NCBI GenBank assembly: GCA_029263455.1
Contig: JAJCXM010000032.1
Coordinates: forward strand, 124,001-188,000
Reading direction: 5' to 3'
DNA: 64,000 nt
Source of the DNA: Holophagae bacterium
GTDB taxonomy: Bacteria; Acidobacteriota; Holophagae; Acanthopleuribacterales; Acanthopleuribacteraceae
The translations under genes and the position numbers were made by a program. Below the pieces are notes generated by a model. That model saw only the letters and a list, made by a program, of their open reading frames with translations. It had not been told where the DNA came from and did no database searches. Shown here in pieces: positions 1 to 64,000 of the stretch; positions within the stretch are counted from its first letter, which is position 1, and each line of letters starts with the position of its first letter.

Positions 1-1
1 G

Positions 2-706
2 CTGATCTCGCAGCGGCCCCAGCTAGTTCTGCCGCCGACGTTGTCGCGCGCGGATTTGGTTGCTACCTTAAATTCATTAACGCCGTCCCTTCAACGCGAT
101 ACCAGTTTTGATCTGCAATACCTAATTGATGAAATCACCCATCTCGAATACCACACCAAAAAGCCCCACCAAGTTGTGATGATGACGCCTCAGCTTACAG
201 ATGATTTGACCCAACTAGAGAGCCTGCTGCTTGAGTTACGTCGCACCGGTTTACAGGTCTACAATTTGGAGTTCCCTGATCCATTAAGAGTGGCAGATTC
301 TCGCAAGAGTTTGAAAGATCGTGCCATTCCGATGGAAACGATGAAGCCGGATACAGAATCCATTCGTGATAATTTTCAAGAGACGCGCAACACAAAGGTA
401 GGGTTTCGCATTTCTTTGGCGGAGAAAAAACTAAATCAGGCTCGCCGTGATCAGTTGACCAAAGAAGCTGCCGCTAGGTCGGCGTTTTCAGATCAGATTC
501 AACTTAGGACGGCTGGTCTGTGTATGAGGGCAGAGCCTGGACAAGAACGTCAAACGCTAAGTGAGTTCTTTAGGCATCTGACCCTTTGGTTTGATGCTCT
601 GACACACGTGCAATTGCCCGTAAACACCGATCCTGAAAGCTTAACGTTCCAAGTAGAACCCGGAACACAGGTCTATTGGACTTCCGTTCAGTGGACGGCA
701 AAGTAG
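2..706 (+). CDS. Partial protein, C-terminal part of a VWA/DUF58-like protein with a long tail
   Basis: The reading frame is open from base 2, so the true start lies upstream of the window; the first in-window start candidate is a TTG at 41. The first ~85 residues follow the pattern of the end of DUF58/VWA-type domains: a proline-rich LPP segment, a Thr/Asp-containing region that would hold the MIDAS threonine, a hydrophobic strand (VVMMTP), then a helix and a strand ending in a DP motif. About 140 further residues, charged and partly helical, do not resemble that family and are unexplained. DUF58 proteins often sit beside MoxR ATPases, but such a partner would be outside the window. The DUF58 assignment is a weak inference from pattern only; unknown function is the safe alternative. 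Confidence 0.5.
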   Translation: MISQRPQLVLPPTLSRADLVATLNSLTPSLQRDTSFDLQYLIDEITHLEYHTKKPHQVVMMTPQLTDDLTQLESLLLELRRTGLQVYNLEFPDPLRVADSRKSLKDRAIPMETMKPDTESIRDNFQETRNTKVGFRISLAEKKLNQARRDQLTKEAAARSAFSDQIQLRTAGLCMRAEPGQERQTLSEFFRHLTLWFDALTHVQLPVNTDPESLTFQVEPGTQVYWTSVQWTAK

Positions 707-828
707 TGACTTTAGTCTGGCATTGTTTTTGCCTTCAATTGTTTGTGCCTGTAAAGGGCCAAAATCGCCGACTCAATACAGGGCGAAATGGTTACTGTCT
801 CATCTAATCTTAGTTTGGGGAGTTCAAA

Positions 829-1431
829 ATGCGTTTCTTTTTGATAGCTATCTCGTTTTGTGGTTTATCCTTCGCCCAGTCGGCTCAATCCCATATGATG
901 AAAGCAAGAGCCGCCATCTGCGATAAGAATTATGCGGCGGCAAAAACCTCGTTGGATGCTGCTCTGGCGTCCGATCCTAACAATGCAGAGGCTCAATTAC
1001 TTTTTGTGGCGACGCTCTGTTACCAGAAAAAACAACCCGATGCCAAGACATTTGCTTCGTCTAAAACGGCTAGCGGGACATCGACTTTGCTAGATGCTCA
1101 AGTTGCCTTGTTCTCAAGAGACGTCTCGCTTGCCAAGGATATTCTAAATAAACGATTACAAAAGGGTGATGATTATTTGACACGCTACTTATTAGGCTAT
1201 AGCGGCGTATTGGAGCGTAAAACCGATGATGCTTTGAAACATTTAAAGCGTGCTTACGAATTAAATTCGTCCCATCCGGAGACGCTCTTTCTCTTAGGTG
1301 ATCTCTATCGCGCCAAGGATCAAGTTAGTGATGTAGCCATATACTGGTCAAAGTACCTTGAATTAGTGCTGCCTGGCAATGGCTGTTCGTCTTATGTTCA
1401 TGACTATCTGGCGAGGGCTGGAGGCCGATAA
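829..1431 (+). CDS. Secreted TPR-type protein
   Basis: This 200-residue protein begins with a short signal peptide (MRFFLIAISFCGLSFAQS) and is otherwise made of helical repeats of TPR type. One repeat lies near residues 25-60 (a DPNNAEAQLL turn) and another near 135-170 (SSHPETLFLLGDLYRAKD). The ATG is preceded by GGGGAGTT, a fair Shine-Dalgarno sequence. The stop codon directly abuts the TTG start of the TamB/Omp85 gene, so the two are surely co-transcribed. A periplasmic helper role for the large outer-membrane assembly protein next door is a reasonable inference from this tight linkage; nothing in the sequence proves it. Confidence 0.85.
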   Translation: MRFFLIAISFCGLSFAQSAQSHMMKARAAICDKNYAAAKTSLDAALASDPNNAEAQLLFVATLCYQKKQPDAKTFASSKTASGTSTLLDAQVALFSRDVSLAKDILNKRLQKGDDYLTRYLLGYSGVLERKTDDALKHLKRAYELNSSHPETLFLLGDLYRAKDQVSDVAIYWSKYLELVLPGNGCSSYVHDYLARAGGR

Positions 1432-4400
1432 TTGAAGAAAAGGTGGGTCATACTCGCCGCGATTGTTCTTACGATAGTCATCCTGCCGCATACGCCAATC
1501 GTGGAGCGATCTTTATTGAATCGGACGATCAAGGCTTTGCGCGAGTTGGGCATAGACCTTGAGGCAAAAGAGCTCCAGCTGAATCTGTTCAGGTTATCTG
1601 TACGCTTGACGTCGGTACAAATTTCGGGTCAAGGGTGGGCGGCCGATTGCGGCCACGTGTCAATCAATTTAGGGCGTGGAGTATTGACTGGACGCATTGA
1701 TGTTGACGAAATTGTCCTACGAAGCGGACAACTCAGATTGGATGACGCCTTATTTGAAGCGAACAATAAAGAGTCCACTAGTCTCCAGATTCCCAACATA
1801 CGATTAGGCCGCTTGCAGGTTGACGATTTCTCTTTCGGTGCCCAAGGCAAAGTAGTCGAAACGTCCGTAACGGCCGATGATCTGTCTATCCTTCGAGATA
1901 ATGCCCATCTAATTTTTCGGGCTGCAGCAGACAAAGTTAAGCTAGCCAATTTGGAACTCGCAGAAGTATCCATTGCACTTGATTTGGATACGGACGATTT
2001 CTCCAATTTCACAAACATCCAACTCACAACTCAAACAGCTCAATCTCAAATATCTATCGCTGGTGATGCCGACCTTCGGGAGCGTGAATTCCAATTACGT
2101 ATTACGTCTTCTGTGGGCCCTGACCTCTTTGACTATCCCGAGCCGGTTAACTTCAACATGGTCGTCGAGAATGAGATGGGTCATTGGCGGGCGCTAAGTA
2201 AAGTTGTGGCCATGGACCAAACTTGGCCGCTTGAGGCACACGGAGAGGCCCAGCTATCGATGACGCCACAAACCGATGTTCAGTTTAGGCTTGGGGATAT
2301 CGCAGTGGGGGAAGGCTGGGTTGAGTGGGATGGGACATCTCTCAAAACAAGTTATCAGGTGGAAATCGATGCATTGAAACTGGAACCGCGTATTGAACAG
2401 GCGGGCATCTCGGATTTGTTATTGCACGGTACTTTTCAAATGAGCGATGACTGGGAATTAGTGGCAAAAGTGCAAGGCAATGGGCGAGCTAAGCTAAATG
2501 CATCCGCATTCATGACAAGCGCAGGTTCTAGGTTGGTAAATTTGAACTATGGCTACCAAGATGTGAGCGCGGTGGGTTGGTTTGATCAAAACAATGAAGG
2601 TTTTGTCGACATCCGATTGGGTTCTGACCTCTTTTTGCGTCCTTGGCTGGGAGACCAAGTTCAATTTGATCGAGCGGAGTTAGGTCTCGAGGCAAAATGG
2701 GCAGATGGTTCGGCCAAGATCCAGCGAAGCAGCGGCCTAATTCGTCATTTGGTCATTCAAAATGAGGACCTAGGTGATGTTAGGGTCAGGGCTGCAGGCG
2801 ATCTGAAGGCCTTAGCATTTGAGGCGTATACAGAGAATAAGCAAATTGATTTGGAAGGAGTGGTGGATCTGCTCCAGATGGAACTTACAGATGGTTGTCT
2901 TTCACTCTCTTCTTTTGTAGTAAATCAGTCTCCAATTCCAGCCGTTTTTGACGCGAACGTTCGTATTCGAGGACCATTCAATCAGCTTGAAGTTGGCGGT
3001 ATGCTGGCTGCTGAATTCAATGCAGGTGGATTAGAAGGTTATGCTGTAACTAGCTTGGAAATGTCTAAGCAAGTCTTGTATGGCAGGCACGTTGATATTC
3101 GTTACGGGCCTGTACGAGTCATTGGCCACGGTTCATTTGCGTCTCTGGACCAATGGTCGGCAGAAGGTGTCCTACATAGTCAACATGGTGACCTGATGTT
3201 GGATTCTGGGCCCATTGGCTTACCCATCGTTGATTTGGCATTCAGGGCTAATGCTAACGAAGTGTCGGCAGACGTGAATCTAATAGATCAACAAATAGCC
3301 GTAGGTGAACATGTCATCAATCTTGGTGGTGATGTGACTATTCCAATTAGGGTTGCCCTGAAGGAACCGTTGGCCTTGGACGTTAACCAACCCTTTGATG
3401 TAGCGGGAATATCTGTTTATGGCCTTCACGTTGAAATGACGGGAGATGAGACTCAAATAGAAGCGGACTTGATGTTAAACAGTTGGTCAAAGACCCTGGC
3501 GTCGTTAGCCATTGAAATCCCTTCAGAGTTAGACCTGTTCCAGTCTTCAATTAGCCTAAGCGTGTCTTTACCCGCAAATCGGGCACCTGAAATCTGTGTC
3601 AGTTACGGCGAATTGAATGGCGCATGGGATGGCCAACCCATCACGTTGTCCGACATAAATGCGTCATATCAAGATGATTTGAACGTTGAAACCTTGCGTG
3701 CCAATACGGCTGGCCTGAAACTGAACTGTTTTGCGGGCCCTGCGACTCGCGATTGGCCTAAACCTAGCCCTAGGTTTGGCAGCGACGAATTGGATTGTCA
3801 CTGCACGGTTGACCTAACAGACGAAATCGCACTTAATGAGACCTTGGCGTATTGGGAATTGCCTCTAAAAGCAAATAAATTAGCGGCTGAGATTGAGTTG
3901 GTCTCTGATCTTTCCTTTACGCGTCCGCGATTTGCACTCTGGCTAGATGAATTTAAGGGTTCGTACGAAGCGTCCTCTGTTACCGTCGATCAATTGGCCG
4001 TGGCTTATGACGGGCAATGGCATGCCAATGATGGCTTAATCCTATTTGATAAGTTACCTATTAGTTTGGCGGTCGAAGCCGATGGCTTACATGTGAGATC
4101 GGTTTTGGGTGTGACTCAACTTCAAGAGTTTGCACCGGAATTATTAGGTGATGCGCTCTTTTGGATTGATGTTCGTGTGCCGCCGCTGGACCAACAAGAC
4201 CATCTCCAAGCGGAGTTTCGTCAATTGGTAGGCTCCCTTTTTCATCCCGAACCCTGGATGGAAATCCAAGGTGCTTATTTACAACTTGAAAAAAAGGGAC
4301 CTGATTTCAGGCTCCAAGACTCGAAGGTAGAAGTTAACGGCGCACTAGTCGCATTATCTGGCGCGGGCTCTTTTCGCGATGATCAGTTGAATTGGCACGT

Positions 4401-7400
4401 ATCCGCTTACGGTGAATCGGTGCCGCTTACATATGGCGACTTTTTTGGTCTCACCGATTTGGCCATTATGGTTCAAAAACCGAATCAAGGGCGGGCGGTC
4501 CTTCGTGGTGAGGTGAGTACCCGTGATGGCTATTACACTCCAAGCCAGTCGCTAGAGAGTTTCATCCGCGACATGATTGAAGAGACACCGGCAATCTATT
4601 TTCCCGATCCTGTCTTGGACAGTGTCGACCTTCAATTGCTGGTAAAGACGGCGTCACCTTTGATCGTCGAACACGATCTCGGATTTGTGATTATGGAGAG
4701 TCCCGACCTGATGATTCTTGGGACATTGGCATCGCCTGATTTGACCTCCGGAACCATTTTCATCAATGAAGGTAGTGAAATAAATGTAGGACGCGAAACC
4801 TACGTTTTTCGAGAAAGCCAAATCCAATTTCATGCCAATCGTCCCGGTGAACCCTATTTACAAGTCTTTTTGGAGTACGGTGAGTTTGATGACCGTCAAC
4901 CCATTCAGCTATTGGGTTATATGTCTGACTTAGAAGGGGATACGTCTTCAGATGGTCTGACAGATTTGGTGGCGAGCTATTTGTTAGGTCATGTCACTTC
5001 TGCGGTCAGTCTTGAGAGTGAGCAAAACGAGCAGATATTTGACCGCTCATTCTCGATCGTTTTTACTCAGCCATTACACGATAAATTGATTAGCCGAGTT
5101 GCCGTGCCCATCGATGACCCCTCGCGACAACGAATCGAACTAGGCGTGGGTCCCTATTTCGAAAGTTATGCGTCAGCTGTTTACGAAGAAAACACGCTCA
5201 CCTACGATGTACGACGCCGGCAGAAACTAGGATTACCTGCCCATCAACCGCCACGAATTGAAAAGATTCAATGGTTAGCGGAAGTGACAAGGGAAATAAA
5301 ACGTAAACTTGGAATTCGAAAAGGCGACGTATTTTCGGAAACCTATTTGAGAAGGGCGCGCCTGCGTTTAAACCGTCACTTTATTAAACACGGATACCTC
5401 AACGCCAACGTCGATATCACATTTGATGACGGAATTATGGATGTGTCCGTGAAACCGGGGCCTAAAACGGAGATCATCATCGATGGTTTGGTGCTTGAAA
5501 AAAAACAGCTGCCGGAAATGTATCGAATCGTTAAGCAAAGTGGAGATGCGGCTTCTCGCAGGTTACAGCTATGGATGGAACAGACGGCGATCCGGACAGG
5601 CTTCAGATCGGCTCAAGTTGAAGTTATGCAAAGTGGTCACTTATGGCGGGTGAAAGTGACAACCGGTGAGCCGGTAGGACGAATTGATATTCAATTTGGC
5701 GATGCAAATAAACTACTGGCATCGCTTGTCGAAAAACAAGAACGCGCAAAAACATTCCTCGTTGAGTACCTAGTGGCGCCTTCACGATCTGAGGCGTTGT
5801 TGCGTGCGCGCCTGGCCGCGCAAGGCTATGTTCAACCTAAAATTGAAAGAGGACGATTTACAGGTCCCCTTAAATATGAAATTCCAATCAGCCTCGGGCC
5901 AAAAGCGCTTCTGAAAGAGATCATTCCTGGCGAGGGTTCTGAACCCTTGCCCAAAGGAATCACAGAACGCTGGAGCGGCCAGTCATTTAGTTACGACAAC
6001 CTGAAGTCACTGACCGAACAACTTGATTCAGCGCGGCGCCGTGATCAACGAGTCAGTGTTGCGCCCCGTCAAGTTGAAAGCGATGTCGTGATCGAGATCA
6101 AGATCAGTACTACCGCTGAATCGGTGTTCCGTGACCTGTCTATCGAAGGCGACGATCGCATTGACAAGAAAAAACTGTCACGTTTCTTTCGTCCCAAGAA
6201 TGGATTATTTACCCAATCTTCGTTGATTAAGTCGCAAGAGGAGCTGATCAAGACTGGCAGTTATCGGGCTGTGCGTATCATGAGCGAACAAGAATCGGCG
6301 CATATTGTGCTTGAAGAACGTAACCGCTGGGACTTTGAGTATGGCCTAGCCATCAACGAGTATGAAGAACCGACTTTGGTTGCCCAGTTTCGAGATAATA
6401 TGTTTGGAAGCCGCGTCAATACCTTTTCGGTCCGTGGCGAACGGGGACCAACTCAGCGTTCTGTGTCGGCACAGGCCCTCTTCCGACGTATCCTTAACAG
6501 CCCTTTCAATTTTTATTTATTGGGCGGTTGGGACCGCTCCACTCGGGACGACAATCCCGACGAATTTCAACCTCCGCTTCAAATTGAAATTCAGCGGCGT
6601 TTTGTTTTCCCAGAGTCCTACACGGCGAGTTCCGAAATTCGCTATCCCATCTCACAACGGAGCGAGCTAACTTTAGGCGCTGAGTACAAACGCATCATTC
6701 AACATGAACAGGTCATCTTCTTTTTCGAACCATTCGATTATGTGGAAGGTCAGCCGCTTGATGCAAATGACATTACTGAGATCGTTAACTCTACTTCTAA
6801 TATTGACCTTACACCCCTTAAGTTCTCATGGTCATACCGCGATCTGGATAACAAGAGTAATCCTCGTTCAGGCTTTTTGCTGCGCTTCGGATTGGAACAT
6901 TACATCCAGGTGTTGGGCAGCGAAAATGCAGTTAATGGTACGCGTGTTAATGGAGCATGGACGCTGTTTAAGAGCGGTCGTCGATGGTTATGGCAGCAGC
7001 GATATAAGCTTGGCTTTTATCGTCCAAAAAATTCGATCCCAGATGCCTTCAGTGATCAACGCGACCCGCTCCTGTTCTATTTAGGCGGTCCAACCACGTT
7101 GCGCGGTTACAGTCAGGACTCGTTGGGACCATTCTCTGGCGATGGTGAACGGATCGTAGGTGGTGAGGCTATGCTGTTTGCCAGCCACGAACTTGCCTAC
7201 GATATCGGTTGGCAGGACTTATCCATTAGCGGATTTGTGGATGCCGGTCGTGTTTGGAAAGACTACGATAATGTCGACTTCAGTAAGATTTCGGTTTCAA
7301 CAGGCGTTGGACTAGGTTGGGACAGTGCGATTGGTCATTTACAATTTGATTGGGCTTTTAGAGTACAAGAATATTTACCTGATGATTTGGTACTCAAAGC

Positions 7401-7440
7401 AACGAAGGACTGGCATTTTAGGTATGGCCGGACCTTTTAA
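1432..7440 (+). CDS. TamB-TamA (Omp85) fusion protein, outer-membrane/envelope assembly
   Basis: A single 2002-residue protein combines two normally separate partners. Residues 1-25 form an inner-membrane anchor. Residues ~40-1100 are repetitive beta-rich AsmA/TamB-like sequence. Residues ~1100-1190 match the conserved TamB C-terminal region (INVGRETYVFRESQIQF, then a DLVASYLLG stretch). From ~1275 there are POTRA-like domains, with another near 1560-1620. Residues ~1630-2002 look like an Omp85 beta-barrel, with the GGPTTLRGYS motif (RGY) near 1886 and a final phenylalanine typical of outer-membrane barrels. TamB bridges inner and outer membranes and TamA is its Omp85 partner, so the fusion is mechanistically sensible. 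The TTG start follows GGAGG at seven-base spacing and abuts the previous stop. No frameshift or stop is seen across 6 kb. Confidence 0.88.
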   Translation: MKKRWVILAAIVLTIVILPHTPIVERSLLNRTIKALRELGIDLEAKELQLNLFRLSVRLTSVQISGQGWAADCGHVSINLGRGVLTGRIDVDEIVLRSGQLRLDDALFEANNKESTSLQIPNIRLGRLQVDDFSFGAQGKVVETSVTADDLSILRDNAHLIFRAAADKVKLANLELAEVSIALDLDTDDFSNFTNIQLTTQTAQSQISIAGDADLREREFQLRITSSVGPDLFDYPEPVNFNMVVENEMGHWRALSKVVAMDQTWPLEAHGEAQLSMTPQTDVQFRLGDIAVGEGWVEWDGTSLKTSYQVEIDALKLEPRIEQAGISDLLLHGTFQMSDDWELVAKVQGNGRAKLNASAFMTSAGSRLVNLNYGYQDVSAVGWFDQNNEGFVDIRLGSDLFLRPWLGDQVQFDRAELGLEAKWADGSAKIQRSSGLIRHLVIQNEDLGDVRVRAAGDLKALAFEAYTENKQIDLEGVVDLLQMELTDGCLSLSSFVVNQSPIPAVFDANVRIRGPFNQLEVGGMLAAEFNAGGLEGYAVTSLEMSKQVLYGRHVDIRYGPVRVIGHGSFASLDQWSAEGVLHSQHGDLMLDSGPIGLPIVDLAFRANANEVSADVNLIDQQIAVGEHVINLGGDVTIPIRVALKEPLALDVNQPFDVAGISVYGLHVEMTGDETQIEADLMLNSWSKTLASLAIEIPSELDLFQSSISLSVSLPANRAPEICVSYGELNGAWDGQPITLSDINASYQDDLNVETLRANTAGLKLNCFAGPATRDWPKPSPRFGSDELDCHCTVDLTDEIALNETLAYWELPLKANKLAAEIELVSDLSFTRPRFALWLDEFKGSYEASSVTVDQLAVAYDGQWHANDGLILFDKLPISLAVEADGLHVRSVLGVTQLQEFAPELLGDALFWIDVRVPPLDQQDHLQAEFRQLVGSLFHPEPWMEIQGAYLQLEKKGPDFRLQDSKVEVNGALVALSGAGSFRDDQLNWHVSAYGESVPLTYGDFFGLTDLAIMVQKPNQGRAVLRGEVSTRDGYYTPSQSLESFIRDMIEETPAIYFPDPVLDSVDLQLLVKTASPLIVEHDLGFVIMESPDLMILGTLASPDLTSGTIFINEGSEINVGRETYVFRESQIQFHANRPGEPYLQVFLEYGEFDDRQPIQLLGYMSDLEGDTSSDGLTDLVASYLLGHVTSAVSLESEQNEQIFDRSFSIVFTQPLHDKLISRVAVPIDDPSRQRIELGVGPYFESYASAVYEENTLTYDVRRRQKLGLPAHQPPRIEKIQWLAEVTREIKRKLGIRKGDVFSETYLRRARLRLNRHFIKHGYLNANVDITFDDGIMDVSVKPGPKTEIIIDGLVLEKKQLPEMYRIVKQSGDAASRRLQLWMEQTAIRTGFRSAQVEVMQSGHLWRVKVTTGEPVGRIDIQFGDANKLLASLVEKQERAKTFLVEYLVAPSRSEALLRARLAAQGYVQPKIERGRFTGPLKYEIPISLGPKALLKEIIPGEGSEPLPKGITERWSGQSFSYDNLKSLTEQLDSARRRDQRVSVAPRQVESDVVIEIKISTTAESVFRDLSIEGDDRIDKKKLSRFFRPKNGLFTQSSLIKSQEELIKTGSYRAVRIMSEQESAHIVLEERNRWDFEYGLAINEYEEPTLVAQFRDNMFGSRVNTFSVRGERGPTQRSVSAQALFRRILNSPFNFYLLGGWDRSTRDDNPDEFQPPLQIEIQRRFVFPESYTASSEIRYPISQRSELTLGAEYKRIIQHEQVIFFFEPFDYVEGQPLDANDITEIVNSTSNIDLTPLKFSWSYRDLDNKSNPRSGFLLRFGLEHYIQVLGSENAVNGTRVNGAWTLFKSGRRWLWQQRYKLGFYRPKNSIPDAFSDQRDPLLFYLGGPTTLRGYSQDSLGPFSGDGERIVGGEAMLFASHELAYDIGWQDLSISGFVDAGRVWKDYDNVDFSKISVSTGVGLGWDSAIGHLQFDWAFRVQEYLPDDLVLKATKDWHFRYGRTF

Positions 7441-7617
7441 AGTGCTAGTTAGGCACCTCAGGGATAGACATCATCAAGGGATTTTGTTGGTTTTTGTCTA
7501 GCGCTTTCCAGTGATTGTTGCGACCCAACGCGTGATTTGCCCGGTTGTATAGTGTATCTTTACTGGCGCTGTGCATAGGTCTAATCAAATGCGGCCAAAT
7601 TCTATGTTGAGGTATTC

Positions 7618-9567
7618 ATGATTTCCGTTGTCAATTTAGCCAAGCGATATGGTGCTCAAGTTCTTTTTGAGGACGTTAGTTTGCGCTTCGATCCGGGGAA
7701 ACGATACGGCATAGTTGGCGCGAACGGAGCTGGTAAATCTACGTTCTTGCGGCTGTTGACCGGGGAAGAGTACGCAGATAAGGGCGAAATTAATCTTCCA
7801 TCAACCATTCGGATTGGCACCATGAATCAAGACCATTTTGCCTTTGAAGACTGGCAAATATCTGATGTCGTCATGCTTGGCAAGAAGGAGCTGGGTGAAG
7901 CAGTTCGAGAAAAGGAACGCTTGCTTCACGATCCCCATTCGGATCCCATGAAAATTGCTGAAATGGAGATGGTTATCGCGGATCATGATGGCTATGTTGC
8001 GGAAGCCCAAATTGCCGAAATTCTGACCGGTTTGGGTATACCGGACGACAGACACTTTGAGCCCATGTCCATATTGTCAGGGGGCTACAAGCTACGAGTA
8101 CTTTTAGCTCAAGTTCTTTTTAGCGATCCTGATGTCCTGTTGCTCGACGAACCGACCAACCACTTGGACATATTGTCTATTCGTTGGCTGGAACAATTTC
8201 TCTGCCAGCGACCCGGCACCGTGATGATCGTTTCCCATGACCGCTCCTTCTTGAATAGTGTGTGCACCCACATTGCGGATGTTGATTATCAAACAATCAG
8301 GGTCTATAAGGGCAATTACGATGGTTTTTTGGCGGCCAAAGAGGCCGATGACACACAGCGTCAACAAGAGGCTGAAAAAGCCGAAAAGAGAATTGATGAG
8401 TTGCAACAATTTGTGACCAAGTTTAAGGCCAAGGCCACCAAGGCAAGGCAGGCGCAAAGTAAGTCCCGCATGATTGAACGTATGGAAAAGGACCTGAGTG
8501 AACCGCTTTACAGCTCCAGGATATTTCCGCGCATAAAGTTTGAACCCATCAGGCCACCTGGCAAATCAGTTCTCGAAATAACTGATCTCAGTAAGTCCTA
8601 TGGTGAGCATAAGGTGCTGTCTAATTTGCATTTACGTGTACATCGTGGTGATAAGTTAGCCATTATCGGGCCCAACGGAGTTGGAAAGTCGACGTTACTC
8701 AAAATACTGATGGACCATATGCAGGCCGATGCCGGAGAAGTAACCTGGGGGCACGAAACCCACCCCTCCTATTTTGCTCAAGACCATCATGCAGAAATCA
8801 AAGACAATACCTCACCCTACGAATGGCTCTACCAGTTTGCGCCCGGGGAATCGATAGGCGTCATTCGCGGAACCTTAGGCAACGTGCTCTTTTCTGGCGA
8901 TGATGTACACAAATCGACAGCAGCTCTGTCGGGCGGCGAATGCGCCCGTCTCATCATTGCCAAAATGATGCTACTCAAAGGCAACGTGTTGGTACTGGAT
9001 GAGCCGACAAACCATTTGGACATGGAATCCATTGAAAGCCTGGTGGATGCCCTAATTGAGTTTGACGGTACGATTCTGTTGGTCAGCCATAATCGTTATG
9101 TGGTTGAGAAGTTGGCCACCAGAGTATTGGAGCTCAAACCCGACGGTTTTGATTTTTTCGATGGCAGTTACGTTGAATTCATCGATAAGGTGGGCATCGA
9201 TCATTTGGCCTATCAAGTCGATCAAGGTGAAAAATCCAACGATCGCAAACCAGCAAAAAACGACCGCAAACAGCAAAAGCTGGCCTCGGTGGCGCAACGA
9301 AAGGCCTACCGGCAAGAGGCAAAAGAGGCACTCGACGAAATCGCGCTATTAGAGGATCAAATCTCCGCTTTCGAAAAAGAAATAGCAACGATTGACGATC
9401 AGTTTTCGGATCCGGTCTATTTTGCGCGCACCGCGCCGGACGAGGTCCGCCGCATGAACGACAAAAAGAAGCAGCAACAAACAGATTTGGATAGTGCGCT
9501 GTTACGCTGGACAGAGCTTCAGGAACAGGTAGAGGAGCTCAAGTCAAGCCACCAAATCCACGACTAA
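7618..9567 (+). CDS. ABC-F family ATPase (ribosome-associated type)
   Basis: This 649-residue cytoplasmic protein has two complete ABC ATPase domains and no membrane segment, the ABC-F layout. Walker A motifs are GANGAGKST near 39 and GPNGVGKST near 350. Signatures are LSGGYK and LSGGEC, and each domain has LLDEPTNHLD or VLDEPTNHLD. Between them is a charged linker (~240-310), as in the P-site tRNA interaction motif region of this family. A C-terminal charged coiled coil (~540-649) resembles that of Uup- or YheS-like members. ABC-F proteins act on stalled or initiating ribosomes; which subfamily this belongs to cannot be settled by eye. GAGG lies five bases before the ATG. It precedes dnaK in the same direction but dnaK has its own promoter. 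Confidence 0.93.
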   Translation: MISVVNLAKRYGAQVLFEDVSLRFDPGKRYGIVGANGAGKSTFLRLLTGEEYADKGEINLPSTIRIGTMNQDHFAFEDWQISDVVMLGKKELGEAVREKERLLHDPHSDPMKIAEMEMVIADHDGYVAEAQIAEILTGLGIPDDRHFEPMSILSGGYKLRVLLAQVLFSDPDVLLLDEPTNHLDILSIRWLEQFLCQRPGTVMIVSHDRSFLNSVCTHIADVDYQTIRVYKGNYDGFLAAKEADDTQRQQEAEKAEKRIDELQQFVTKFKAKATKARQAQSKSRMIERMEKDLSEPLYSSRIFPRIKFEPIRPPGKSVLEITDLSKSYGEHKVLSNLHLRVHRGDKLAIIGPNGVGKSTLLKILMDHMQADAGEVTWGHETHPSYFAQDHHAEIKDNTSPYEWLYQFAPGESIGVIRGTLGNVLFSGDDVHKSTAALSGGECARLIIAKMMLLKGNVLVLDEPTNHLDMESIESLVDALIEFDGTILLVSHNRYVVEKLATRVLELKPDGFDFFDGSYVEFIDKVGIDHLAYQVDQGEKSNDRKPAKNDRKQQKLASVAQRKAYRQEAKEALDEIALLEDQISAFEKEIATIDDQFSDPVYFARTAPDEVRRMNDKKKQQQTDLDSALLRWTELQEQVEELKSSHQIHD

Positions 9568-9592
9568 CTTGATAGTCCCACTGTAATAAAAA

Positions 9593-9613
9593 CTTGACAA
9601 TCCGCGACTCATA
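9593..9613 (+). promoter_or_regulatory. HAIR-like HspR operator at the dnaK promoter
   Basis: The HAIR consensus bound by HspR is CTTGAGT-N7-ACTCAAG. Here CTTGACA is followed by seven bases and ACTCATA, giving five matches in each half-site with exact spacing. The left half overlaps a perfect -35 hexamer, so a bound repressor would block polymerase. An HspR-like gene lies 3.2 kb downstream in the same cluster. The site is seen directly; regulation by HspR is inferred. Confidence 0.7.
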
Positions 9614-9622
9614 TTCTATTTT
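9594..9622 (+). promoter_or_regulatory. dnaK sigma-70-type promoter
   Basis: A consensus -35 hexamer TTGACA (9594-9599) is followed by a 17-base spacer and a -10 candidate TATTTT (9617-9622, four of six). The start codon of dnaK is 45 bases downstream of the -10. The HAIR-like operator overlaps the -35, consistent with repressor-controlled heat induction rather than an alternative-sigma promoter. Confidence 0.7.
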
Positions 9623-9666
9623 TGTGGCTGTACAAAAACGATGTCGCCGCATCAGGAGGATCGACA

Positions 9667-11568
9667 ATGGGAAAGATAATTGGAATTGACCTGGGGACAA
9701 CCAACTCGGTCGTCGCCGTCATGGAAGGCAAAGAGCCTGTCATTATTAATAACGCAGAAGGAACCCGCACCACACCGTCAGTGGTTGGCTTTGCCAAAAC
9801 GGGCGAACGCCTAGTGGGTCAAGTGGCCAAGCGGCAGGCAATCACCAACGCAGAAGACACCATCTACTCGGTGAAACGCTTTACGGGTAAGAAGTTTTCT
9901 GAGGTCACGGAAGAGACCAAACGCGTGCCATATAACGTAGTTTCTGGACCAAATGGCGATGTGCGCATTCAGACGCACGATGGTAAATCCTATTCGCCGC
10001 CGGAGATATCGGCCATGATTTTACAGAAACTGAAGCAAGCTGCTGAATCATATTTAGGTGAGACAGTTACCGAAGCTGTGATCACGGTGCCTGCCTATTT
10101 TAACGATGCAGAGCGCCAAGCAACAAAAGATGCTGGCAAAATTGCTGGCTTAGATGTCAAACGCATCATTAATGAACCTACGGCTGCCGCGCTAGCCTAC
10201 GGTTTAGACAAGAAGAGCGACGAAACCATTGCGGTTTTCGACTTTGGCGGCGGTACCTTTGATATTTCGATCTTAGAAGTTGGCGAAGGCGTCGTAGAAG
10301 TTAAATCAACGAATGGTGATGTTCATCTAGGTGGCGACAATATTGACGAAGCACTCATCACCTGGATTCTCGACGAATTCAAAAAGGACCAGGGAATTGA
10401 TCTGAGTGAAGACAAGATGGCGCTTCAGCGTTTGAAGGAGTCTGCTGAAAAGGCGAAGATCGAGCTTTCCAGCACTCAGTCTACTGAAATCAACCTGCCC
10501 TTCATTACCGCCGATGCTTCGGGCCCCAAGCATCTGAACCTAAGTCTAACGCGCTCGAAATTTGAGGCGCTAATTGATGACATCGTGACTCGTTTGGAAG
10601 CGCCTTGCAGAAATGCGCTGAAAGATGCAGGTCTGAAGCCCGAGGACATCCAGGAAGTTGTTCTGGTTGGCGGTTCGACCCGGATCCCCAAGGTACAGGA
10701 AAAAGTAAAATCTGTTTTTGGCAGAGACCCACATAAAGGCGTCAACCCAGATGAAGTGGTCGCCATTGGAGCTGCCATCCAGGGTGGCGTTTTGGCTGGT
10801 GACGTCAAAGATGTCTTACTCTTGGATGTGACGCCACTGAGTTTGGGTGTGGAAACGGAGGGTGGTATCGCCAATGCAATGATTGAGCGTAATACAACGA
10901 TTCCGACAAAGAAGAGCCAAACCTATTCCACGGCTGCCGATAATCAGAACCAAGTGGACATTGTGGTATTCCAAGGGGAACGCCCGATGGCCCGCGACAA
11001 TAAGATTTTGGGTACTTTCTCGTTGGTGGGTATTCCACCTGCGCCTCGAGGCGTCCCTCGTGTAGAAGTCACCTTTGATATTGACGCCAATGGCATTATC
11101 AATGTTTCCGCCAAAGATATGGGTACCGGTAAACAACAGAGTATCCAGATCACAGGTTCAAGTGGCTTAACCGAAGATGAAATTAGTCGCATGGTTCAAG
11201 ACGCAGAAGAGAATCGAGATCGCGATAAAGATCGCAAAGAGCAGGTTGAATCACACAACAAACTGGATTCACTTATTTGGCAAACTGAAAAGACGCTCAC
11301 GGAGCATCGCGACAAGCTTGAAGCCCAGGATGTTACCGACTTAGAGAAAGCGTTAGAAGAAGCCAAAGAGACGGTAAAGAGCGATGTGGTTGCTGACCTA
11401 AATGCAGGATACGAAAAGTTGATGCAGGCATCACATAAACTGGCTGAAGTGATCTATAAAGAGCAACAGGCGGGCGAAGCCGAACAGGCAGGCGCTGCCG
11501 CAGCTGGCGGACCAAGTAGCGGTCCCGATGAAGATGAAGGTGTTATTGACGCCGAAGTTGTTGAGTAA
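9667..11568 (+). CDS. dnaK: Chaperone DnaK (Hsp70)
   Basis: A 633-residue Hsp70 of normal length. The ATPase domain opens with [13 protein letters not shown] and carries the phosphate-2 loop FDFGGGTFD and [10 protein letters not shown]. It is followed by the substrate-binding domain ([14 protein letters not shown] near 390) and a helical lid, and ends in the acidic EVVE tail typical of bacterial DnaK. I chose the ATG at 9667 because AGGAGG lies just upstream; a longer in-frame TTG at 9622 falls on the -10 element and would add 15 unrelated residues. DnaK folds nascent and stress-damaged proteins with DnaJ and GrpE. The gene leads the dnaK-dnaJ-hspR-sigma cluster; grpE is absent from this locus. 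Confidence 0.98.
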
Positions 11569-11579
11569 ACCTTAAACTT

Positions 11580-11604
11580 GGGCGGAGGCAACTCCGCCCT
11601 TTTT
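11580..11604 (+). terminator. Intrinsic terminator/attenuator between dnaK and dnaJ
   Basis: GGGCGGAG and CTCCGCCC form an eight-pair GC-rich stem closed by a GCAA (GNRA) tetraloop, directly followed by five T residues. It sits in the 58-base gap between dnaK and dnaJ, so partial termination would lower dnaJ relative to dnaK. Confidence 0.85.
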
Positions 11605-11626
11605 GTAGCGCTGAACGAAGGTTTGT

Positions 11627-12751
11627 ATGGCAGAAGATTTTTATAAGGTCCTTGGCGTTAAGAGAAGTTCAAGCGCGGCTGAAATCAAGAAGGCCTATCG
11701 TCGCCTAGCGCGCCAGTTTCACCCAGATGTCAATCCTGGAGATCGAGATGCCGAAGCGCGATTCAAGGGCATTTCTGAGGCTTATGAAGTCCTTAGTGAT
11801 GAAGAGAAGCGTAAGAACTATGACACTTATGGAACCGCTAATCCGCAAGTAGGCGGGCCCGGTGGCGCCGATTTTGGCGGTTTCGATTTTCGTGGCTTCG
11901 ACTTCAATTCGGCTGGCGGGTTCAGTGATGTTCAAGATCTTTTCCCTGACCTTTTTGGGGGTCGACAGCGCAAGGCAAGCCGCTCAAACGCGCCGCAAAA
12001 GGGCCAGGACGTCCAGCACTCAGTTCGGCTAGCGTTCCGAGAAGCGGTTTACGGGACAACTCTGAATTTGAGCTTGGATCGCAAAAATACGTGTTTGAGT
12101 TGTCAAGGGTCTGGTCGAGTCGCGACAAAAGGCCGCCAAAGTTGTCCGCGTTGTGATGGCAAAGGGAAACAGCGCATTCAGCAGGGAAGTATGGTGTTTG
12201 AAGCGCCTTGTAGTATGTGCGAAGGACGCGGAGTCTTGGAAAGTGAACCCTGTTCGCCATGCGGAGGTCAAGGGTTATTGTCGTCTACAGATCGCGTGGC
12301 AGTAAAGATTCCGGCTGGAGTAGACAACGGCACACGAGTCAGAGTCCCACAAAAAGGCGAAGGTGGACGGTTAGGGGGCCCTGCTGGCGACCTCTTTATC
12401 ATCACGTCCGTTGAAGCCCATCCCTTTTTTGAGCGCAAGGGTGCCAATCTGTATTGTGAAATTCCAATAACATTTACTGAAGCTGCCTTAGGCGCGAAAG
12501 TTGAAGTACCGACCCTTGAAGGTAAAGCGACCATCAAGATTCCGCCAGGAACTCAAGTGGGGCAGAAATTCAGAATACGCGGAAAAGGTGTTCCTTCTGT
12601 GCGCGGTCATCAGGTAGGAGATCAATTTGTTCAGGTAAAGGTGGTTATTCCTCGCCTGCGAGATGAGCGATCTAAAGAAATACTGCGAGAATTTACGGCG
12701 CTGAACGATGAAGACCCGCGAGCAGACCTTCCAAGCTTTCCCGTGTCTTAA
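11627..12751 (+). CDS. dnaJ: Chaperone DnaJ (Hsp40)
   Basis: A full type I J-protein of 374 residues. It has an N-terminal J domain with the HPD motif (QFHPDVNPG near 30), a Gly/Phe-rich linker (~75-110), and a zinc-binding region with four CxxCxG repeats ([32 protein letters not shown]; ~145-210). The two C-terminal substrate-binding beta domains follow. It stimulates the DnaK ATPase and delivers substrates. GAAGG lies five bases before the ATG. The gene follows a strong hairpin-T-run after dnaK, so its level is probably set by read-through. Confidence 0.97.
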
Positions 12752-12812
12752 GGTTGAAACACAGATACGTCCAATCTATGCTTAGGAAACAGCAAAGGAA
12801 TGCCGATAGTTT

Positions 12813-13211
12813 ATGAGAGGTCGAAAACGCTCCCCAGGTTATTACGCGATTAGTGTCGTGGCCAAGACTTATGGAATACATCCACAAACCTTGCGTCTCT
12901 ACGAGCGGGAGGGTTTGTTAAGGCCTACGAGAACGGAGGGCAATACCCGCCTTTATTCTGAAGAAGATATTAAACGTCTGGAAGCGATTCTAAATTTGAC
13001 CCGCGACTTAGGCGTCAATCTTGCTGGTGTTGATATTGTACTGAAAATGCGTGAGCAAATGGAAAAGATGCAGGCCGACGTAAACGAACTCCTTACCGCT
13101 TTCCGCCAGATCATGGTGGACCGAATGGAAGATGGAGAATCGGCCTATAAACACTCTTTGGTGCGTGTTGCTCCGACCTCATTTGTCATCCGTCTTGAAG
13201 ACGAAGGGTAA
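12813..13211 (+). CDS. hspR: MerR-family heat-shock repressor, HspR-like
   Basis: A 132-residue MerR-type regulator. The winged helix-turn-helix (YAISVVAKTYGIHPQTLRLY, then EREGLLRPTR and a LYSEEDIKRL wing) spans about residues 14-65. The NLAGVDIVL segment after it is typical of HspR rather than metal or drug sensors, and there are no conserved cysteines. A coiled-coil helix follows. HspR represses chaperone genes at HAIR sites using DnaK as co-repressor. The position downstream of dnaK-dnaJ and the HAIR-like site at the dnaK promoter both support the call. The Shine-Dalgarno sequence is weak (AAAGGA, distant). No HAIR site is seen directly before hspR, so it is probably transcribed from the dnaK promoter. 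Confidence 0.88.
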   Translation: MRGRKRSPGYYAISVVAKTYGIHPQTLRLYEREGLLRPTRTEGNTRLYSEEDIKRLEAILNLTRDLGVNLAGVDIVLKMREQMEKMQADVNELLTAFRQIMVDRMEDGESAYKHSLVRVAPTSFVIRLEDEG

Positions 13212-13212
13212 A

Positions 13213-14064
13213 ATGGCTAGCTTCAAAGACTCTGGTCTATCTTCCGAGAACTTGAATTGGTATCTCCAGGAAATAGCAAAAATAAAGCCGCTCACAGCTG
13301 ATGACGAAAAGGAATTAGGCCGCGCTATCCAAGAAGGCGATAAGCAGGCATTGAACAGGATGGTTGAAGCCAATCTTAGATTTGTTGTTTCGTTTTCTAA
13401 ACGCTACAGAGGTTTGGGTTTATCTTTTCTTGACCTGCTTAATGAAGGCAATATTGGGCTTATTGAAGCCGCAAAACGATTTGACCCAGGTAAGAATGTT
13501 AAGTTCATCACCTATGCCGTTTGGTGGATAAGGCAAGCCATTATTCATGCTTTAGCAGAGCAGAGTGGAGCTTTTAGATTACCTCAGAAACAAGCTAATC
13601 TCGCTTATCGACTCTCGAAAAAGACAAGTAAATTGACCCAAGAATTAGAACGCGAACCTTCGATAAAAGAACTTGCTGATGAGCTTTCCATTACGGAAGA
13701 GGAAGTGCGTCAACTGCTTCAGGTCATGGGCGATAATATTTCGTTGTCGGGTGTTTCTGACGAGGAAAATGAATTTTCGCTGGCCGATAAGATTGAGCAA
13801 CAGAACGAAGCATCAGCGGATGAGCATCTTTTACAAGAAGCATTCGAACATCAAGTAGCTGAATTATTGAATGAACTTGATGAAAAAGAGGCTTTAGTGG
13901 TCAGATTACGCTTTGGACTGATCGGAAACGATCCCAAGACGCTGAAAGAGATTGGTGAAATACTTAGTTTATCGCGTGAGCGAATTCGCCAGATCGAAAA
14001 CATCGCGCTACAAAAACTACGCCGCAATCGCGCGATCCAAGAGCTTCGTGGCTATCTAACCTAG
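13213..14064 (+). CDS. RpoD/SigA-family sigma factor, short form
   Basis: A 283-residue sigma-70 protein without region 1.1. Region 1.2 (NLNWYLQEIAKIKPLT) is followed by region 2 (ANLRFVVSFSKRY; the -10-binding helix FITYAVWWIRQAI near 95), region 3 (SIKELADELSITEEEV) and region 4 (LKEIGEILSLSRERIRQIE). This length and layout resemble the short primary or group 2 sigmas of some phyla. The ATG at 13213 begins one base after the hspR stop, with GAAGGG inside the hspR end, so translation is likely coupled. An upstream in-frame start (13132) would overlap hspR and adds no family sequence. Whether it is the housekeeping sigma or a stress sigma cannot be decided; its heat-shock linkage favours a stress role. 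Confidence 0.9.
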   Translation: MASFKDSGLSSENLNWYLQEIAKIKPLTADDEKELGRAIQEGDKQALNRMVEANLRFVVSFSKRYRGLGLSFLDLLNEGNIGLIEAAKRFDPGKNVKFITYAVWWIRQAIIHALAEQSGAFRLPQKQANLAYRLSKKTSKLTQELEREPSIKELADELSITEEEVRQLLQVMGDNISLSGVSDEENEFSLADKIEQQNEASADEHLLQEAFEHQVAELLNELDEKEALVVRLRFGLIGNDPKTLKEIGEILSLSRERIRQIENIALQKLRRNRAIQELRGYLT

Positions 14065-14147
14065 GTCAACCATGGAAAAGCGAGCCCAATTTTAAGTCGC
14101 GAGCTGCGGCTTTTGGGAGCCAAATTCTCGTCAAACTAACGGGAATC

Positions 14148-14176
14148 TTGACACCTAGTGTACGTTTCCGTAAGAT
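14148..14176 (+). promoter_or_regulatory. Promoter of the AGCS symporter gene
   Basis: A perfect -35 TTGACA (14148-14153), a 17-base spacer and TAAGAT as -10 (14171-14176, four of six). The start codon is 73 bases beyond the -10, leaving an untranslated leader of about 65 bases. Confidence 0.7.
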
Positions 14177-14249
14177 TTGGCATCTTTATGTTCCCCACCA
14201 ATTAAGGTGTATCACCGACGTGTCACCCCCGCAGGGGAGGAGTTTGTTC

Positions 14250-15962
14250 ATGGATGCCGTGCAAAATTTCATTCAGGCCATAAGCACATTTGTTGAGAGC
14301 TATATTGTTCCGCCGCAACTGTTGATCTATACCTTGTTGGGGACAGGTCTGTTTTTGACTCTGCGTTTGATGTTCGTGCAATTGCGTTACTTTAAACATG
14401 GCGTTCAAGTAACCACCGGTCGATATGATGATCCGAATGAACCCGGTGATGTCACACACTTCCAGGCGTTGACCACAGCATTATCGGCCACCGTAGGTGT
14501 CGGCAATATTGCCGGGGTTGCGATTGCCGTTCACTGGGGTGGACCTGGTGCATTATTTTGGATGTGGGTTACTGCCTTTTTGGGCATGGCAGTTAAGTAT
14601 TCAGAAGTGACTCTAGCCCTGAAATACCGAGTCGTAGAAGACACTAAAGGCGAGGCGTGGAGAGGCTCCGTCTCGGGTGGACCGATGTATTACATCGAGC
14701 GTGGCTTAGGCAAGAAATGGAAACCGTTAGCGATCTTTTTTGCCTTCGGTCTTATGTTGACATCGTTCTTAACCGGAAACGCGATTCAAGCTAATACTGT
14801 CAGCGATTTACTTCACAGCGAGTTCTCGATGCCACGGGCACTCACGGGCGTTTTGACCTCGGCATTTGTGGCCGTAATCATTTTTGGCGGTATAAAACGT
14901 ATCGGTAAAGTGACATCGATCCTAGCCCCCGTAATGGCTTTGCTATACATCGGTGGCGCGCTGATTATAATTGTCATCAATTACGATCATGTGTTGCCCG
15001 CTTTTGCCTCGATTTTTTCTGAGGCTTTTAATCCGAAAGGCGGGGTAGCTGGCGTTGGAGCCGGTGCGTTCATGATGACCGCGTTATGGGGTGTAAAACG
15101 AGGCTTATTCTCAAACGAAGCCGGACAAGGATCTGCGCCCATCGCTCACTCAGCTGCCCAAACAGATGAGCCCGTGTCTGAAGGCGTGGTAGCTTTGTTG
15201 GAACCCTTTATCGATACCTTGGTCATCTGCACGATGACTGGCCTTGTTCTAATTACAAGTGGCGTTTGGAACCAAACTCATCCCTCAACGATGGCGTTGG
15301 ATTCTGGCGACGCGAGCTACCGATCTTTTGATGTGGACGGTTCAATCGTCGATGCAGCCTCACCGTCGAGTATTAAGGTGATCAATGGCGTGCCGGTTTA
15401 CGATGCGAGTAGTAGCCGCTTCTCATGGCACGAAGTTCCTGTAGAAAAGCTCTTCGTTGACGATGCACAAACATCTGTATTTTCTGGCACGATTGACGTA
15501 GCCACGGCCATTGCGACCTCAGATGACGGCACAAAGTATTCAATTCTCTATGGTGATGCCATTGAAAATTCCGCTCCCTTGACCACGATTGCCTTTGAAA
15601 AACATTTGGGCCGTTGGGGCGCGATGATTGTGATCTTGTGTGTGGCTTTGTTTGCTGTATCTACGGCGATTTCCTGGAGTTACTATGGTGACCGTTGTGC
15701 TAACTATATTTTTGGGTACAAGGCGATTGTGCCGTTTAAGGCCGTCTTCATCGCTTTCCACTTCATTGGGGCTATCCTGTCGCTTAATGTGATTTGGAAT
15801 TTTGGGGACGTTGCCTTGAGCCTGGTTACGTTGCCTAACCTGCTTGCTCTTTTGTTGCTTTCAGGGACAGTGGCCAAGTTAACCAAGTCCTATTTCGAAC
15901 GCAAACCTTGGCTTGAAAATGAGCGGGTGCATCAAGAGTTGAAGGCAAAAGGCAAGCTTTAG
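14250..15962 (+). CDS. Sodium:alanine/glycine symporter (AGCS family) with an extra loop
   Basis: A 570-residue multi-spanning membrane protein of the AGCS family, which imports alanine or glycine with sodium. Family landmarks are ALSATVGVGNIAGVA near 80, GPGALFWMW, SGGPMYYIERGLG, KRGLFSNEAGQGSAPIAHSA near 290, and ISWSYYGDRC near 472. GGGGAGGA lies eight bases before the ATG at 14250; the longer frame would begin inside the -35 element. Residues about 340-440, between SGVW and the SAPLTTIAFEK segment, form a ~95-residue hydrophilic insertion where relatives usually have around ten residues. The insert is rich in Asp, Ser and Val and looks like a small beta domain. Its function is unknown. 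Confidence 0.93.
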   Translation: MDAVQNFIQAISTFVESYIVPPQLLIYTLLGTGLFLTLRLMFVQLRYFKHGVQVTTGRYDDPNEPGDVTHFQALTTALSATVGVGNIAGVAIAVHWGGPGALFWMWVTAFLGMAVKYSEVTLALKYRVVEDTKGEAWRGSVSGGPMYYIERGLGKKWKPLAIFFAFGLMLTSFLTGNAIQANTVSDLLHSEFSMPRALTGVLTSAFVAVIIFGGIKRIGKVTSILAPVMALLYIGGALIIIVINYDHVLPAFASIFSEAFNPKGGVAGVGAGAFMMTALWGVKRGLFSNEAGQGSAPIAHSAAQTDEPVSEGVVALLEPFIDTLVICTMTGLVLITSGVWNQTHPSTMALDSGDASYRSFDVDGSIVDAASPSSIKVINGVPVYDASSSRFSWHEVPVEKLFVDDAQTSVFSGTIDVATAIATSDDGTKYSILYGDAIENSAPLTTIAFEKHLGRWGAMIVILCVALFAVSTAISWSYYGDRCANYIFGYKAIVPFKAVFIAFHFIGAILSLNVIWNFGDVALSLVTLPNLLALLLLSGTVAKLTKSYFERKPWLENERVHQELKAKGKL

Positions 15963-16026
15963 GTGCGAAGGATTCCCATAACTGCGTTAAGATAATGGTG
16001 TCTTTTATATTTCACGGTGGTGCTGA

Positions 16027-17364
16027 ATGCGATTGAGATTGCTGGAACTATGGGGCCTCGTGGCTCTGCTGATCTGTATAGGATGTGGTGGATCCAGCAA
16101 GAAAAATGAGGTAAGCGAACGCCTTGTCGCCGTTAGAGAACAGCTGGAACAGATTGCGCAACAGGGGGTCGACGATCCTTTGATACTGGATTACGTTTCA
16201 GAGGCCCGCTCACGTTTGGAAGAGGCAGATCATCTCATGATCGAGGATGACTTCAGCGCGGCTCTGGCAATCGTTAAAGATGTTGCTAAAGAAGCCGAGG
16301 AAATCATAAGTGGTGGCCGTCAGGCGACGGGCAACGAGTTGGCATTTGGCTCTGGATCCGGGTTGGTGAGAGTCGATAGCGGTTCTGGCATGCAGCAATT
16401 GACGTCGGCGATCAAACCTTCAGCAGGAATGGTCATCGAAACCGGTGTCCGATCAAGTTTAAAAATTAATCTTTTTTCAGGATCAGGCGCGCAGCTTGGT
16501 TCCAATTCACGTCTGAACATTGATCGCATCAAGGGTCGTGAGTTGAGTTTGTCGCTCGAATCGGGCACGTTTTTTTTAGTCCATCGCAGTGGGACAACTC
16601 AAGTAGCTTTTCGAGACCATACGTTTCAAGCGGACAAGTTAGCTGTATTCGAGATGGCATCGGCGACCGAAACTTCGCCAGACTACACAGCCGCATTTTC
16701 GGGCACCCTGACCTGGTCTGGCGGAGGCATCGAAGGTACCTTAATGACAAGCCAGGCGCTGACATGGGTGGATGGCGCGCGCGCGATTGTTGATATCCCA
16801 AGTGCACCCATCCAGGACGCTCCCGCAAACAACCGCATGTATCCGGTTACGTCAGCCGATGAGACGCTCAAAGTCAACTTTGAATGGCATTCAAGACAAC
16901 CGATCAACAACTATCAATTTCAAGTTGCAAAAACAAATCGCTTTGAGAATGTGGTTCATGAGAGCAAGTTGGAAAATGCAACAACGGACGTCACTTTAAG
17001 TGCGGGCAGTTATTTTTGGAGAATTCGAGCCATCGCAGATAGTGGTATTCCTGGCTCGTATTCGCCTGTCTCGCAGTTCCGGGTTGAAGTACAGGAAAAG
17101 GCGCAAAATGCTCGAGTCGAAACTGGACCGCCCATACTCAATCCAAAAATTGAGGTCTTTTCGGATAGCGCCATTGTCAGTGGTAAATCTAATCGAGAGG
17201 TCACCATCATGGTCAATGGCGTTAAGGCCGTCATGATGGAGGATGGCACCTTTAAAGTTATTGTTTCGTTTAAGCGACCCGGCACCCAATGGGTGGAGAT
17301 TGTTGCTCGTGACTCCAGAGGCGGAGAAACCGTGTCCCGACATAAAGTCGAGGTTCAGTACTGA
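16027..17364 (+). CDS. FecR-domain lipoprotein
   Basis: A 445-residue predicted lipoprotein: the signal peptide ends in a lipobox with Cys near residue 19 (LLICIGC), so it should be anchored in an envelope membrane. Residues ~30-95 form a charged helical region. Residues ~100-230 look like a FecR domain (a GMVIETGVRSSLKINLFSG segment followed by an SLESGTFFLV segment). A fibronectin-III-like segment follows (~280-350), then a C-terminal bacterial Ig-like domain (~370-445). FecR domains in such proteins are generally structural surface modules rather than iron sensors, and no TonB receptor or ECF sigma lies nearby. The gene overlaps the next start by one base (TGATG), indicating an operon with the thioesterase. 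Confidence 0.82.
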   Translation: MRLRLLELWGLVALLICIGCGGSSKKNEVSERLVAVREQLEQIAQQGVDDPLILDYVSEARSRLEEADHLMIEDDFSAALAIVKDVAKEAEEIISGGRQATGNELAFGSGSGLVRVDSGSGMQQLTSAIKPSAGMVIETGVRSSLKINLFSGSGAQLGSNSRLNIDRIKGRELSLSLESGTFFLVHRSGTTQVAFRDHTFQADKLAVFEMASATETSPDYTAAFSGTLTWSGGGIEGTLMTSQALTWVDGARAIVDIPSAPIQDAPANNRMYPVTSADETLKVNFEWHSRQPINNYQFQVAKTNRFENVVHESKLENATTDVTLSAGSYFWRIRAIADSGIPGSYSPVSQFRVEVQEKAQNARVETGPPILNPKIEVFSDSAIVSGKSNREVTIMVNGVKAVMMEDGTFKVIVSFKRPGTQWVEIVARDSRGGETVSRHKVEVQY

Positions 17365-17831
17365 TGGGCCGTGACCGGCATGTCATCGTCGATGAAGACC
17401 TCAAAGGTTGGAACCTTTCGATTCGCACAACGTTGTTGCCGAAAGAAACGAACCACCACGGCACGATTTTTGGCGGTGTCATACTCTCATACATAGACGT
17501 CGCAGGTGCCATCGAAGCCAAACGTTTCTGTCTGCAGATGGTTGTCACAGTTGGCATGAAAGAAGTCGAGTTTAGTGAACCTGTTTTTGTCGGGGACCTG
17601 GTCAGTTTTTATACGCGCATCATTCGAGTTGGCCGAACATCTGTGACCGTAGAAGTAAAAGTGGTGGCGACCAGAGAAGATTTCCATAAATCTCGCTTAC
17701 AGGTGACTGATGCGATTGTGACTTATGTTGCCGTCAACAAGGATCGCGAAGCAGAGTCGATCGTGCGCCGTGAATTTAGTGCAGATCCGCCTGCATTTGG
17801 CCAAGAACTGGCCGCAGAGTACTTTGAGTAG
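17364..17831 (+). CDS. Acyl-CoA thioesterase, hotdog fold (YciA-like)
   Basis: A 155-residue single-hotdog protein. The NHHGTIFGGVILSYID segment (residues 29-44) is the hallmark of the acyl-CoA thioesterase (YciA/BACH) group, with the aspartate of YID as the probable catalytic acid. The following VGMKEVEFSEPVFVGDLV strand completes the family pattern. It hydrolyses acyl-CoA to free fatty acid and CoA in the cytoplasm; substrate length cannot be told. The ATG overlaps the FecR gene stop by one base, and the next gene starts two bases after the stop, so these three form one transcript ending at the terminator near 18332. Confidence 0.9.
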   Translation: MGRDRHVIVDEDLKGWNLSIRTTLLPKETNHHGTIFGGVILSYIDVAGAIEAKRFCLQMVVTVGMKEVEFSEPVFVGDLVSFYTRIIRVGRTSVTVEVKVVATREDFHKSRLQVTDAIVTYVAVNKDREAESIVRREFSADPPAFGQELAAEYFE

Positions 17832-17833
17832 CC

Positions 17834-18202
17834 TTGACCGTCTCCTCGGTTCTTAAGGACCTCTGCCGCTCTTTTCCTGGTACGACCGTCGAGATTTTGT
17901 GGGGCGATGATTTGGTCTTCAAGATTGGCGGAAAGATGTTCGCCGTTTTCGGTACGGGCGAATTGCCAGGCTTTTCAATGAAAGTGCCCGAAGAACTATT
18001 TCATGACATGACAAGAATCGAGGGTGTGATGCCTGCGCCATATTTGGCCAGAGCTCATTGGATTAAGATCGAACCTGAAACTTGTTCATTGGACCAAAGC
18101 CAACTCAGCAGTCTATTGCGACAATCGTACAATTTGATCCTCGCCAAGTTGTCCAAACGCAAGCAGGCAGAGCTTGTGGGGGATAAGAAGGTTCCGGAAT
18201 AG
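17834..18202 (+). CDS. MmcQ/YjbR family protein
   Basis: A 122-residue protein of the MmcQ/YjbR (DUF419) fold. It shows the usual order of an N-terminal helix, a strand with KIGGKMFAVF near 34, an FSMKVPEE segment, and a PAPYLARAHWIKI segment near 70 followed by a terminal helix pair. These are small, possibly DNA-binding proteins of unsettled function. The start is a TTG two bases after the thioesterase stop; the Shine-Dalgarno sequence is weak, so translational coupling is likely. The C-terminal lysine-rich tail is unremarkable. Confidence 0.85.
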   Translation: MTVSSVLKDLCRSFPGTTVEILWGDDLVFKIGGKMFAVFGTGELPGFSMKVPEELFHDMTRIEGVMPAPYLARAHWIKIEPETCSLDQSQLSSLLRQSYNLILAKLSKRKQAELVGDKKVPE

Positions 18203-18331
18203 AGTCGCCAAGCGACGGATGGAATCGACCACATGTTTTGGATTGAGAACACAGCTATAGCGAGCAGGAGGCGGGGTTTCTGTCCGCCGTGCTTACACAC
18301 TAGCTGGCATTTGGTTTTCCGTATCATTCAC

Positions 18332-18362
18332 AAAAAAAGGCCGCTTATTAGCGGCCTTTTTT
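18332..18362. terminator. Bidirectional intrinsic terminator
   Basis: Seven A residues, GGCCGC, a six-base TTATTA loop, GCGGCC and six T residues form a symmetric hairpin usable on both strands. It lies between the MmcQ-like gene (plus strand, ends 18202) and the IPTL-CTERM gene (minus strand, ends 18381), so it ends both transcripts. Confidence 0.93.
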
Positions 18363-18380
18363 GTGTTGGTTGATTTGTCT

Positions 18381-19121
18381 TTAAGCGACGGCTAAACGTC
18401 TCTTTCTCATGATGACGATAGCAGATGCCATAAGTAGGAATACGAAGGTTAACAGTCCCCATTCACCTAAGGTAGGTATGGTGGCCAAGATGTCCCCGTT
18501 CACGACCATAATAACGTGCATGCCTGGAAATCCAAGGACGGCGGTATCGGTAGGTTCTGCAGCACCACAACCTGCAGATGCAAGGTAGCTGGGAGCAGTT
18601 TGCCCACCAGCATTAGAGCCGACGAAAAACGTGGCGCCATTGGTGAAATCAGGGGCAAAAATTTCCACGACCAAATCTACGGTCATTGGATCAGCGACCA
18701 AGCCTATTACCGGCGCATTTTGGACTGTCGCCGATTGAGCAGCAGTTGCGGCAAAGGGGGCGGTTCCTATTAGGGTCAAATTTGCGAAGGTCAATGGTGA
18801 CGCTTTGGGAATGGTATACAAATTAACTGTCAAGCCGAGGGCGGTCGCAGTTTCGATCCCAAAGTCAATACTCTCGACGTTAAAAGATGTTGTTATCCCG
18901 TCGACGGTTAGATCAAAGCGACGCATGTAGCTATCGTTATCTGCCGGGCAGGCGACGGAATTTAGAGCAGTAATGGTACTTGTATCCAAACTCTGAGTAA
19001 CGCTTGCGGGAACACGATTGAAGCCCGTGTTTGTCGAACCGGGGGCCAATCCACTGTTGGACCACTGAGCGAATGCCGCTACGCTAACTAGGCTGAGAAG
19101 AAAAACTGAAAGATGTTTCAT
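18381..19121 (-). CDS. IPTL-CTERM surface protein
   Basis: A 246-residue exported protein. It has a signal peptide (cleavage near AAFAQ, residue 19) and a C-terminal sorting tail made of IPTLGEWG, a hydrophobic segment (LLTFVFLLMASAIVIM) and a basic RKRR cluster, the IPTL-CTERM signal thought to be processed by exosortase-like machinery. The body is Ala/Thr/Val rich with two cysteines near 58 and 184, and resembles no enzyme I recognise. No sorting protease lies in this window. The gene is monocistronic: a terminator follows it, and an AT-rich upstream region with palindromes precedes it. AGGAG lies upstream of the ATG. Confidence 0.9.
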   Translation of the reverse strand: MKHLSVFLLSLVSVAAFAQWSNSGLAPGSTNTGFNRVPASVTQSLDTSTITALNSVACPADNDSYMRRFDLTVDGITTSFNVESIDFGIETATALGLTVNLYTIPKASPLTFANLTLIGTAPFAATAAQSATVQNAPVIGLVADPMTVDLVVEIFAPDFTNGATFFVGSNAGGQTAPSYLASAGCGAAEPTDTAVLGFPGMHVIMVVNGDILATIPTLGEWGLLTFVFLLMASAIVIMRKRRLAVA

Positions 19122-19195
19122 CGAAGAAATGCTCCTGTTTCATAATTTATATAGGGCTATATACCTTAACATTACCTGTTTTTTTTCGATGAAAC
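19115..19195 (-). repeat. Inverted repeat spanning the start of the IPTL-CTERM gene
   Basis: GTTTCATCGAA (19115-19125) and its exact complement TTCGATGAAAC (19185-19195) are separated by 59 bases. One arm contains the IPTL-CTERM start codon (19119-19121). If the message begins upstream of 19195, the arms could pair and hide the start codon. The interval also contains the AT-rich likely promoter, so the repeat may instead be an operator pair. Confidence 0.6.
19148..19163. promoter_or_regulatory. Palindrome in the IPTL-CTERM promoter region
   Basis: TATATAG, two bases, then CTATATA form a perfect 7+7 palindrome about 27 bases before the start codon of the minus-strand gene. It could serve as the -10 region, an operator, or both. 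Position and symmetry are seen; function is inferred. Confidence 0.45.
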
Positions 19196-19360
19196 TAGTT
19201 AAAAATTCAATCTTTACTGCATTTTTTTTAGAATACGCCTATAGCTAGAAAGTAGGCTATGGGATTCTGAGTGAACAACGAGGGCTTGATGAGCTGGTTC
19301 AGCATGCCTCTGAATTTGATGTGTAGATTATTACCTGGAGCAACTGACTCTGACCCATTC

Positions 19361-20413
19361 TCAATTGTTCATGGCACCTTCAAGGATCCATGTCTCGATG
19401 GTTGCGATATCGGAATCGGAGAGTGGGGGTCGCATGTTTGGCATTCGAGCCTGTACATTATTACTAGGATCAGCATCGAGTTTGTGAAGCAGGTAACTAT
19501 TTTGGGGCTCAAAGGGTTCAACGCGATCTAAGGCGGATTGAACAGATTTCACGTTCACTGTTTGTCCATAAGCGACAGTAGCGGTAAGGTCCAAGCCAGC
19601 GTCAGGAGAACCGCCTGAATGACATCCAGATAGGGCGCAATTGAGGTCGAAGATAGGTTGGATATCGACCGCAAATGATACTAAATCATTGACTATCAGC
19701 GGTTCTGGTACATTCGAAAAAGGGACCGCATTGGCCATCGATGGTTCAGTCTCGGAATTGAAAATAAAGGCCATGCCCAATATTGGCTGGTCGCTTTCTG
19801 CGACGACGTATAAATCACCGACGACACCCGCAAACATGGCAGAAGTTACATTGGCATATGGACGCAGAGGATCAACCATAACAGCGAACGTGCCGACCTT
19901 CTGGCCGTCTTGATAACCGTGAAAACGAACGTCAGCTACGTCCGAACCCATATTGACAACGACGGGAGCCGAGTCCCCGCCTTCGGCAGGGACAGGCAAA
20001 TAGCTAAACATCAAAATTTGGCTGGCGTCGTCAGGCGTGGATACGTTGGCTTGTGCAGGAGAAGAGCCTGAGGCGGAAGCGGTACCGCGTATCACGAATG
20101 CGCCGACAATATCGTTGGCATCACTTGTCAACTGCACAGAAAAGCCAGGACCTTCGCCTATTTCTGAGAATAGGGTATCGGTACCTTCAACTAACTGCTC
20201 GAAGGGCGCGATCGTTCGCGTTGCTGACGCCGTGTCTCCATTGTTGCGTCGTGCCACCAGCATAACGGTTACACTGTCCACGCTTGGATTGTTGACGATA
20301 ATTACGCCGCGAAACTGACTATTGTTGGTGACCCAAGGAAAAATAAGTTCTGTATCTGCATGGACGTACAGGGGGGTGACGCCTAGAATAATCAATGTCA
20401 AAAATCGTATCAT
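19361..20413 (-). CDS. Secreted protein with a C-terminal cytochrome-c-like domain
   Basis: A 350-residue exported protein; the signal peptide runs from MIRFLTLIILG to about residue 20. I start it at 20413 because GAGAGG lies seven bases upstream; an in-frame ATG 39 bases earlier lacks this. Residues ~20-245 form a beta-rich domain (ELIFPWVTNNSQFRGVIIVN) like those that precede surface or choice-of-anchor modules. Residues ~250-350 resemble small c-type cytochrome domains: VDIQPIFDLNCALSGCHSGG near 255, which carries CX4CH instead of CXXCH, then a distal MPNMRPPLSDSDI segment whose Met could be the sixth heme ligand. Such CX4CH sites recur in this domain type, but heme attachment is not certain. 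No cytochrome maturation gene is nearby. Confidence 0.8.
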   Translation of the reverse strand: MIRFLTLIILGVTPLYVHADTELIFPWVTNNSQFRGVIIVNNPSVDSVTVMLVARRNNGDTASATRTIAPFEQLVEGTDTLFSEIGEGPGFSVQLTSDANDIVGAFVIRGTASASGSSPAQANVSTPDDASQILMFSYLPVPAEGGDSAPVVVNMGSDVADVRFHGYQDGQKVGTFAVMVDPLRPYANVTSAMFAGVVGDLYVVAESDQPILGMAFIFNSETEPSMANAVPFSNVPEPLIVNDLVSFAVDIQPIFDLNCALSGCHSGGSPDAGLDLTATVAYGQTVNVKSVQSALDRVEPFEPQNSYLLHKLDADPSNNVQARMPNMRPPLSDSDIATIETWILEGAMNN

Positions 20414-20534
20414 TAAGATTCCTCTCTCAATTGGTGATGCAAGTTTTTTCACAAAAACTAGCCCTCGATTAGTTAACTACGTTTGACTGTGCCAGAATTC
20501 CTGACACGCGCTTTTTTGTTTGAAGGCGAGCCCT

Positions 20535-21437
20535 ATGAGTGATTCAGTTACTTCAGATTGCATCGACAAGTTTTTGCAATACTTGACCCATGAACGGCGT
20601 CTTGCTGTCAATACCGTACGTGCGTACCACAACGATTTACGCGATCTGCAAAGCTGGCTTGCCGGCGATACGGACCCGGACTGGGTTGCGGTCAAGTCGG
20701 AAGATCTATATGCATATCTTTCGTCATGTGAAGCACTTGAGGGCTCTAGTTTAGGTCGCCGGGTCAGTGCGATTAGATCCTTTTTCAAGTTTCTCATGGT
20801 CCACCTTAGCTTGGCCAATAATCCGGCGCTGGTACTTGAAACACCCCGTGTAAAACAGCGGCTTCCAAGCTTTATGACAATCGACGACGCCCTAAAGTTG
20901 GTTGCCGTTAATCACAATAATGGTGATTTTGCTCACATTCGCGATCATTTTGTGCTGCGTCTGTTTTATGCCACCGGGATACGTATCTCAGAATGTGCCA
21001 GTTTAGATGTCGACTCATTAGATGTACATGAGCAAACCGTTCGTGTCACCGGCAAGGGAAATAAGACACGTGTTGTGCCGTTGGGCTCCTCAACTATTCC
21101 CTATTTGTTTGCGTATCTGCGCGTACGCCAAGAACATTTATTGGCTCATCAAAAAGAGCATCGCGCGCTGATCTTGAATCGGTCAGGCGATCGTTTAAGT
21201 GTAAGGGGCATTCGTCGACTAGTGAACAAAGCGGTTGGGAATTTAGCGCTTGAATACCGAGTCACGCCTCATACCATTCGCCATAGCTTTGCGACTCACT
21301 TGTTGGAATCAGGTGCTGATATTCGATCAATCCAAGAATTATTGGGACATGCGTCCTTGTCGACAACGCAGAAATACACCCATCTTAATCTCGACTATTT
21401 GATGAAAATCTATGACGAGTCACATCCCCATGCTTGA
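20535..21437 (+). CDS. xerC: Tyrosine recombinase XerC/XerD
   Basis: A 300-residue site-specific recombinase of standard Xer length. The N-terminal core-binding domain (~5-95, including the ERRLAVNTVRAYHNDL helix) is followed by the catalytic domain with Arg near 149 (ATGIRISE), Lys on the beta hairpin (GKGNKTR), HTIRH near 246, the second His in LLGHASLSTTQ near 272, and the nucleophile Tyr near 280 (QKYTH). Xer recombinases resolve chromosome dimers at dif with FtsK. I chose the ATG at 20535 with GAAGG eight bases upstream. No integrase-type extra domain, attachment site or mobile gene is nearby, so this is a housekeeping copy; XerC versus XerD is not distinguishable by eye. Confidence 0.93.
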   Translation: MSDSVTSDCIDKFLQYLTHERRLAVNTVRAYHNDLRDLQSWLAGDTDPDWVAVKSEDLYAYLSSCEALEGSSLGRRVSAIRSFFKFLMVHLSLANNPALVLETPRVKQRLPSFMTIDDALKLVAVNHNNGDFAHIRDHFVLRLFYATGIRISECASLDVDSLDVHEQTVRVTGKGNKTRVVPLGSSTIPYLFAYLRVRQEHLLAHQKEHRALILNRSGDRLSVRGIRRLVNKAVGNLALEYRVTPHTIRHSFATHLLESGADIRSIQELLGHASLSTTQKYTHLNLDYLMKIYDESHPHA

Positions 21438-21449
21438 TCACATTGTCGG

Positions 21450-23357
21450 CTAGATCTCGTCGCGCCGTTGCCTAAGGTCGTCCACAAGCTCTTGGTTTTG
21501 ATCCGCTTGAGCCCTTGCAATTGCTTCAGAAAATATTTGGTATGAATCAGTCAGTCTCCCCGAACTCTTGAGGGCGACCGCAAGTGTGTCCAGCTTGCCA
21601 GCGTCTTTTCGATGGGTCAAAGCGACGGCTTGTTCTGCATACTGCACGGCTTTGGCCGGGTCACGCAAGCTCGATTCACGGCTTGTGGCCATCAACCAAG
21701 CCATATTGTTGAGAACCTCAGCCGATGATTTCATTTTGCGTGCTTGTTCCCAGTGCTGCTGGGCCAGCTGAAAGCGCCCCTGCCCATAATATATATTCCC
21801 AAGTTTAAGGGCCGCATCCGCAAATGTAGGATCGGTTCTTAGAGCCTCCATGTAGGCGTCGATTGCTTGATCAAACTGAGCTCGTGTTTCGAACGCAATA
21901 CCTTGGTGATAGTGCCATGTGGCTGAATTGGGCTGATAGCTCTTCGCTGTGATGGCTAACAATATTAAAACGCTTAGAGGCACAATCCAGCTGAACGTCA
22001 TTTTTGTTTTGCTTAACGTGAGGCGTTCAATACCAAAACCCGCAAAAATAGCAAGTAGCGGAATGATAGGTGCTCGAAACCGACCATTTACAAAAAAGGG
22101 AACGAAAGAGACAAACGTGATTAGGATCCAACAAGCAGAGTAAAGAAGCAGCGGTTGGACCTTCAAACGAGCGTTTTTCCACCAGCAAACAAAACCGATT
22201 GAGCAGACAAATAGCAACCAACCAAATCCAGGTAGCCAACCAATGAATGCTGACTGATCAATGGCTATGTCTACCTCCTTGTTATTTGAAATCTCTTTCG
22301 GGTTCCAAAAGTGGGCTGCCTTTTTGAACCAAAGTTTAATTGTATGCGCCGGGTATTGGCGTATTTCATGATAAGCAAGTCCGCTGAAGTAACGCGATAA
22401 CTCCGAAGCCTTAAACGGCCGACCTTGTCGCATGGAAACACCCTCGATGAGCAAGGGATAGTCGAACGACGTCCAGCCTTGGAGGCCAGCAATGGGTCCT
22501 AAATCGGGGATGATCGCTGAAAATCCGTCAGCTTGATGGTGGTTACCGATGTATAAATTGATGCCTGCATTTGAGGTGATAAGGACGGCGTCGCTGGCTA
22601 CCAAGGTGTTACGCAGAGTAATTGGGGCAATAACAAGGAACATGCCTACCACTAATGGCACGACCTCCTTCGCCAAGGTTAAGCCTCTAATAGGGCGGTG
22701 GGACCACCAAAAACAACAAATCATGACAGGCATCATCAACAAATAGTTAGGTCGCGTAATGCAAATTAAGCCAGCGACTATACCTAGCGACCACGCGTAC
22801 TTTGGGGCTTGCGTCGATTGCCAACGGATACTGAGTACAAGTGCGATCAGGATCATGGTGGTCAAGCACGTCGCCGCCAAGAGTTCGCCTTCGAAATAGA
22901 TGGAAACCGGATAAAGGGCTGTCCATGCCGCAGCGATGCGCGACGCTCGTCGACCTGTAAATTGGCCCACAAGCCCGTAAACAAGGAATAGATTTAGCAA
23001 TCCAAGCGCCATCTGCATCAATCTCGGCGCGTGGTAACTTCCGCCGCTGATTTTATAGAGTGCTGCAAGAAATAGTGGATATCCTGGCGGCCGAAAGTAT
23101 GGGTACTGATTGATTTTGGGGTCACTCATTCCGTCGGGAAGTTCCCATTTGTCGAAGGCAATATGCCGCGCCCAAACGTCGTGATAAGCGGCATCGATCC
23201 AGGGCGCAGCGTAGTCAGGTTGTTGGCGTAATTCGTGCCAATAAGCCAATCTAAGTGTGAGGGCGACTAAAAAAAGCAGAAGCAAGAATCGCCAGTCATG
23301 TTTGATTAGAGACGCAGGTTCTTCGGTCTCAACATGGTCCTTTTTTCGTTTCGACAT
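21450..23357 (-). CDS. GT-C (family 39-like) glycosyltransferase with C-terminal TPRs
   Basis: A 635-residue membrane protein. The cytoplasmic lysine-rich N-terminus precedes a first membrane helix (FLLLLFLVALTLRLAYW), then a periplasmic loop with APWIDAAYHDVWARHIA, the position of the acidic catalytic residues in ArnT/PMT-like GT-C enzymes, and about ten further membrane helices to ~470. Residues ~485-620 are TPR repeats (WHYHQGIAFETRAQFDQAID and later units). GT-C enzymes transfer sugars from polyprenyl phosphate carriers to proteins or lipid A. I chose the internal ATG at 23357, which has GAGGTG eight bases upstream, over one 27 bases earlier. It ends 12 bases from convergent xerC. Confidence 0.85.
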   Translation of the reverse strand: MSKRKKDHVETEEPASLIKHDWRFLLLLFLVALTLRLAYWHELRQQPDYAAPWIDAAYHDVWARHIAFDKWELPDGMSDPKINQYPYFRPPGYPLFLAALYKISGGSYHAPRLMQMALGLLNLFLVYGLVGQFTGRRASRIAAAWTALYPVSIYFEGELLAATCLTTMILIALVLSIRWQSTQAPKYAWSLGIVAGLICITRPNYLLMMPVMICCFWWSHRPIRGLTLAKEVVPLVVGMFLVIAPITLRNTLVASDAVLITSNAGINLYIGNHHQADGFSAIIPDLGPIAGLQGWTSFDYPLLIEGVSMRQGRPFKASELSRYFSGLAYHEIRQYPAHTIKLWFKKAAHFWNPKEISNNKEVDIAIDQSAFIGWLPGFGWLLFVCSIGFVCWWKNARLKVQPLLLYSACWILITFVSFVPFFVNGRFRAPIIPLLAIFAGFGIERLTLSKTKMTFSWIVPLSVLILLAITAKSYQPNSATWHYHQGIAFETRAQFDQAIDAYMEALRTDPTFADAALKLGNIYYGQGRFQLAQQHWEQARKMKSSAEVLNNMAWLMATSRESSLRDPAKAVQYAEQAVALTHRKDAGKLDTLAVALKSSGRLTDSYQIFSEAIARAQADQNQELVDDLRQRRDEI

Positions 23358-23571
23358 TTTTTGCCCACCTCGGAGGCCGCCCATTGTAGCAAGCGTAAAG
23401 ACAAATGCGTGTTTTCTAGTTGGCTCGAGCGCTTGGGTACGTGTTAGACGAATGCTTTTTATAGGATCAACGTGATTGCGCCAACCATCTTGTTGCTAAA
23501 GGAAAATCACGGGAACTTGCCATTAGGCCATTGCTCCCTGAGAATAGAGGAAACACAGGGAATGGTGCCGA

Positions 23572-24096
23572 ATGACAGATTCTAGACTATTAGATATTCG
23601 TGCGATCATAACGGACGTCGATGGGGTCTTAACCGACGGACGGATTCTATTAATAGACGATCGTGAAGCAAAGTTTTTTAGCATTCGTGATGGATTGGCC
23701 ATGAAAGTTGCCAATGATTCAGGTTTACACATTGCTTTACTGACCGGGCGCGCATCGCTGGCTGTTTCTAAAAGAGCCTCAGAGTTGGGACTGAAAATCG
23801 TCAAGAACGGTCGCTTGGACAAGCAACTTGCTTTGAACGAAATTTTGTCTGAGCTAGGCTTGACCGCTGATTGTGTTGCTTATGTTGGTGACGACTTACC
23901 TGATTTAGCGCCCATGTCTCTTGCCAGATTGTCGTTTTGCCCGTCAGATGCTGCTATGGACGTTTTAGATCGTGCTGATGTGGTGGTTCCTGTCCAAGGT
24001 GGACATGGTGTGTTGCGTTGGGTCATTGAGGAAGTCATGCGGGCACAAGGCCGTTGGTCAAGGGTTGTGGACCGGTTTGGAGTAAGTCATGCGTAA
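23572..24096 (+). CDS. kdsC: 3-deoxy-D-manno-octulosonate 8-phosphate phosphatase KdsC
   Basis: A 174-residue HAD phosphatase without a cap domain, the KdsC size. The nucleophile motif is DVDGVLTDG (Asp15 and Asp17), followed by LLTGRAS near 60, the lysine of RLDKQLAL near 84, and GDDLPDL near 108, which is diagnostic of KdsC. It hydrolyses KDO-8-phosphate to KDO for lipid A core synthesis in the cytoplasm. The stop overlaps lapA by eight bases, so kdsC-lapA-lapB are one operon devoted to LPS supply and control. Confidence 0.95.
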   Translation: MTDSRLLDIRAIITDVDGVLTDGRILLIDDREAKFFSIRDGLAMKVANDSGLHIALLTGRASLAVSKRASELGLKIVKNGRLDKQLALNEILSELGLTADCVAYVGDDLPDLAPMSLARLSFCPSDAAMDVLDRADVVVPVQGGHGVLRWVIEEVMRAQGRWSRVVDRFGVSHA

Positions 24097-24397
24097 ATGG
24101 CTGGGTTGGACGATATTAGGCCTCTTTGTAGGCTCTATTCTATTTAGTGCTATTTCTGTGGTTGGGCAGCGCGTCAATGTGGACTTGCTCTTTCCATGGA
24201 TCCGTCTTCAGGATGTTGCGTTAGGCATTGTGTTATTTGTTTTTGCCGCTTATGGAGCGCTAGCTGTCGTGCTGATGTCCCTGCTGGACCGATCTAGGCT
24301 AACTATTGAGAATAAAAAGTTACGAAGCAAAACCGCTGAACTCGAAAGAGAAGTGAAAGCGTTACGCCAATTGACAGCCGGAGACACGAATCAATGA
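24089..24397 (+). CDS. lapA: LapA-like membrane protein
   Basis: A 102-residue protein with two membrane helices (LGWTILGLFVGSILFSAISV and VALGIVLFVFAAYGALAVVL) followed by a cytoplasmic coiled coil (~72-98). This is the LapA (DUF1049) architecture, and it is directly followed by a lapB-like gene. LapA and LapB help regulate LpxC turnover and LPS assembly in Gammaproteobacteria. The identification rests on layout and neighbour more than on sequence identity. It overlaps kdsC by eight bases and lapB by four (ATGA); GGAG precedes the start. Confidence 0.78.
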   Translation: MRKWLGWTILGLFVGSILFSAISVVGQRVNVDLLFPWIRLQDVALGIVLFVFAAYGALAVVLMSLLDRSRLTIENKKLRSKTAELEREVKALRQLTAGDTNQ

Positions 24398-25533
24398 TTT
24401 GGTTAATTCCCGGTGTGTTAATTGTCAGTACATTCATCATCATTTGGTGGAAATTTCGCTATCGGCGTGTCTTGGCGCCCAAGGAAGTTAAACTCGCTCA
24501 AACTTTCCATAAATTATTGGATGGCGGCGGCGATGAAGCCATAGGTGATCTTCGTGAACTATATGTTCGCTCCGATCACGATGTAGGTATCGGCCTAGCA
24601 TTGGGTATTGTTTTGCGCCAGCGAGGTGACTTGCGGGCAGCTATTCGTTTGCACCAGAGTTTGATCAATCGAAGTGGACTCGAGCATGCCGTCGTCGCCT
24701 ACCTTTATGCAGAACTTGCCGCCGACTTTTTGGCTTCAGGTCTCTTGATGCGCGCGGCTGAAGCTATGGGCCAAGCGCGCGAGACAGGATTTCTCGACGA
24801 CTGGATTTGCCACAAGGGTGTGAGTGTTTACACGAAAATGAGATGTTGGGACGATGCCATCGCCCTTTTGAAGATTTATGCGAAACAAAGTCGACGTTCC
24901 ATGGAAGAGGAAATCGCTTGGGTTCATGTTGAGTCTGCCGAGGTTGCAATTGAGGACGAAGATCTCGATCAGGCTCAGGTTGCGTTCGAAAAGGCGCTCA
25001 GTGTCAATCCCGCTTGTATTCCAGCATTGTTAGGTGTCAGTTCTTGTTATCGGCTCAAACAGAAACCGGAAAAGGCGCAAAAATACTTAAGCAAACACCG
25101 AGCAGCATTCAAAGAATATTTGTGGCTTTGGATTGAAGAATCTGCACATGTTGCCAACCAAATAGGTCATGCTGAGCACTTTATTAAGGAAACGATTCAG
25201 GCGTTAGAGCAGGATCCCGATGACTGGCGCAGTCGTCGGGTGTGTGCTGAATTTGCCATGACATTGGGCATGTATGAGGAAGCCAGCCGATTGATGGCCG
25301 TCTGCCTGGAACTGGCCCCCCGCGTACTGATTGTGCATCAGAGTTTTTGGCGACTGATTTCCCGTAGTCCTCTTGCCGCGGACGTTATGAAGATCTATAT
25401 GGGCATGGTAAGTGACAAAATGAGTTTTGGACGTCCCTACCATTGCTCTGCTTGCGAGTATCATACGGACGCCATTATCTGGCGTTGTCCCTCCTGTGAT
25501 CGGCTGCGTACGATTACCGAGAAACGCATCTAA
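24394..25533 (+). CDS. lapB: LapB (YciM)-like LPS assembly protein
   Basis: A 379-residue protein with an N-terminal membrane anchor (~1-20), TPR repeats from ~40 to 330, and a C-terminal rubredoxin-type metal domain with two CxxC pairs (YHCSACEY and WRCPSCDR, ~348-368). This arrangement is specific to LapB/YciM, which docks to FtsH and controls LpxC degradation, setting LPS levels. The ATG overlaps the lapA stop by four bases. The metal domain is complete, so the protein should be functional. Confidence 0.93.
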   Translation: MIWLIPGVLIVSTFIIIWWKFRYRRVLAPKEVKLAQTFHKLLDGGGDEAIGDLRELYVRSDHDVGIGLALGIVLRQRGDLRAAIRLHQSLINRSGLEHAVVAYLYAELAADFLASGLLMRAAEAMGQARETGFLDDWICHKGVSVYTKMRCWDDAIALLKIYAKQSRRSMEEEIAWVHVESAEVAIEDEDLDQAQVAFEKALSVNPACIPALLGVSSCYRLKQKPEKAQKYLSKHRAAFKEYLWLWIEESAHVANQIGHAEHFIKETIQALEQDPDDWRSRRVCAEFAMTLGMYEEASRLMAVCLELAPRVLIVHQSFWRLISRSPLAADVMKIYMGMVSDKMSFGRPYHCSACEYHTDAIIWRCPSCDRLRTITEKRI

Positions 25534-25554
25534 TATCGAAGTGTCGATGATCGC

Positions 25555-26526
25555 TTACAAGGCAATACGGCTAATGGTCCAACTATCCAATTCATGTAAG
25601 ACAAAGGCCCATTGACCATCCTTGGATACAGCAATTCCTTGTGCGTCATAGGCATCGCGAAGAACTTTCTTTTCTTTACCATTCCGTGATAGCACGACTA
25701 TTTTACTGGGCGCTATGTTTTCGTCAGGACTACTGTGCCGAGTGGCACGAAGAATGACGAGGTCGCCGTTTGGATGGGGAGCCAAACCAAGGCAAACTCG
25801 ATCAAGTTGCACGCTCATCCGGACTTGCGTCTCGCCTGAAGCTGTCGTGATTGACTTCATCTTCTCTTGAGGCTCATTGGGTATAAAGGCGAGCGGATAT
25901 TTTATGACTTCTTCTTGACCATCATGAAAGTGCAGCAATTCATTGGAAACAGAACTTGCCGCAATCACATCATCCCCATCAAGGAAGAACGGACCTTGAT
26001 TTAGGAGCAAAGCCAACAATGGATTGCTGTGGCCTTGAATAGCGCCGAAACTTTTTTCTAAGGTGCCGTCAATCTTGTAGCGGTAGTAGCGACTCTTATC
26101 TACGTCATTTTCACCCATTCGGAAGCTAAACGAACGACCATTCGATTCCGTCAACAAGAATGAGTGGTTATCTATGACGGCTATCTGACCCAAAGCATGT
26201 TTTGAGATGGAGATAGCGTCTAGGTAAGTGCCTTTTTCGTCAAAAATTTGTACGCGACCATTTCTAGAGTCGGCCACGAAGATGCGACCATCACTCATTT
26301 GATCGGCGTCGCTTGGATTTTGAAATTCACCCGGTCCTTGACCGTGACGGCCGATTCTTAGAGCCAAATCGCCGTTGGCGGCGAATAAAAAGACAGCATG
26401 CTCGCCTGCGTCAGCCACCAGGATTTGCCCGTCATGCGTGATCTTAATCGACTGTGGTTCAAACAGCACGTCTTCAAGCTCGAATCCCGTTGCATTTGCT
26501 TGTGCCCAGACTAAAAACAAAAGCAC
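25555..26526 (-). CDS. Secreted NHL-type beta-propeller protein
   Basis: A 323-residue protein with a short signal peptide (LLFLVWAQANA). The rest is a repeated blade pattern typical of NHL or six-bladed propellers: PQSIKITHDGQILVADAGEH, then the GQGPGEFQNPSDADQMSDG unit followed by RIFVADSRNGRVQIFD. The GPGEF motif is common in bacterial 6-bladed propeller lipoproteins. No catalytic residues are recognised; a binding or scaffold role is likely. The start is GTG with GGAGG six bases upstream. It converges on lapB with a 21-base gap and lacks an evident terminator. Confidence 0.82.
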   Translation of the reverse strand: MLLFLVWAQANATGFELEDVLFEPQSIKITHDGQILVADAGEHAVFLFAANGDLALRIGRHGQGPGEFQNPSDADQMSDGRIFVADSRNGRVQIFDEKGTYLDAISISKHALGQIAVIDNHSFLLTESNGRSFSFRMGENDVDKSRYYRYKIDGTLEKSFGAIQGHSNPLLALLLNQGPFFLDGDDVIAASSVSNELLHFHDGQEEVIKYPLAFIPNEPQEKMKSITTASGETQVRMSVQLDRVCLGLAPHPNGDLVILRATRHSSPDENIAPSKIVVLSRNGKEKKVLRDAYDAQGIAVSKDGQWAFVLHELDSWTISRIAL

Positions 26527-26628
26527 AATTAACCTCCAGCTAGAGATGTTTGAACAGCGTACCTAGTCGAATTTAATACTAACTTCAAGAAAAATGAGCT
26601 GGATCGCCTACACAGGTTGCTGGCGGCG

Positions 26629-27588
26629 CTAGCGATTTTTTTCAGTCCAATGAGCTACTGTTGACTCTGTGCCAAGAAAGTAACCGTCGTTACCTTGACC
26701 TTGATAACGTGGCATTAAGATTCTGCCATCCTGAGATGCCCTTATTGCGCCGTGTTGGTCATGGGCCAAAATCTCACCTCTTTGTACAGGATCAAAGTTG
26801 AAAAAACCAGGAACCGTCTCGTATTGATCTTCCGCCGAAATCACATGACGATAAAAGATGTCGAGTATTTCTGGAAGACCCGCTGCTTCTTTTGCTAAGC
26901 GAGTGACCTGAAAATCATAGTCAGGCACATGGCTACGTTCGAGGCAGCCTAGTTTCACTAATAAGATCCAAATCGCCGCAATGACATTTTCAACTGTCGT
27001 TATTTTGTCGTGCTGCCCGCCTTCAAAAACCAAAGCGCGATGCCCTCGGTTCACCATGAACCTAACCAATGTCCCATGAAGACAGTCAATGAGGCCAGTG
27101 ATGATTGGGACGGGATAAAAAGCTTTGTAATCGCCAATATCTTGGGAATCGTCGACCATCATGAAAGGACAACCTTCCGCTGAAGTTGTATGTAAATCAA
27201 GTAGGAGTACAGGTCCTGACACCTGGCTAAGAATGTCCTGAAGCGCCTCATGCAGGGCATTCATCTCGTGACCTTCAGAACCCAGCTCTCTCTGATCGCC
27301 GTTGCAGTCATCTTCAACCCAGATACGGTTTAGATCGTGATCAATGAAACGTTCGCCCGTCTTTAGTGCGGTTAAATTTCCCGATAATCCGAAAAATTTC
27401 CCCTTGAAATCAGGCTGTGTCTTCTGTAAATGGTCTAACACCGTACGGATCCCCAATATACCAGCGGGTTCGTTGCCGTGAACGCCTCCGACTGCAATCA
27501 CGATAGGGCCGTCAAGACCCCGATCAAATTGACCTATCCTGCGATGATCTACCAAATTTCTGTCAAAAATTGGAAATGCGTGAAGCAT
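26629..27588 (-). CDS. Aspartoacylase/succinylglutamate desuccinylase-family zinc hydrolase
   Basis: A 319-residue M14-type carboxypeptidase-fold enzyme. Zinc ligands are seen in GGVHGNEPAG near 35 (His and Glu) and LLLDLHTTS near 130 (His). The DHDLNRIW segment near 85 is the substrate-binding Asn-Arg motif, and LVFEGGQHD near 195 carries the catalytic glutamate. Members deacylate N-acyl amino acids such as N-acetylaspartate or N-succinylglutamate; the exact substrate is unclear because no arginine catabolism genes are near. The C-terminal domain has the usual beta-rich form. Confidence 0.88.
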   Translation of the reverse strand: MLHAFPIFDRNLVDHRRIGQFDRGLDGPIVIAVGGVHGNEPAGILGIRTVLDHLQKTQPDFKGKFFGLSGNLTALKTGERFIDHDLNRIWVEDDCNGDQRELGSEGHEMNALHEALQDILSQVSGPVLLLDLHTTSAEGCPFMMVDDSQDIGDYKAFYPVPIITGLIDCLHGTLVRFMVNRGHRALVFEGGQHDKITTVENVIAAIWILLVKLGCLERSHVPDYDFQVTRLAKEAAGLPEILDIFYRHVISAEDQYETVPGFFNFDPVQRGEILAHDQHGAIRASQDGRILMPRYQGQGNDGYFLGTESTVAHWTEKNR

Positions 27589-27733
27589 ATGGCGAATCCA
27601 TTCAATTCAAAAATCGGACGTGATGTTTCAGGGTGAAAATTACTTTCGGCCCAATCCTGATCATAACCGGAAGCATCGATATCAAGTCAAGAGCGGACAT
27701 CGGCAAACAACGAAGTTACTGGGCCATGGATGA

Positions 27734-27764
27734 ACCTGTTCAGGACGTGAAGACCTGAACAGGT
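27734..27764 (-). other. Strong hairpin after mdh
   Basis: ACCTGTTCAGG and CCTGAACAGGT form a perfect eleven-pair stem around a nine-base loop, eight bases beyond the mdh stop. No T run follows on the minus strand, so it may be a 3' stabiliser, a factor-assisted terminator or an operator rather than a classic intrinsic terminator. Confidence 0.65.
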
Positions 27765-27771
27765 GTACACC

Positions 27772-28752
27772 CTAAAGCAAATCTTTGACAACCGCGTTCT
27801 CTTCGCGAAGTTCGGTCAGCGTCGTGTGCATCTTTTCCTGGGCGAATTCGTTGTGTGCGAGGCCCTTTACAATCTCGTAGTTGCCGTCATCTTTGGTGCG
27901 CAAGGGGAATGAGAAGATAAGACCTTCGTCGACGCCGTAAGAGCCATCTGATGGGACGGCAGCGCTAAACCAATGACCGTCAGCGGTCGGTTCAATAAAT
28001 GATTTGACGTGATCTAACAAGGCGTTAGCAGCAGATGCGGCCGATGATTTGCCTCTCGCTTTGATGATTGCAGCGCCGCGCTTTTGCACATTGGCTATGA
28101 ACTCACCCTGCAACCATTGATGGTCGCTAATGACATCTGTCGCTGCTCGGCCGGCAATGCGAGCATGAAAGAAGTCAGGAAATTGGGTGGCTGAATGATT
28201 ACCCCAAATCGTCATGTTAGAAACCTGATCGACAGCAACGCCAGCTTTGTGAGCGAGCTGGTGACGTGCTCTGTTCTCATCGAGCCGAGTCATGGCTGAA
28301 AAGCGATCACGAGGTATACCGTCCGCGTTTGCGGCCGCAATTAAACAGTTAGTATTGCAAGGGTTACCGACAACCGCAACGCGTACGTCAGCAGCTGCTT
28401 TTTGTAACGCTTGACCTTGACCTGTGAAGATTGGTCCATTTTCGCGGATTAAATCGTTGCGTTCCATTCCCGGTCCACGGGGTTTAGACCCCACCATCAA
28501 AACCCAATTACAGCCTTCAAATCCGCGCGCGGGATCATCAAAACAATTGATGGACGTAAGCGTGTCAAAGGCGCAATCGTTCACTTCCATGGCCGTTCCG
28601 TTTAAGGCTTCAAGAGCCACCGGGATTTCTACTAAGTTGAGTTCCACTTTTGTATCGCGACCAAACAGTTCGCCCGATGCAATGCGAAACAGTAAGCTAT
28701 ATCCAATTTGTCCGGCAGCGCCGGTGACGGCGACTCTTACGGTTGAAGACAT
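27772..28752 (-). CDS. mdh: Malate dehydrogenase, NAD-dependent
   Basis: A 326-residue enzyme of the cytosolic-type malate dehydrogenase group. It has the nucleotide-binding [18 protein letters not shown] near 11, substrate arginines in [12 protein letters not shown] near 95, VVGNPCNTN near 130, the aspartate-arginine pair in RLDENRA near 160, and the catalytic histidine in WGNHSATQ near 188. It interconverts malate and oxaloacetate in the TCA cycle. The ATG is preceded by GAGGAG. It is monocistronic with a strong hairpin just after the stop. Confidence 0.97.
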
Positions 28753-28927
28753 GGTTCGTTCTCCTCGATGATTTAAGGGTATTACATGCTAACGCGAGGC
28801 AAATCAGTCGAATGATTATCGGTGTTTCACCGTTTTTCCTTGCGCCTTATCTTTCTAATGACACGGCGCACATAGTGCACTTGTCACGTGCAAGACCTAC
28901 TCAATTATCGCTGTTTACATGGATTTT

Positions 28928-28936
28928 TGCTATAGT
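28928..28936 (+). promoter_or_regulatory. Extended -10 promoter for the coiled-coil/propeller gene
   Basis: TGCTATAGT matches an extended -10 element (TG, one base, TATAGT, five of six). No good -35 is seen at 17 bases, as expected for extended -10 promoters. It lies about 47 bases before the ATG at 28983. Confidence 0.55.
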
Positions 28937-28982
28937 TCGGCGATGAGATCCAAGCTTTGAATGCCGGTTATGGTGATGTGGG

Positions 28983-31640
28983 ATGCCAGAGAACGCTCTG
29001 AATACAGATGCATTTGAGCGCGTACAGCGAAAAAAACGGCTCCTGCAGCAACGTGACGAGATCCTTGAAAGTATCGGCCGCGATGTTTACAGCGGTGGTG
29101 CGGTTCCAGCTGAATTTGACGATCTTTCAACGGATCGTAAGGCCATCGATGCGTTGGTGCAGCAACTCGAAGAGCGGGTCTCGCCGATCGCGCATGAATT
29201 GGAACGGTTAGTTGCAAAGCAACCGGAGCTAGAACAAGAGCTGCGCAATTTGGACCTGATCAAAAAGAATACCTTAGAGCCGAAAAAAGCTGAGCATGAT
29301 GAGCTCGCAACACGCACGGACGATATGGCTGCCGCCAATCGACGAGCCCAACTTGAGGACGAAGTCAAAAAGATTCGTGAAGAATTTGGGGTTAAAAGGA
29401 AAGTCCTTAAGAACGAGATGGATGGCATTGAGCGTCGTGCTGAAGGTATGCGCAGTGAGATCCAAAAAATCAAAGATGAAGAAGATCAGTTAATACAGAA
29501 ATGGGACAAGCGCTTACGCGACCTAGGCTATCTCTACTATAGTCAGCAAATTAACGAGAGCCTGTATACGACAAGGTTTGGCCAGTTAGATCTGCTGCAA
29601 CAAGAGTTGACGGCTTTACGCCAAGTTCCTGAAAAGAGTCATGACGCAGGAACTGATAAAAAAGCAGCGAAGTGGTCCAAGGGAGCACTTTACTTCCTGG
29701 GTTTAGCGGCGGTTGTTGTAGTGGTCCTGCTCCAGTTCCGCACTTCATTTCGACATGTGCCACTACCCGTAGACCAACTTTATGATTTGGCAAAGAAGGA
29801 AGGATTACCGACGATCGCATTTCAGCAAGATGCCAAGCCAGAGGAGGTCTTGCTCAATCATTGGCTTGCCGATTTTTCGAGGGCACCAGGGTCTGCAGCG
29901 TTTGGGCAATTGGATCCAAGTAAAGTGCAATCCTGGTTTGTAGCCAGGGCTCAAGATGGGTCTGTGCGCTATTTGGCTTTAAAGTTTCAACACACGTTAC
30001 CAGTATTTAAGAGACTGGTTGAATCCGGTTGGTCAGCGGTTCCTAATAACCAAGGTGTTCAGTCGCTAAGCAATGGGGCTTGGACATGGATTTCATTTGG
30101 CAGCAACGCATTTGGGCTGGTGCCACGTGCCGCATTGGAATCGATCAATTTATCTAATATTAAGGCCAGTGGGATGAAGTGGCGTATTGAGATTTGGAAC
30201 ACACCATTCTCGGCCGCGCATCCCCTCATAAATGACTTTGATCGCATAAGAGTCGAATGGCAGAAGGATGGAACGGCCTCTTTCGCGCTAGCTTCTTCAA
30301 CCGAAATCAGCGACTTAGACCAACGCGTCGACTTCCTGACCCAATCGCATCTCAAAGACCTTAACGTTCGTATAACTCAAGACGGATTGCAATTTAATGT
30401 AGCCGGTTTTGACCTCAACAAACTATCAGGTGCTAACGCCACCATTACCGAAGTTGAGAAGCTGTCAAGCCAATACGAGCAGCGACAGATCCGCCGCGAA
30501 GTGGACTCGCCGTTGCAAGGGTCGGTCATCAATCAGCCAGCTATCGATTTAGTTGCTGCCACGCCGAAGGGCACACGCCAAGTGATCGTTGCTATTCAAA
30601 CGAGCGGCGACGAACTCTCGTTGCTTGGCTCGGCTCAAGTAGGCGAACATCTAACCGATATCGCCGTCTTGAAGGGCGACGATCTCGTACTGGTGGACCG
30701 CTCAGCACGCACCCTCATAAGATCAACATTCGTTGGCGGAGGATTTCATGTCAAGGCCATAGACCGGATGACTGAAGTCGATGCTGACATGCAACCGATC
30801 AGAGCGATTGTTGCGCCTGATCAAAAAGAATTACTTGTATTGTTTGAACCAACCGAAAAAACACGGGGCGCGATTGGTCTATTTGATCCTGTTAGTTTGA
30901 AGGTCAAGCACATGCTTGAATTACCTGGCGATGGCCAAGTCCCTCTTTGTGCGGTTTGGGACGGTGATTTAGTCTTTGTTGGCATTCGAGCCTCGCAAAA
31001 TAGCGGATCAATGACTCGATCGGTGCTGGCGTATAGGAGCCAATCAGATAAGCTTATGTTGTCCCATCTTCTCGATTTACCAACGCCAAGCTTAGCATCC
31101 GTGCGTGTTCCGGCGCTGGCCATATCAAGAGCAAGAAATGAGATTGTGGCTTTTAACACGGTTGAAACTGGATTGGCACGTTTTAGCCTGGCAGGAAATG
31201 TGACGCGGCCTACGGATCAAACGCCTTTGACCCAGCTCAATATGATAAATCCAAGTCGTCGTCCCCTAAGGCATGATGATCCCGGCTCCTTAATCATTTC
31301 ACGCAACCAACATTTGGCAATTGTCTCCGATCTAACTGATTTTTCGACCCGCGATTTCGGCACAAAATTGTTCCTAATTGATTTGGACGCTGAAAGACCA
31401 TTGGTGGTGGGTGAACACGATTTGGGCGGCATGATTTTTAGCACAGCAAGACAACCGTTATCGGACACGATGTATGTAACGATGAGCAATGACCGCTCAA
31501 TTGCTCGCATCAAAATTGGTTCAGATAACTTAGTGTTTATGGACAAATACATATTTGAACGAATGTCGCCGCAGCGCTTGGCTTTCAGTCAGTTTGGTGA
31601 AATTGTTTTTGTTACTGGCCTGTTACGAGATAGTGAATGA
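28983..31640 (+). CDS. Coiled-coil, single-pass membrane protein with propeller-like C-terminal domain
   Basis: An 885-residue protein I do not recognise as a named family. Residues 1-215 are a long charged coiled coil with no signal peptide, so this part is cytoplasmic. Residues ~231-253 are one membrane helix (LYFLGLAAVVVVVLLQF). The remaining 630 residues should be periplasmic: a mixed domain (~255-490), then a beta-rich region (~510-885) with repeated strand patterns such as LTDIAVLKGDDLVLVDRS and LAISRARNEIVAFN, suggesting a seven- or eight-bladed propeller. The Shine-Dalgarno sequence is poor. The gene overlaps the next by four bases. A role linking a cytoplasmic coiled coil to an envelope sensor or scaffold is conceivable but unproven. 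Confidence 0.8.
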   Translation: MPENALNTDAFERVQRKKRLLQQRDEILESIGRDVYSGGAVPAEFDDLSTDRKAIDALVQQLEERVSPIAHELERLVAKQPELEQELRNLDLIKKNTLEPKKAEHDELATRTDDMAAANRRAQLEDEVKKIREEFGVKRKVLKNEMDGIERRAEGMRSEIQKIKDEEDQLIQKWDKRLRDLGYLYYSQQINESLYTTRFGQLDLLQQELTALRQVPEKSHDAGTDKKAAKWSKGALYFLGLAAVVVVVLLQFRTSFRHVPLPVDQLYDLAKKEGLPTIAFQQDAKPEEVLLNHWLADFSRAPGSAAFGQLDPSKVQSWFVARAQDGSVRYLALKFQHTLPVFKRLVESGWSAVPNNQGVQSLSNGAWTWISFGSNAFGLVPRAALESINLSNIKASGMKWRIEIWNTPFSAAHPLINDFDRIRVEWQKDGTASFALASSTEISDLDQRVDFLTQSHLKDLNVRITQDGLQFNVAGFDLNKLSGANATITEVEKLSSQYEQRQIRREVDSPLQGSVINQPAIDLVAATPKGTRQVIVAIQTSGDELSLLGSAQVGEHLTDIAVLKGDDLVLVDRSARTLIRSTFVGGGFHVKAIDRMTEVDADMQPIRAIVAPDQKELLVLFEPTEKTRGAIGLFDPVSLKVKHMLELPGDGQVPLCAVWDGDLVFVGIRASQNSGSMTRSVLAYRSQSDKLMLSHLLDLPTPSLASVRVPALAISRARNEIVAFNTVETGLARFSLAGNVTRPTDQTPLTQLNMINPSRRPLRHDDPGSLIISRNQHLAIVSDLTDFSTRDFGTKLFLIDLDAERPLVVGEHDLGGMIFSTARQPLSDTMYVTMSNDRSIARIKIGSDNLVFMDKYIFERMSPQRLAFSQFGEIVFVTGLLRDSE

Positions 31641-32536
31641 TCATGTTGTACAATCTAAGAATGAACCGTCTGTTTAGCGTTCTTTTGTTTGCATGTGTTG
31701 GTTGGGCTCATAACCCATTACCTCAGACGGTGATTTTTCCGTTCGATGGAAACGCAAGCTCAGATCATGAATGGCTGGGTCTCGGTTTAACGCTTGCCAT
31801 TCATGCACAAGAAGCTCCGCGGGTGGTGCCCTTTAGTTTGGTTCGAGAAGTCTATGAACAACAGGGCTACCGCATATCCGATCCCGTACCATTAGCTTCA
31901 AAAATGGAAATGGCTCGATTAACTGGCGCTGAGATTTTAGTTTTTGGCAGTGTCTCCGAAAGCCAGATTCAAGTTTATCGAATTCATATACCAACTCAAA
32001 TTACCGATCACTTTGAAATCGATTTGCAAGCAGGTGACTTGGGAGAAGCTGCTGGCACCCTCACCAAACATTTAGGAATTGACGGCATGGTATTTCCTGT
32101 CCTCAATGAGTTTTACCGAGTGTGGGCGACATGTTACCTAATCGAAGAAGGCACTGCGCGTACCAAGGCGTTTCGAACTCTTTTGGAACGAGCGAGGAAC
32201 AGCCAGTTCCTTTTGGGCGAATATGAGGAAATGTGCGGTGATCCTTTGGAAAGCATAACTAAGTTTGAAGAGCTGGCTTTTTGGAGAGATATTTATTGGG
32301 AGCACGCACGTTTCTACAGTGCATATCGGGCATCCAACGCTTTGCTTGGTCAAAAACAAGGTGCACAAAACTATCACATGCATGCTGAAATTCTTCTTGC
32401 TCTTGGCCATTCCGAGGTTGCTTGCCAATATGCTCGGACCTCACAAGCATTCGGTTGGGAAATTGGTGCTGATGACCCTTGTCATGGATGCTTAAGTTCG
32501 TCTTCCGGTGAGTCCGCTGTGGCCGGTGGCCGTTAG
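31637..32536 (+). CDS. Secreted protein with FlgO/CsgG-like N-terminal domain
   Basis: A 299-residue protein. After a short extension, MNRLFSVLLFACVGWA forms a signal peptide. Residues ~25-135 (VIFPFDGNASSDHEWLGLGL, later a TGAEILVFGSV strand) follow the pattern of CsgG/FlgO/TolB-N-type domains that act in the periplasm. The C-terminal half is helical, possibly TPR-like, with four to five cysteines, including a CHGC pair near the end. The start overlaps the previous stop by four bases (ATGA); a second ATG lies six bases on. The tight coupling suggests the two proteins work together in the envelope. The domain call is tentative. Confidence 0.72.
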   Translation: MIMLYNLRMNRLFSVLLFACVGWAHNPLPQTVIFPFDGNASSDHEWLGLGLTLAIHAQEAPRVVPFSLVREVYEQQGYRISDPVPLASKMEMARLTGAEILVFGSVSESQIQVYRIHIPTQITDHFEIDLQAGDLGEAAGTLTKHLGIDGMVFPVLNEFYRVWATCYLIEEGTARTKAFRTLLERARNSQFLLGEYEEMCGDPLESITKFEELAFWRDIYWEHARFYSAYRASNALLGQKQGAQNYHMHAEILLALGHSEVACQYARTSQAFGWEIGADDPCHGCLSSSSGESAVAGGR

Positions 32537-32544
32537 ATCCAGCG

Positions 32545-33579
32545 ATGTCAAATATCCAATTATCATTCGACTTTCGTTCAGACACCTTTACCCAACCTAG
32601 TGAAGAAATGCGTCAATTTATGGCATCGGCGCCTGTGGGTGACGATGTGTTTGGTGAAGATGAATCGGTAAATGCGCTTGAAATTCAAGCCGCCCAACTG
32701 CTAGGGAAAGAGGCGAGTCTATTCGTACCAAGCGGCTGTATGGGCAATCTTATTGCTTTGATGGGGCATGCTGATCCAGGACAGCTGTTAATTGCTGGAG
32801 GACTGAGCCATATTCATCAGTACGAATTAGGGAGTTACGCTCGAATTGCTGGATTAAGTATGATGGCGGTTGACGATGCAAACGGGTGGATTGAGCCCAA
32901 TGAACTTGAACGACGTTGGCCTGGTTCAGAGTACTACCTGCCTCAGGTTGGCGTGATTGTCGTCGAGAATACGCATAATGTCGGTGGTGGACTTATCTAT
33001 CCGGTCGACGCATTGATCGCCTTGTCCGAATTTGCGAAGAACCGCCAGGTACCCATCCATCTCGACGGCGCGCGGTTGCTTCATGCGAGTGTGGCTTGTG
33101 GGTTGGATGTATCTGCCTGGACTGAACATGTCGAATCCGTGATGATGTGTTTTAGTAAGGGTTTAGGCGCTCCGGTAGGTAGCATATTGGCGGGCGATAC
33201 GAATTTTATTGCGAAGGCTCGCGTTCACCGTAAACTCTTGGGCGGCGGCATGCGACAAGCGGGTATTCTCGCTGCAGCTTGCTCTTACGCACTAAAACAT
33301 CATGTGGAAGATCTAGCACGTGACCATGAGCGATGTGCCCTTGTGCACCGCTCCTTACAAGATCTCGATTGGATGGTATTAACGCCACCAGCGACCAATA
33401 TTCTCATGTTGCGTTTAGTTGAACCCTGTGCAAAAGAATTGGCCAAAGACTTAGCTCATCGCGGGTTAGGTGTCCTGGCGCTTGCTAGTGATTTGTTACG
33501 CCTTGTATTCCATCGTAACCTTTGTGATGAGGCTGTCGCGAAAGTGATTAAAGCGGTTCAGGAGTTTGGTGTACGTTGA
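32545..33579 (+). CDS. Low-specificity threonine aldolase
   Basis: A 344-residue PLP enzyme of fold type I. FRSDTFTQPSEEMR at the start, GDDVFGEDESVNALE near 32, LFVPSGCMGNLIAL near 60, VENTHNVGGG near 140, LDGARLLHASVA near 173 and the Schiff-base lysine in CFSKGLGAPVGS near 205 all fit threonine aldolase. It cleaves L-threonine or allo-threonine to glycine and acetaldehyde. The gene starts eight bases after the secreted-protein gene and overlaps tsaB by four bases, so it belongs to the 28983-34175 transcript, although there is no obvious functional link. Confidence 0.93.
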   Translation: MSNIQLSFDFRSDTFTQPSEEMRQFMASAPVGDDVFGEDESVNALEIQAAQLLGKEASLFVPSGCMGNLIALMGHADPGQLLIAGGLSHIHQYELGSYARIAGLSMMAVDDANGWIEPNELERRWPGSEYYLPQVGVIVVENTHNVGGGLIYPVDALIALSEFAKNRQVPIHLDGARLLHASVACGLDVSAWTEHVESVMMCFSKGLGAPVGSILAGDTNFIAKARVHRKLLGGGMRQAGILAAACSYALKHHVEDLARDHERCALVHRSLQDLDWMVLTPPATNILMLRLVEPCAKELAKDLAHRGLGVLALASDLLRLVFHRNLCDEAVAKVIKAVQEFGVR

Positions 33580-34175
33580 TCGTTGTACTTGATGTCACAG
33601 GAAATAGGGGCGAAATTGTCTGGCGTGACGGTTCAACTCAGGAAGCGTGCGTTTTAGAAGGCCGGAAACACGCAGAAACACTTGCACCGGCATTAGCTTC
33701 GCTCATCGATGGCCGTCATCTTGAGGCGCTGGGTGTTGTGACTGGGCCCGGCTCATTCACAGGCATTCGCATTGGCATTGCAACGTTTTTGGGTTTTCGG
33801 GCCGCTTTGAATATACCCGTTTATGGTATTAGCACCTTCGATCTTATTTGGCATCAAGCGGGATGTCCCAAATTGCCCTGCCATGTGATCTTAGAACAAT
33901 CACGAGGGTTCGTTGTACAAAGCTATACGTCTACAGGTGTGCGGCAATCGATGATCAACTCATTAGAAGGCTTCGCTGGGCAGGCTCTCTACTCAGATCA
34001 AGCATTGGGCCCAGAAGTCAATCAGGTTGGCGGGTTGCGTTTACCAACGTTCTTAGATCTAATTGCTGACGCGGCAATCAGCCCTTCAGCTGAGCTTGAA
34101 CCTTGTTATGTGAGACCACCTGACGCGATACGCGGTCGTAATCTGTTAGATGAATTATTGGCAAAATCACGCTAA
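33576..34175 (+). CDS. tsaB: tRNA threonylcarbamoyladenosine biosynthesis protein TsaB
   Basis: A 199-residue ASKHA-fold protein. The GPGSFTGIRIGIATFLGF segment near 58 is diagnostic of TsaB. The N-terminal strand (VVLDVTGNRG) replaces the usual DTS/DTA motif, slightly unusual. TsaB is a non-catalytic partner of TsaD in t6A37 formation on tRNAs that read ANN codons; TsaD is not in the window. The start is a TTG overlapping the aldolase stop by four bases. It converges with coaX, the two stop codons overlapping at 34172-34175. Confidence 0.92.
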   Translation: MIVVLDVTGNRGEIVWRDGSTQEACVLEGRKHAETLAPALASLIDGRHLEALGVVTGPGSFTGIRIGIATFLGFRAALNIPVYGISTFDLIWHQAGCPKLPCHVILEQSRGFVVQSYTSTGVRQSMINSLEGFAGQALYSDQALGPEVNQVGGLRLPTFLDLIADAAISPSAELEPCYVRPPDAIRGRNLLDELLAKSR

Positions 34176-34939
34176 CCAGCATTGCGTGAATAGAGAATTC
34201 GCAACCCATCGAGGGTAAGGTTTTCATCAAAGTGTTCGATGTATCGACTGGGTTGGACAAAGTGTCGACCAAGTCCACCCGTGGCAATGATTTTCGGATG
34301 CTCTTTCATTTCTTTTAGCATATGCTCAAGAATGCCATCGACTAAACCAACGTATCCAAAAAAGAGTCCAGACTGAATATTCTCGACGGTGTTCTTTCCG
34401 ATCGCTCGTTCTGGTCGCCTGAATTCGACGCGTGGCAACTTGGATGCACCGCGATATAGCGCTTCGGCTGAAATCACTAAGCCAGGTGCAATCGCGCCGC
34501 CTAAAAATTCGCCCTGGACCGAGATAGGGTCGAATGTGGTGGCCGTGCCAAAATCAACTACAATGGCGGGCGCTCCATAATTCTCGATGGCTGCTGCGGC
34601 GTTGACGATCCTGTCGGCCCCTACCTCATGTGGCTGGTCCACTCTAAGTGGAATCCCTGTCTTAATACCAGGTCCGACAACTAGGGGTTTGATGTCCAGG
34701 TAACGCTCACACATGGACGTAAGCGCGTCCAGTAGGGTGGGGACAACACATGAAATGATGCCGCCCTCAAGTTGCGTATGTGAAATCTGGGTTGGCTCAA
34801 GAAGGCTGCGAAAGAGAATGCCATATTCGTCAGCGGTGCGAGTGGGTGTGGTTGTTAGGCGCCAAGCATGTACAACCTGTTCTTGATCGTAAACACCAAT
34901 GACGGTATGGGTATTGCCTACATCAATCGCCATGATCAT
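34172..34939 (-). CDS. coaX: Type III pantothenate kinase CoaX
   Basis: A 255-residue ASKHA kinase with the CoaX motifs: AIDVGNTHTVIGVY at the start (phosphate 1 with catalytic Asp), PHEVGADRIVNAAAA near 105, and VVDFGTATTFD near 125. It phosphorylates pantothenate, the first step of CoA synthesis, and typically needs a monovalent cation. I chose the ATG at 34939, eight bases after AGGAG and overlapping the birA stop as ATGA; a GTG nine bases upstream is possible. Linkage to birA is common in several phyla. Confidence 0.95.
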   Translation of the reverse strand: MIMAIDVGNTHTVIGVYDQEQVVHAWRLTTTPTRTADEYGILFRSLLEPTQISHTQLEGGIISCVVPTLLDALTSMCERYLDIKPLVVGPGIKTGIPLRVDQPHEVGADRIVNAAAAIENYGAPAIVVDFGTATTFDPISVQGEFLGGAIAPGLVISAEALYRGASKLPRVEFRRPERAIGKNTVENIQSGLFFGYVGLVDGILEHMLKEMKEHPKIIATGGLGRHFVQPSRYIEHFDENLTLDGLRILYSRNAG

Positions 34940-35682
34940 TTTTTGCACTCCTGTTGGACGGTTAAACCGATGTCATGTTGTTGTATCACACGCCTGCGGC
35001 CTGCGGCGTCGCTGATTTCAAGCTGACCGTCTGTTCGTAGACCCACAAATTCATAAGATTGTTGCGGTTCTGAATTTAGCGAGATTGCAACGCCTGGCGT
35101 TAGATTAGAAAAAGACAGCCATTCCTGAGTAATGTCAATTGGGGAAACCGCGCCTAGTCGATTGATGAATAGAGATTGTAGAACGTTGCTCAAGTGACGG
35201 ATGTCCGTAGATACCTGAGCGGCCTGCAAACTAATCACAGGTTGACTTAACTGGTTGAATTCGATGTGGTCGTTTATGTTGATTCCGATGCCAACCACAG
35301 TTCGTGCGCATCCATCTCGCCATCTAGACTCACACAAGATGCCAGCCAACTTCTTTTTGCCTACAAATACATCATTGGGCCACTTCAAATGAAATCCCAA
35401 TTTTGGTGTAACTTGTTTAAGGGCCTGAGCGACAATAACGCCTGCGTAGATTGGGTAGGGAAAAGATTGAGGTAAGTCTAAATCGTTAAGATAGAACCCC
35501 AGACTCAATGCCAGGCCGCAGCCCTGAGGACAGGCCCACTGGCGGCCACGACTCCCGCGTCCGCTGGTTTGGTAGTCGGTCCAAACGGCAACTGTTCGGT
35601 GCTGTTCTAAGAGCTTAAAGGCATCGTCATTGGTAGAGTCACTTTGCGTGAGTTGTTGAACGTAACAATCTTTAACGGACAC
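34936..35682 (-). CDS. birA: Biotin--[acetyl-CoA-carboxylase] ligase, monofunctional
   Basis: A 248-residue biotin protein ligase lacking the N-terminal helix-turn-helix of regulatory BirA. It has the biotinyl-AMP loop GRGSRGRQW near 41, KWPNDV near 100 and KKLAGILCE near 110, plus the small C-terminal SH3-like domain. It activates biotin with ATP and attaches it to the carboxylase carrier protein. The start is probably GTG at 35682, overlapping the small upstream gene by 11 bases. It cannot act as a repressor without the DNA-binding domain. Confidence 0.95.
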   Translation of the reverse strand: MSVKDCYVQQLTQSDSTNDDAFKLLEQHRTVAVWTDYQTSGRGSRGRQWACPQGCGLALSLGFYLNDLDLPQSFPYPIYAGVIVAQALKQVTPKLGFHLKWPNDVFVGKKKLAGILCESRWRDGCARTVVGIGININDHIEFNQLSQPVISLQAAQVSTDIRHLSNVLQSLFINRLGAVSPIDITQEWLSFSNLTPGVAISLNSEPQQSYEFVGLRTDGQLEISDAAGRRRVIQQHDIGLTVQQECKK

Positions 35683-35947
35683 TTACAGCTTTGGTGAGAT
35701 CTTGGATGAGTTCCTCCATATCGGCCCCAGTCCAGTCACAAAATTCTTCGATCGTAAAATCCATATCATCATGAATGAAGTCAGAAATGCTACTGGTGTA
35801 GGAATAAAGCACGTCCATGACCGCATCCTTTTGTCGCATAAGGGCACCGAGATTGACGTGCTTGTGGAATGTCGATTTCTTGTGAAGAGAACCGGCATTT
35901 TCTTTGATGGACGTGAATCCTCGTGTTTTGCGTTTACGATGTTCCAT
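35672..35947 (-). CDS. Small hypothetical protein, 91 residues
   Basis: This short gene has AAAGGAAG seven bases before its ATG and overlaps birA by 11 bases, which supports a real, coupled gene. The N-terminal third is basic (HRKRKTRGFTSIKENAG) and the rest is acidic and helical (DFTIEEFCDWTGADMEELIQ). I do not recognise a family. The basic-then-acidic layout could suit a nucleic-acid-associated or adaptor protein, but this is speculation. Confidence 0.65.
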   Translation of the reverse strand: MEHRKRKTRGFTSIKENAGSLHKKSTFHKHVNLGALMRQKDAVMDVLYSYTSSISDFIHDDMDFTIEEFCDWTGADMEELIQDLTKAVSVR

Positions 35948-36000
35948 AACTAACTTCCTTTCTAAGAATTGGATGAGCCAACTGTGATGATACCGAAGTC

Positions 36001-36006
36001 ATTATA
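36001..36006 (-). promoter_or_regulatory. Possible -10 element for the small gene-birA-coaX operon
   Basis: On the minus strand this is a perfect TATAAT, about 54 bases before the ATG at 35947. The -35 region at 16-18 bases does not match consensus, so the promoter is only probable. Confidence 0.45.
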
Positions 36007-36153
36007 TAAGTTACGAGAGCTTTCCGGCGTGATTTTGTCGATTGGGTTTGATCGAAAGCGGCGGTGAGATTTGCTGAGCATTCATAAATAATCCATGATA
36101 ACTGATCAGGATCGTGAAGGCTTTAACTTGCTTCATCTCGTGCCCAATATTCC

Positions 36154-36162
36154 TGTTATGCT
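36154..36162 (+). promoter_or_regulatory. Extended -10 promoter for dnaB
   Basis: TG, one base, then TATGCT (four of six) forms an extended -10 about 27 bases before the likely start. The -35 is poor. Confidence 0.4.
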
Positions 36163-36189
36163 AAAAGGCCCTTGATTGGAGAACGCTCT

Positions 36190-37566
36190 TTGGAACATAT
36201 GATCGAACCGAAAAAGATGCCTCATAATGACGATGCCGAACGGGTTCTGATCGGTGCCATGATGATTGATCCCGCCAATGCTGGAGAAGTATTGGCACGC
36301 GTCAATCGAGATGATTTTCATAATGACCGTCACCGCCTCATTTTTGAGGCTGCAGTTGAAGTATTCGAACAATCCGAACAGCTGGATGTCTTGTTGCTGG
36401 CTGATGCGCTAGAACGCCGTGGTCAACTATTCAAGACCGGTGGCTACGATTACCTCAATGAGTTGACCATAGGTATTCCCCGTGTTGCCAATATCGAGCT
36501 GTACGCAAATATCGTTCGCGAGAAGTCGTTACTGCGGAAATTAGCTGTCCTGGGCCGTGAAATTTCTAATAATGCTTTGGCTGCTGACCAAGATGCTTTA
36601 GATGTGATCAGCGCTGCAGAGCATTCAGTGTCGCAATTGCGAGAGGGTGATCAAAGTCATGACTTTGAGTTGTTCCCGGAGGTTCTAGAACAATCATTTC
36701 AACTCATTCAGGAGCGGGCGGCTTTAAAAGGCGAGTTGATAGGATTGCCCAGCGGGTTCATCGATTTCGATCGCAAGACGTCTGGTCTGCAAAAAGGTGA
36801 TCTGATTATCATTGCCGCTCGCCCTGCCATGGGTAAGACGTCTTTCTGTCTTAATTTGGCCGTCAATGCAGCTTTGCGCGCCCAATCCAAAGTCGCGATT
36901 TTTTCTTTGGAAATGCCGTCTTCACAATTAACGATGAGGTTATTGGGTTCCGAGTCACGCGTAGGTATCTCCGAACTAAGGGCAGGGCGCCTGGAATCGC
37001 CGGAATGGGAACGACTTTCAGCAGCGATGCCACAACTCACCAAAGCAGAGATTTACATTGAAGACAGCGGTGACATAAACGTTTATCTGATGCGCGCCAA
37101 ATTGAAACGTTTACAACGTGAAGCGGGATTGGATCTGGTTGTGATCGACTATTTACAGTTGATGTCGGGGACGAATCGCTCTGCGCAACAGAACAGAACG
37201 CAAGAAGTATCCGAAATATCCCGCGGACTGAAAATCATGGCCAAAGAGCTTAACGTACCCGTGATTGCACTTTCTCAGTTATCTCGTGCGGCGGAGCAAC
37301 GTTCCGATCATCGACCGCAACTCTCTGACCTCAGAGAGTCGGGCTCGATTGAGCAAGATGCGGACATTGTTTGTTTTCTGTATCGAGAAGACTATTACCG
37401 CAAGCAAAAAGGTGAAGAGGTCCACATTGCCCATGAGGAGGATTATGGCTTGGCGGAACTGATCATTGCCAAACATCGTAATGGGCCCACGGGGACCGTC
37501 AAGTTAGCATTCTTCAAGAAATACACGCGTTTTGAAAACTATTCAGAAAGCGATTATGACGGCTAA
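36190..37566 (+). CDS. dnaB: Replicative DNA helicase DnaB
   Basis: A ~458-residue helicase. The N-terminal helical domain (HNDDAERVLIGAMMIDPANA) binds primase. The RecA-like C-terminal domain has Walker A ARPAMGKTSF near 209, Walker B LVVIDYLQLM near 318, ALSQLSRAAEQR, and DLRESGSIEQDADIV near 382. It unwinds DNA at the replication fork as a hexamer. No intein interrupts the ATPase motifs. I favour the TTG at 36190, seven bases after GGAGA; the ATG at 36199 or a TTG at 36172 are alternatives. The stop directly abuts the convergent pentapeptide-repeat gene. Confidence 0.96.
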   Translation: MEHMIEPKKMPHNDDAERVLIGAMMIDPANAGEVLARVNRDDFHNDRHRLIFEAAVEVFEQSEQLDVLLLADALERRGQLFKTGGYDYLNELTIGIPRVANIELYANIVREKSLLRKLAVLGREISNNALAADQDALDVISAAEHSVSQLREGDQSHDFELFPEVLEQSFQLIQERAALKGELIGLPSGFIDFDRKTSGLQKGDLIIIAARPAMGKTSFCLNLAVNAALRAQSKVAIFSLEMPSSQLTMRLLGSESRVGISELRAGRLESPEWERLSAAMPQLTKAEIYIEDSGDINVYLMRAKLKRLQREAGLDLVVIDYLQLMSGTNRSAQQNRTQEVSEISRGLKIMAKELNVPVIALSQLSRAAEQRSDHRPQLSDLRESGSIEQDADIVCFLYREDYYRKQKGEEVHIAHEEDYGLAELIIAKHRNGPTGTVKLAFFKKYTRFENYSESDYDG

Positions 37567-38556
37567 TTAAAGGGTCTGGGTAACGCGATAAGTGCCTGTT
37601 TTGGGTCGCTGCCTAAAGGAAGGAATTGCGCCGTCAAAGGAAGACTGCCTTTTTGACTTGGAGCCATTGGTGGCTGAAATTAGCTGATCGCGATTAACTT
37701 CCAGATCGAATGGGAACTTGGTGCGCTGATCAATCAATGCGTCTTTGAGTTGATCGCTAGTCAGATTTTCGACATGTTGTAAGTCTGCACCACGAAGATC
37801 TGCATTTTTGAGTTCAGTATTGGCGAGATTAGCTTGGCCAAAGGACGTGTTATAGCAAAATGCATGGGCAAGATTTGCCTTGGTTAGATCTGCCTTATCC
37901 AAATTGGCGGCCTCTAGGTCGGCATGCTGTAAATTGGCGTTCCACAAAATGGCCAATTCCATATTAGAACAACGCAGGTCTGCATTACTTAGATTAGCGG
38001 TACGCAAATCGACCCAACCCAAATAGGCTTCATACAGTTTGGCGTTATTTAGGTTGGTACTCTCCAAGTAGGCTTTCTCGAAATTTGTTTCTGACAAGTC
38101 GGCAGAAACGAATCGCGTATTGAGGCAAAAGGCACCTGATAGATTGGTTTTTGACATATTAGTATGATCAAGCCTGAAGTCTTTTAAGTAGGCGCCAGGC
38201 AGTTCGTAGCGATTTAAAGGTGGTATCTCGAAATTGTTCTCTTGCAACCGCCGGAGTATGCCGATTTTGCGATTGACACCTTCTTCACTCTTCCAAAACC
38301 GAAAATCTTCCAATTGTTCGACGTAAGATTGCTGTCTACTGTTCTGTTCTCGCTTCTTGTTTAGCCACACAATCAAGACGCCAAATACAAAGACGTCCAA
38401 CATGAATCCGTTAAGTTCCAAAACGAATTCAGCGAGGGTGACATTAGTTACCTTGTTCAAATAGAGCACCAATGTTGCGGCGACCATGAAAACCATGATG
38501 CCAACGATGATGGAGAAGTCCATGCGTTTCTTGAACTGTTCGATCTTCTTATTCAT
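37567..38556 (-). CDS. Pentapeptide-repeat membrane protein
   Basis: A 329-residue protein. Two membrane helices (~13-33 and ~42-65) are followed by a cytoplasmic segment and then by pentapeptide repeats of A(D/N)LXX type from ~120 to 275 (for example ANLSNADLRCSNMELAILW), which fold as a right-handed quadrilateral beta-helix. The C-terminal ~50 residues are basic and disordered. The function of membrane-anchored pentapeptide-repeat proteins is mostly unknown; gyrase protection is known only for soluble ones. It shares no intergenic base with dnaB (both stops abut). The next gene upstream on the same strand ends 85 bases from its start. Confidence 0.88.
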   Translation of the reverse strand: MNKKIEQFKKRMDFSIIVGIMVFMVAATLVLYLNKVTNVTLAEFVLELNGFMLDVFVFGVLIVWLNKKREQNSRQQSYVEQLEDFRFWKSEEGVNRKIGILRRLQENNFEIPPLNRYELPGAYLKDFRLDHTNMSKTNLSGAFCLNTRFVSADLSETNFEKAYLESTNLNNAKLYEAYLGWVDLRTANLSNADLRCSNMELAILWNANLQHADLEAANLDKADLTKANLAHAFCYNTSFGQANLANTELKNADLRGADLQHVENLTSDQLKDALIDQRTKFPFDLEVNRDQLISATNGSKSKRQSSFDGAIPSFRQRPKTGTYRVTQTL

Positions 38557-38641
38557 GGATAAAAGGCTCGTTTATTCAGATTGAGTTGCATCATTGAGTT
38601 GCCGATTCCCGGTGCGAAAAAGTGATTTGAATTGGCGAATT

Positions 38642-39649
38642 TCACGTCAACTCCATCACTTGATAACGATTCCCACCGTCTTTTTTTGCGCGAAATAGCG
38701 CCTGATCGCCCATAGCGATTAGTTCGTTGGGTTCAATATTAGGGCTGGTCAACACGGTAGCCACGCCCATGCTTACTGTTACGTGCTCGCTTATCGGAGA
38801 ATTGGTGTGATCTAATTTGAGATTTGTGATCTTTACAGACACACGTTCAGCTATTTTGATTGCTCCGAGTGACGGCGTATTTGGCAGCACCATCACAAAT
38901 CCAGCACCTTCGATGCGAGCCACAAAGTCTGATGCGCGCGAGATGACCTGACGTACCGCTTTGCCGATCCGAATGACGATAAGATCGCCGGCTTGTGATC
39001 CGTACCTATCTCGATAAGCGTCAAAAAAATCGATGTCAATCATGATCATTGAAAAAGGCTTGTATTCACGTAACATTCTGCGCCATTCGACCGCGTATTG
39101 ATGTTTAAAAAAGCGACGGTTGGCGATGAAGGTTGATTGATCAACTTGGGCCGTTTGGCGTAGTTTCTCTTCAACGCGCTTGCGTTTTAGAACTTCTTTG
39201 TCGAGGGCTCGGCGATAACGATAGAGCTGAAGCGACAATCTCACTTTTGCTAATAACAAAGAAGGCACAACTGGTATTTGACACTGATCAACGACTAACT
39301 CGGCGTCCAATAATTGTTCTATTCGTTCATCATACGCACGGCCAAGAATAAGGCATGGAACTTCATGACTTCTATCTTTTTCGTTTAATTTTATTGCCGT
39401 CTGATAGCCGTCCATTTCTGGAAGATCAGCTTTGATTAAGACAGCGGCGAATTCATGTCGTTCACTAAGTTGCAGTGCTTCTTCTCCACTTGCGGCTTCA
39501 AATAACGTCAATTCCAATTTGCTTAAAATGGTCTCAATGGCAAAAAGTTCGCCGGGCCCATCATGGACAATAAGGATCTTCGGACGCTCTAACTCGTCCT
39601 GGATGGGGACACCATGATTTGTGACGTTATTCGGCTCGTGATCGGGCAT
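38642..39649 (-). CDS. Degenerate receiver-GGDEF protein, likely catalytically inactive
   Basis: A 335-residue two-domain protein. Residues ~20-140 have the response-regulator fold (PKILIVHDGPGELFAIETIL), but the phosphoacceptor position reads Lys (LIKADLPEMDG, near 72), the acidic pocket has His-Asp in place of Asp-Asp, and the conserved Thr and Lys are lost. Residues ~170-335 form a GGDEF fold (MIMIDIDFFDAYRDRYG, then VSMGVATV), but the signature is EGAGF near 246-250 instead of GG(D/E)EF. So it probably neither accepts phosphate nor makes c-di-GMP. It may bind a partner or nucleotide. The ATG at 39649 follows AAGGGG at nine bases; a GTG 33 bases earlier is possible. Confidence 0.87.
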   Translation of the reverse strand: MPDHEPNNVTNHGVPIQDELERPKILIVHDGPGELFAIETILSKLELTLFEAASGEEALQLSERHEFAAVLIKADLPEMDGYQTAIKLNEKDRSHEVPCLILGRAYDERIEQLLDAELVVDQCQIPVVPSLLLAKVRLSLQLYRYRRALDKEVLKRKRVEEKLRQTAQVDQSTFIANRRFFKHQYAVEWRRMLREYKPFSMIMIDIDFFDAYRDRYGSQAGDLIVIRIGKAVRQVISRASDFVARIEGAGFVMVLPNTPSLGAIKIAERVSVKITNLKLDHTNSPISEHVTVSMGVATVLTSPNIEPNELIAMGDQALFRAKKDGGNRYQVMELT

Positions 39650-39796
39650 GCGGAATTTCCCCTTATTTACTTGCGCACACAAGCTTTAGTCTAACAGAAA
39701 GAGTCGCATTGGGCGATGTCACATTGCGACGACCCCACCTAATATAGATCGCGAACTTTTTTGCCCTGAGACTCGTTATGTGGGACGACGTCAGGG

Positions 39797-41287
39797 TCAC
39801 TTTCCAGCATGACCAGGGTTCAAAAGATCAAGCACCGTTTTTACGGGATTGAACGTGATCATGGGTACTTCAACAAAGGCCGTGTTCCAAAACGCCATGG
39901 CCCCGTTCCAAAGACCAGGCCATTCCAAAGCCTTAATCGGTGACCCTTGATGGGATTTCTTGGCGATGAAGTAGGCCTGTGAGTCGATAAACTGACTTAA
40001 ATCAAAGCGCTGGCCGAAGCGATCACGTACCAGACAAACAAGATCGACCGGATTGAAATGGGTAGCTGCTGAGACGAGTTGCATTGCGTCAGGATCATTA
40101 CCATCGATTTGACTCATTTCTACGATTTGCAGCGATCGTATTCCGGGCGCTTCGGCGACCCAAAAGGGACCACCGCCAGGCTGACCTTCTTGTCGTACCA
40201 TGCCGCAAACTCTCAACGGGCGATTCAATCGGCCAAGCAGGAATGAACGGATTTTGCCCAATTCCCATCCCTGAATGGCCTCGGTCAGGTCCTGCCCGAG
40301 CTCTTGCTTTAAGAAATCAACCATTGCCAGGCATTCACTATGGTCGGCGTCGTCAAGGCGATCTAGGAAGTTGAATATTCTAGTTTGTAGAGATAGCGCG
40401 TAACCTGCGAGGACTCTTTTGTTTTGGGCGATGGCTTCAAGATGCTGAGGGGCAGCAACGTTGTCTATGTTCTTAATAAATATAAGTGGCGCATCTATCT
40501 TATTGAGGTTTTCAATGAGCGCACCATGGCCGCCGGGTCGAAATAGGAGTTGTCCGGCTTTGTGCTCGACCGGTCGGTTGTCTTCGTCAACTGCTACCGT
40601 GTCGCTTGTGTGATCCTGAAAAGAGAGTTCGATTTGCAAATCCATGTGGCTGTAGTGGCTCTTGATGGATTGATTGAGGCAATTATTAATTTCGGCCTTG
40701 AAGTTGGGTGCAACCGTGAAATGCAGGCTCGCAGTACCCTCGGAGCGGCTCGCATATGCGGTTGCCTCAGCTAAATGATCTTCAAATGGCGTACTAGGCC
40801 CGTGAGGCGTGTGATGGAAGGGTACTAACCCCTTCGGCAAATTGCCAAACAGGTCTAACGTTTTTTGAACCACGGCTTTTAGGTTGTCTGTGTTTGCTGG
40901 AAATGGTATCTCATCTTTCTCACAAGCGTGCGCCAGCTTTTCTTGAAACGGGAATTCTTGTTGCTGTGATAGGAAGCGGTCAATTTCGTCTGTTACAACG
41001 CCATCCGCTAGGAATTGATGAAGGAACTGAAACATGCGGCTCGCTGCCCCTGAGGCAGGTACAAACTTAACGACTCTTTCTCGACTGCTGAAATCTTGAT
41101 AAAGAGATTCAAATGATCGCGTTTCGGCGTCAGACAGCATTTTGATACCGTTTCTAGGGGTTGCTGGTGCGACTATTTTTGTGAATTGGGTGCCGCGTTC
41201 AAACATGCGAATTTGTTGATAGACCTGATCGACGTTCAAGCCATGGTTGCAGATCGATTGCCTATATTTATCCAAGTAATTAGCCAT
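39797..41287 (-). CDS. DUF4301-family protein
   Basis: A 496-residue protein that follows the DUF4301 pattern: VKFVPASGAASRMF near 70 resembles a nucleotide-binding loop of sugar nucleotidyltransferase-type folds, and there is GLVPFHHTPHGPSTPFEDH near 155, LLFRPGGHGALIENL near 245 and a C-terminal WNTAFVEVP segment. Function is unknown, though a nucleotidyltransferase-like role has been suggested by fold. GAGGG lies five bases before the ATG at 41287; an upstream in-frame extension overlaps the radical SAM gene and was rejected. It may share a transcript with the AmmeMemoRadiSam genes. Confidence 0.8.
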   Translation of the reverse strand: MANYLDKYRQSICNHGLNVDQVYQQIRMFERGTQFTKIVAPATPRNGIKMLSDAETRSFESLYQDFSSRERVVKFVPASGAASRMFQFLHQFLADGVVTDEIDRFLSQQQEFPFQEKLAHACEKDEIPFPANTDNLKAVVQKTLDLFGNLPKGLVPFHHTPHGPSTPFEDHLAEATAYASRSEGTASLHFTVAPNFKAEINNCLNQSIKSHYSHMDLQIELSFQDHTSDTVAVDEDNRPVEHKAGQLLFRPGGHGALIENLNKIDAPLIFIKNIDNVAAPQHLEAIAQNKRVLAGYALSLQTRIFNFLDRLDDADHSECLAMVDFLKQELGQDLTEAIQGWELGKIRSFLLGRLNRPLRVCGMVRQEGQPGGGPFWVAEAPGIRSLQIVEMSQIDGNDPDAMQLVSAATHFNPVDLVCLVRDRFGQRFDLSQFIDSQAYFIAKKSHQGSPIKALEWPGLWNGAMAFWNTAFVEVPMITFNPVKTVLDLLNPGHAGK

Positions 41288-41346
41288 GCGGACCCTCAAG
41301 AATGTTGATAGTCTATTCTCGCACGTCGTTTTTCTTGGTCCAAATT

Positions 41347-42417
41347 CTACAGGGAAATGGGTTGTCTTTTGGCACCCCAATGCCCCTTTGTCATGCCGAA
41401 ACGACCGGCACACGGGCTGCCACAAGTCATGCAGTTACCAGAAGCATCTAGATGATATTCTCCCAGTTGGTACCAGTCCCTTTCAACAAGACAGGTTCCG
41501 CATTGACTACAGTAAGTGGCTGAGGCTTCCGGTTCGTGGACATTACCTACATAAACGTATTGGATACCGTGCCGTTTGGCGATGGCGCGGCTACGCAACA
41601 GCGTAGCGGTTGGCGTGCGCGGGACGTCGCGCATCCGATAGTCGGGATGGAAGGCGGTGAAATGCAGCGGTACATCCACACCCAAATTCTCGACGATCCA
41701 GCCGCACATGGACTCGATTTCTGGTTCACTGTCATTCTGGCTTGGAATCAGTAAGTTGGTTATTTCAAACCAAACATCCGTCTCGTGTTTTAGATAGACA
41801 AGGGTATCGAGTACAGGTTGAAGTTGACCACCGGTTATTTTGTGATAAAAGTGCTCGGTGAATCCCTTGAGGTCCACGTTGGCTGCGTCCATGCTTGCAT
41901 AAAATTCGGGTCGCGCTAGGTCTGTCATGTATCCAGCTGTGACGGCCACCGCTTTGATGCCAATCTCGTGACATGCCGCGGCCACGTCAATCGCATATTC
42001 GGCAAAAATGACTGGGTCGTTGTACGTGAAGGCGACAGATGTGCAGCCAGATCGTTGCGCTGCCAAGGCTATGCGCTCAGGTGTTGCTTCGTCGGCCAGA
42101 CGGTCCATACTACGCGCTTTTGAAATATCCCAATTCTGGCAGAATTTGCAGCCCAAATTGCATCCGGCCGTACCAAATGATAAGACACTTGATCCTGGAA
42201 AAAAATGATTCAGAGGCTTTTTTTCAATAGGGTCAATGCAAAAACCGCTGCTGCGTCCATAGGTGGTTAAGTCCAGTTGGCCCTTCACGTTCTGACGGAC
42301 GTAACAAAATCCTCTTTGACCGTCTTTCAAGTGACATAAACGAGGACATAACTCACATCTAATGCGGCCGTCTTCCTGGGTATTCCAGAATCGTGCTGCG
42401 TAGTTGATGTCACTCAC
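41347..42417 (-). CDS. amrS: AmmeMemoRadiSam system radical SAM enzyme
   Basis: A radical SAM enzyme of ~356 residues. The [4Fe-4S] motif is the CX3CX2C in GCNLGCKFCQNWD near 90. Other Cys pairs occur at RCELCPRLC near the N-terminus and as two CXXC pairs near the end (YCSQCGTC and NCMTCG). The FTYNDPVIFAEYA and VDLKGFTEHFY segments match AmrS. I place the start at a GTG (42417), which overlaps the AMMECR1-like gene by eight bases; a TTG 18 bases upstream is equally possible. The reaction of this family in vivo is unclear to me. It is the last of a tightly coupled three-gene set. Confidence 0.92.
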   Translation of the reverse strand: MSDINYAARFWNTQEDGRIRCELCPRLCHLKDGQRGFCYVRQNVKGQLDLTTYGRSSGFCIDPIEKKPLNHFFPGSSVLSFGTAGCNLGCKFCQNWDISKARSMDRLADEATPERIALAAQRSGCTSVAFTYNDPVIFAEYAIDVAAACHEIGIKAVAVTAGYMTDLARPEFYASMDAANVDLKGFTEHFYHKITGGQLQPVLDTLVYLKHETDVWFEITNLLIPSQNDSEPEIESMCGWIVENLGVDVPLHFTAFHPDYRMRDVPRTPTATLLRSRAIAKRHGIQYVYVGNVHEPEASATYCSQCGTCLVERDWYQLGEYHLDASGNCMTCGSPCAGRFGMTKGHWGAKRQPISL

Positions 42418-42907
42418 TAAACTTATCAGTTTCAAAGCGGCTGAGCTCGACTGGCTCGTGTGGCCCGATCAATGCTTTCTTTCGAGCGATGTCCAGTTGT
42501 TGGTCACAGTCATCAATGCCTTGAAGGTTCGGAAGGAGAACGCCGCGTCGGTTCCCGTTTGCTACGATAACGCCATAAATCTGTGGGTCTAATTGGCTCT
42601 TGACGCAGGCTTCGGGTTCACCTAAAACGTTGATTTGAATCGTTAGTTGATCAAGGTCAATCAGCGAAATGGGCGGAAATCTTGGGTCACGGGTTGCGGC
42701 TGAAATCGCGTTATTGGAGACTTCAAGTGCAAGGTCATCTGCAACGGGGAGTAATGTCCCAACACAACCACGTAATGCGCCGTCGGCGGTATGTAAGGAT
42801 ACAAAGCATGCGGATCGTTTTCCGCTACGACGCTGTGGGATCCATTGATGGTCGCCACTTAACCAATGCTGCAAACTCTGTCTCGCCAGCCCACAAAGAT
42901 CAATCAT
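42410..42907 (-). CDS. amrA: AmmeMemoRadiSam system protein A (AMMECR1-like)
   Basis: A 165-residue AMMECR1-domain protein with the invariant LRGCVGTLLP near 45, then AISAATRDPRFPPIS near 67 and the LLPNLQGID segment near 120 typical of the family. Bacterial members sit beside a radical SAM enzyme and a MEMO or LigB-type protein. GAGG lies ten bases before the ATG at 42907. The gene overlaps both neighbours by eight bases, so all three are translated in a coupled manner. Confidence 0.93.
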   Translation of the reverse strand: MIDLCGLARQSLQHWLSGDHQWIPQRRSGKRSACFVSLHTADGALRGCVGTLLPVADDLALEVSNNAISAATRDPRFPPISLIDLDQLTIQINVLGEPEACVKSQLDPQIYGVIVANGNRRGVLLPNLQGIDDCDQQLDIARKKALIGPHEPVELSRFETDKFSE

Positions 42908-43682
42908 TTTTGTCAAACCTCATAACGCAATAGCCAACCCCGAATGGACCTTCGTAGCTATAAAAATATGGATTCTTTTTGGCAAAGCCAGTGGCTTCCC
43001 AAACTACTTTGCAAGATGAGATGACATCTTGGTGCGCCGCCTCACACATGGCATCGTCCATACTTAATGCGCCCGCAAAATCGTTGCTCTTCACAAAACC
43101 CACAAATTGGCGATCGAACTCAACGCCTTCTTGAGCGAAGCCACAGGGTGCATTTTCGATCAAGCTATGACTCATATCTCCACTAGCTAATAGAGCAACG
43201 CCTTGGACATCGGACACGCAATCCGCAATGGCTAGGCCTAAGTCGCTTAGCGGTTCGCCAAGCCGCCATGGTAAACCGATCACGCTCGTCGGTCCAGACC
43301 AGCCCTGACCGACTAGAAAATGTAATGGTACGGCGGCACCGTGATCTAGCGGTTCTTCGCCTAAATCCGAAACGAAGCGGAATGACTTGGCAAGCTTGGC
43401 GACGAGTTCAACATCGTTGGGCAATTTGAATTGAGCTTGCGGTGCTCCAAAAGATGCAAAACTACCTTTTAGTGTTTTGCACAACCAGGTGGCGATGCCG
43501 GTTTTTGGTCGCGGGGTATGGGGCGAAATGACCACGATCCGTTCAACCTTTGAATTGAGAAGATCTTTGGCGAGGCCGTGCATGCTCTTAATCGTTGTCG
43601 ATACCTTACGGCATCGATGACCGCCAACAGCATCGACGATGATGGGAGGGTGTGGAGCTAGTCCGCTCCAAATAATAGGCAT
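42900..43682 (-). CDS. LigB-type extradiol-dioxygenase-like protein of the AmmeMemoRadiSam cluster
   Basis: A 260-residue protein with a class III extradiol dioxygenase (LigB) fold. Candidate metal ligands are the His of GLAPHPPI near 11, the His of VVISPHTP near 55, and the Glu of YEGPFGVGY near 247; LDHGAAVPLHF near 115 and ASGDMSHSL near 170 complete the pattern. It is closest in pattern to the N-terminal domain that is fused to AMMECR1 in many Firmicutes; here the two are separate genes. It does not resemble the canonical MEMO1 sequence. I chose the ATG at 43682 with GGAG eight bases upstream. Ring-cleavage activity should not be assumed. Confidence 0.87.
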   Translation of the reverse strand: MPIIWSGLAPHPPIIVDAVGGHRCRKVSTTIKSMHGLAKDLLNSKVERIVVISPHTPRPKTGIATWLCKTLKGSFASFGAPQAQFKLPNDVELVAKLAKSFRFVSDLGEEPLDHGAAVPLHFLVGQGWSGPTSVIGLPWRLGEPLSDLGLAIADCVSDVQGVALLASGDMSHSLIENAPCGFAQEGVEFDRQFVGFVKSNDFAGALSMDDAMCEAAHQDVISSCKVVWEATGFAKKNPYFYSYEGPFGVGYCVMRFDKND

Positions 43683-43753
43683 GTTTGTTCTCCAGTCACA
43701 ACTTAGGTTCCAAACCGCGTTCACGCCAGCCGGTTTATTCACGTTTTTTTAGG

Positions 43754-43762
43754 TGATATACT
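43754..43762 (+). promoter_or_regulatory. Extended -10 promoter for the HtrA-type protease
   Basis: TG, one base, TATACT (five of six) lies 31 bases before the TTG start at 43794; TTTATT at 17 bases is a weak -35. The predicted leader supports use of the TTG rather than the later ATG. Confidence 0.55.
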
Positions 43763-43793
43763 GCCATTCCTTTGTCGCTCAGGGGGCTGCACC

Positions 43794-44933
43794 TTGTTTA
43801 GTTACGAGACAACAGTTAAGAAAAGTAATTGGAGATGGATCATGCCCGCTCTTGTTTTTGTACTTGCGTCTATTGTTGTCTACCAGAACTCCCCGGCGCT
43901 GGCTCAACGTATTCAGGCGGAACCTCGGGCCATCGATCCTCGTGGCGACTTAAATCGCGACGAGAAAACAATTATTGAACTGTTTCAACAAGCGGCTCCT
44001 TCCGTGGTTTACATCACGACCAAGGAGTTAAGACGCAGTTTGTTTAGTGTTAACGCCATGGAATATCCTCAGGGTGCTGGATCTGGATTTGTATGGGACA
44101 GCGACGGTCATATCGTCACAAATTTCCACGTGGTTCAGGGTGCTGATCGCATAGAGGTAACGCTATCAAGCCATGCCAGTTACAACGCGACCTTGGTCGG
44201 TGCGGCTCCAGACAAAGATTTGGCTGTCTTAAGAATTGCGGTTAAACCTGATGAGTTGGTCCCCATACCTATTGGGCGTTCGGTCGATTTACAAGTGGGC
44301 CAGACCGTTTTGGCCATAGGTAATCCATTTGGTTTGGACCAAACATTAACGACAGGCATCGTGAGTGCTCTCGGTCGGACCATCCAATCTGTTACGCGCC
44401 GCAACATTGAAGGGGTTATTCAGACTGACGCCGCCATTAATCCGGGCAATTCAGGTGGGCCTTTGTTGGATTCGGCCGGTCGATTGATCGGAGTCAATAC
44501 CGCGATTTATAGTCCCTCGGGATCTAGCGCTGGTATTGGCTTTGCCGTACCTGTTGACACGGTCAATGAAATCGTACCTCAGTTGATAAAATATGGAAAA
44601 CCCATCAAACCTGTCTTAGGGATAGAGGTATCACAAAGCAATGACTACTATTTGCGTCGGCTCCGTATGGAAGGACTGATTGTGGTCAGCGTATTCGAAA
44701 ATACACCAGCTGAAAAGGTGGGTCTACGAGGCTTGCGATCCGATCGAAATGGCACCTATGTTGGAGATGTAATCGTACAAATTGGTGAATATTCGATTAA
44801 GAATTACCGAGATTTTTTTGATGCCATGGATCACTTCAAAGTGGGCGAGACGGTTCAAATTAAATACATTCGCGACGACAAGGCCTACACGGCAGAGGTA
44901 ACGCTTGAATCGAACCGCATTGAATCTCGTTAA
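43794..44933 (+). CDS. HtrA/DegP-family serine protease with one PDZ domain
   Basis: A 379-residue protease. The N-terminus has KK and WRW followed by one hydrophobic segment (IMPALVFVLASIVVYQN), which could be a signal peptide or a retained anchor. The trypsin-like domain has the full triad: His near 111 (VTNFHVV), Asp near 142 (DKDLAVL), Ser near 220 (GNSGGPLL). A single C-terminal PDZ domain (~280-370) makes it DegS- or HhoA-like in layout. Such proteases degrade or sense misfolded envelope proteins. The TTG start has a GGGGG Shine-Dalgarno sequence; an ATG at 43842 with GGAG is an alternative but would remove the charged N-region. Confidence 0.93.
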   Translation: MFSYETTVKKSNWRWIMPALVFVLASIVVYQNSPALAQRIQAEPRAIDPRGDLNRDEKTIIELFQQAAPSVVYITTKELRRSLFSVNAMEYPQGAGSGFVWDSDGHIVTNFHVVQGADRIEVTLSSHASYNATLVGAAPDKDLAVLRIAVKPDELVPIPIGRSVDLQVGQTVLAIGNPFGLDQTLTTGIVSALGRTIQSVTRRNIEGVIQTDAAINPGNSGGPLLDSAGRLIGVNTAIYSPSGSSAGIGFAVPVDTVNEIVPQLIKYGKPIKPVLGIEVSQSNDYYLRRLRMEGLIVVSVFENTPAEKVGLRGLRSDRNGTYVGDVIVQIGEYSIKNYRDFFDAMDHFKVGETVQIKYIRDDKAYTAEVTLESNRIESR

Positions 44934-44937
44934 TGAA

Positions 44938-46371
44938 CTATTGATCTGGAGTTTCGGCCAAATTCGCGTTTTCTAGTGTCACCCTACCGGTTGTCACCAC
45001 AAAGCCCAAATGGCTGCTTGGCAGATCAAGCTGCCACTGGATGTCTAACGTCAACGAACGTGTTTTGACAATTGATTTACGTTCCACTTGCGTTGGAATT
45101 TTGACCTGGGTCGTCACGACCTGTGGCAATTGAATTTCGCCAGCTAGTTGCCCTAAATCAAATTTCAACGGATAGTTAAAACCTATTTTGCGTGTGCCGA
45201 TAGGAACTTCGATGTGGATAGGAATCTCGATCTCACCCGATTCAATGTGAAATGAACGTGTTTCAGAGTCATAAATCATGGGAAGTTGTTCAAGGGCAGT
45301 ATCGGTTTGAGCAGAGAAGGGGACCGTGGCACTCATTCCCATCATCTCAGCTTCTAGGAAGCCATTCATGTAAGCGTCCATGGCGATGGCTAGGGTGACG
45401 TCTTCAGGGGTGAAGCTCAGTTGTGAGCGATTAACGTCTAAATAACCGTCAATCGACAATATATCAACGTGATTCTTGAATTCTTTGCCTAGAAAACTCA
45501 TTTCTTTTGTCCAAACGTCTTTAACGCGCTCGGATGATACCAACACGTCGTGATCAGGCACGACATAAGCTTGAATAATGTCATTAAGGAACTTGGCGCT
45601 CATAGCAATGACAATATCAGGAGAATCCAATGGCAAGGCAACCGTTTGGCTCATACCGGAATCGTTAGGTGTGACGGGTACAACCAGACCAAGCGATGTG
45701 GATGAAGTGAATGCTAAGGCTGCAGGTGCATCAATGCCAATGGTTCGGCCTGGTAGATCCACCTGCATTTGCTTAAGCGTGTGTTGCATGTCTGGTAAAA
45801 CTAGGTCTTTTTGGTAGTTAATTGGGAGTTGTATGTCGGGGATTTTCAACTTCTGTTGCAGTCGTACTCTAACTAATGAGGACAACCAACTCTCCAGGCC
45901 TGGAAACGTTTTATGGGGTCTCGCATCGACAACACGTAGGTGAAGATGGCATTGACCCAATTCATCGACACGGGCGTAACCGCGATAGACAACATCAATT
46001 GGACCGTCGTAAAAACCAAAGCGCCATGCAAAATGAGCTTTAGCCGTCAATTCTATGTATCCATCATGAAAAGAGCTTTGTACTTGGTTGACAGCAAAGC
46101 GATTGCCTTTTGAGGTTATCTGCTGGTACCCCTCTAGTTGCTCTAACAGGGAGGCGACAAGTTTTGCAGGGATAACGGCGGCCAATTGGAACTGACCCGA
46201 CTGAATTAATGCACGTGTGTTGAGCGTTGAAGTCTCGGCGGATTCTTGTAGCAGTTGTAATTGACGCTGCTGACGTTCAAGGTGATGGTTTGCCCATAAA
46301 GTAACGCACGCAAATACCACTAACACGAGGGCAATCAGGACACCAAAGACGACGATGAGCCGTTTGATCAC
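44938..46371 (-). CDS. Membrane-anchored protein of unknown function
   Basis: A 477-residue protein with an N-terminal membrane anchor (RLIVVFGVLIALVLVVFACV, then a basic/Gln-rich helix). The rest is periplasmic and beta-rich, with amphipathic strands such as GYIELTAKAHFAWRFGFYDG and LVSSERVKDVWTKEM, reminiscent of lipid-binding (DUF4403/BPI-like) folds; this is a weak impression only. There are no cysteine pairs or catalytic motifs. It is the last gene of a minus-strand operon after gloA (four-base gap) and converges on the HtrA-type gene with four bases between stops. Confidence 0.75.
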   Translation of the reverse strand: MIKRLIVVFGVLIALVLVVFACVTLWANHHLERQQRQLQLLQESAETSTLNTRALIQSGQFQLAAVIPAKLVASLLEQLEGYQQITSKGNRFAVNQVQSSFHDGYIELTAKAHFAWRFGFYDGPIDVVYRGYARVDELGQCHLHLRVVDARPHKTFPGLESWLSSLVRVRLQQKLKIPDIQLPINYQKDLVLPDMQHTLKQMQVDLPGRTIGIDAPAALAFTSSTSLGLVVPVTPNDSGMSQTVALPLDSPDIVIAMSAKFLNDIIQAYVVPDHDVLVSSERVKDVWTKEMSFLGKEFKNHVDILSIDGYLDVNRSQLSFTPEDVTLAIAMDAYMNGFLEAEMMGMSATVPFSAQTDTALEQLPMIYDSETRSFHIESGEIEIPIHIEVPIGTRKIGFNYPLKFDLGQLAGEIQLPQVVTTQVKIPTQVERKSIVKTRSLTLDIQWQLDLPSSHLGFVVTTGRVTLENANLAETPDQ

Positions 46372-46375
46372 TGGC

Positions 46376-46783
46376 TTAGCCTAATAACCCTTTGCTCGCT
46401 GTTCTGGATAGAATCAATTCAATTATGTAACCGTCTGGGTCTTCAACGAATGCGATCTCGGTGGTTCCGCCTTTTACTGGACCAGGTTCGCGTGTTATTT
46501 GAGCGCCCAGGTCACGAATGCGTTCGCATGTTGCATACAAGTCCTCAACTTCGATTGCTATATGACCGAATGCTGTGCCCAGTTCGTATTCGTGCACGTC
46601 CCAGTTGTAGGTCAATTCGAGCACTGTATGCTCTGACTCTTCCCCGTAGCCGATAAATGCCAACGTGTATTTATAGCTTGGATTCTCGCTTTTTCGTAGC
46701 AGTTTCATGCCCAGTATTTGGGTATAAAAATCGATTGAACGTTGTAAGTCACGCACTCGTAGCATGGTATGTAGTATCCGCAA
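46376..46783 (-). CDS. gloA: Lactoylglutathione lyase (glyoxalase I)
   Basis: A 135-residue vicinal-oxygen-chelate protein with the GloA pattern: [18 protein letters not shown] from residue 5, [17 protein letters not shown] near 53, [12 protein letters not shown] near 73 and [11 protein letters not shown] near 115. The four metal ligands (two His, two Glu) appear in place. It converts the methylglyoxal-glutathione hemithioacetal to S-lactoylglutathione. The start is TTG, five bases after AGGAG. It sits between a metallo-beta-lactamase-fold gene and an unknown membrane protein. Confidence 0.94.
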
Positions 46784-46791
46784 TCTCGCTC

Positions 46792-47655
46792 CTAATCCAG
46801 CACATTCAAAGGCATTTTCAAGAACCTATTTCCTTGATGATCTGGTTCCGGCAAGATACCCGCTTGAATATTGACTTGGATACTTGGAAAGAGCAAGCGA
46901 GGATTGCTAAGGCCTTGATCTCGATTGCTGCGAAATTGGACAAACTCTTCCTGAGAAATATGTGCAGGTAAGTGGACATTCGAGCTCTTTTGTTCACCGA
47001 CCGAGGCCCACATTCTGGGGTCACGACTATCAGGCGGATAGTCATGGCATGTGTAGATACGAATATGATCGTCAAATGCATATAGTTGTTTGGTTATGGA
47101 GTCATATAGGTCGGTCGCCGAGCCATCCGGGAAATCACAGCGACCCGTTCCGCAATCAGGCATAAAGATACAATCACCCACAAATAGATTGTCACCAACT
47201 TGGTAGCTCATACAGGATGGCGTATGGCCAGGAGTGGAGATAGCTCTAATGGCGATGCTGCCAGCATGAATAGTCTCGTTGTGGTTGATGAGTTGGTCAA
47301 ACTGTGAGCCGTCGCACAGGAACGAATCAGGAAAGCTAAGCAGGCGTTTGAACGTCGACTGGGTTATTCGTATGCCATTGCCAATAGCGACTCTCATGTC
47401 TGTGAAGTTTGACTTCAGGAATTGGGCACCGGTCAAATGATCGGCATGGGCATGTGTTTCTAATGAAAAGTGAAGCTTAAGGCGGTGTTCTTTAACGACG
47501 GCGGATATCTTTTGGACGCATGTGCTGCTTACCGTACAGGCAACTGGGTCGTATTCGATGATTGGGTCAATAACGATGGCGTCCCTTGATACGGGTTCCC
47601 AAACGAGATAGCTCCATGTCCCCGTACAGTCATCAAAGAACCCTTGTATGTGCAT
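46792..47655 (-). CDS. Metallo-beta-lactamase-fold hydrolase, persulfide-dioxygenase-like
   Basis: A 287-residue MBL-fold protein. The metal-binding [11 protein letters not shown] lies near 66, with [12 protein letters not shown] near 140 and [18 protein letters not shown] near 155; the last pattern (DCGTGRCDF) is typical of ETHE1/Blh-like persulfide dioxygenases, which oxidise glutathione persulfide using one iron. The neighbouring glyoxalase I gene also fits glutathione chemistry, although a glyoxalase II role cannot be excluded. GGAG lies seven bases before the ATG. It starts four bases after tyrA ends. Confidence 0.87.
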
Positions 47656-47659
47656 CGAA

Positions 47660-48541
47660 TTACTCCGTCACTTGATCTACAGCATCAATCAGTTTTCGAG
47701 GTGAGTTTCTGGCTAACGTTGCCGCATTTAGCATGAGCGAACTTTCATCAAGGAATTCGCCTGCTAAAGGGCCAAACCACGAACGGGTATCATTAAAGCG
47801 TTCAATGAACTTGCTGCGATTATCGTCTTCCAGTTCCTGCAACAACTTACCAAAAAACTCGTGGTACCGCCGCAATATTTGCTTGCCTTCGTCCGAACGG
47901 TAAATGATTTCAGCGTATAGCTCGGGTTGTTGAGCAAAGAGACGACCAACCATACCTAATTCCAAACGATAAATAGGCGAGGTGAATGCCAATGTTCTAT
48001 TTAGGTCCACGTCTTCATTGTGGAGGTGGCAACCAAAAGCAAACGTTGAGAAGTGACGTGCTGCTTGGATGGTCGCCATCATGTGATCGTGTTCCGTAGG
48101 CGTTGATTCTAAAACGGTTCCCTCCCTGTATCGCCAAAGGTCAAATAGCCACTCTAATTGGTCGGGCTGACGACCACCGCAATTAATCAATACTTGGTTT
48201 CGTACCGACGTCGAAGTTGGTCCAAACATGGGATGCAAGCCCACCACGGGCCCGGCATAGCAAGACAACATCGTGGCTACCGGTTCTTGTTTTACGGACG
48301 TGATGTCTGCCAATACCGTTGTGCCGTCGAGCAGGGGTGCGATTTGGCGGATGACCTCACAGGTAACGGCGATAGGGACCGCGACTAAAACCAAGTCCGA
48401 ATGCGCTACTAAGGATTCGGCTTGCGACCAGTCCTCCTTATCGATGCCTGTCACGTCGTGCCCGTTTCTACTTAACCAGCTCTGGAAAAAGACGCCCATT
48501 GCGCCTTTTGCGCCCAGGATAGTTACTCGCTTGGTTGGCAT
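47660..48541 (-). CDS. tyrA: Prephenate dehydrogenase
   Basis: A 293-residue NAD(P)-dependent dehydrogenase of the TyrA family without a chorismate mutase domain. VTILGAKGAMGVFF at the start is the nucleotide-binding loop; LADITSVKQEPV near 93 and VGLHPMFGPTS near 115 are the TyrA motifs, and the pattern follows the dehydrogenase part of the E. coli T-protein. It converts prephenate to 4-hydroxyphenylpyruvate for tyrosine synthesis. Two adjacent ATG codons follow GGAGG; I used the second (48541) for better spacing. It leads the tyrA-MBL-gloA-unknown operon. Confidence 0.9.
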   Translation of the reverse strand: MPTKRVTILGAKGAMGVFFQSWLSRNGHDVTGIDKEDWSQAESLVAHSDLVLVAVPIAVTCEVIRQIAPLLDGTTVLADITSVKQEPVATMLSCYAGPVVGLHPMFGPTSTSVRNQVLINCGGRQPDQLEWLFDLWRYREGTVLESTPTEHDHMMATIQAARHFSTFAFGCHLHNEDVDLNRTLAFTSPIYRLELGMVGRLFAQQPELYAEIIYRSDEGKQILRRYHEFFGKLLQELEDDNRSKFIERFNDTRSWFGPLAGEFLDESSLMLNAATLARNSPRKLIDAVDQVTE

Positions 48542-48676
48542 CATCGCCTCCTCTTGTGTTCACGCATTCTTTCAAATCTTTGAATACAAGTGAACCCAAA
48601 GCATGCATGTCTTGGGGGTAGGCAGCCTATCGGATTCGGGCTAAGCTGGTAGCTTCATACAGTTTTAAGGAGCCAA

Positions 48677-50086
48677 ATGTCTAACCCAAAGGGCGAGCCA
48701 TTAACTAATGTAGATGCGGCCTGGTACCACATGGAGGATCCGGCTAACCTGATGATGGTGAGTGGCATTATTGTGCTTAAAGATCCAGTTGCTATTGATA
48801 CGATTCAAAGTGTCATTGAACGTGGCCTTTTGTCTTTTGATCGCTTTCAACAACGGGTCGTTGAAGTGGGTGTCATGAAAACACCCCACTGGCAAGATGT
48901 TGATCAGATCGATTGGGCGTACCACCTGGTTCCAGTCAGACTTCCTGGCCAGGGCAGCAGAGAGGACCTCAATGCTCAGGTGAACGCGTACATGAGCCAA
49001 GGCCTAGATTTTTCACAGCCCCTTTGGCAAATACACTTTTTTGAGAACGTTGGACAAGGGTCCGTTCTCCTCTTGAGAGTCCACCATTGCATTGCCGATG
49101 GCATGGCGTTGGTGAGCGTTTTACTTTCAATGACCGCCAATAGTGCAACCTCGTCTTTAGCTAGCGGTCGGTCGATTGATCGCTCTGTCCATTACGTGAG
49201 TGCGATAGGTCAGCTCTTTCGGCAAACCTCGAACGCCCTTGGCAAAGCGTCTAAGGTGACAGGCAAACTAATTAAAGGTTATGTGAACACGATCATCCAC
49301 CCGTCGCGGATTTTGGATTTTGCAAAAATTGGTTCAGAGGGAGCCGCTACAACCGCCAAATTGCTGTTTCGTCAACAGGACCCGACAACCAGCTTCAAGG
49401 GTGAGTTAGGAATCGAGAAACGCGCAGCCTGGTCGAGACCGGTTTCGTTAGATAGGGTTAAGACGATTCGACGCGTGACCGGAAGTACGGTTAACGACGT
49501 TCTGTTGGCAGCCATGAGCGGTGCATTAAGGCGTTACCTAGTCTCACGGGGCGATGACGTCACAGGTTTGGATTTTCATGCAGCCGTGCCCGTAAACTTG
49601 CGCGACGGCGGGCACGAGATCACCCTTGGGAACCAGTTCGGGCTGGTTTTTTTGTGCCTGCCTATCGGAATCGAAGATCCCTTAGAGCGTATCTTTGAAG
49701 TTAGAGCGCGTATGGAAAGCCTCAAGAATTCACCCGAGGCAATCGTTTCATTTGGGTTATTGAAAGCAGTAGGCATGACGCCCGTTGATATTCAGCGAGC
49801 CATTGTCAATACTTTCGGAATCAAGACAACGTGTGTAATGACGAATGTTCCCGGGCCAAAAGAAAAGCTGTTCTTGGCTGGGTCACAACTGGAATCGATG
49901 ATGTTCTGGGTTCCCCTTTCAGGTCGCGTAGGCCTGGGCGTGAGTATCTTGAGTTATGCGGGCGAAGTGAGACTAGGCATTGCCACGGATGCAGGCTTGG
50001 TCCCCGACCCTGAGAGCATTATTGATGCGTTCCATTTGGAGTTAGCCGATATGTGGCGGCTCTACGAGGACGTGGAGCACACCTAA
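48677..50086 (+). CDS. Wax ester synthase/diacylglycerol acyltransferase (WS/DGAT)-family protein
   Basis: A 469-residue acyltransferase. The catalytic HHXXXDG motif is HHCIADG near 136. The C-terminal half has the family ND motif (STVNDVLLAAMSGALRRYL near 272) and the NVPGPKEKLFLAG segment near 390. These enzymes esterify fatty alcohols or diacylglycerol with acyl-CoA to make storage wax esters or triacylglycerol. AAGGAG lies four bases before the ATG. No other storage-lipid gene is close, so substrate choice is unknown. It is followed 25 bases later by pyruvate kinase. Confidence 0.93.
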   Translation: MSNPKGEPLTNVDAAWYHMEDPANLMMVSGIIVLKDPVAIDTIQSVIERGLLSFDRFQQRVVEVGVMKTPHWQDVDQIDWAYHLVPVRLPGQGSREDLNAQVNAYMSQGLDFSQPLWQIHFFENVGQGSVLLLRVHHCIADGMALVSVLLSMTANSATSSLASGRSIDRSVHYVSAIGQLFRQTSNALGKASKVTGKLIKGYVNTIIHPSRILDFAKIGSEGAATTAKLLFRQQDPTTSFKGELGIEKRAAWSRPVSLDRVKTIRRVTGSTVNDVLLAAMSGALRRYLVSRGDDVTGLDFHAAVPVNLRDGGHEITLGNQFGLVFLCLPIGIEDPLERIFEVRARMESLKNSPEAIVSFGLLKAVGMTPVDIQRAIVNTFGIKTTCVMTNVPGPKEKLFLAGSQLESMMFWVPLSGRVGLGVSILSYAGEVRLGIATDAGLVPDPESIIDAFHLELADMWRLYEDVEHT

Positions 50087-50111
50087 GATCAAAGAATTTG
50101 AGAGGTTGAAT

Positions 50112-51575
50112 ATGGAGATTGCGCAAACCGCCAACGTGACGCGCAAGACGAAAATTGTCTGTACGCTTGGTCCGGCGACCGAGACGGAGGTCGCTATTGA
50201 GCAGCTATTGGTTGCCGGTATGGATATGGCACGCATCAATTGTTCTCACGGAAAGAGAAATGATCGACGATTGCTCTATCAACGTGTGAGAGCCGTAGCC
50301 GATCGGATGGGGCTTTACATTCCCATCATGTTTGACCTACAAGGTCCCAAGATTAGGATTGGGGCATTAAATGCGCCAGTTGACTTAGCTGTCGGCGATG
50401 AAGTGACTATAAGAGTGGGTGATGAGTTGGGTTCTGGCCTTCACTTCTTTACGCCTTTTCCTAGCTTTGTTGCGGATGTGAAAGTAGGCGACCCGGTCTT
50501 GATTGATGATGGACGGGTACGCCTATTAACGACGCACAATGACGGCAAGAAGGTGACCGCGATCGTGGAAGCGGGCGGCAGGGTGACCGATCGAAAAGGG
50601 ATCAATCTGCCTAATACGGACGTTAGCATCCAGGACATGTCCAGCAAAGACAAAAACGATTTACAAGAGGCCGTTGAGTTAGGTGTCGATTACGTCGCTA
50701 TTTCCTTTGTGCGAACCGCTCGCGATGTGGAGTGCGTGCGTGACTTAGCGAACACGATGGGTGAGAATTTCATTCACTACATCGCAAAAATTGAGCGGCC
50801 TGAAGCAGTACGCAACATACGAGATATTGTAGCGATATCGGAAGGGATCATGGTAGCTCGTGGTGATTTGGGGGTTGAGGTAGGGAGTCATCGAGTGCCG
50901 ATGATTCAAAAGGATGTGATCGTGCGGGCGAATGTCTCGGATCGCTTAGTGATCACGGCTACCCAGATGTTGGATTCGATGATGGAACGACCCGTGCCCA
51001 CTCGAGCTGAAGCGTCAGATGTTGCTAATGCGATTCTCGACGGAACCGACGCCTGCATGTTGTCAGGAGAAACGGCGACAGGTCGGTTTCCTGTTGAATC
51101 GGTCACTATGATGGACAAGATTGCCAAAGAAACGGAGTCTCACCAGCTTTATCGGTACCAGTCAGCGGCGCTAGGGAAGGGCAGTGTACATAGGGTACCG
51201 GACGGCATCGGAATGGCGGCTTATCAAATTGGTGAAATGATGAATGCGCGCCTCTTGGTTGCATTCACAAATTCGGGATCGTCGGCATTAAGCCTTTCCA
51301 AACGGCACCCTGACTGTCTCATCTTGGGCGCAACGATTCATGAACATATCGCTCGTCGCATGCGCGCCTACTGGGGGGTTGTACCTGTACTCATTAATCA
51401 ACCAGATTCGTTGGAGTCCATGTTTGAGGAAGTGAAATCCAAAATAAGCGAAAGAGCATTGGCCGAAGACGGCGATTTGGTGGTGATGACTGCCGGTTAT
51501 CCAATGTGGACCTCAGGCTCAACTAACTTAATTAAAGTAATGACAATCGGGGACGAGAGCCGACTGCGCGTATGA
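50112..51575 (+). CDS. pyk: Pyruvate kinase
   Basis: A 487-residue glycolytic enzyme. Motifs in order: TKIVCTLGPATE near 12, ARINCSHGKRND near 38, FDLQGPKIRIG near 72, SKDKNDLQEAVELGVDYVAI near 178, the catalytic lysine in IAKIERPEAV near 220, MVARGDLGVEV near 246 and TATQMLDSM near 280. The Lys/Arg-rich C-terminal domain is complete. It makes pyruvate and ATP from phosphoenolpyruvate. GAGAGG lies six bases before the ATG at 50112. The stop overlaps the next gene by four bases. Confidence 0.97.
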   Translation: MEIAQTANVTRKTKIVCTLGPATETEVAIEQLLVAGMDMARINCSHGKRNDRRLLYQRVRAVADRMGLYIPIMFDLQGPKIRIGALNAPVDLAVGDEVTIRVGDELGSGLHFFTPFPSFVADVKVGDPVLIDDGRVRLLTTHNDGKKVTAIVEAGGRVTDRKGINLPNTDVSIQDMSSKDKNDLQEAVELGVDYVAISFVRTARDVECVRDLANTMGENFIHYIAKIERPEAVRNIRDIVAISEGIMVARGDLGVEVGSHRVPMIQKDVIVRANVSDRLVITATQMLDSMMERPVPTRAEASDVANAILDGTDACMLSGETATGRFPVESVTMMDKIAKETESHQLYRYQSAALGKGSVHRVPDGIGMAAYQIGEMMNARLLVAFTNSGSSALSLSKRHPDCLILGATIHEHIARRMRAYWGVVPVLINQPDSLESMFEEVKSKISERALAEDGDLVVMTAGYPMWTSGSTNLIKVMTIGDESRLRV

Positions 51576-52660
51576 CCGATATTGCCTGGAACACGGCGTA
51601 TCGGCCGCAAGCAAGAGCGTTGCCGCGTGAAATGCAGCTGTTTCATGAGGCTCAACCTTTTTATCAATGTTCTCCTTTGAATCGCTTTGAACTACGACAT
51701 CCATTGGGGACTACACAACTATGGGTCAAAGATGAAAGGCATCGCTTTGGCCTGCCAGCGTTCAAAGTATTGGGAGCATCGTACGCGATCTATCGCGCGC
51801 TCTGCGAGAAAGGTATGCCTGCGTCACATCAATCTTGTGAGGATATGGCTAACTGGCTGAAAGGCGACCGACTGAGACTCATTACGGCGACCGACGGCAA
51901 CCATGGCCGAGCTGTCGCGTTTGTGGCTCGTCAATTAGGGGTCAGCGCCATTGTGGTTGTCCCAAAGGGTACTGCCATACAAAGGATTCAAGCGATCAAG
52001 TCAGAAGGCGCTGCCGTCATACAATGCAAAGCTGGTTACGATCAAGCAGTCAAACATGCGGAAGCGCTTGTTAACGATGAAAATAGTTGGCTCATCCAAG
52101 ACACCGCCTGGGATGGCTACCACCAAATTCCTGATTGGATTACCGAGGGCTACCTAACCATGTTGTGGGAAAGCGAACGCCAACTTGCGGGCATCGTCCC
52201 CAGCGTCATTTTCATTCAGGTGGGCGTGGGTTCATTGGCTGCAGCCGTCTGCCGTTTCGTGTCTAATCGATGGCCAACTTGCCATGTCATTGGTGTTGAG
52301 CCAGTGACGGCAGCATGCGGATTGGCTTCCATTATCAAGGGCGAGCTTCAGTCAGTGCGTGCCGACGGTTATACCGTTATGGCTGGCTTGAACTGTGGCT
52401 CACTGTCCGAACGAGCTTGGCCTGAACTTAGTTCGGGTCTCAAAGCAAGTATGGTTGTACCTGAGGAATCCGTTAAGAACGCAGCCGAATGTATGGCTGC
52501 GCTAGGCATGGAAATCGGTGCCAGTGGATTAGCCGGCGTCGCGGGCTTACATGTGGCAGTCGATCGGCAGGTTGAATTCAGTAAGATGGGCGTGGATCTC
52601 CGTTGTGCCTTTGTGATCGCCACAGAAGCGGTCACCGACGAATTGGAGTTTTCTAGTTGA
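51572..52660 (+). CDS. Diaminopropionate ammonia-lyase-like PLP enzyme
   Basis: A 362-residue fold-type II PLP enzyme. The PLP lysine is in LPAFKVLGASYAIYRAL near 65, ATDGNHGRAVAFVARQLG near 110 is the Asn-His substrate loop, and IQVGVGSLAAAV near 215 binds the phosphate. The QDTAWDGYHQIPDWITEGY segment near 176 is characteristic of diaminopropionate ammonia-lyases, which give pyruvate plus two ammonia. It is somewhat shorter than E. coli DpaL (about 400). The overlap with pyruvate kinase and an amino-acid permease just downstream suit an amino-acid catabolic role. A threonine/serine dehydratase is the alternative. Confidence 0.87.
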   Translation: MTDIAWNTAYRPQARALPREMQLFHEAQPFYQCSPLNRFELRHPLGTTQLWVKDERHRFGLPAFKVLGASYAIYRALCEKGMPASHQSCEDMANWLKGDRLRLITATDGNHGRAVAFVARQLGVSAIVVVPKGTAIQRIQAIKSEGAAVIQCKAGYDQAVKHAEALVNDENSWLIQDTAWDGYHQIPDWITEGYLTMLWESERQLAGIVPSVIFIQVGVGSLAAAVCRFVSNRWPTCHVIGVEPVTAACGLASIIKGELQSVRADGYTVMAGLNCGSLSERAWPELSSGLKASMVVPEESVKNAAECMAALGMEIGASGLAGVAGLHVAVDRQVEFSKMGVDLRCAFVIATEAVTDELEFSS

Positions 52661-52730
52661 AATCAAAAACAGACCATGGCTAGGGTGTGGGTCTGTACCT
52701 TGGTTAGAATTAAAGATGTGAGGAACAATT

Positions 52731-54143
52731 TTGACAACACAACAAAAATCTCAGCCCACACTTAAACGCTCCATGAGATTAAGAGATCTCGTTTTGTTGA
52801 ATGTCTCCTGTGTCGTCGGACTGTCTAGCCTAGCTCAAGTCGCTCAATTCGGTTTTGCTAGCTTGACTCTGTTAGCTTTTGCTTTTGCCACCTTCCTGGT
52901 CCCATGCGCAATCATGGTTGCGGAACTCAACGCCAGAATGCCAGAAGAGGGCGGTTTTTATCTTTGGACTAGATCGGCTTTTGGCGATCGACACGGCTAT
53001 CTGGTTGCTTGGTGTTATTGGCTGAGCAATATTGTTTGGCTACCGACCGTGCTTTTGTTCTTTTCGGTTTCTTGTCTGTATGTTTTTGGCGATCAGGCAC
53101 TCGTCTATGCGGATCATCCTTGGTACATAGGCATGGTCTGTATTGGAACGCTTTGGATTGTGACTCTTCTGAATATTTTTGGCCTTGAAAAGGCTAAGTG
53201 GATTCAAAACCTTGGTGGTATGGCCATATGGCTGTGCATCCTCTTCCTTGTGATTTTTGGTCTCATCTATGTAAGTCGTTTCGGCAGCGTACACGAATTT
53301 CAGGCGAGTAAACTCTTGCCTGATTTTTCGGACTTTGCGGTGCTGCCTTTTTTTGCCATCGTGGCCTTTTGTTTTGCGGGACTGGAATTAGCCCCTGTGA
53401 TGGCCGGGGAAGTTCAGCATCCACGCAGGAACATTCCACGGGCTATCGTCATTTCATCGATATTGATTTGTTTAATCTATATGTCTGGCACGCTGATGTT
53501 GATCTTCACGGTGTCGGAAGGAGATGTGGGCATCATTGACGGCGTCGCTCAGTCATTTCACGAAGTTAGCAAGGCTCTAGAGAATCCGGTCATTAGAGGA
53601 TTAGGTGCTATCTTGGTGACACTCAGTACGTTGGGACTATTCGGAGCGTGGCTTACTGGGGCGGCCAGAATTCCGTTTGTGGTCGGACTAGACAACTATT
53701 TGCCAGCTGCACTTGGACGTGTCCACAAGCGATGGGGATCGCCTTATGTTTCATTGATCTTACAAGCTGTTGTGTTGTCCTTGCTGTTGGCGGCGTCATT
53801 ATATGGATCGAGCGTTAAGGAAGCCTATCTAGTGCTCTTGGACATGTCGATCATTCTCTATTTCATTCCCTTCTTGTATATGTTCGCGGCGCTTTTTTGG
53901 CATGTTCGAAAGGGCACGGGTCAGCAAGGCATCTTTAGATTTTTCGAGAAACCAAGCTGGGTGCTTTTTTTGGTAACAGGATTGGGGTTTGGCATCACTT
54001 TTCTGTCGATTGTGCTGTCTTGTATTCCGAGCGGAGCGGTTGAACGTCCCATGTGGTTTGTAACTAAGGTCGTAGGTGGCGCTGGCGTCTTGATTGGCCT
54101 AGGTTTTGTGTTGTATTTGCGGCGAATGGGTCACGATCAATGA
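52731..54143 (+). CDS. APC-superfamily amino acid permease
   Basis: A 470-residue permease with about twelve membrane helices. The APC signature appears early: LRDLVLLNVSCVVGLSSLAQ near 17, then ELNARMPEEGGFYLWTRSAFG near 65 and a LEKAKWIQNLGG loop near 150. It likely imports an amino acid or amine by proton symport or exchange. The TTG start follows GAGGA at about seven bases. It overlaps the DUF1697 gene by four bases. The location after the PLP lyase suggests it may import that enzyme's substrate; this is inference. Confidence 0.92.
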   Translation: MTTQQKSQPTLKRSMRLRDLVLLNVSCVVGLSSLAQVAQFGFASLTLLAFAFATFLVPCAIMVAELNARMPEEGGFYLWTRSAFGDRHGYLVAWCYWLSNIVWLPTVLLFFSVSCLYVFGDQALVYADHPWYIGMVCIGTLWIVTLLNIFGLEKAKWIQNLGGMAIWLCILFLVIFGLIYVSRFGSVHEFQASKLLPDFSDFAVLPFFAIVAFCFAGLELAPVMAGEVQHPRRNIPRAIVISSILICLIYMSGTLMLIFTVSEGDVGIIDGVAQSFHEVSKALENPVIRGLGAILVTLSTLGLFGAWLTGAARIPFVVGLDNYLPAALGRVHKRWGSPYVSLILQAVVLSLLLAASLYGSSVKEAYLVLLDMSIILYFIPFLYMFAALFWHVRKGTGQQGIFRFFEKPSWVLFLVTGLGFGITFLSIVLSCIPSGAVERPMWFVTKVVGGAGVLIGLGFVLYLRRMGHDQ

Positions 54144-54694
54144 CTCGACCAATGGCCAATCGATTCATCGCTTTATTAAGGGGCATAAATGTAGGCGGCA
54201 AACACATCTTGCCCATGCGCGACTTGGTAACTGTTTTAGAACAAGCTGGATGCGTGTCCGTCAGGACATATATTCAGAGTGGCAACGTGGCTTTTAATCA
54301 CCCCACCGCTGACTTGACGACGCTGCGCGACGAAATCAAGTTAGCGATTGATAAACACTGCGGTTTTGAGGTGCAAGTGTTTCTGATGTTCGAAGACAGA
54401 GTTAAAGAGGCCGTTGCCGCTAACCCTTTTATTGAAGGCGAAGAAGACCCTTCTAAGCTGCATCTCTACTTTTTGCTTTCGCCGGCCGGCAATCCTGATT
54501 TCGAATCAATGAACAAAATACGCACACATACGGAGCGCTATGAATTGAAGGATGATGTCTTTTACCTCTATGCGCCTGAAGGTGTGGGCAGCTCCAAACT
54601 CGCACAAAAGGTTGAGAAGCTACTTGGTGTCGCTACCACTTGTCGTAATTGGCGTACCACGAACAAACTGTTGGACATAGCAGCACGACCATAA
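54140..54694 (+). CDS. DUF1697-family protein
   Basis: A 184-residue protein with the DUF1697 layout: FIALLRGINVGGKHILPMRD near 9, YIQSGNVAF near 44, the FEVQVFLM strand near 75, and a C-terminal ATTCRNWRTTNKLLDIA segment. The family is widespread and of unknown function, with two ferredoxin-like subdomains. The ATG overlaps the permease stop by four bases, so it ends the pyk operon, although these proteins often have no functional tie to neighbours. Confidence 0.9.
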   Translation: MTRPMANRFIALLRGINVGGKHILPMRDLVTVLEQAGCVSVRTYIQSGNVAFNHPTADLTTLRDEIKLAIDKHCGFEVQVFLMFEDRVKEAVAANPFIEGEEDPSKLHLYFLLSPAGNPDFESMNKIRTHTERYELKDDVFYLYAPEGVGSSKLAQKVEKLLGVATTCRNWRTTNKLLDIAARP

Positions 54695-54704
54695 TGATTT
54701 AGCG

Positions 54705-55211
54705 TTAATGACGCCTGATTGCACGTTGGGTTTGCTGCGGAGGTGGCGCTGAATGTGCGTGACAGATTGCATTGGCCAGGGCGTCAGACACATCATGCGG
54801 TGTGGGCACCTTATTCAGGCTTAATAGGATACGGACCATTTCCTGAACTTGAGCCTTGTCTGCACGTCCATAACCGGTAACGGCTAATTTTACTTCAGTG
54901 GCCGCATACTCAAATAAGGGAATTCCCATTCTCTCAGCAAGGTAAATGACGGCACCACGCATGTATCCCAGCATGAGCGTCGATTTTACGTTGACCGCGT
55001 GGAACACTTTTTCGAGTGAAATGGCTTGAGGTTGATGCTCTTTGATAACCAATTCAAGTTCGTCGACCAAATGCACCATGCGAACGCCTATTGATTGCTC
55101 GGAACGAAACTTTATCGGCCCAGAATCAATATGCGTAAGGTGGTTTCCCTGAATTCGCACCAAGCCGTAACCAGTAACACGAGAGCCAGGGTCAATACCC
55201 AGTACGATCAT
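54705..55211 (-). CDS. ruvC: Holliday junction resolvase RuvC
   Basis: A 168-residue resolvase. Catalytic acids are Asp7 (VLGIDPGSRVTGYG), Glu near 67 (ISLEKVFHAVN) and the two aspartates of PHDVSDALANAICHA near 140-145. It nicks Holliday junctions with RuvAB. The ruvA and ruvB genes are not in this window. It overlaps the YebC-like gene by four bases (ATGA), an arrangement seen in many bacteria. Confidence 0.97.
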   Translation of the reverse strand: MIVLGIDPGSRVTGYGLVRIQGNHLTHIDSGPIKFRSEQSIGVRMVHLVDELELVIKEHQPQAISLEKVFHAVNVKSTLMLGYMRGAVIYLAERMGIPLFEYAATEVKLAVTGYGRADKAQVQEMVRILLSLNKVPTPHDVSDALANAICHAHSAPPPQQTQRAIRRH

Positions 55212-55945
55212 TCGAGTTCGGATTCGTCGAAGTCAGCATTGTTCCAGACGTCCTGCACGTCGTCATTATCTTCGAAATTTTCGACAAGCTTTATTACGCT
55301 CTTTAAGTCGTTTCCGCTCACGCTCATTTCGGTGGTCGGAATCATAGTTAGTTTTGCGGATTCATTGTTAATGCCCATCTCTTCTAATTTTGCGGCTACT
55401 GCGTGTAGGGAATCGGGCTCGGTAATAATGCCCCACTGGTCACCTAAATCATCAAAATCATCGCCGCCGGCGTCTATTAGAATTTCAGTTAGTTGGTCTT
55501 CGTCTTTGCCATCTTTGTCGATGGTGATGTAGCCCTTCTTGTTGAATTGCCAAGATACGGCGCCGGTTTCCGCTAAATTACCACCTAGCTTACTAAAGAT
55601 ATGTCGAATTTCCGGTGTGGTCCTGTTCTTATTGTCGGTTAGTGCCGCAACCATAAATGCGACTCCCGAAGGTCCATAACCTTCGTAAACCATTTCGTCG
55701 TAATTTGAGCCTTCACCTGCGCCCACGCCTTTGTCGATAGCCCGCTTGATGTTGTCGTTGGGCATACTTTGTGACTTTGCGGCGTTGACGGCAGCTCGTA
55801 ATCGAGGGTTGCCATCTGTATCTGCGCCACCTTCGCGAGCAGCGACGGTAATCTCACGTACCAGTTTGGTGAATATTTTTCCGCGCTGCGCATCGACACG
55901 ACTCTTGCGATGTTGGATATTGGCCCATTTACTATGACCTGCCAT
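55208..55945 (-). CDS. YebC/PmpR-family regulator or translation factor
   Basis: A 245-residue protein that begins with the family hallmark MAGHSKWANIQHRKSRVDAQ and carries a YEGYGPSGVAFMVAALTDN segment near 88 and NLAETGAVSWQF near 125. YebC proteins have been described as transcriptional regulators and more recently as translation factors for proline-rich stretches. GAGGAG lies seven bases before the ATG at 55945. It is the first gene of the yebC-ruvC operon. The long acidic protein in this window (61571-63568) contains PPP runs that such a factor might help translate. Confidence 0.95.
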   Translation of the reverse strand: MAGHSKWANIQHRKSRVDAQRGKIFTKLVREITVAAREGGADTDGNPRLRAAVNAAKSQSMPNDNIKRAIDKGVGAGEGSNYDEMVYEGYGPSGVAFMVAALTDNKNRTTPEIRHIFSKLGGNLAETGAVSWQFNKKGYITIDKDGKDEDQLTEILIDAGGDDFDDLGDQWGIITEPDSLHAVAAKLEEMGINNESAKLTMIPTTEMSVSGNDLKSVIKLVENFEDNDDVQDVWNNADFDESELE

Positions 55946-56120
55946 GATCACTCCTCACTATTTGAGAGCCTATCTGGATCTCTTTCAATTTTCGACCCAC
56001 ATCCTAGCGGATTCACTGTCGATTGGAAAGAACCTCTCGACATTTTTGCGCATACAATAAACCTATTGTGAAGCATGTTCGTTTTGAATGATGAAAGCGA
56101 AATTATCCAGGAGGATGCAC

Positions 56121-56633
56121 ATGAAACGCTTAACGACCCTATTTATAGTCGCCGCAGCGACGACCCTATTATTTGCACAAGCAAAAACGAATCACGTGAT
56201 TCGAGTCGAAATTTTTGGAGGAGGCGAAGACGGTTCTCACGTAAATATGACGTTGCCAATCAACGCACTGGCAGCTTTTGAACCAACGGTTCGTCAAGCG
56301 TTTGAGCAGGTTGCCATAGAAGGCCACGGTATTAATCTGGCCGAGATCTGGAAGGCCGTCAAGGATTCCGGACCCATGGACTATGTAGAGATAGAAGAAT
56401 CTGACTCAACCATTCGCGTGTCTACCACCGGTACACATGTTGTGGTCCGTGCAGAAGGTGCTTTGCAAGACAACATCAACGTATCGATACCATTTGAGTT
56501 GTGTGACGCGGTATTCCGCCAATCTGAAGACTTTGATTTTGATCACTTGATGACTGTGTTAAATGGGTTGGCTGGCCAAGATTTAGTTCACATTGACACT
56601 GAAAACGAGCAAATCCGTATCTGGATTGAATAG
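56121..56633 (+). CDS. Small secreted protein of unknown function
   Basis: A 170-residue protein with a signal peptide (MKRLTTLFIVAAATTLLFAQ). The mature part has two similar beta-rich halves (HVIRVEIFGGGEDGSHVNMT near 24 and a VNVSIPFELCDA-like strand near 126), perhaps a duplicated domain, each followed by a helix and a short strand ending in an acidic turn. AGGAGG lies six bases before the ATG at 56121, so the longer in-frame start upstream is not needed. A terminator follows. No family is recognised. Confidence 0.8.
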   Translation: MKRLTTLFIVAAATTLLFAQAKTNHVIRVEIFGGGEDGSHVNMTLPINALAAFEPTVRQAFEQVAIEGHGINLAEIWKAVKDSGPMDYVEIEESDSTIRVSTTGTHVVVRAEGALQDNINVSIPFELCDAVFRQSEDFDFDHLMTVLNGLAGQDLVHIDTENEQIRIWIE

Positions 56634-56656
56634 CACTCGCAGATGCTTTAAGAAAG

Positions 56657-56685
56657 ATGGGTCCTTCTAGGGCCCATTTTTTTTT
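56657..56685 (+). terminator. Intrinsic terminator after the small secreted protein gene
   Basis: ATGGGTCC and GGGCCCAT pair (eight pairs, one G-U) around a five-base loop, followed by nine T residues. It acts on the plus strand only. Confidence 0.92.
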
Positions 56686-56704
56686 GTCTTTTTGAAGTCG
56701 GCTC

Positions 56705-57103
56705 TTAAGGTTTGGGTTCAAATTTAAGGCTTAATGAATTGATGCAGTATCGGCGATAGGATGGCGGCGGTCCGTCCGGAAAAACATGTCCTAAGTGAGA
56801 ACCGCAAGCTTGGCAAAGCGCCTCTGTCCGCACCATGCCATGGCTGGTGTCTTTTTTTTCGTCGACTGCATTTTCGGAGATGGGAGCTACATAGCTGGGC
56901 CAACCCGAGCCTGAATCGAATTTTTCTTCTGAGGCAAACAATGGCTCATCGCAGGCCGCACAGTGATAAGTACCGGCACCTTTGTGTTCCCAGAATTGAC
57001 CACAGAACGCCGCTTCCGTTCCTTTTTCGCGCAATACGCGGTAAGCTTCGTCTGATAGGCGTTCGCGCCACTCCTGTTCCGATCGCTCAACTTTACGTGC
57101 CAT
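56705..57103 (-). CDS. msrB: Peptide-methionine (R)-S-oxide reductase MsrB
   Basis: A 132-residue enzyme with the structural zinc ligands in two CXXC pairs (CAACDEPLF and CQACGSHLGHVF), the substrate motif FDSGSGWPSY near 60, and the catalytic cysteine in RRYCINSLSL near 120. It reduces methionine-R-sulfoxide in proteins with thioredoxin. No signal peptide is seen, so it is cytoplasmic. GGAGG precedes the ATG at 57103; upstream in-frame starts are less well placed. Confidence 0.97.
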   Translation of the reverse strand: MARKVERSEQEWRERLSDEAYRVLREKGTEAAFCGQFWEHKGAGTYHCAACDEPLFASEEKFDSGSGWPSYVAPISENAVDEKKDTSHGMVRTEALCQACGSHLGHVFPDGPPPSYRRYCINSLSLKFEPKP

Positions 57104-57126
57104 TATTGTATCCTCCATAAGGTGCA

Positions 57127-57155
57127 TTGCGAGTTGGATGGGTTTTCATTAGAAT
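57127..57155 (+). promoter_or_regulatory. Promoter of the TPR membrane protein gene
   Basis: TTGCGA (-35, four of six), 17 bases, then TAGAAT (-10, five of six), 35 bases before the ATG at 57190. It lies in the divergent gap with msrB. Confidence 0.6.
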
Positions 57156-57189
57156 AGTGCCCGAATGTGGCAGTTGACGGGGTTTGTTT

Positions 57190-57912
57190 ATGATTAATTT
57201 GAGTTGGAGCATTGGGCTTACGCTAGTCATCGCTATTGGCCTTATGTTTTTAGACGTCCATTTAGCCATCGCTATTCCATTGGGTCTACTTGTAGGCCTT
57301 GTCGCTTTTGTTTTATTAGGACGTAAAGTTCAAGAACAATTAGAAGGCATTATGGCGGTTGTGCAAAAAGATATCCAGGCACAGAAGTTCGATCGCGCTA
57401 TTGACACATTGAAAGACGGATTGCGTTTCAAGAACCGCCATCTCTTTGTGGCCAGCCAGTTGAACTCCCAAATTGGTATGTTGTACTACGTCAAGAAGGA
57501 CCATGACAGCGCGTTACCTTATCTTAAGAAGGGTTTCTTGAAGCATTACATTGGCACATGCATGATGGCCTGTGTCTACTACAAGCGCAAAGAATACGAC
57601 AAGATGAAACAGACCATGGACGATGCCGTTAAAGCGAATCGCAAAGAATCAATCGTCTACAGTTTGTACGCCTACCTCCTCAATCAAATCAAAGACCGCG
57701 AATCAGCTATTAAAATCTTGCAAAAGGGCTTAAAGAAAGTCCCCAATGATGACAAGATGAACGCCAATTTGATCCTACTCCAGAATCAAAAGAAGATGAA
57801 AATGAAGGCTTATGGCGATATTTGGCTGCAATTCATGTTGGAGCGGCCACCGCGAATCATGCAGGGACCACCTCAGCATGTACGTTATTCCAAAAAAGCT
57901 ATGTTTCGTTAA
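57190..57912 (+). CDS. TPR protein with two membrane helices
   Basis: A 240-residue protein. Two hydrophobic helices (~5-22 and ~27-45) anchor it with little loop between, and a TPR-like helical domain (~60-215) should face the cytoplasm. Recognisable units include AIDTLKDGLRFKNRHLFVAS and a SAIKILQKGLKKVPNDDKMN unit. The C-terminal tail is basic and proline-rich. The role is unknown; TPR domains usually hold partners. The next gene, a lytic transglycosylase, has its own promoter. Confidence 0.82.
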   Translation: MINLSWSIGLTLVIAIGLMFLDVHLAIAIPLGLLVGLVAFVLLGRKVQEQLEGIMAVVQKDIQAQKFDRAIDTLKDGLRFKNRHLFVASQLNSQIGMLYYVKKDHDSALPYLKKGFLKHYIGTCMMACVYYKRKEYDKMKQTMDDAVKANRKESIVYSLYAYLLNQIKDRESAIKILQKGLKKVPNDDKMNANLILLQNQKKMKMKAYGDIWLQFMLERPPRIMQGPPQHVRYSKKAMFR

Positions 57913-57922
57913 TGAATATATC

Positions 57923-57951
57923 TTGACTCTCCGTTGCTGACCTGCTAGTCT
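57923..57951 (+). promoter_or_regulatory. Promoter of the lytic transglycosylase gene
   Basis: TTGACT (five of six) is followed by exactly 17 bases and TAGTCT, which is weak by itself but preceded by TG in the extended -10 position (57943-57944). Confidence 0.6.
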
Positions 57952-57988
57952 CCACCGTTCCTGAGGGGGAGCGTTGAACGAGGTCACC

Positions 57989-58606
57989 ATGTTTAATATA
58001 GTAAGGCTGTGTGCGCACTTCGGTGTGATTGTCCTACTATGTCTAGTAGGGCAACAAGGTACGCCAGAGTTAAAGGTAGAGGCTCGACAGGATGTGTTAT
58101 CGGGACTTTTGGAGTGCTTTGATGTAGAAGCATTTGAAGTCGCCGAATACTTGAGCTACCGTATCCCGTTTAGATCTGATCTTGAACTATTACAGCTTTC
58201 ACAGTTAATTATCGAAAAGTCCGCTGAAATAGGGGTCGATCCAACGGTTTTGCTGGCAGTAATTGATGTCGAATCAACCTACAATGCTTGTGCTTTGTCG
58301 AGGGTCGGCGCTAAAGGTCTCATGCAGGTAATGCCTTATCGGATTTTGGGTCGCGAAGAGGCAAGCAAGCTGTTCGCTTTCAATAGTCACTTGATTTATG
58401 ACCCCTATTGGAACATTGCCTTCGGCGCCCAGTATTTGGGCGAACTGATCCAACGATTTGATTCACTTGAAACGGCGCTGACTGCCTATAACATGGGTCC
58501 TACCCGGGTCGCTCAAATCCTTGATGAGGATGGATTTGTGTCAAATAGATACGCTAACCGCGTTTTTCGGCGTGTACGTGTGATTGAGACGCAAGTAAAT
58601 ATCTAA
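57989..58606 (+). CDS. Lytic transglycosylase (SLT domain)
   Basis: A 205-residue exported enzyme. A hydrophobic N-terminal segment (LCAHFGVIVLLCLVG) acts as signal or anchor. The SLT domain has the catalytic glutamate in IDVESTYN near 95, then GAKGLMQVMP near 110 and TAYNMGPTRV near 172, the standard family motifs. It cleaves peptidoglycan between MurNAc and GlcNAc, forming 1,6-anhydroMurNAc. The ATG at 57989 follows GAGG at five bases; a TTG at 57974 is the alternative. The stop overlaps the convergent DUF4388 gene by three bases. Confidence 0.92.
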   Translation: MFNIVRLCAHFGVIVLLCLVGQQGTPELKVEARQDVLSGLLECFDVEAFEVAEYLSYRIPFRSDLELLQLSQLIIEKSAEIGVDPTVLLAVIDVESTYNACALSRVGAKGLMQVMPYRILGREEASKLFAFNSHLIYDPYWNIAFGAQYLGELIQRFDSLETALTAYNMGPTRVAQILDEDGFVSNRYANRVFRRVRVIETQVNI

Positions 58607-60141
58607 TCGCCAGTCTTTTTTCCGCGTAACCGATCCATAAAACTGACCTTGTTTTCATCGCGCAAGGAACTGAGCAGATCGGCAGCTTCGTCGTTCATCG
58701 GATCAAACTCTAACGCCTGCTTAAGGTGATTGATGGCTGGCGGCTTATGCCCTTGCTCAGCGTAAAGGCGAGCGATAAGGTAGTGGGCGCGGGCATTAGT
58801 TGCGTCCAACTCGATTGCTTTATTTAGATGAGCGCGCGCCTTAGATGCCCAGTTTGGATTACGCATTTCAATTTTGCCTAACTCGATCAAATAACGTGGT
58901 TCGTCGGGCGCCAAGCGTACAGCCTGTTCGAGATATCTATGGGCATTAAAGAAATCTTCTTCATGGACATATTTTATGGCCATCTTATAAGGCTCAAGCG
59001 CCATTTCGGCGCGCTCCTTAGATGACAACGATGGTTGGAAGTCCTGCACGCTATGAACACTATTCATGTACTCTTCGCGTTTTGTCGGATCATTAAGGAC
59101 GTTGAATGCATAGTTTACGTGCGAGAGGATTTTGTTGAGGTATGGTCTCAAGTCTTTAAGATGCTCGGCATTGCAAAGATCCGGGTGATATATCTTGTTG
59201 TGTTTGAGGAATGACTCGCGTAGTTCTTTGGTCGTGCATTTTGGTGGAACCTCTAAGAAATTCCACAAATTTTCGTTTTTCATTTCAAGGTACTTCTTGA
59301 TAATTACTTCACGTTCTTTACCTTGCGCGGAGGTCAAGTCTTTGTGGATTCCAACTTTGGGAGGTTCCAATTCGTCTTGGCCAAAGTGGTCAAATCGATT
59401 CACTAATTGGGGTCGTTCTGTTTGAGCCGAAACCACATTTAGACAGAACATGGCATACATGAGCCGACGAAACTCGTCTTCTTTCATGCGAGTAATTGGA
59501 AGTAGGCTCTCGAATGAGGAATGGCCATCGACGCGCGACAAAGCATAACCCTCATCGGGTGTCAGCGGCAGATCTCTCATTGGGATTGTTGGGTTGGGAT
59601 TGAACTTAATCGGCTCGTTAGCAAATCTTGAGAGCTCATTATCCAGAAGAATGAGGTTACGAATGGAGCGAATGCCCTCAATAAGTAATTTGGGGAAATC
59701 GAAGGTGCGATTCAAATCGGCGGGCAGTTGCGGGTCCTGTTCTTCCAGAAAATAGAGGCCGGAATCCAACTCAAACGTCGAAAAGACGATGTCTTTGACT
59801 TGACGGTCTAGGTGGGTATTCAATTCTTCCGGCGTGAGACACTCCATATCAAGTAGGATCTGGCCAAAGCGTTTTTTGCCATCCATCTTGAGAATGGCGC
59901 GCGTAAATTGATCTTCAGTAATAATGCCTGTTTCAAGCAATAACCTACCGAATCGATCAGCTTCTTGATTTGATAGGGCAAAACACACACTGCCGCGCCG
60001 AATATAAATTCTGCGTCCAAACTTACGATTGGATCCCATGATGTGTAATGTGCCAGAGCGCTTGTTCTGAAACATCTCACATAAAATCCAAGGAACCCGC
60101 ATTTGAGCCAGGTCTTGTGTCTGAAAGTCGACGACGTCCAT
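58603..60141 (-). CDS. DUF4388-J domain-TPR protein
   Basis: A 512-residue cytoplasmic protein with three parts. Residues ~1-130 are DUF4388-like (RSGTLHIMGSNRKFGRRIYI, GLYFLEE), a module common in polarity and signalling proteins. Residues ~295-360 are a J domain with an intact HPD (KIYHPDL near 319) and the LRESFLKHNK helix, predicting contact with a DnaK. Residues ~385-500 are TPRs (AHRYLEQAVRLAPDEPRYLI, ARAHLNKAIELDATNARAHY). A DnaK-recruiting J domain joined to adaptor repeats suggests a chaperone-linked scaffold. GGGAG lies eight bases before the ATG. The N-terminal module resembles the partial gene at 63583. Confidence 0.9.
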   Translation of the reverse strand: MDVVDFQTQDLAQMRVPWILCEMFQNKRSGTLHIMGSNRKFGRRIYIRRGSVCFALSNQEADRFGRLLLETGIITEDQFTRAILKMDGKKRFGQILLDMECLTPEELNTHLDRQVKDIVFSTFELDSGLYFLEEQDPQLPADLNRTFDFPKLLIEGIRSIRNLILLDNELSRFANEPIKFNPNPTIPMRDLPLTPDEGYALSRVDGHSSFESLLPITRMKEDEFRRLMYAMFCLNVVSAQTERPQLVNRFDHFGQDELEPPKVGIHKDLTSAQGKEREVIIKKYLEMKNENLWNFLEVPPKCTTKELRESFLKHNKIYHPDLCNAEHLKDLRPYLNKILSHVNYAFNVLNDPTKREEYMNSVHSVQDFQPSLSSKERAEMALEPYKMAIKYVHEEDFFNAHRYLEQAVRLAPDEPRYLIELGKIEMRNPNWASKARAHLNKAIELDATNARAHYLIARLYAEQGHKPPAINHLKQALEFDPMNDEAADLLSSLRDENKVSFMDRLRGKKTGD

Positions 60142-60197
60142 GCACTAAACTCCCTGAATTCCCTCGAAAAAGTGGGAAATGACTTATTATAAGGCTT

Positions 60198-61481
60198 ATG
60201 ACAATACAATCTACAAGTGAATCCTTCGAGTCGCAGCAGATAAAGGTTCAGGCATGGCTCTTTGGTGGGCAAGGTCTAGCGCGGCGTTCTGACGGCGCTG
60301 TAGTTATGATTCCGGGCGGCATTCCAGGCGATTGTTATGAAGTCAACAGCTTCCGCAAAGAACGTGGCGTTTTGTGGGCCGATCAAGCTACTCGACTCGT
60401 TGCTTCTGATATGCGAATCAATGCTCCTTGCCCTCATGCAGAGGGGTGTGGTGGCTGTCACTTTCAACACGTCAGCCGTGTGCATGAAACTAGCCTGAAA
60501 GTTGAAGCGCTACGAGATAGCTTATCCAGGATTGCCCAAATCAAGGAGGCTGAGGTCCAGGTCCACGATTACGATTTAGCTCACTCACGTAGTCGTGGCG
60601 AATTGCGTGTTGACGCGAATGGATTGGGCCTATTCTCGGTCAAATCACACCGTGTCGAACCTTTGAGCAACTGTTTGGTTGTCCCCAGGGTTTTGCAAGA
60701 TATGTGGCCGCTGCTTAAGGCTATGGTAAAGGACATCTCTTTTATTGGAAGTATCGCCTACGCTGCTCATCTGGACTGCCTCATTTTAGAGTTCAAAACA
60801 AGGTCACGCCGTCACCCTATTTCAGAGAAGGGTTGGTTGACGTTCAAGGCAGCAGGCTTGGCTGGACTGGTAGTGAGGGCAGCAAACGGAAAAATAATCA
60901 ACCAATGGGGTGCCCGCAGTTGCACAGCCGAGTGGAATGGCGTTTCCGTTGAATTGACAACCACCCAATTTTTCCAATCGAACCCTGCGAGTTGGGCTGA
61001 TTTTTTTGAACGCGTCATGCAATGGAAAGAAACTCTAGGGCCTGGACCAGTTTGGGACGTCCATGCAGGATCGGGATTTTTTGTGAGCTGTCTTTTGGAA
61101 CTTAAGGTGATTGCCACAGAACCCGATATGAAAGCAGTGAAGCTACTCAAGAAGTCCTTTCAATCACGTTGTCCTGAACTGAGCATCTATCCTGGTATGG
61201 CGGAGACCTGGTTGATGGCTGACGAAAATCAACCTACTTTGAAATCATTGGCGGGCTGTATTTTGGACCCGCCACGATCCGGTCTTTCTCGTACTTTGAG
61301 TGCTGAATTACGGGACAGGGGCCCTGAAAAAATGTTGATGTTCTCCTGCGATCCGGCAACCTTTGCTCGTGATCTAAATAGGTTATCTGATTCGTATCAA
61401 ATTCATGGTGCTTTTCATTTATTAAACGTTAATCCAGCCACAGCCCGATTCGAAGTGGCTGTGGAGTTGGTAAGGCCGTAA
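60198..61481 (+). CDS. RNA m5U methyltransferase, TrmA/RlmD family
   Basis: A 427-residue SAM-dependent methyltransferase. The N-terminal part has a TRAM-like domain, and CPHAEGCGGCHFQH near 78-90 supplies three cysteines of a [4Fe-4S] cluster, with the fourth perhaps near 160 (SNCLVV). The Rossmann domain has VWDVHAGSGFF near 287, ILDPPRSGLS near 353 and the catalytic cysteine in FSCDPATFARDL near 384, with the C-terminal FEVAVEL glutamate. It methylates uridine at C5 in rRNA or tRNA; the target cannot be told. A TATTAT sequence and weak spacing before the ATG hint at a very short leader. Confidence 0.92.
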   Translation: MTIQSTSESFESQQIKVQAWLFGGQGLARRSDGAVVMIPGGIPGDCYEVNSFRKERGVLWADQATRLVASDMRINAPCPHAEGCGGCHFQHVSRVHETSLKVEALRDSLSRIAQIKEAEVQVHDYDLAHSRSRGELRVDANGLGLFSVKSHRVEPLSNCLVVPRVLQDMWPLLKAMVKDISFIGSIAYAAHLDCLILEFKTRSRRHPISEKGWLTFKAAGLAGLVVRAANGKIINQWGARSCTAEWNGVSVELTTTQFFQSNPASWADFFERVMQWKETLGPGPVWDVHAGSGFFVSCLLELKVIATEPDMKAVKLLKKSFQSRCPELSIYPGMAETWLMADENQPTLKSLAGCILDPPRSGLSRTLSAELRDRGPEKMLMFSCDPATFARDLNRLSDSYQIHGAFHLLNVNPATARFEVAVELVRP

Positions 61482-61516
61482 TTGGCTTTGCCCTCTATTC
61501 TTCATTGCGTTAAGAT

Positions 61517-61545
61517 TTGACCCATTGCTTGCCAATGCTTTAAAT
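61517..61545 (+). promoter_or_regulatory. Promoter of the acidic repeat protein gene
   Basis: TTGACC (five of six), a 17-base spacer and TTAAAT (four of six) lie 26 bases before the ATG at 61571, giving a leader of roughly 20 bases. Confidence 0.65.
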
Positions 61546-61570
61546 GATTGTTAAATAACAGGTGGTTCTA

Positions 61571-63568
61571 ATGGATCCGTTGATGATTCCCAAATCATGC
61601 ATCATCCAGGGCGAAAAAATTACGATCAGATATCAGGGTGATATTGTGATCGAAAATGATTTGGTGCCGCTCTCGATCAAGTCGGATGAGGGTGGAATCC
61701 GTTTCAGGCCTCAAAACAACTCGGTTTCGTGTAGTCACTTGAGCGCAGAGCAAGGGATTTTAGAGATAGAAGGCGAGCGACTTGAGGCCGATACGTTGAC
61801 GGCCAAAACAGCCATTATTAGGGCTGGTGAGTTAGAAATACATCAATTTGTGCAAACTTCTGAAGAATTGCTTATTGAGGCAGAATCGCTTAAGGCACAA
61901 TCCTTAAGGGCCAATGAGTTGGAATTAACGGCAGCCAACGTGTTGGAGCTACAAAATGTTGAAGTCGTAGGCGATCTGGTGATGACCTTCGATCGCGGCA
62001 AGGTTACGGAAATAAAAGGACGAAAAATAACTATCAAAGCTGGTGCGAGCTTTGAATGTGAGCGAATCGTAGCGTCCGAGGAAGTGATCTTTGCGTCAGG
62101 AAGTATTGCCGTCAAGTTTATCGACGCACCACGTATTACGGCGGACCCATCGGTGAAGGGAATCGTCATCCTGACCAACGCCGAAGAGGTGAGAGCTGAA
62201 GGTGTGCGAGGTTTTATTCGCCCTAACGAGTTTAAGATGTTGACCGATCAGGGTCCGCTCTTGGCTCTCACATCAGTGGCGAGTGAACCGTCTGACAGAT
62301 CATTTGATTGGGCTCAAGGGCCTGCCCCAGATCCTCCGTCAGCGACAGAACCTGAATCCGAGCCGGAGGGTGACGGTGTAACTTCCATGGACCTTGATTT
62401 CGAGGAACTGGAAGCGCAAGTTGAAGAAGAGGCAACGCAAGAATCGTCCGACGAGCCTGAAGAGATTGTCCATGAAGACATTGATGTTGATGCGGAAGAT
62501 GGTGAGTTTGAAGACGTACCCGAAACGGATGTCGAGGAAGATGTGCCGCCGCCCTTGATTGAAGATGAGGCCGATGCAGATGTCGAAGAGGATGTACCGC
62601 CGCCCTTGATTGAAGATGAGGCCGATGCAGATGTCGAAGACGATGTACCGCCGCTTATGATTGATGAGCAGGATGACACCCCTCCACCTCTTACAGAAAT
62701 CGATGAAGATATCCCTCCGCCCTTTGATGAAACATCGGAGTCGGAAAGTGCGGAATCGATTGTGGACGAATCTGTCGAGCAAATAAAAACCGTTAACATG
62801 GACGATGAAGTCGAAGATTTTATGACCCGTGAAATCCGCGATTTCAACCCTAACGCCCAATTGATCACAGAGGACGTCGAACCTGAACAGGCTGAAGACG
62901 ATGATATGTTGCTTGAGGGAGACGATGAAGTTTCGGACTCCATGTTATTAGATGACGATGACGATGAAATTCTGGAAATTGATATTCCGAGCGAAGAAGT
63001 CGAGTTCCTGCCGGAAATAACAGATTTTGATGATTTACCTGAATTGAATGAGGGCGATGTCAGCCTTAACGAAGATGCCAATAGTGGACCTATCGGCGAC
63101 GTTCCTTCCGTCGCCCCCATCCCTGATGATTATGATGAGCAGGATTCTGGAGAAGATGAAGCGATCGAATCCGAAGACGATGTAATCGACGACGAGCCTT
63201 TAGACGGCGAAAACGTCGCTGACAACTCAATCGATCAAAGCATGCATTTGGAAGAAACCTACACACCCACCGACTTCGATGCTGCCATGTTGGAAGAAAA
63301 TGAAGGCGATAGCGATGAGGACATCGTCGTTAGCCGCCTCAATGCAGTATTGGACGAAATCAAGGAATGTTTTCCGGATGTTAACTACCCGAAATTCATC
63401 AACCAGATCCAGTCGTATTTGGATGAACGGCGATTTTCGATATTACGCAAGAAACGTAACATGGAAGCCGTGCTCAATAGTTTTGATCGTTTGAAACACG
63501 CGCGCATATCGGAGCTTGCTCGGGACTTTTACGCAGTTCTGATTGACCATTTCGGCGACGAATTTTAG
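61571..63568 (+). CDS. Long acidic protein with N-terminal beta-helix-like domain and PPP repeats
   Basis: A 665-residue cytoplasmic protein of unknown family. Residues ~1-220 are strand-rich with a regular periodicity (TAKTAIIRAGELEIHQFVQT, LELTAANVLELQNVEVVGDL), like bactofilin or polymer-forming beta-helices. Residues ~235-590 are extremely acidic and probably disordered, with Pro-rich units (DVPPPLIEDEADA). The last ~75 residues form a helical domain (SRLNAVLDEIKECFPDVNY, LRKKRNMEAVLNSFDRL). This layout suits a scaffold. AGGTGG lies five bases before the ATG at 61571. The next gene, DUF4388-like, starts 14 bases after its stop. Confidence 0.82.
   Translation: MDPLMIPKSCIIQGEKITIRYQGDIVIENDLVPLSIKSDEGGIRFRPQNNSVSCSHLSAEQGILEIEGERLEADTLTAKTAIIRAGELEIHQFVQTSEELLIEAESLKAQSLRANELELTAANVLELQNVEVVGDLVMTFDRGKVTEIKGRKITIKAGASFECERIVASEEVIFASGSIAVKFIDAPRITADPSVKGIVILTNAEEVRAEGVRGFIRPNEFKMLTDQGPLLALTSVASEPSDRSFDWAQGPAPDPPSATEPESEPEGDGVTSMDLDFEELEAQVEEEATQESSDEPEEIVHEDIDVDAEDGEFEDVPETDVEEDVPPPLIEDEADADVEEDVPPPLIEDEADADVEDDVPPLMIDEQDDTPPPLTEIDEDIPPPFDETSESESAESIVDESVEQIKTVNMDDEVEDFMTREIRDFNPNAQLITEDVEPEQAEDDDMLLEGDDEVSDSMLLDDDDDEILEIDIPSEEVEFLPEITDFDDLPELNEGDVSLNEDANSGPIGDVPSVAPIPDDYDEQDSGEDEAIESEDDVIDDEPLDGENVADNSIDQSMHLEETYTPTDFDAAMLEENEGDSDEDIVVSRLNAVLDEIKECFPDVNYPKFINQIQSYLDERRFSILRKKRNMEAVLNSFDRLKHARISELARDFYAVLIDHFGDEF
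62528..62680 (+). repeat. 51-bp tandem repeat coding for a 17-residue unit
   Basis: Two near-identical 51-base units (62528-62578 and 62579-62629), differing by three silent changes, are followed by a diverged third unit to 62680 and a looser trace of a fourth. Each encodes an acidic unit centred on DVPPPLIEDEADA. The silent differences point to a fairly recent in-frame duplication. Confidence 0.9.
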
Positions 63569-63582
63569 ATCGTTGGATTAAT

Positions 63583-64000
63583 ATGTGGGGCAACTGGTCA
63601 AAATTTCGTGCCTATGGACAACACAAAGCTTTTTCGAGCATATCGAGACGGCACACAACCGGTGTTTGGTGCGTGCGCGACCCCGAATTCAACCAAAGAC
63701 AACTGTATTTCGACGCGGGAAGATTAGTCTTTGCTGTATCACCATTAGAAGCTGAGCAGTTTGAGCGGGCCATGATTGACCTAGAGCTGGTATCCCTTCA
63801 ACAACTAGATCGAGTAAAGGCTGAATTTGACCTGCAAAAGACGATGGCCCGCAACTTGATTGATATGGGGCTGATGTCAGTTAACGAGTTACTTTCGGCG
63901 GCAAGGCGTCAGCTAGAGATGGTCTTGAATGGGGCACTGGCCATGGAATCTGGACAGATATTGTTCCTCGAAGAATTGCCATCGCAGCTACCACAAGTTA
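63583..64000 (+). CDS. DUF4388-like protein, cut by the window end
   Basis: An open frame runs from the ATG at 63583 to the last base without a stop, giving 139 residues so far. It begins MWGNWSKFRAYGQHKAF and then matches the N-terminal module of the protein at 58603-60141: RQLYFDAGRLVFAVSPLEAE aligns with RRIYIRRGSVCFALSNQEAD, and ILFLEELP with GLYFLEEQD. It is therefore a paralogue of that DUF4388 module. What follows, such as J or TPR domains, lies outside the window. It starts 14 bases after the acidic repeat protein ends, so the two are co-transcribed. The Shine-Dalgarno sequence is weak. Confidence 0.88.
   Translation, partial: MWGNWSKFRAYGQHKAFSSISRRHTTGVWCVRDPEFNQRQLYFDAGRLVFAVSPLEAEQFERAMIDLELVSLQQLDRVKAEFDLQKTMARNLIDMGLMSVNELLSAARRQLEMVLNGALAMESGQILFLEELPSQLPQV

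Follow-up and report, generated by a model that had tools for sequence, protein, structure and literature searches.

The gene directly behind hspR in this Holophagae genome probably encodes a dedicated heat-shock sigma factor, one that is kept in the dnaK cluster across the phylum and is coupled to the repressor HspR. The gene lies in what we call the window, the whole 64,000-nucleotide stretch of DNA that was analysed (G000:C32:124001-188000, from a genome of 6.25 Mb), where dnaK, dnaJ, hspR and the sigma gene follow one another in that order on the + strand. The dnaK gene occupies 9667-11568 (TIGR02350, 967 bits against a cut-off of 822) and dnaJ 11627-12751 (TIGR02349, 401 bits against 377). 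The hspR gene at 12813-13211 encodes a 132-aa heat-shock repressor of the MerR family, which scores 109.8 bits with the NCBIfam HspR model NF047375 (cut-off 105), and the sigma gene at 13213-14064 encodes a 283-aa RpoD-related protein that lacks region 1.1, as judged from profile matches, a family alignment and a tree. A single base, 13212, separates the hspR stop from the sigma start, and the Shine-Dalgarno sequence of the sigma gene, AAGGG, is found in the final codons of hspR (13204-13208, + strand). A preliminary description of this DNA had placed hspR and the sigma gene correctly, and it was also right about the one-base gap, the Shine-Dalgarno sequence inside hspR and the position downstream of dnaK and dnaJ, both of which lie upstream on the same strand. 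Its remark that grpE is absent from the locus holds as well. Loss of grpE from the genome was considered and rejected, because the gene heads a second chaperone operon, grpE-dnaK2-dnaJ2, on another contig (G000:C8; L171 2409-6098), and upstream of that operon we saw no clear HAIR or CIRCE.

The sigma factor matches regions 1.2 (13252-13344), 2 (13360-13563), 3 (13606-13827) and 4 (13864-14022), all on the + strand and all above the Pfam cut-offs. RpoD models give it its best scores, yet these fall far under every curated RpoD, RpoS and RpoH cut-off: TIGR02393 for RpoD gives 227.6 against 354, with the protein beginning at region 1.2; TIGR02394 for RpoS gives 223.8 against 378.7; and the RpoH (sigma-32) models TIGR02392 and PRK06596 give 172.5 against 323.1 and 164.4 against 241. 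Region 2.4 of the window-type sigma factor differs from that of RpoD. At about 285 aa, without region 1.1 and at 43-47% identity, the short RpoD/SigA-type sigma factors of Bacteroidota and allied phyla resemble it, but they group with RpoD and RpoS in a different clade. In a quick tree, whose internal order is weak and in which several rows have long branches, the phylum's sigma factors are separate from a supported clade (96) of RpoD, RpoS and the short Bacteroidota-type proteins, and E. coli RpoS clusters with RpoD away from the window-type sequences. The preliminary description had proposed counting the rpoD-family genes elsewhere in the genome to tell a housekeeping from a stress sigma factor. 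That count gives 37 region-2 matches, only three of which also carry region 3, namely a full-length RpoD (open frame of 586 aa, G000:C5), the window sigma factor and a more distant protein that is probably FliA-like. Because the full-length RpoD is encoded separately, we conclude that the window protein is an alternative sigma factor, and we rejected the reading of it as the primary one.

The pairing with hspR is conserved. In a class sample of 61 genomes, made up of the window's own and 60 others of its class, hspR and the sigma gene are adjacent and on one strand in all 56 that hold both. Two of the 61 (G042 and G052) have neither gene, and three small genomes of genus g12 (G031, G045 and G057) have hspR only. 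Outside the class, we fetched 28 loci from other families of the phylum, which is very probably Acidobacteriota, and in these hspR is again followed by the sigma gene, mostly with dnaK and dnaJ upstream; five loci that we inspected carry hsp20 between dnaK and dnaJ. In most loci outside the class the two frames overlap or are separated by only a few bases, and in f2, a family of the window's class, the gap between them is 44-171 bases. Among the matches listed from other phyla, two Candidatus Aminicenantes loci have the same four genes (dnaK, dnaJ, hspR and sigma), and none of the 78 other loci, mainly from Bacteroidota, has a sigma gene beside dnaK or hspR. The adjacency of hspR and the sigma gene is well beyond chance.

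The dnaK promoter region (9593-9622, + strand) contains a predicted RpoD-type promoter, TTGACA-N17-TATTTT, with its -35 element TTGACA at 9594-9599 and its -10 element TATTTT at 9617-9622, separated by a spacer of 17. A HAIR-like operator, CTTGACA-N7-ACTCATA (9593-9613, + strand), overlaps the -35 element and the spacer. This predicted operator agrees with the published HAIR consensus, CTTGAGT-N7-ACTCAAG (PMC6102357), at 10 of 14 positions, which 12 of 100 shuffles also reach, so that alone this match is not significant. Elsewhere in the phylum, dnaK likewise has an RpoD-type promoter overlapped by a HAIR-type motif, which matches as many as 12 of 14 positions, as in CTTGACAAAAGGTAACTCAAGTATTATATT, and because the motif recurs there, HspR likely controls the dnaK promoter in the window. 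A strict family pattern, STTGACN8ACTCAY, has 16 sites in seven genomes; five of these are upstream of dnaK in family genomes, in one case on a different contig from hspR, and a further one is upstream of hsp20 in G004. A search of the window with the exact HAIR consensus gave one match with three mismatches, below the chance expectation, and upstream of dnaJ and of hspR in the window's genome there is no convincing HspR operator. We also tried a genome-wide HAIR search with CTTGAN11TCAAG and one mismatch, which matched 341 sites where the reversed pattern matched 177, and it was discarded as too loose to use. In many genomes of family f2 (L174-L189, L099-L105), the dnaJ start codon is closely preceded, by a few bases, by a palindrome, CTTAGT-N7-ACTAAG, which resembles an HspR site and would be a variant operator, perhaps on a leaderless mRNA.

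The 58-nt gap between dnaK and dnaJ has a folding energy of -20.5 kcal/mol (z -2.2) and contains an intrinsic terminator, GGGCGGAGGCAACTCCGCCC-TTTTT, at 11580-11604 on the + strand, with an 8-bp stem that has seven G-C pairs and is followed by TTTTT. Since the terminator sits there, the sigma-bearing unit in this genome is dnaJ-hspR-sigma, which would be fed by read-through or by a promoter of its own. Of 56 dnaK>dnaJ gaps, 12 contain a terminator, and these 12 all come from families f1 and f2 of the window's class. The 62 dnaJ>hspR gaps and the 63 hspR>sigma gaps contain none, and in other families the dnaK cluster is tight and uninterrupted. A possible second promoter for hspR and the sigma gene, TTGAAA-N17-TATGCT, lies at 12754-12782 on the + strand and is weak. 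In the dnaJ-hspR gap of six family genomes its TATGnT part is conserved and its -35 is not, and promoter-like sites in this gap are no more numerous than in shuffles. In family f2, the sigma gene is preceded by a conserved promoter element of its own, TGnTATGCT. The suggestion made earlier that all of the genes are read from the HspR-controlled promoter is therefore unsupported in that form for this genome, on account of the terminator, the lack of a convincing operator before dnaJ or hspR, and the conserved -10-like TATGCT. If the -10-like sequence in the family's dnaJ-hspR gap and the f2 element are taken at face value, hspR and the sigma gene might be mere neighbours that have separate promoters and whose order has no regulatory meaning. 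We regard this as highly improbable, because it leaves unexplained the adjacency across the phylum, often with overlapping frames, and the complete absence of terminators from the hspR>sigma gaps.

Evidence that the sigma factor probably belongs to the heat-shock response also comes from relatives that lack hspR. In eight such loci, the sigma gene lies 0.1-0.8 kb downstream of dnaK and is 54-64% identical, with an hsp20-like frame between the two genes in seven of the eight. The dnaK promoter of these loci has neither the right arm of HAIR nor TATAAT, and CTTGAC-N15-TCTTA stands in their place, 42-62 bases from the dnaK start codon and with identical spacing in all eight, one of which reads TCCTA. 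When ten hspR-less genomes were scanned, CTTGAC-N15-TCTTA matched 29 sites and the reversed pattern 4, and the gene next downstream of the motif is a heat-shock gene in 24 of the 29 (HSP70 in 9, HSP20 in 6, Cpn10 in 3, and Lon, DnaJ and ClpB (Clp_N) in 2 each). A 25th site, ahead of a tRNA and a tilS-like gene, may be an RpoD promoter. Thus, where HspR is missing, one non-RpoD promoter type is common to these heat-shock genes. In L201 and L203, groES of hspR-less genomes has both this promoter and a CIRCE-like element, and therefore sigma-type and HrcA-type control would meet there at one promoter.

The sigma factor's own cluster is likewise headed by a CTTGAC-N15-TCTTA promoter in the hspR-less loci, so that the predicted promoter pattern in these relatives is that of a self-activating heat-shock sigma factor. 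Several hspR-less genomes also encode a second RpoD-like paralogue, of about 40% identity, which could read the TCTTA-type promoters instead, and we count this against the explanation that we favour. If that paralogue, or an ECF sigma factor, were the one responsible, the sigma factor next to dnaK would merely share the locus; we think this quite unlikely, as a motif-bearing dnaK promoter at the head of the sigma factor's own cluster is what is expected of an autoregulated sigma factor. It is probably the sigma factor beside dnaK, and not the paralogue, that reads these promoters.

The promoter type is not carried over to the window's genome. Over 38 genomes that have both hspR and the sigma gene (the window's included) or lack the sigma gene, CTTGAC-N15-TCTTA is not enriched over the reversed control, and for this reason we do not claim it for the window's genome; the DNA-contact residues of the sigma factor are nearly the same despite the lack of enrichment in the genomes with both genes. 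The groES promoters of hspR-containing genomes were rejected as sigma targets, since most are RpoD promoters with CIRCE, and groESL in the window's genome likewise has an RpoD promoter and a CIRCE element, which is control of the HrcA type. The groESL promoter and the unenriched motif both count against the favoured explanation, as does the terminator after dnaK, which weakens co-transcription with dnaK. They would suit a general, mostly constitutive second sigma factor with an RpoS- or SigB-like role that lies beside hspR for historical reasons, with repressors and RpoD governing heat shock here: the dnaK and groESL promoters of this genome are of the RpoD type, with HAIR and CIRCE, a terminator stands ahead of dnaJ-hspR-sigma, the f2 sigma gene has an element of its own, and genomes with hspR show no TCTTA-type regulon. 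Such a role seems to us rather unlikely, because throughout the phylum the sigma gene has stayed linked to dnaK, including in clusters from which hspR and dnaJ are gone, and because the promoter class of the hspR-less genomes is confined to heat shock.

A dedicated heat-shock sigma factor coupled to HspR could operate as follows. HspR would repress the RpoD-type dnaK promoter through the overlapping HAIR operator, and in a relative the hsp20 promoter too. DnaK is the established sensor for HspR of the Streptomyces type, and here unfolded protein would titrate DnaK, whereupon HspR would release the operator. Derepression of the cluster would then raise the level of the sigma factor, its gene being directly behind and coupled to hspR, and the sigma factor would redirect RNA polymerase to further stress promoters. 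In the window's genome, both the rise on heat and the targets are part of the model. The preliminary description had put forward a feed-forward design of this kind, in which release of the repressor also raises a sigma factor. In its favor are the tight and conserved hspR-sigma unit, the finding that the sigma factor is not the primary one, the HspR-type operator over the RpoD -35/-10 at dnaK, and, in the hspR-less relatives, the shared non-RpoD promoter of the heat-shock genes, as expected of a heat-shock sigma factor. The loop is only partly supported in this genome, because a strong terminator parts dnaK from dnaJ-hspR-sigma and because no sigma targets were identified here. The broader proposal, that a repressor and a previously undescribed heat-shock sigma factor are encoded together across the phylum, and that loss of HspR moved the heat-shock genes to self-activating control from CTTGAC-N15-TCTTA, has in our judgment about an even chance of being right.

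Descriptions of heat-shock control usually present it as resting either on repressors (HspR, HrcA) or on a sigma factor (RpoH). The -10 element of RpoH promoters is of the CCCAT type. The system of the hspR-less relatives is like that of proteobacterial RpoH in its targets (dnaK, groES, lon, clpB and hsp20) and in a -35 that begins CTTGA, but it has TCTTA as its -10, and the sigma factor here scores under the RpoH cut-offs and higher with RpoD models and is encoded within the dnaK cluster. In Streptomyces and Helicobacter, HspR controls the dnaK operon via an inverted repeat over the promoter (PMC2687793, PMC6102357). A similar inverted repeat, resembling CTTGAGT-N7-ACTCAAG, overlaps the dnaK promoter here, but hspR is followed by a sigma gene, grpE is elsewhere, and in the window's class a strong terminator follows dnaK.

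Sig1 of Deinococcus radiodurans is a sigma factor of a different type. In that organism, as is proposed for this one, heat shock is under a repressor, HspR, as well as a positive regulator, a sigma factor, and the available part of the published account describes HspR and Sig1 as separate regulators of heat shock and mentions no shared operon for them, unlike the pair described here (PMC6888292). In the open-licence literature we found no description of an hspR-sigma system in Acidobacteriota, although an older account is possible, and none of the CTTGAC-N15-TCTTA promoter type in that literature on the subject. The components of the pairing are known and their arrangement is new, and the sigma factor stays below each of the curated family cut-offs given above. 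It joins the repressor- and sigma-based modes of heat-shock control in one gene pair across a large phylum that has been little studied, and the relatives, when compared, suggest a route from the first mode to the second. This yields one particular sigma factor together with the promoter predicted for it and a list of targets, all open to direct testing.

Two further genes on the + strand flank this cluster in the window. Upstream, 1432-7440 is a 2002-aa frame with POTRA and Omp85 domains at its C-terminal end and a long N-terminal part that has no Pfam match and is TamB-like in appearance, so that it is perhaps a TamB-TamA fusion. Downstream, 14253-15962 encodes an AgcS-type sodium:alanine symporter, whose match of ~520 aa is clearly longer than the 424-position model and suggests an insertion of roughly 100 aa.
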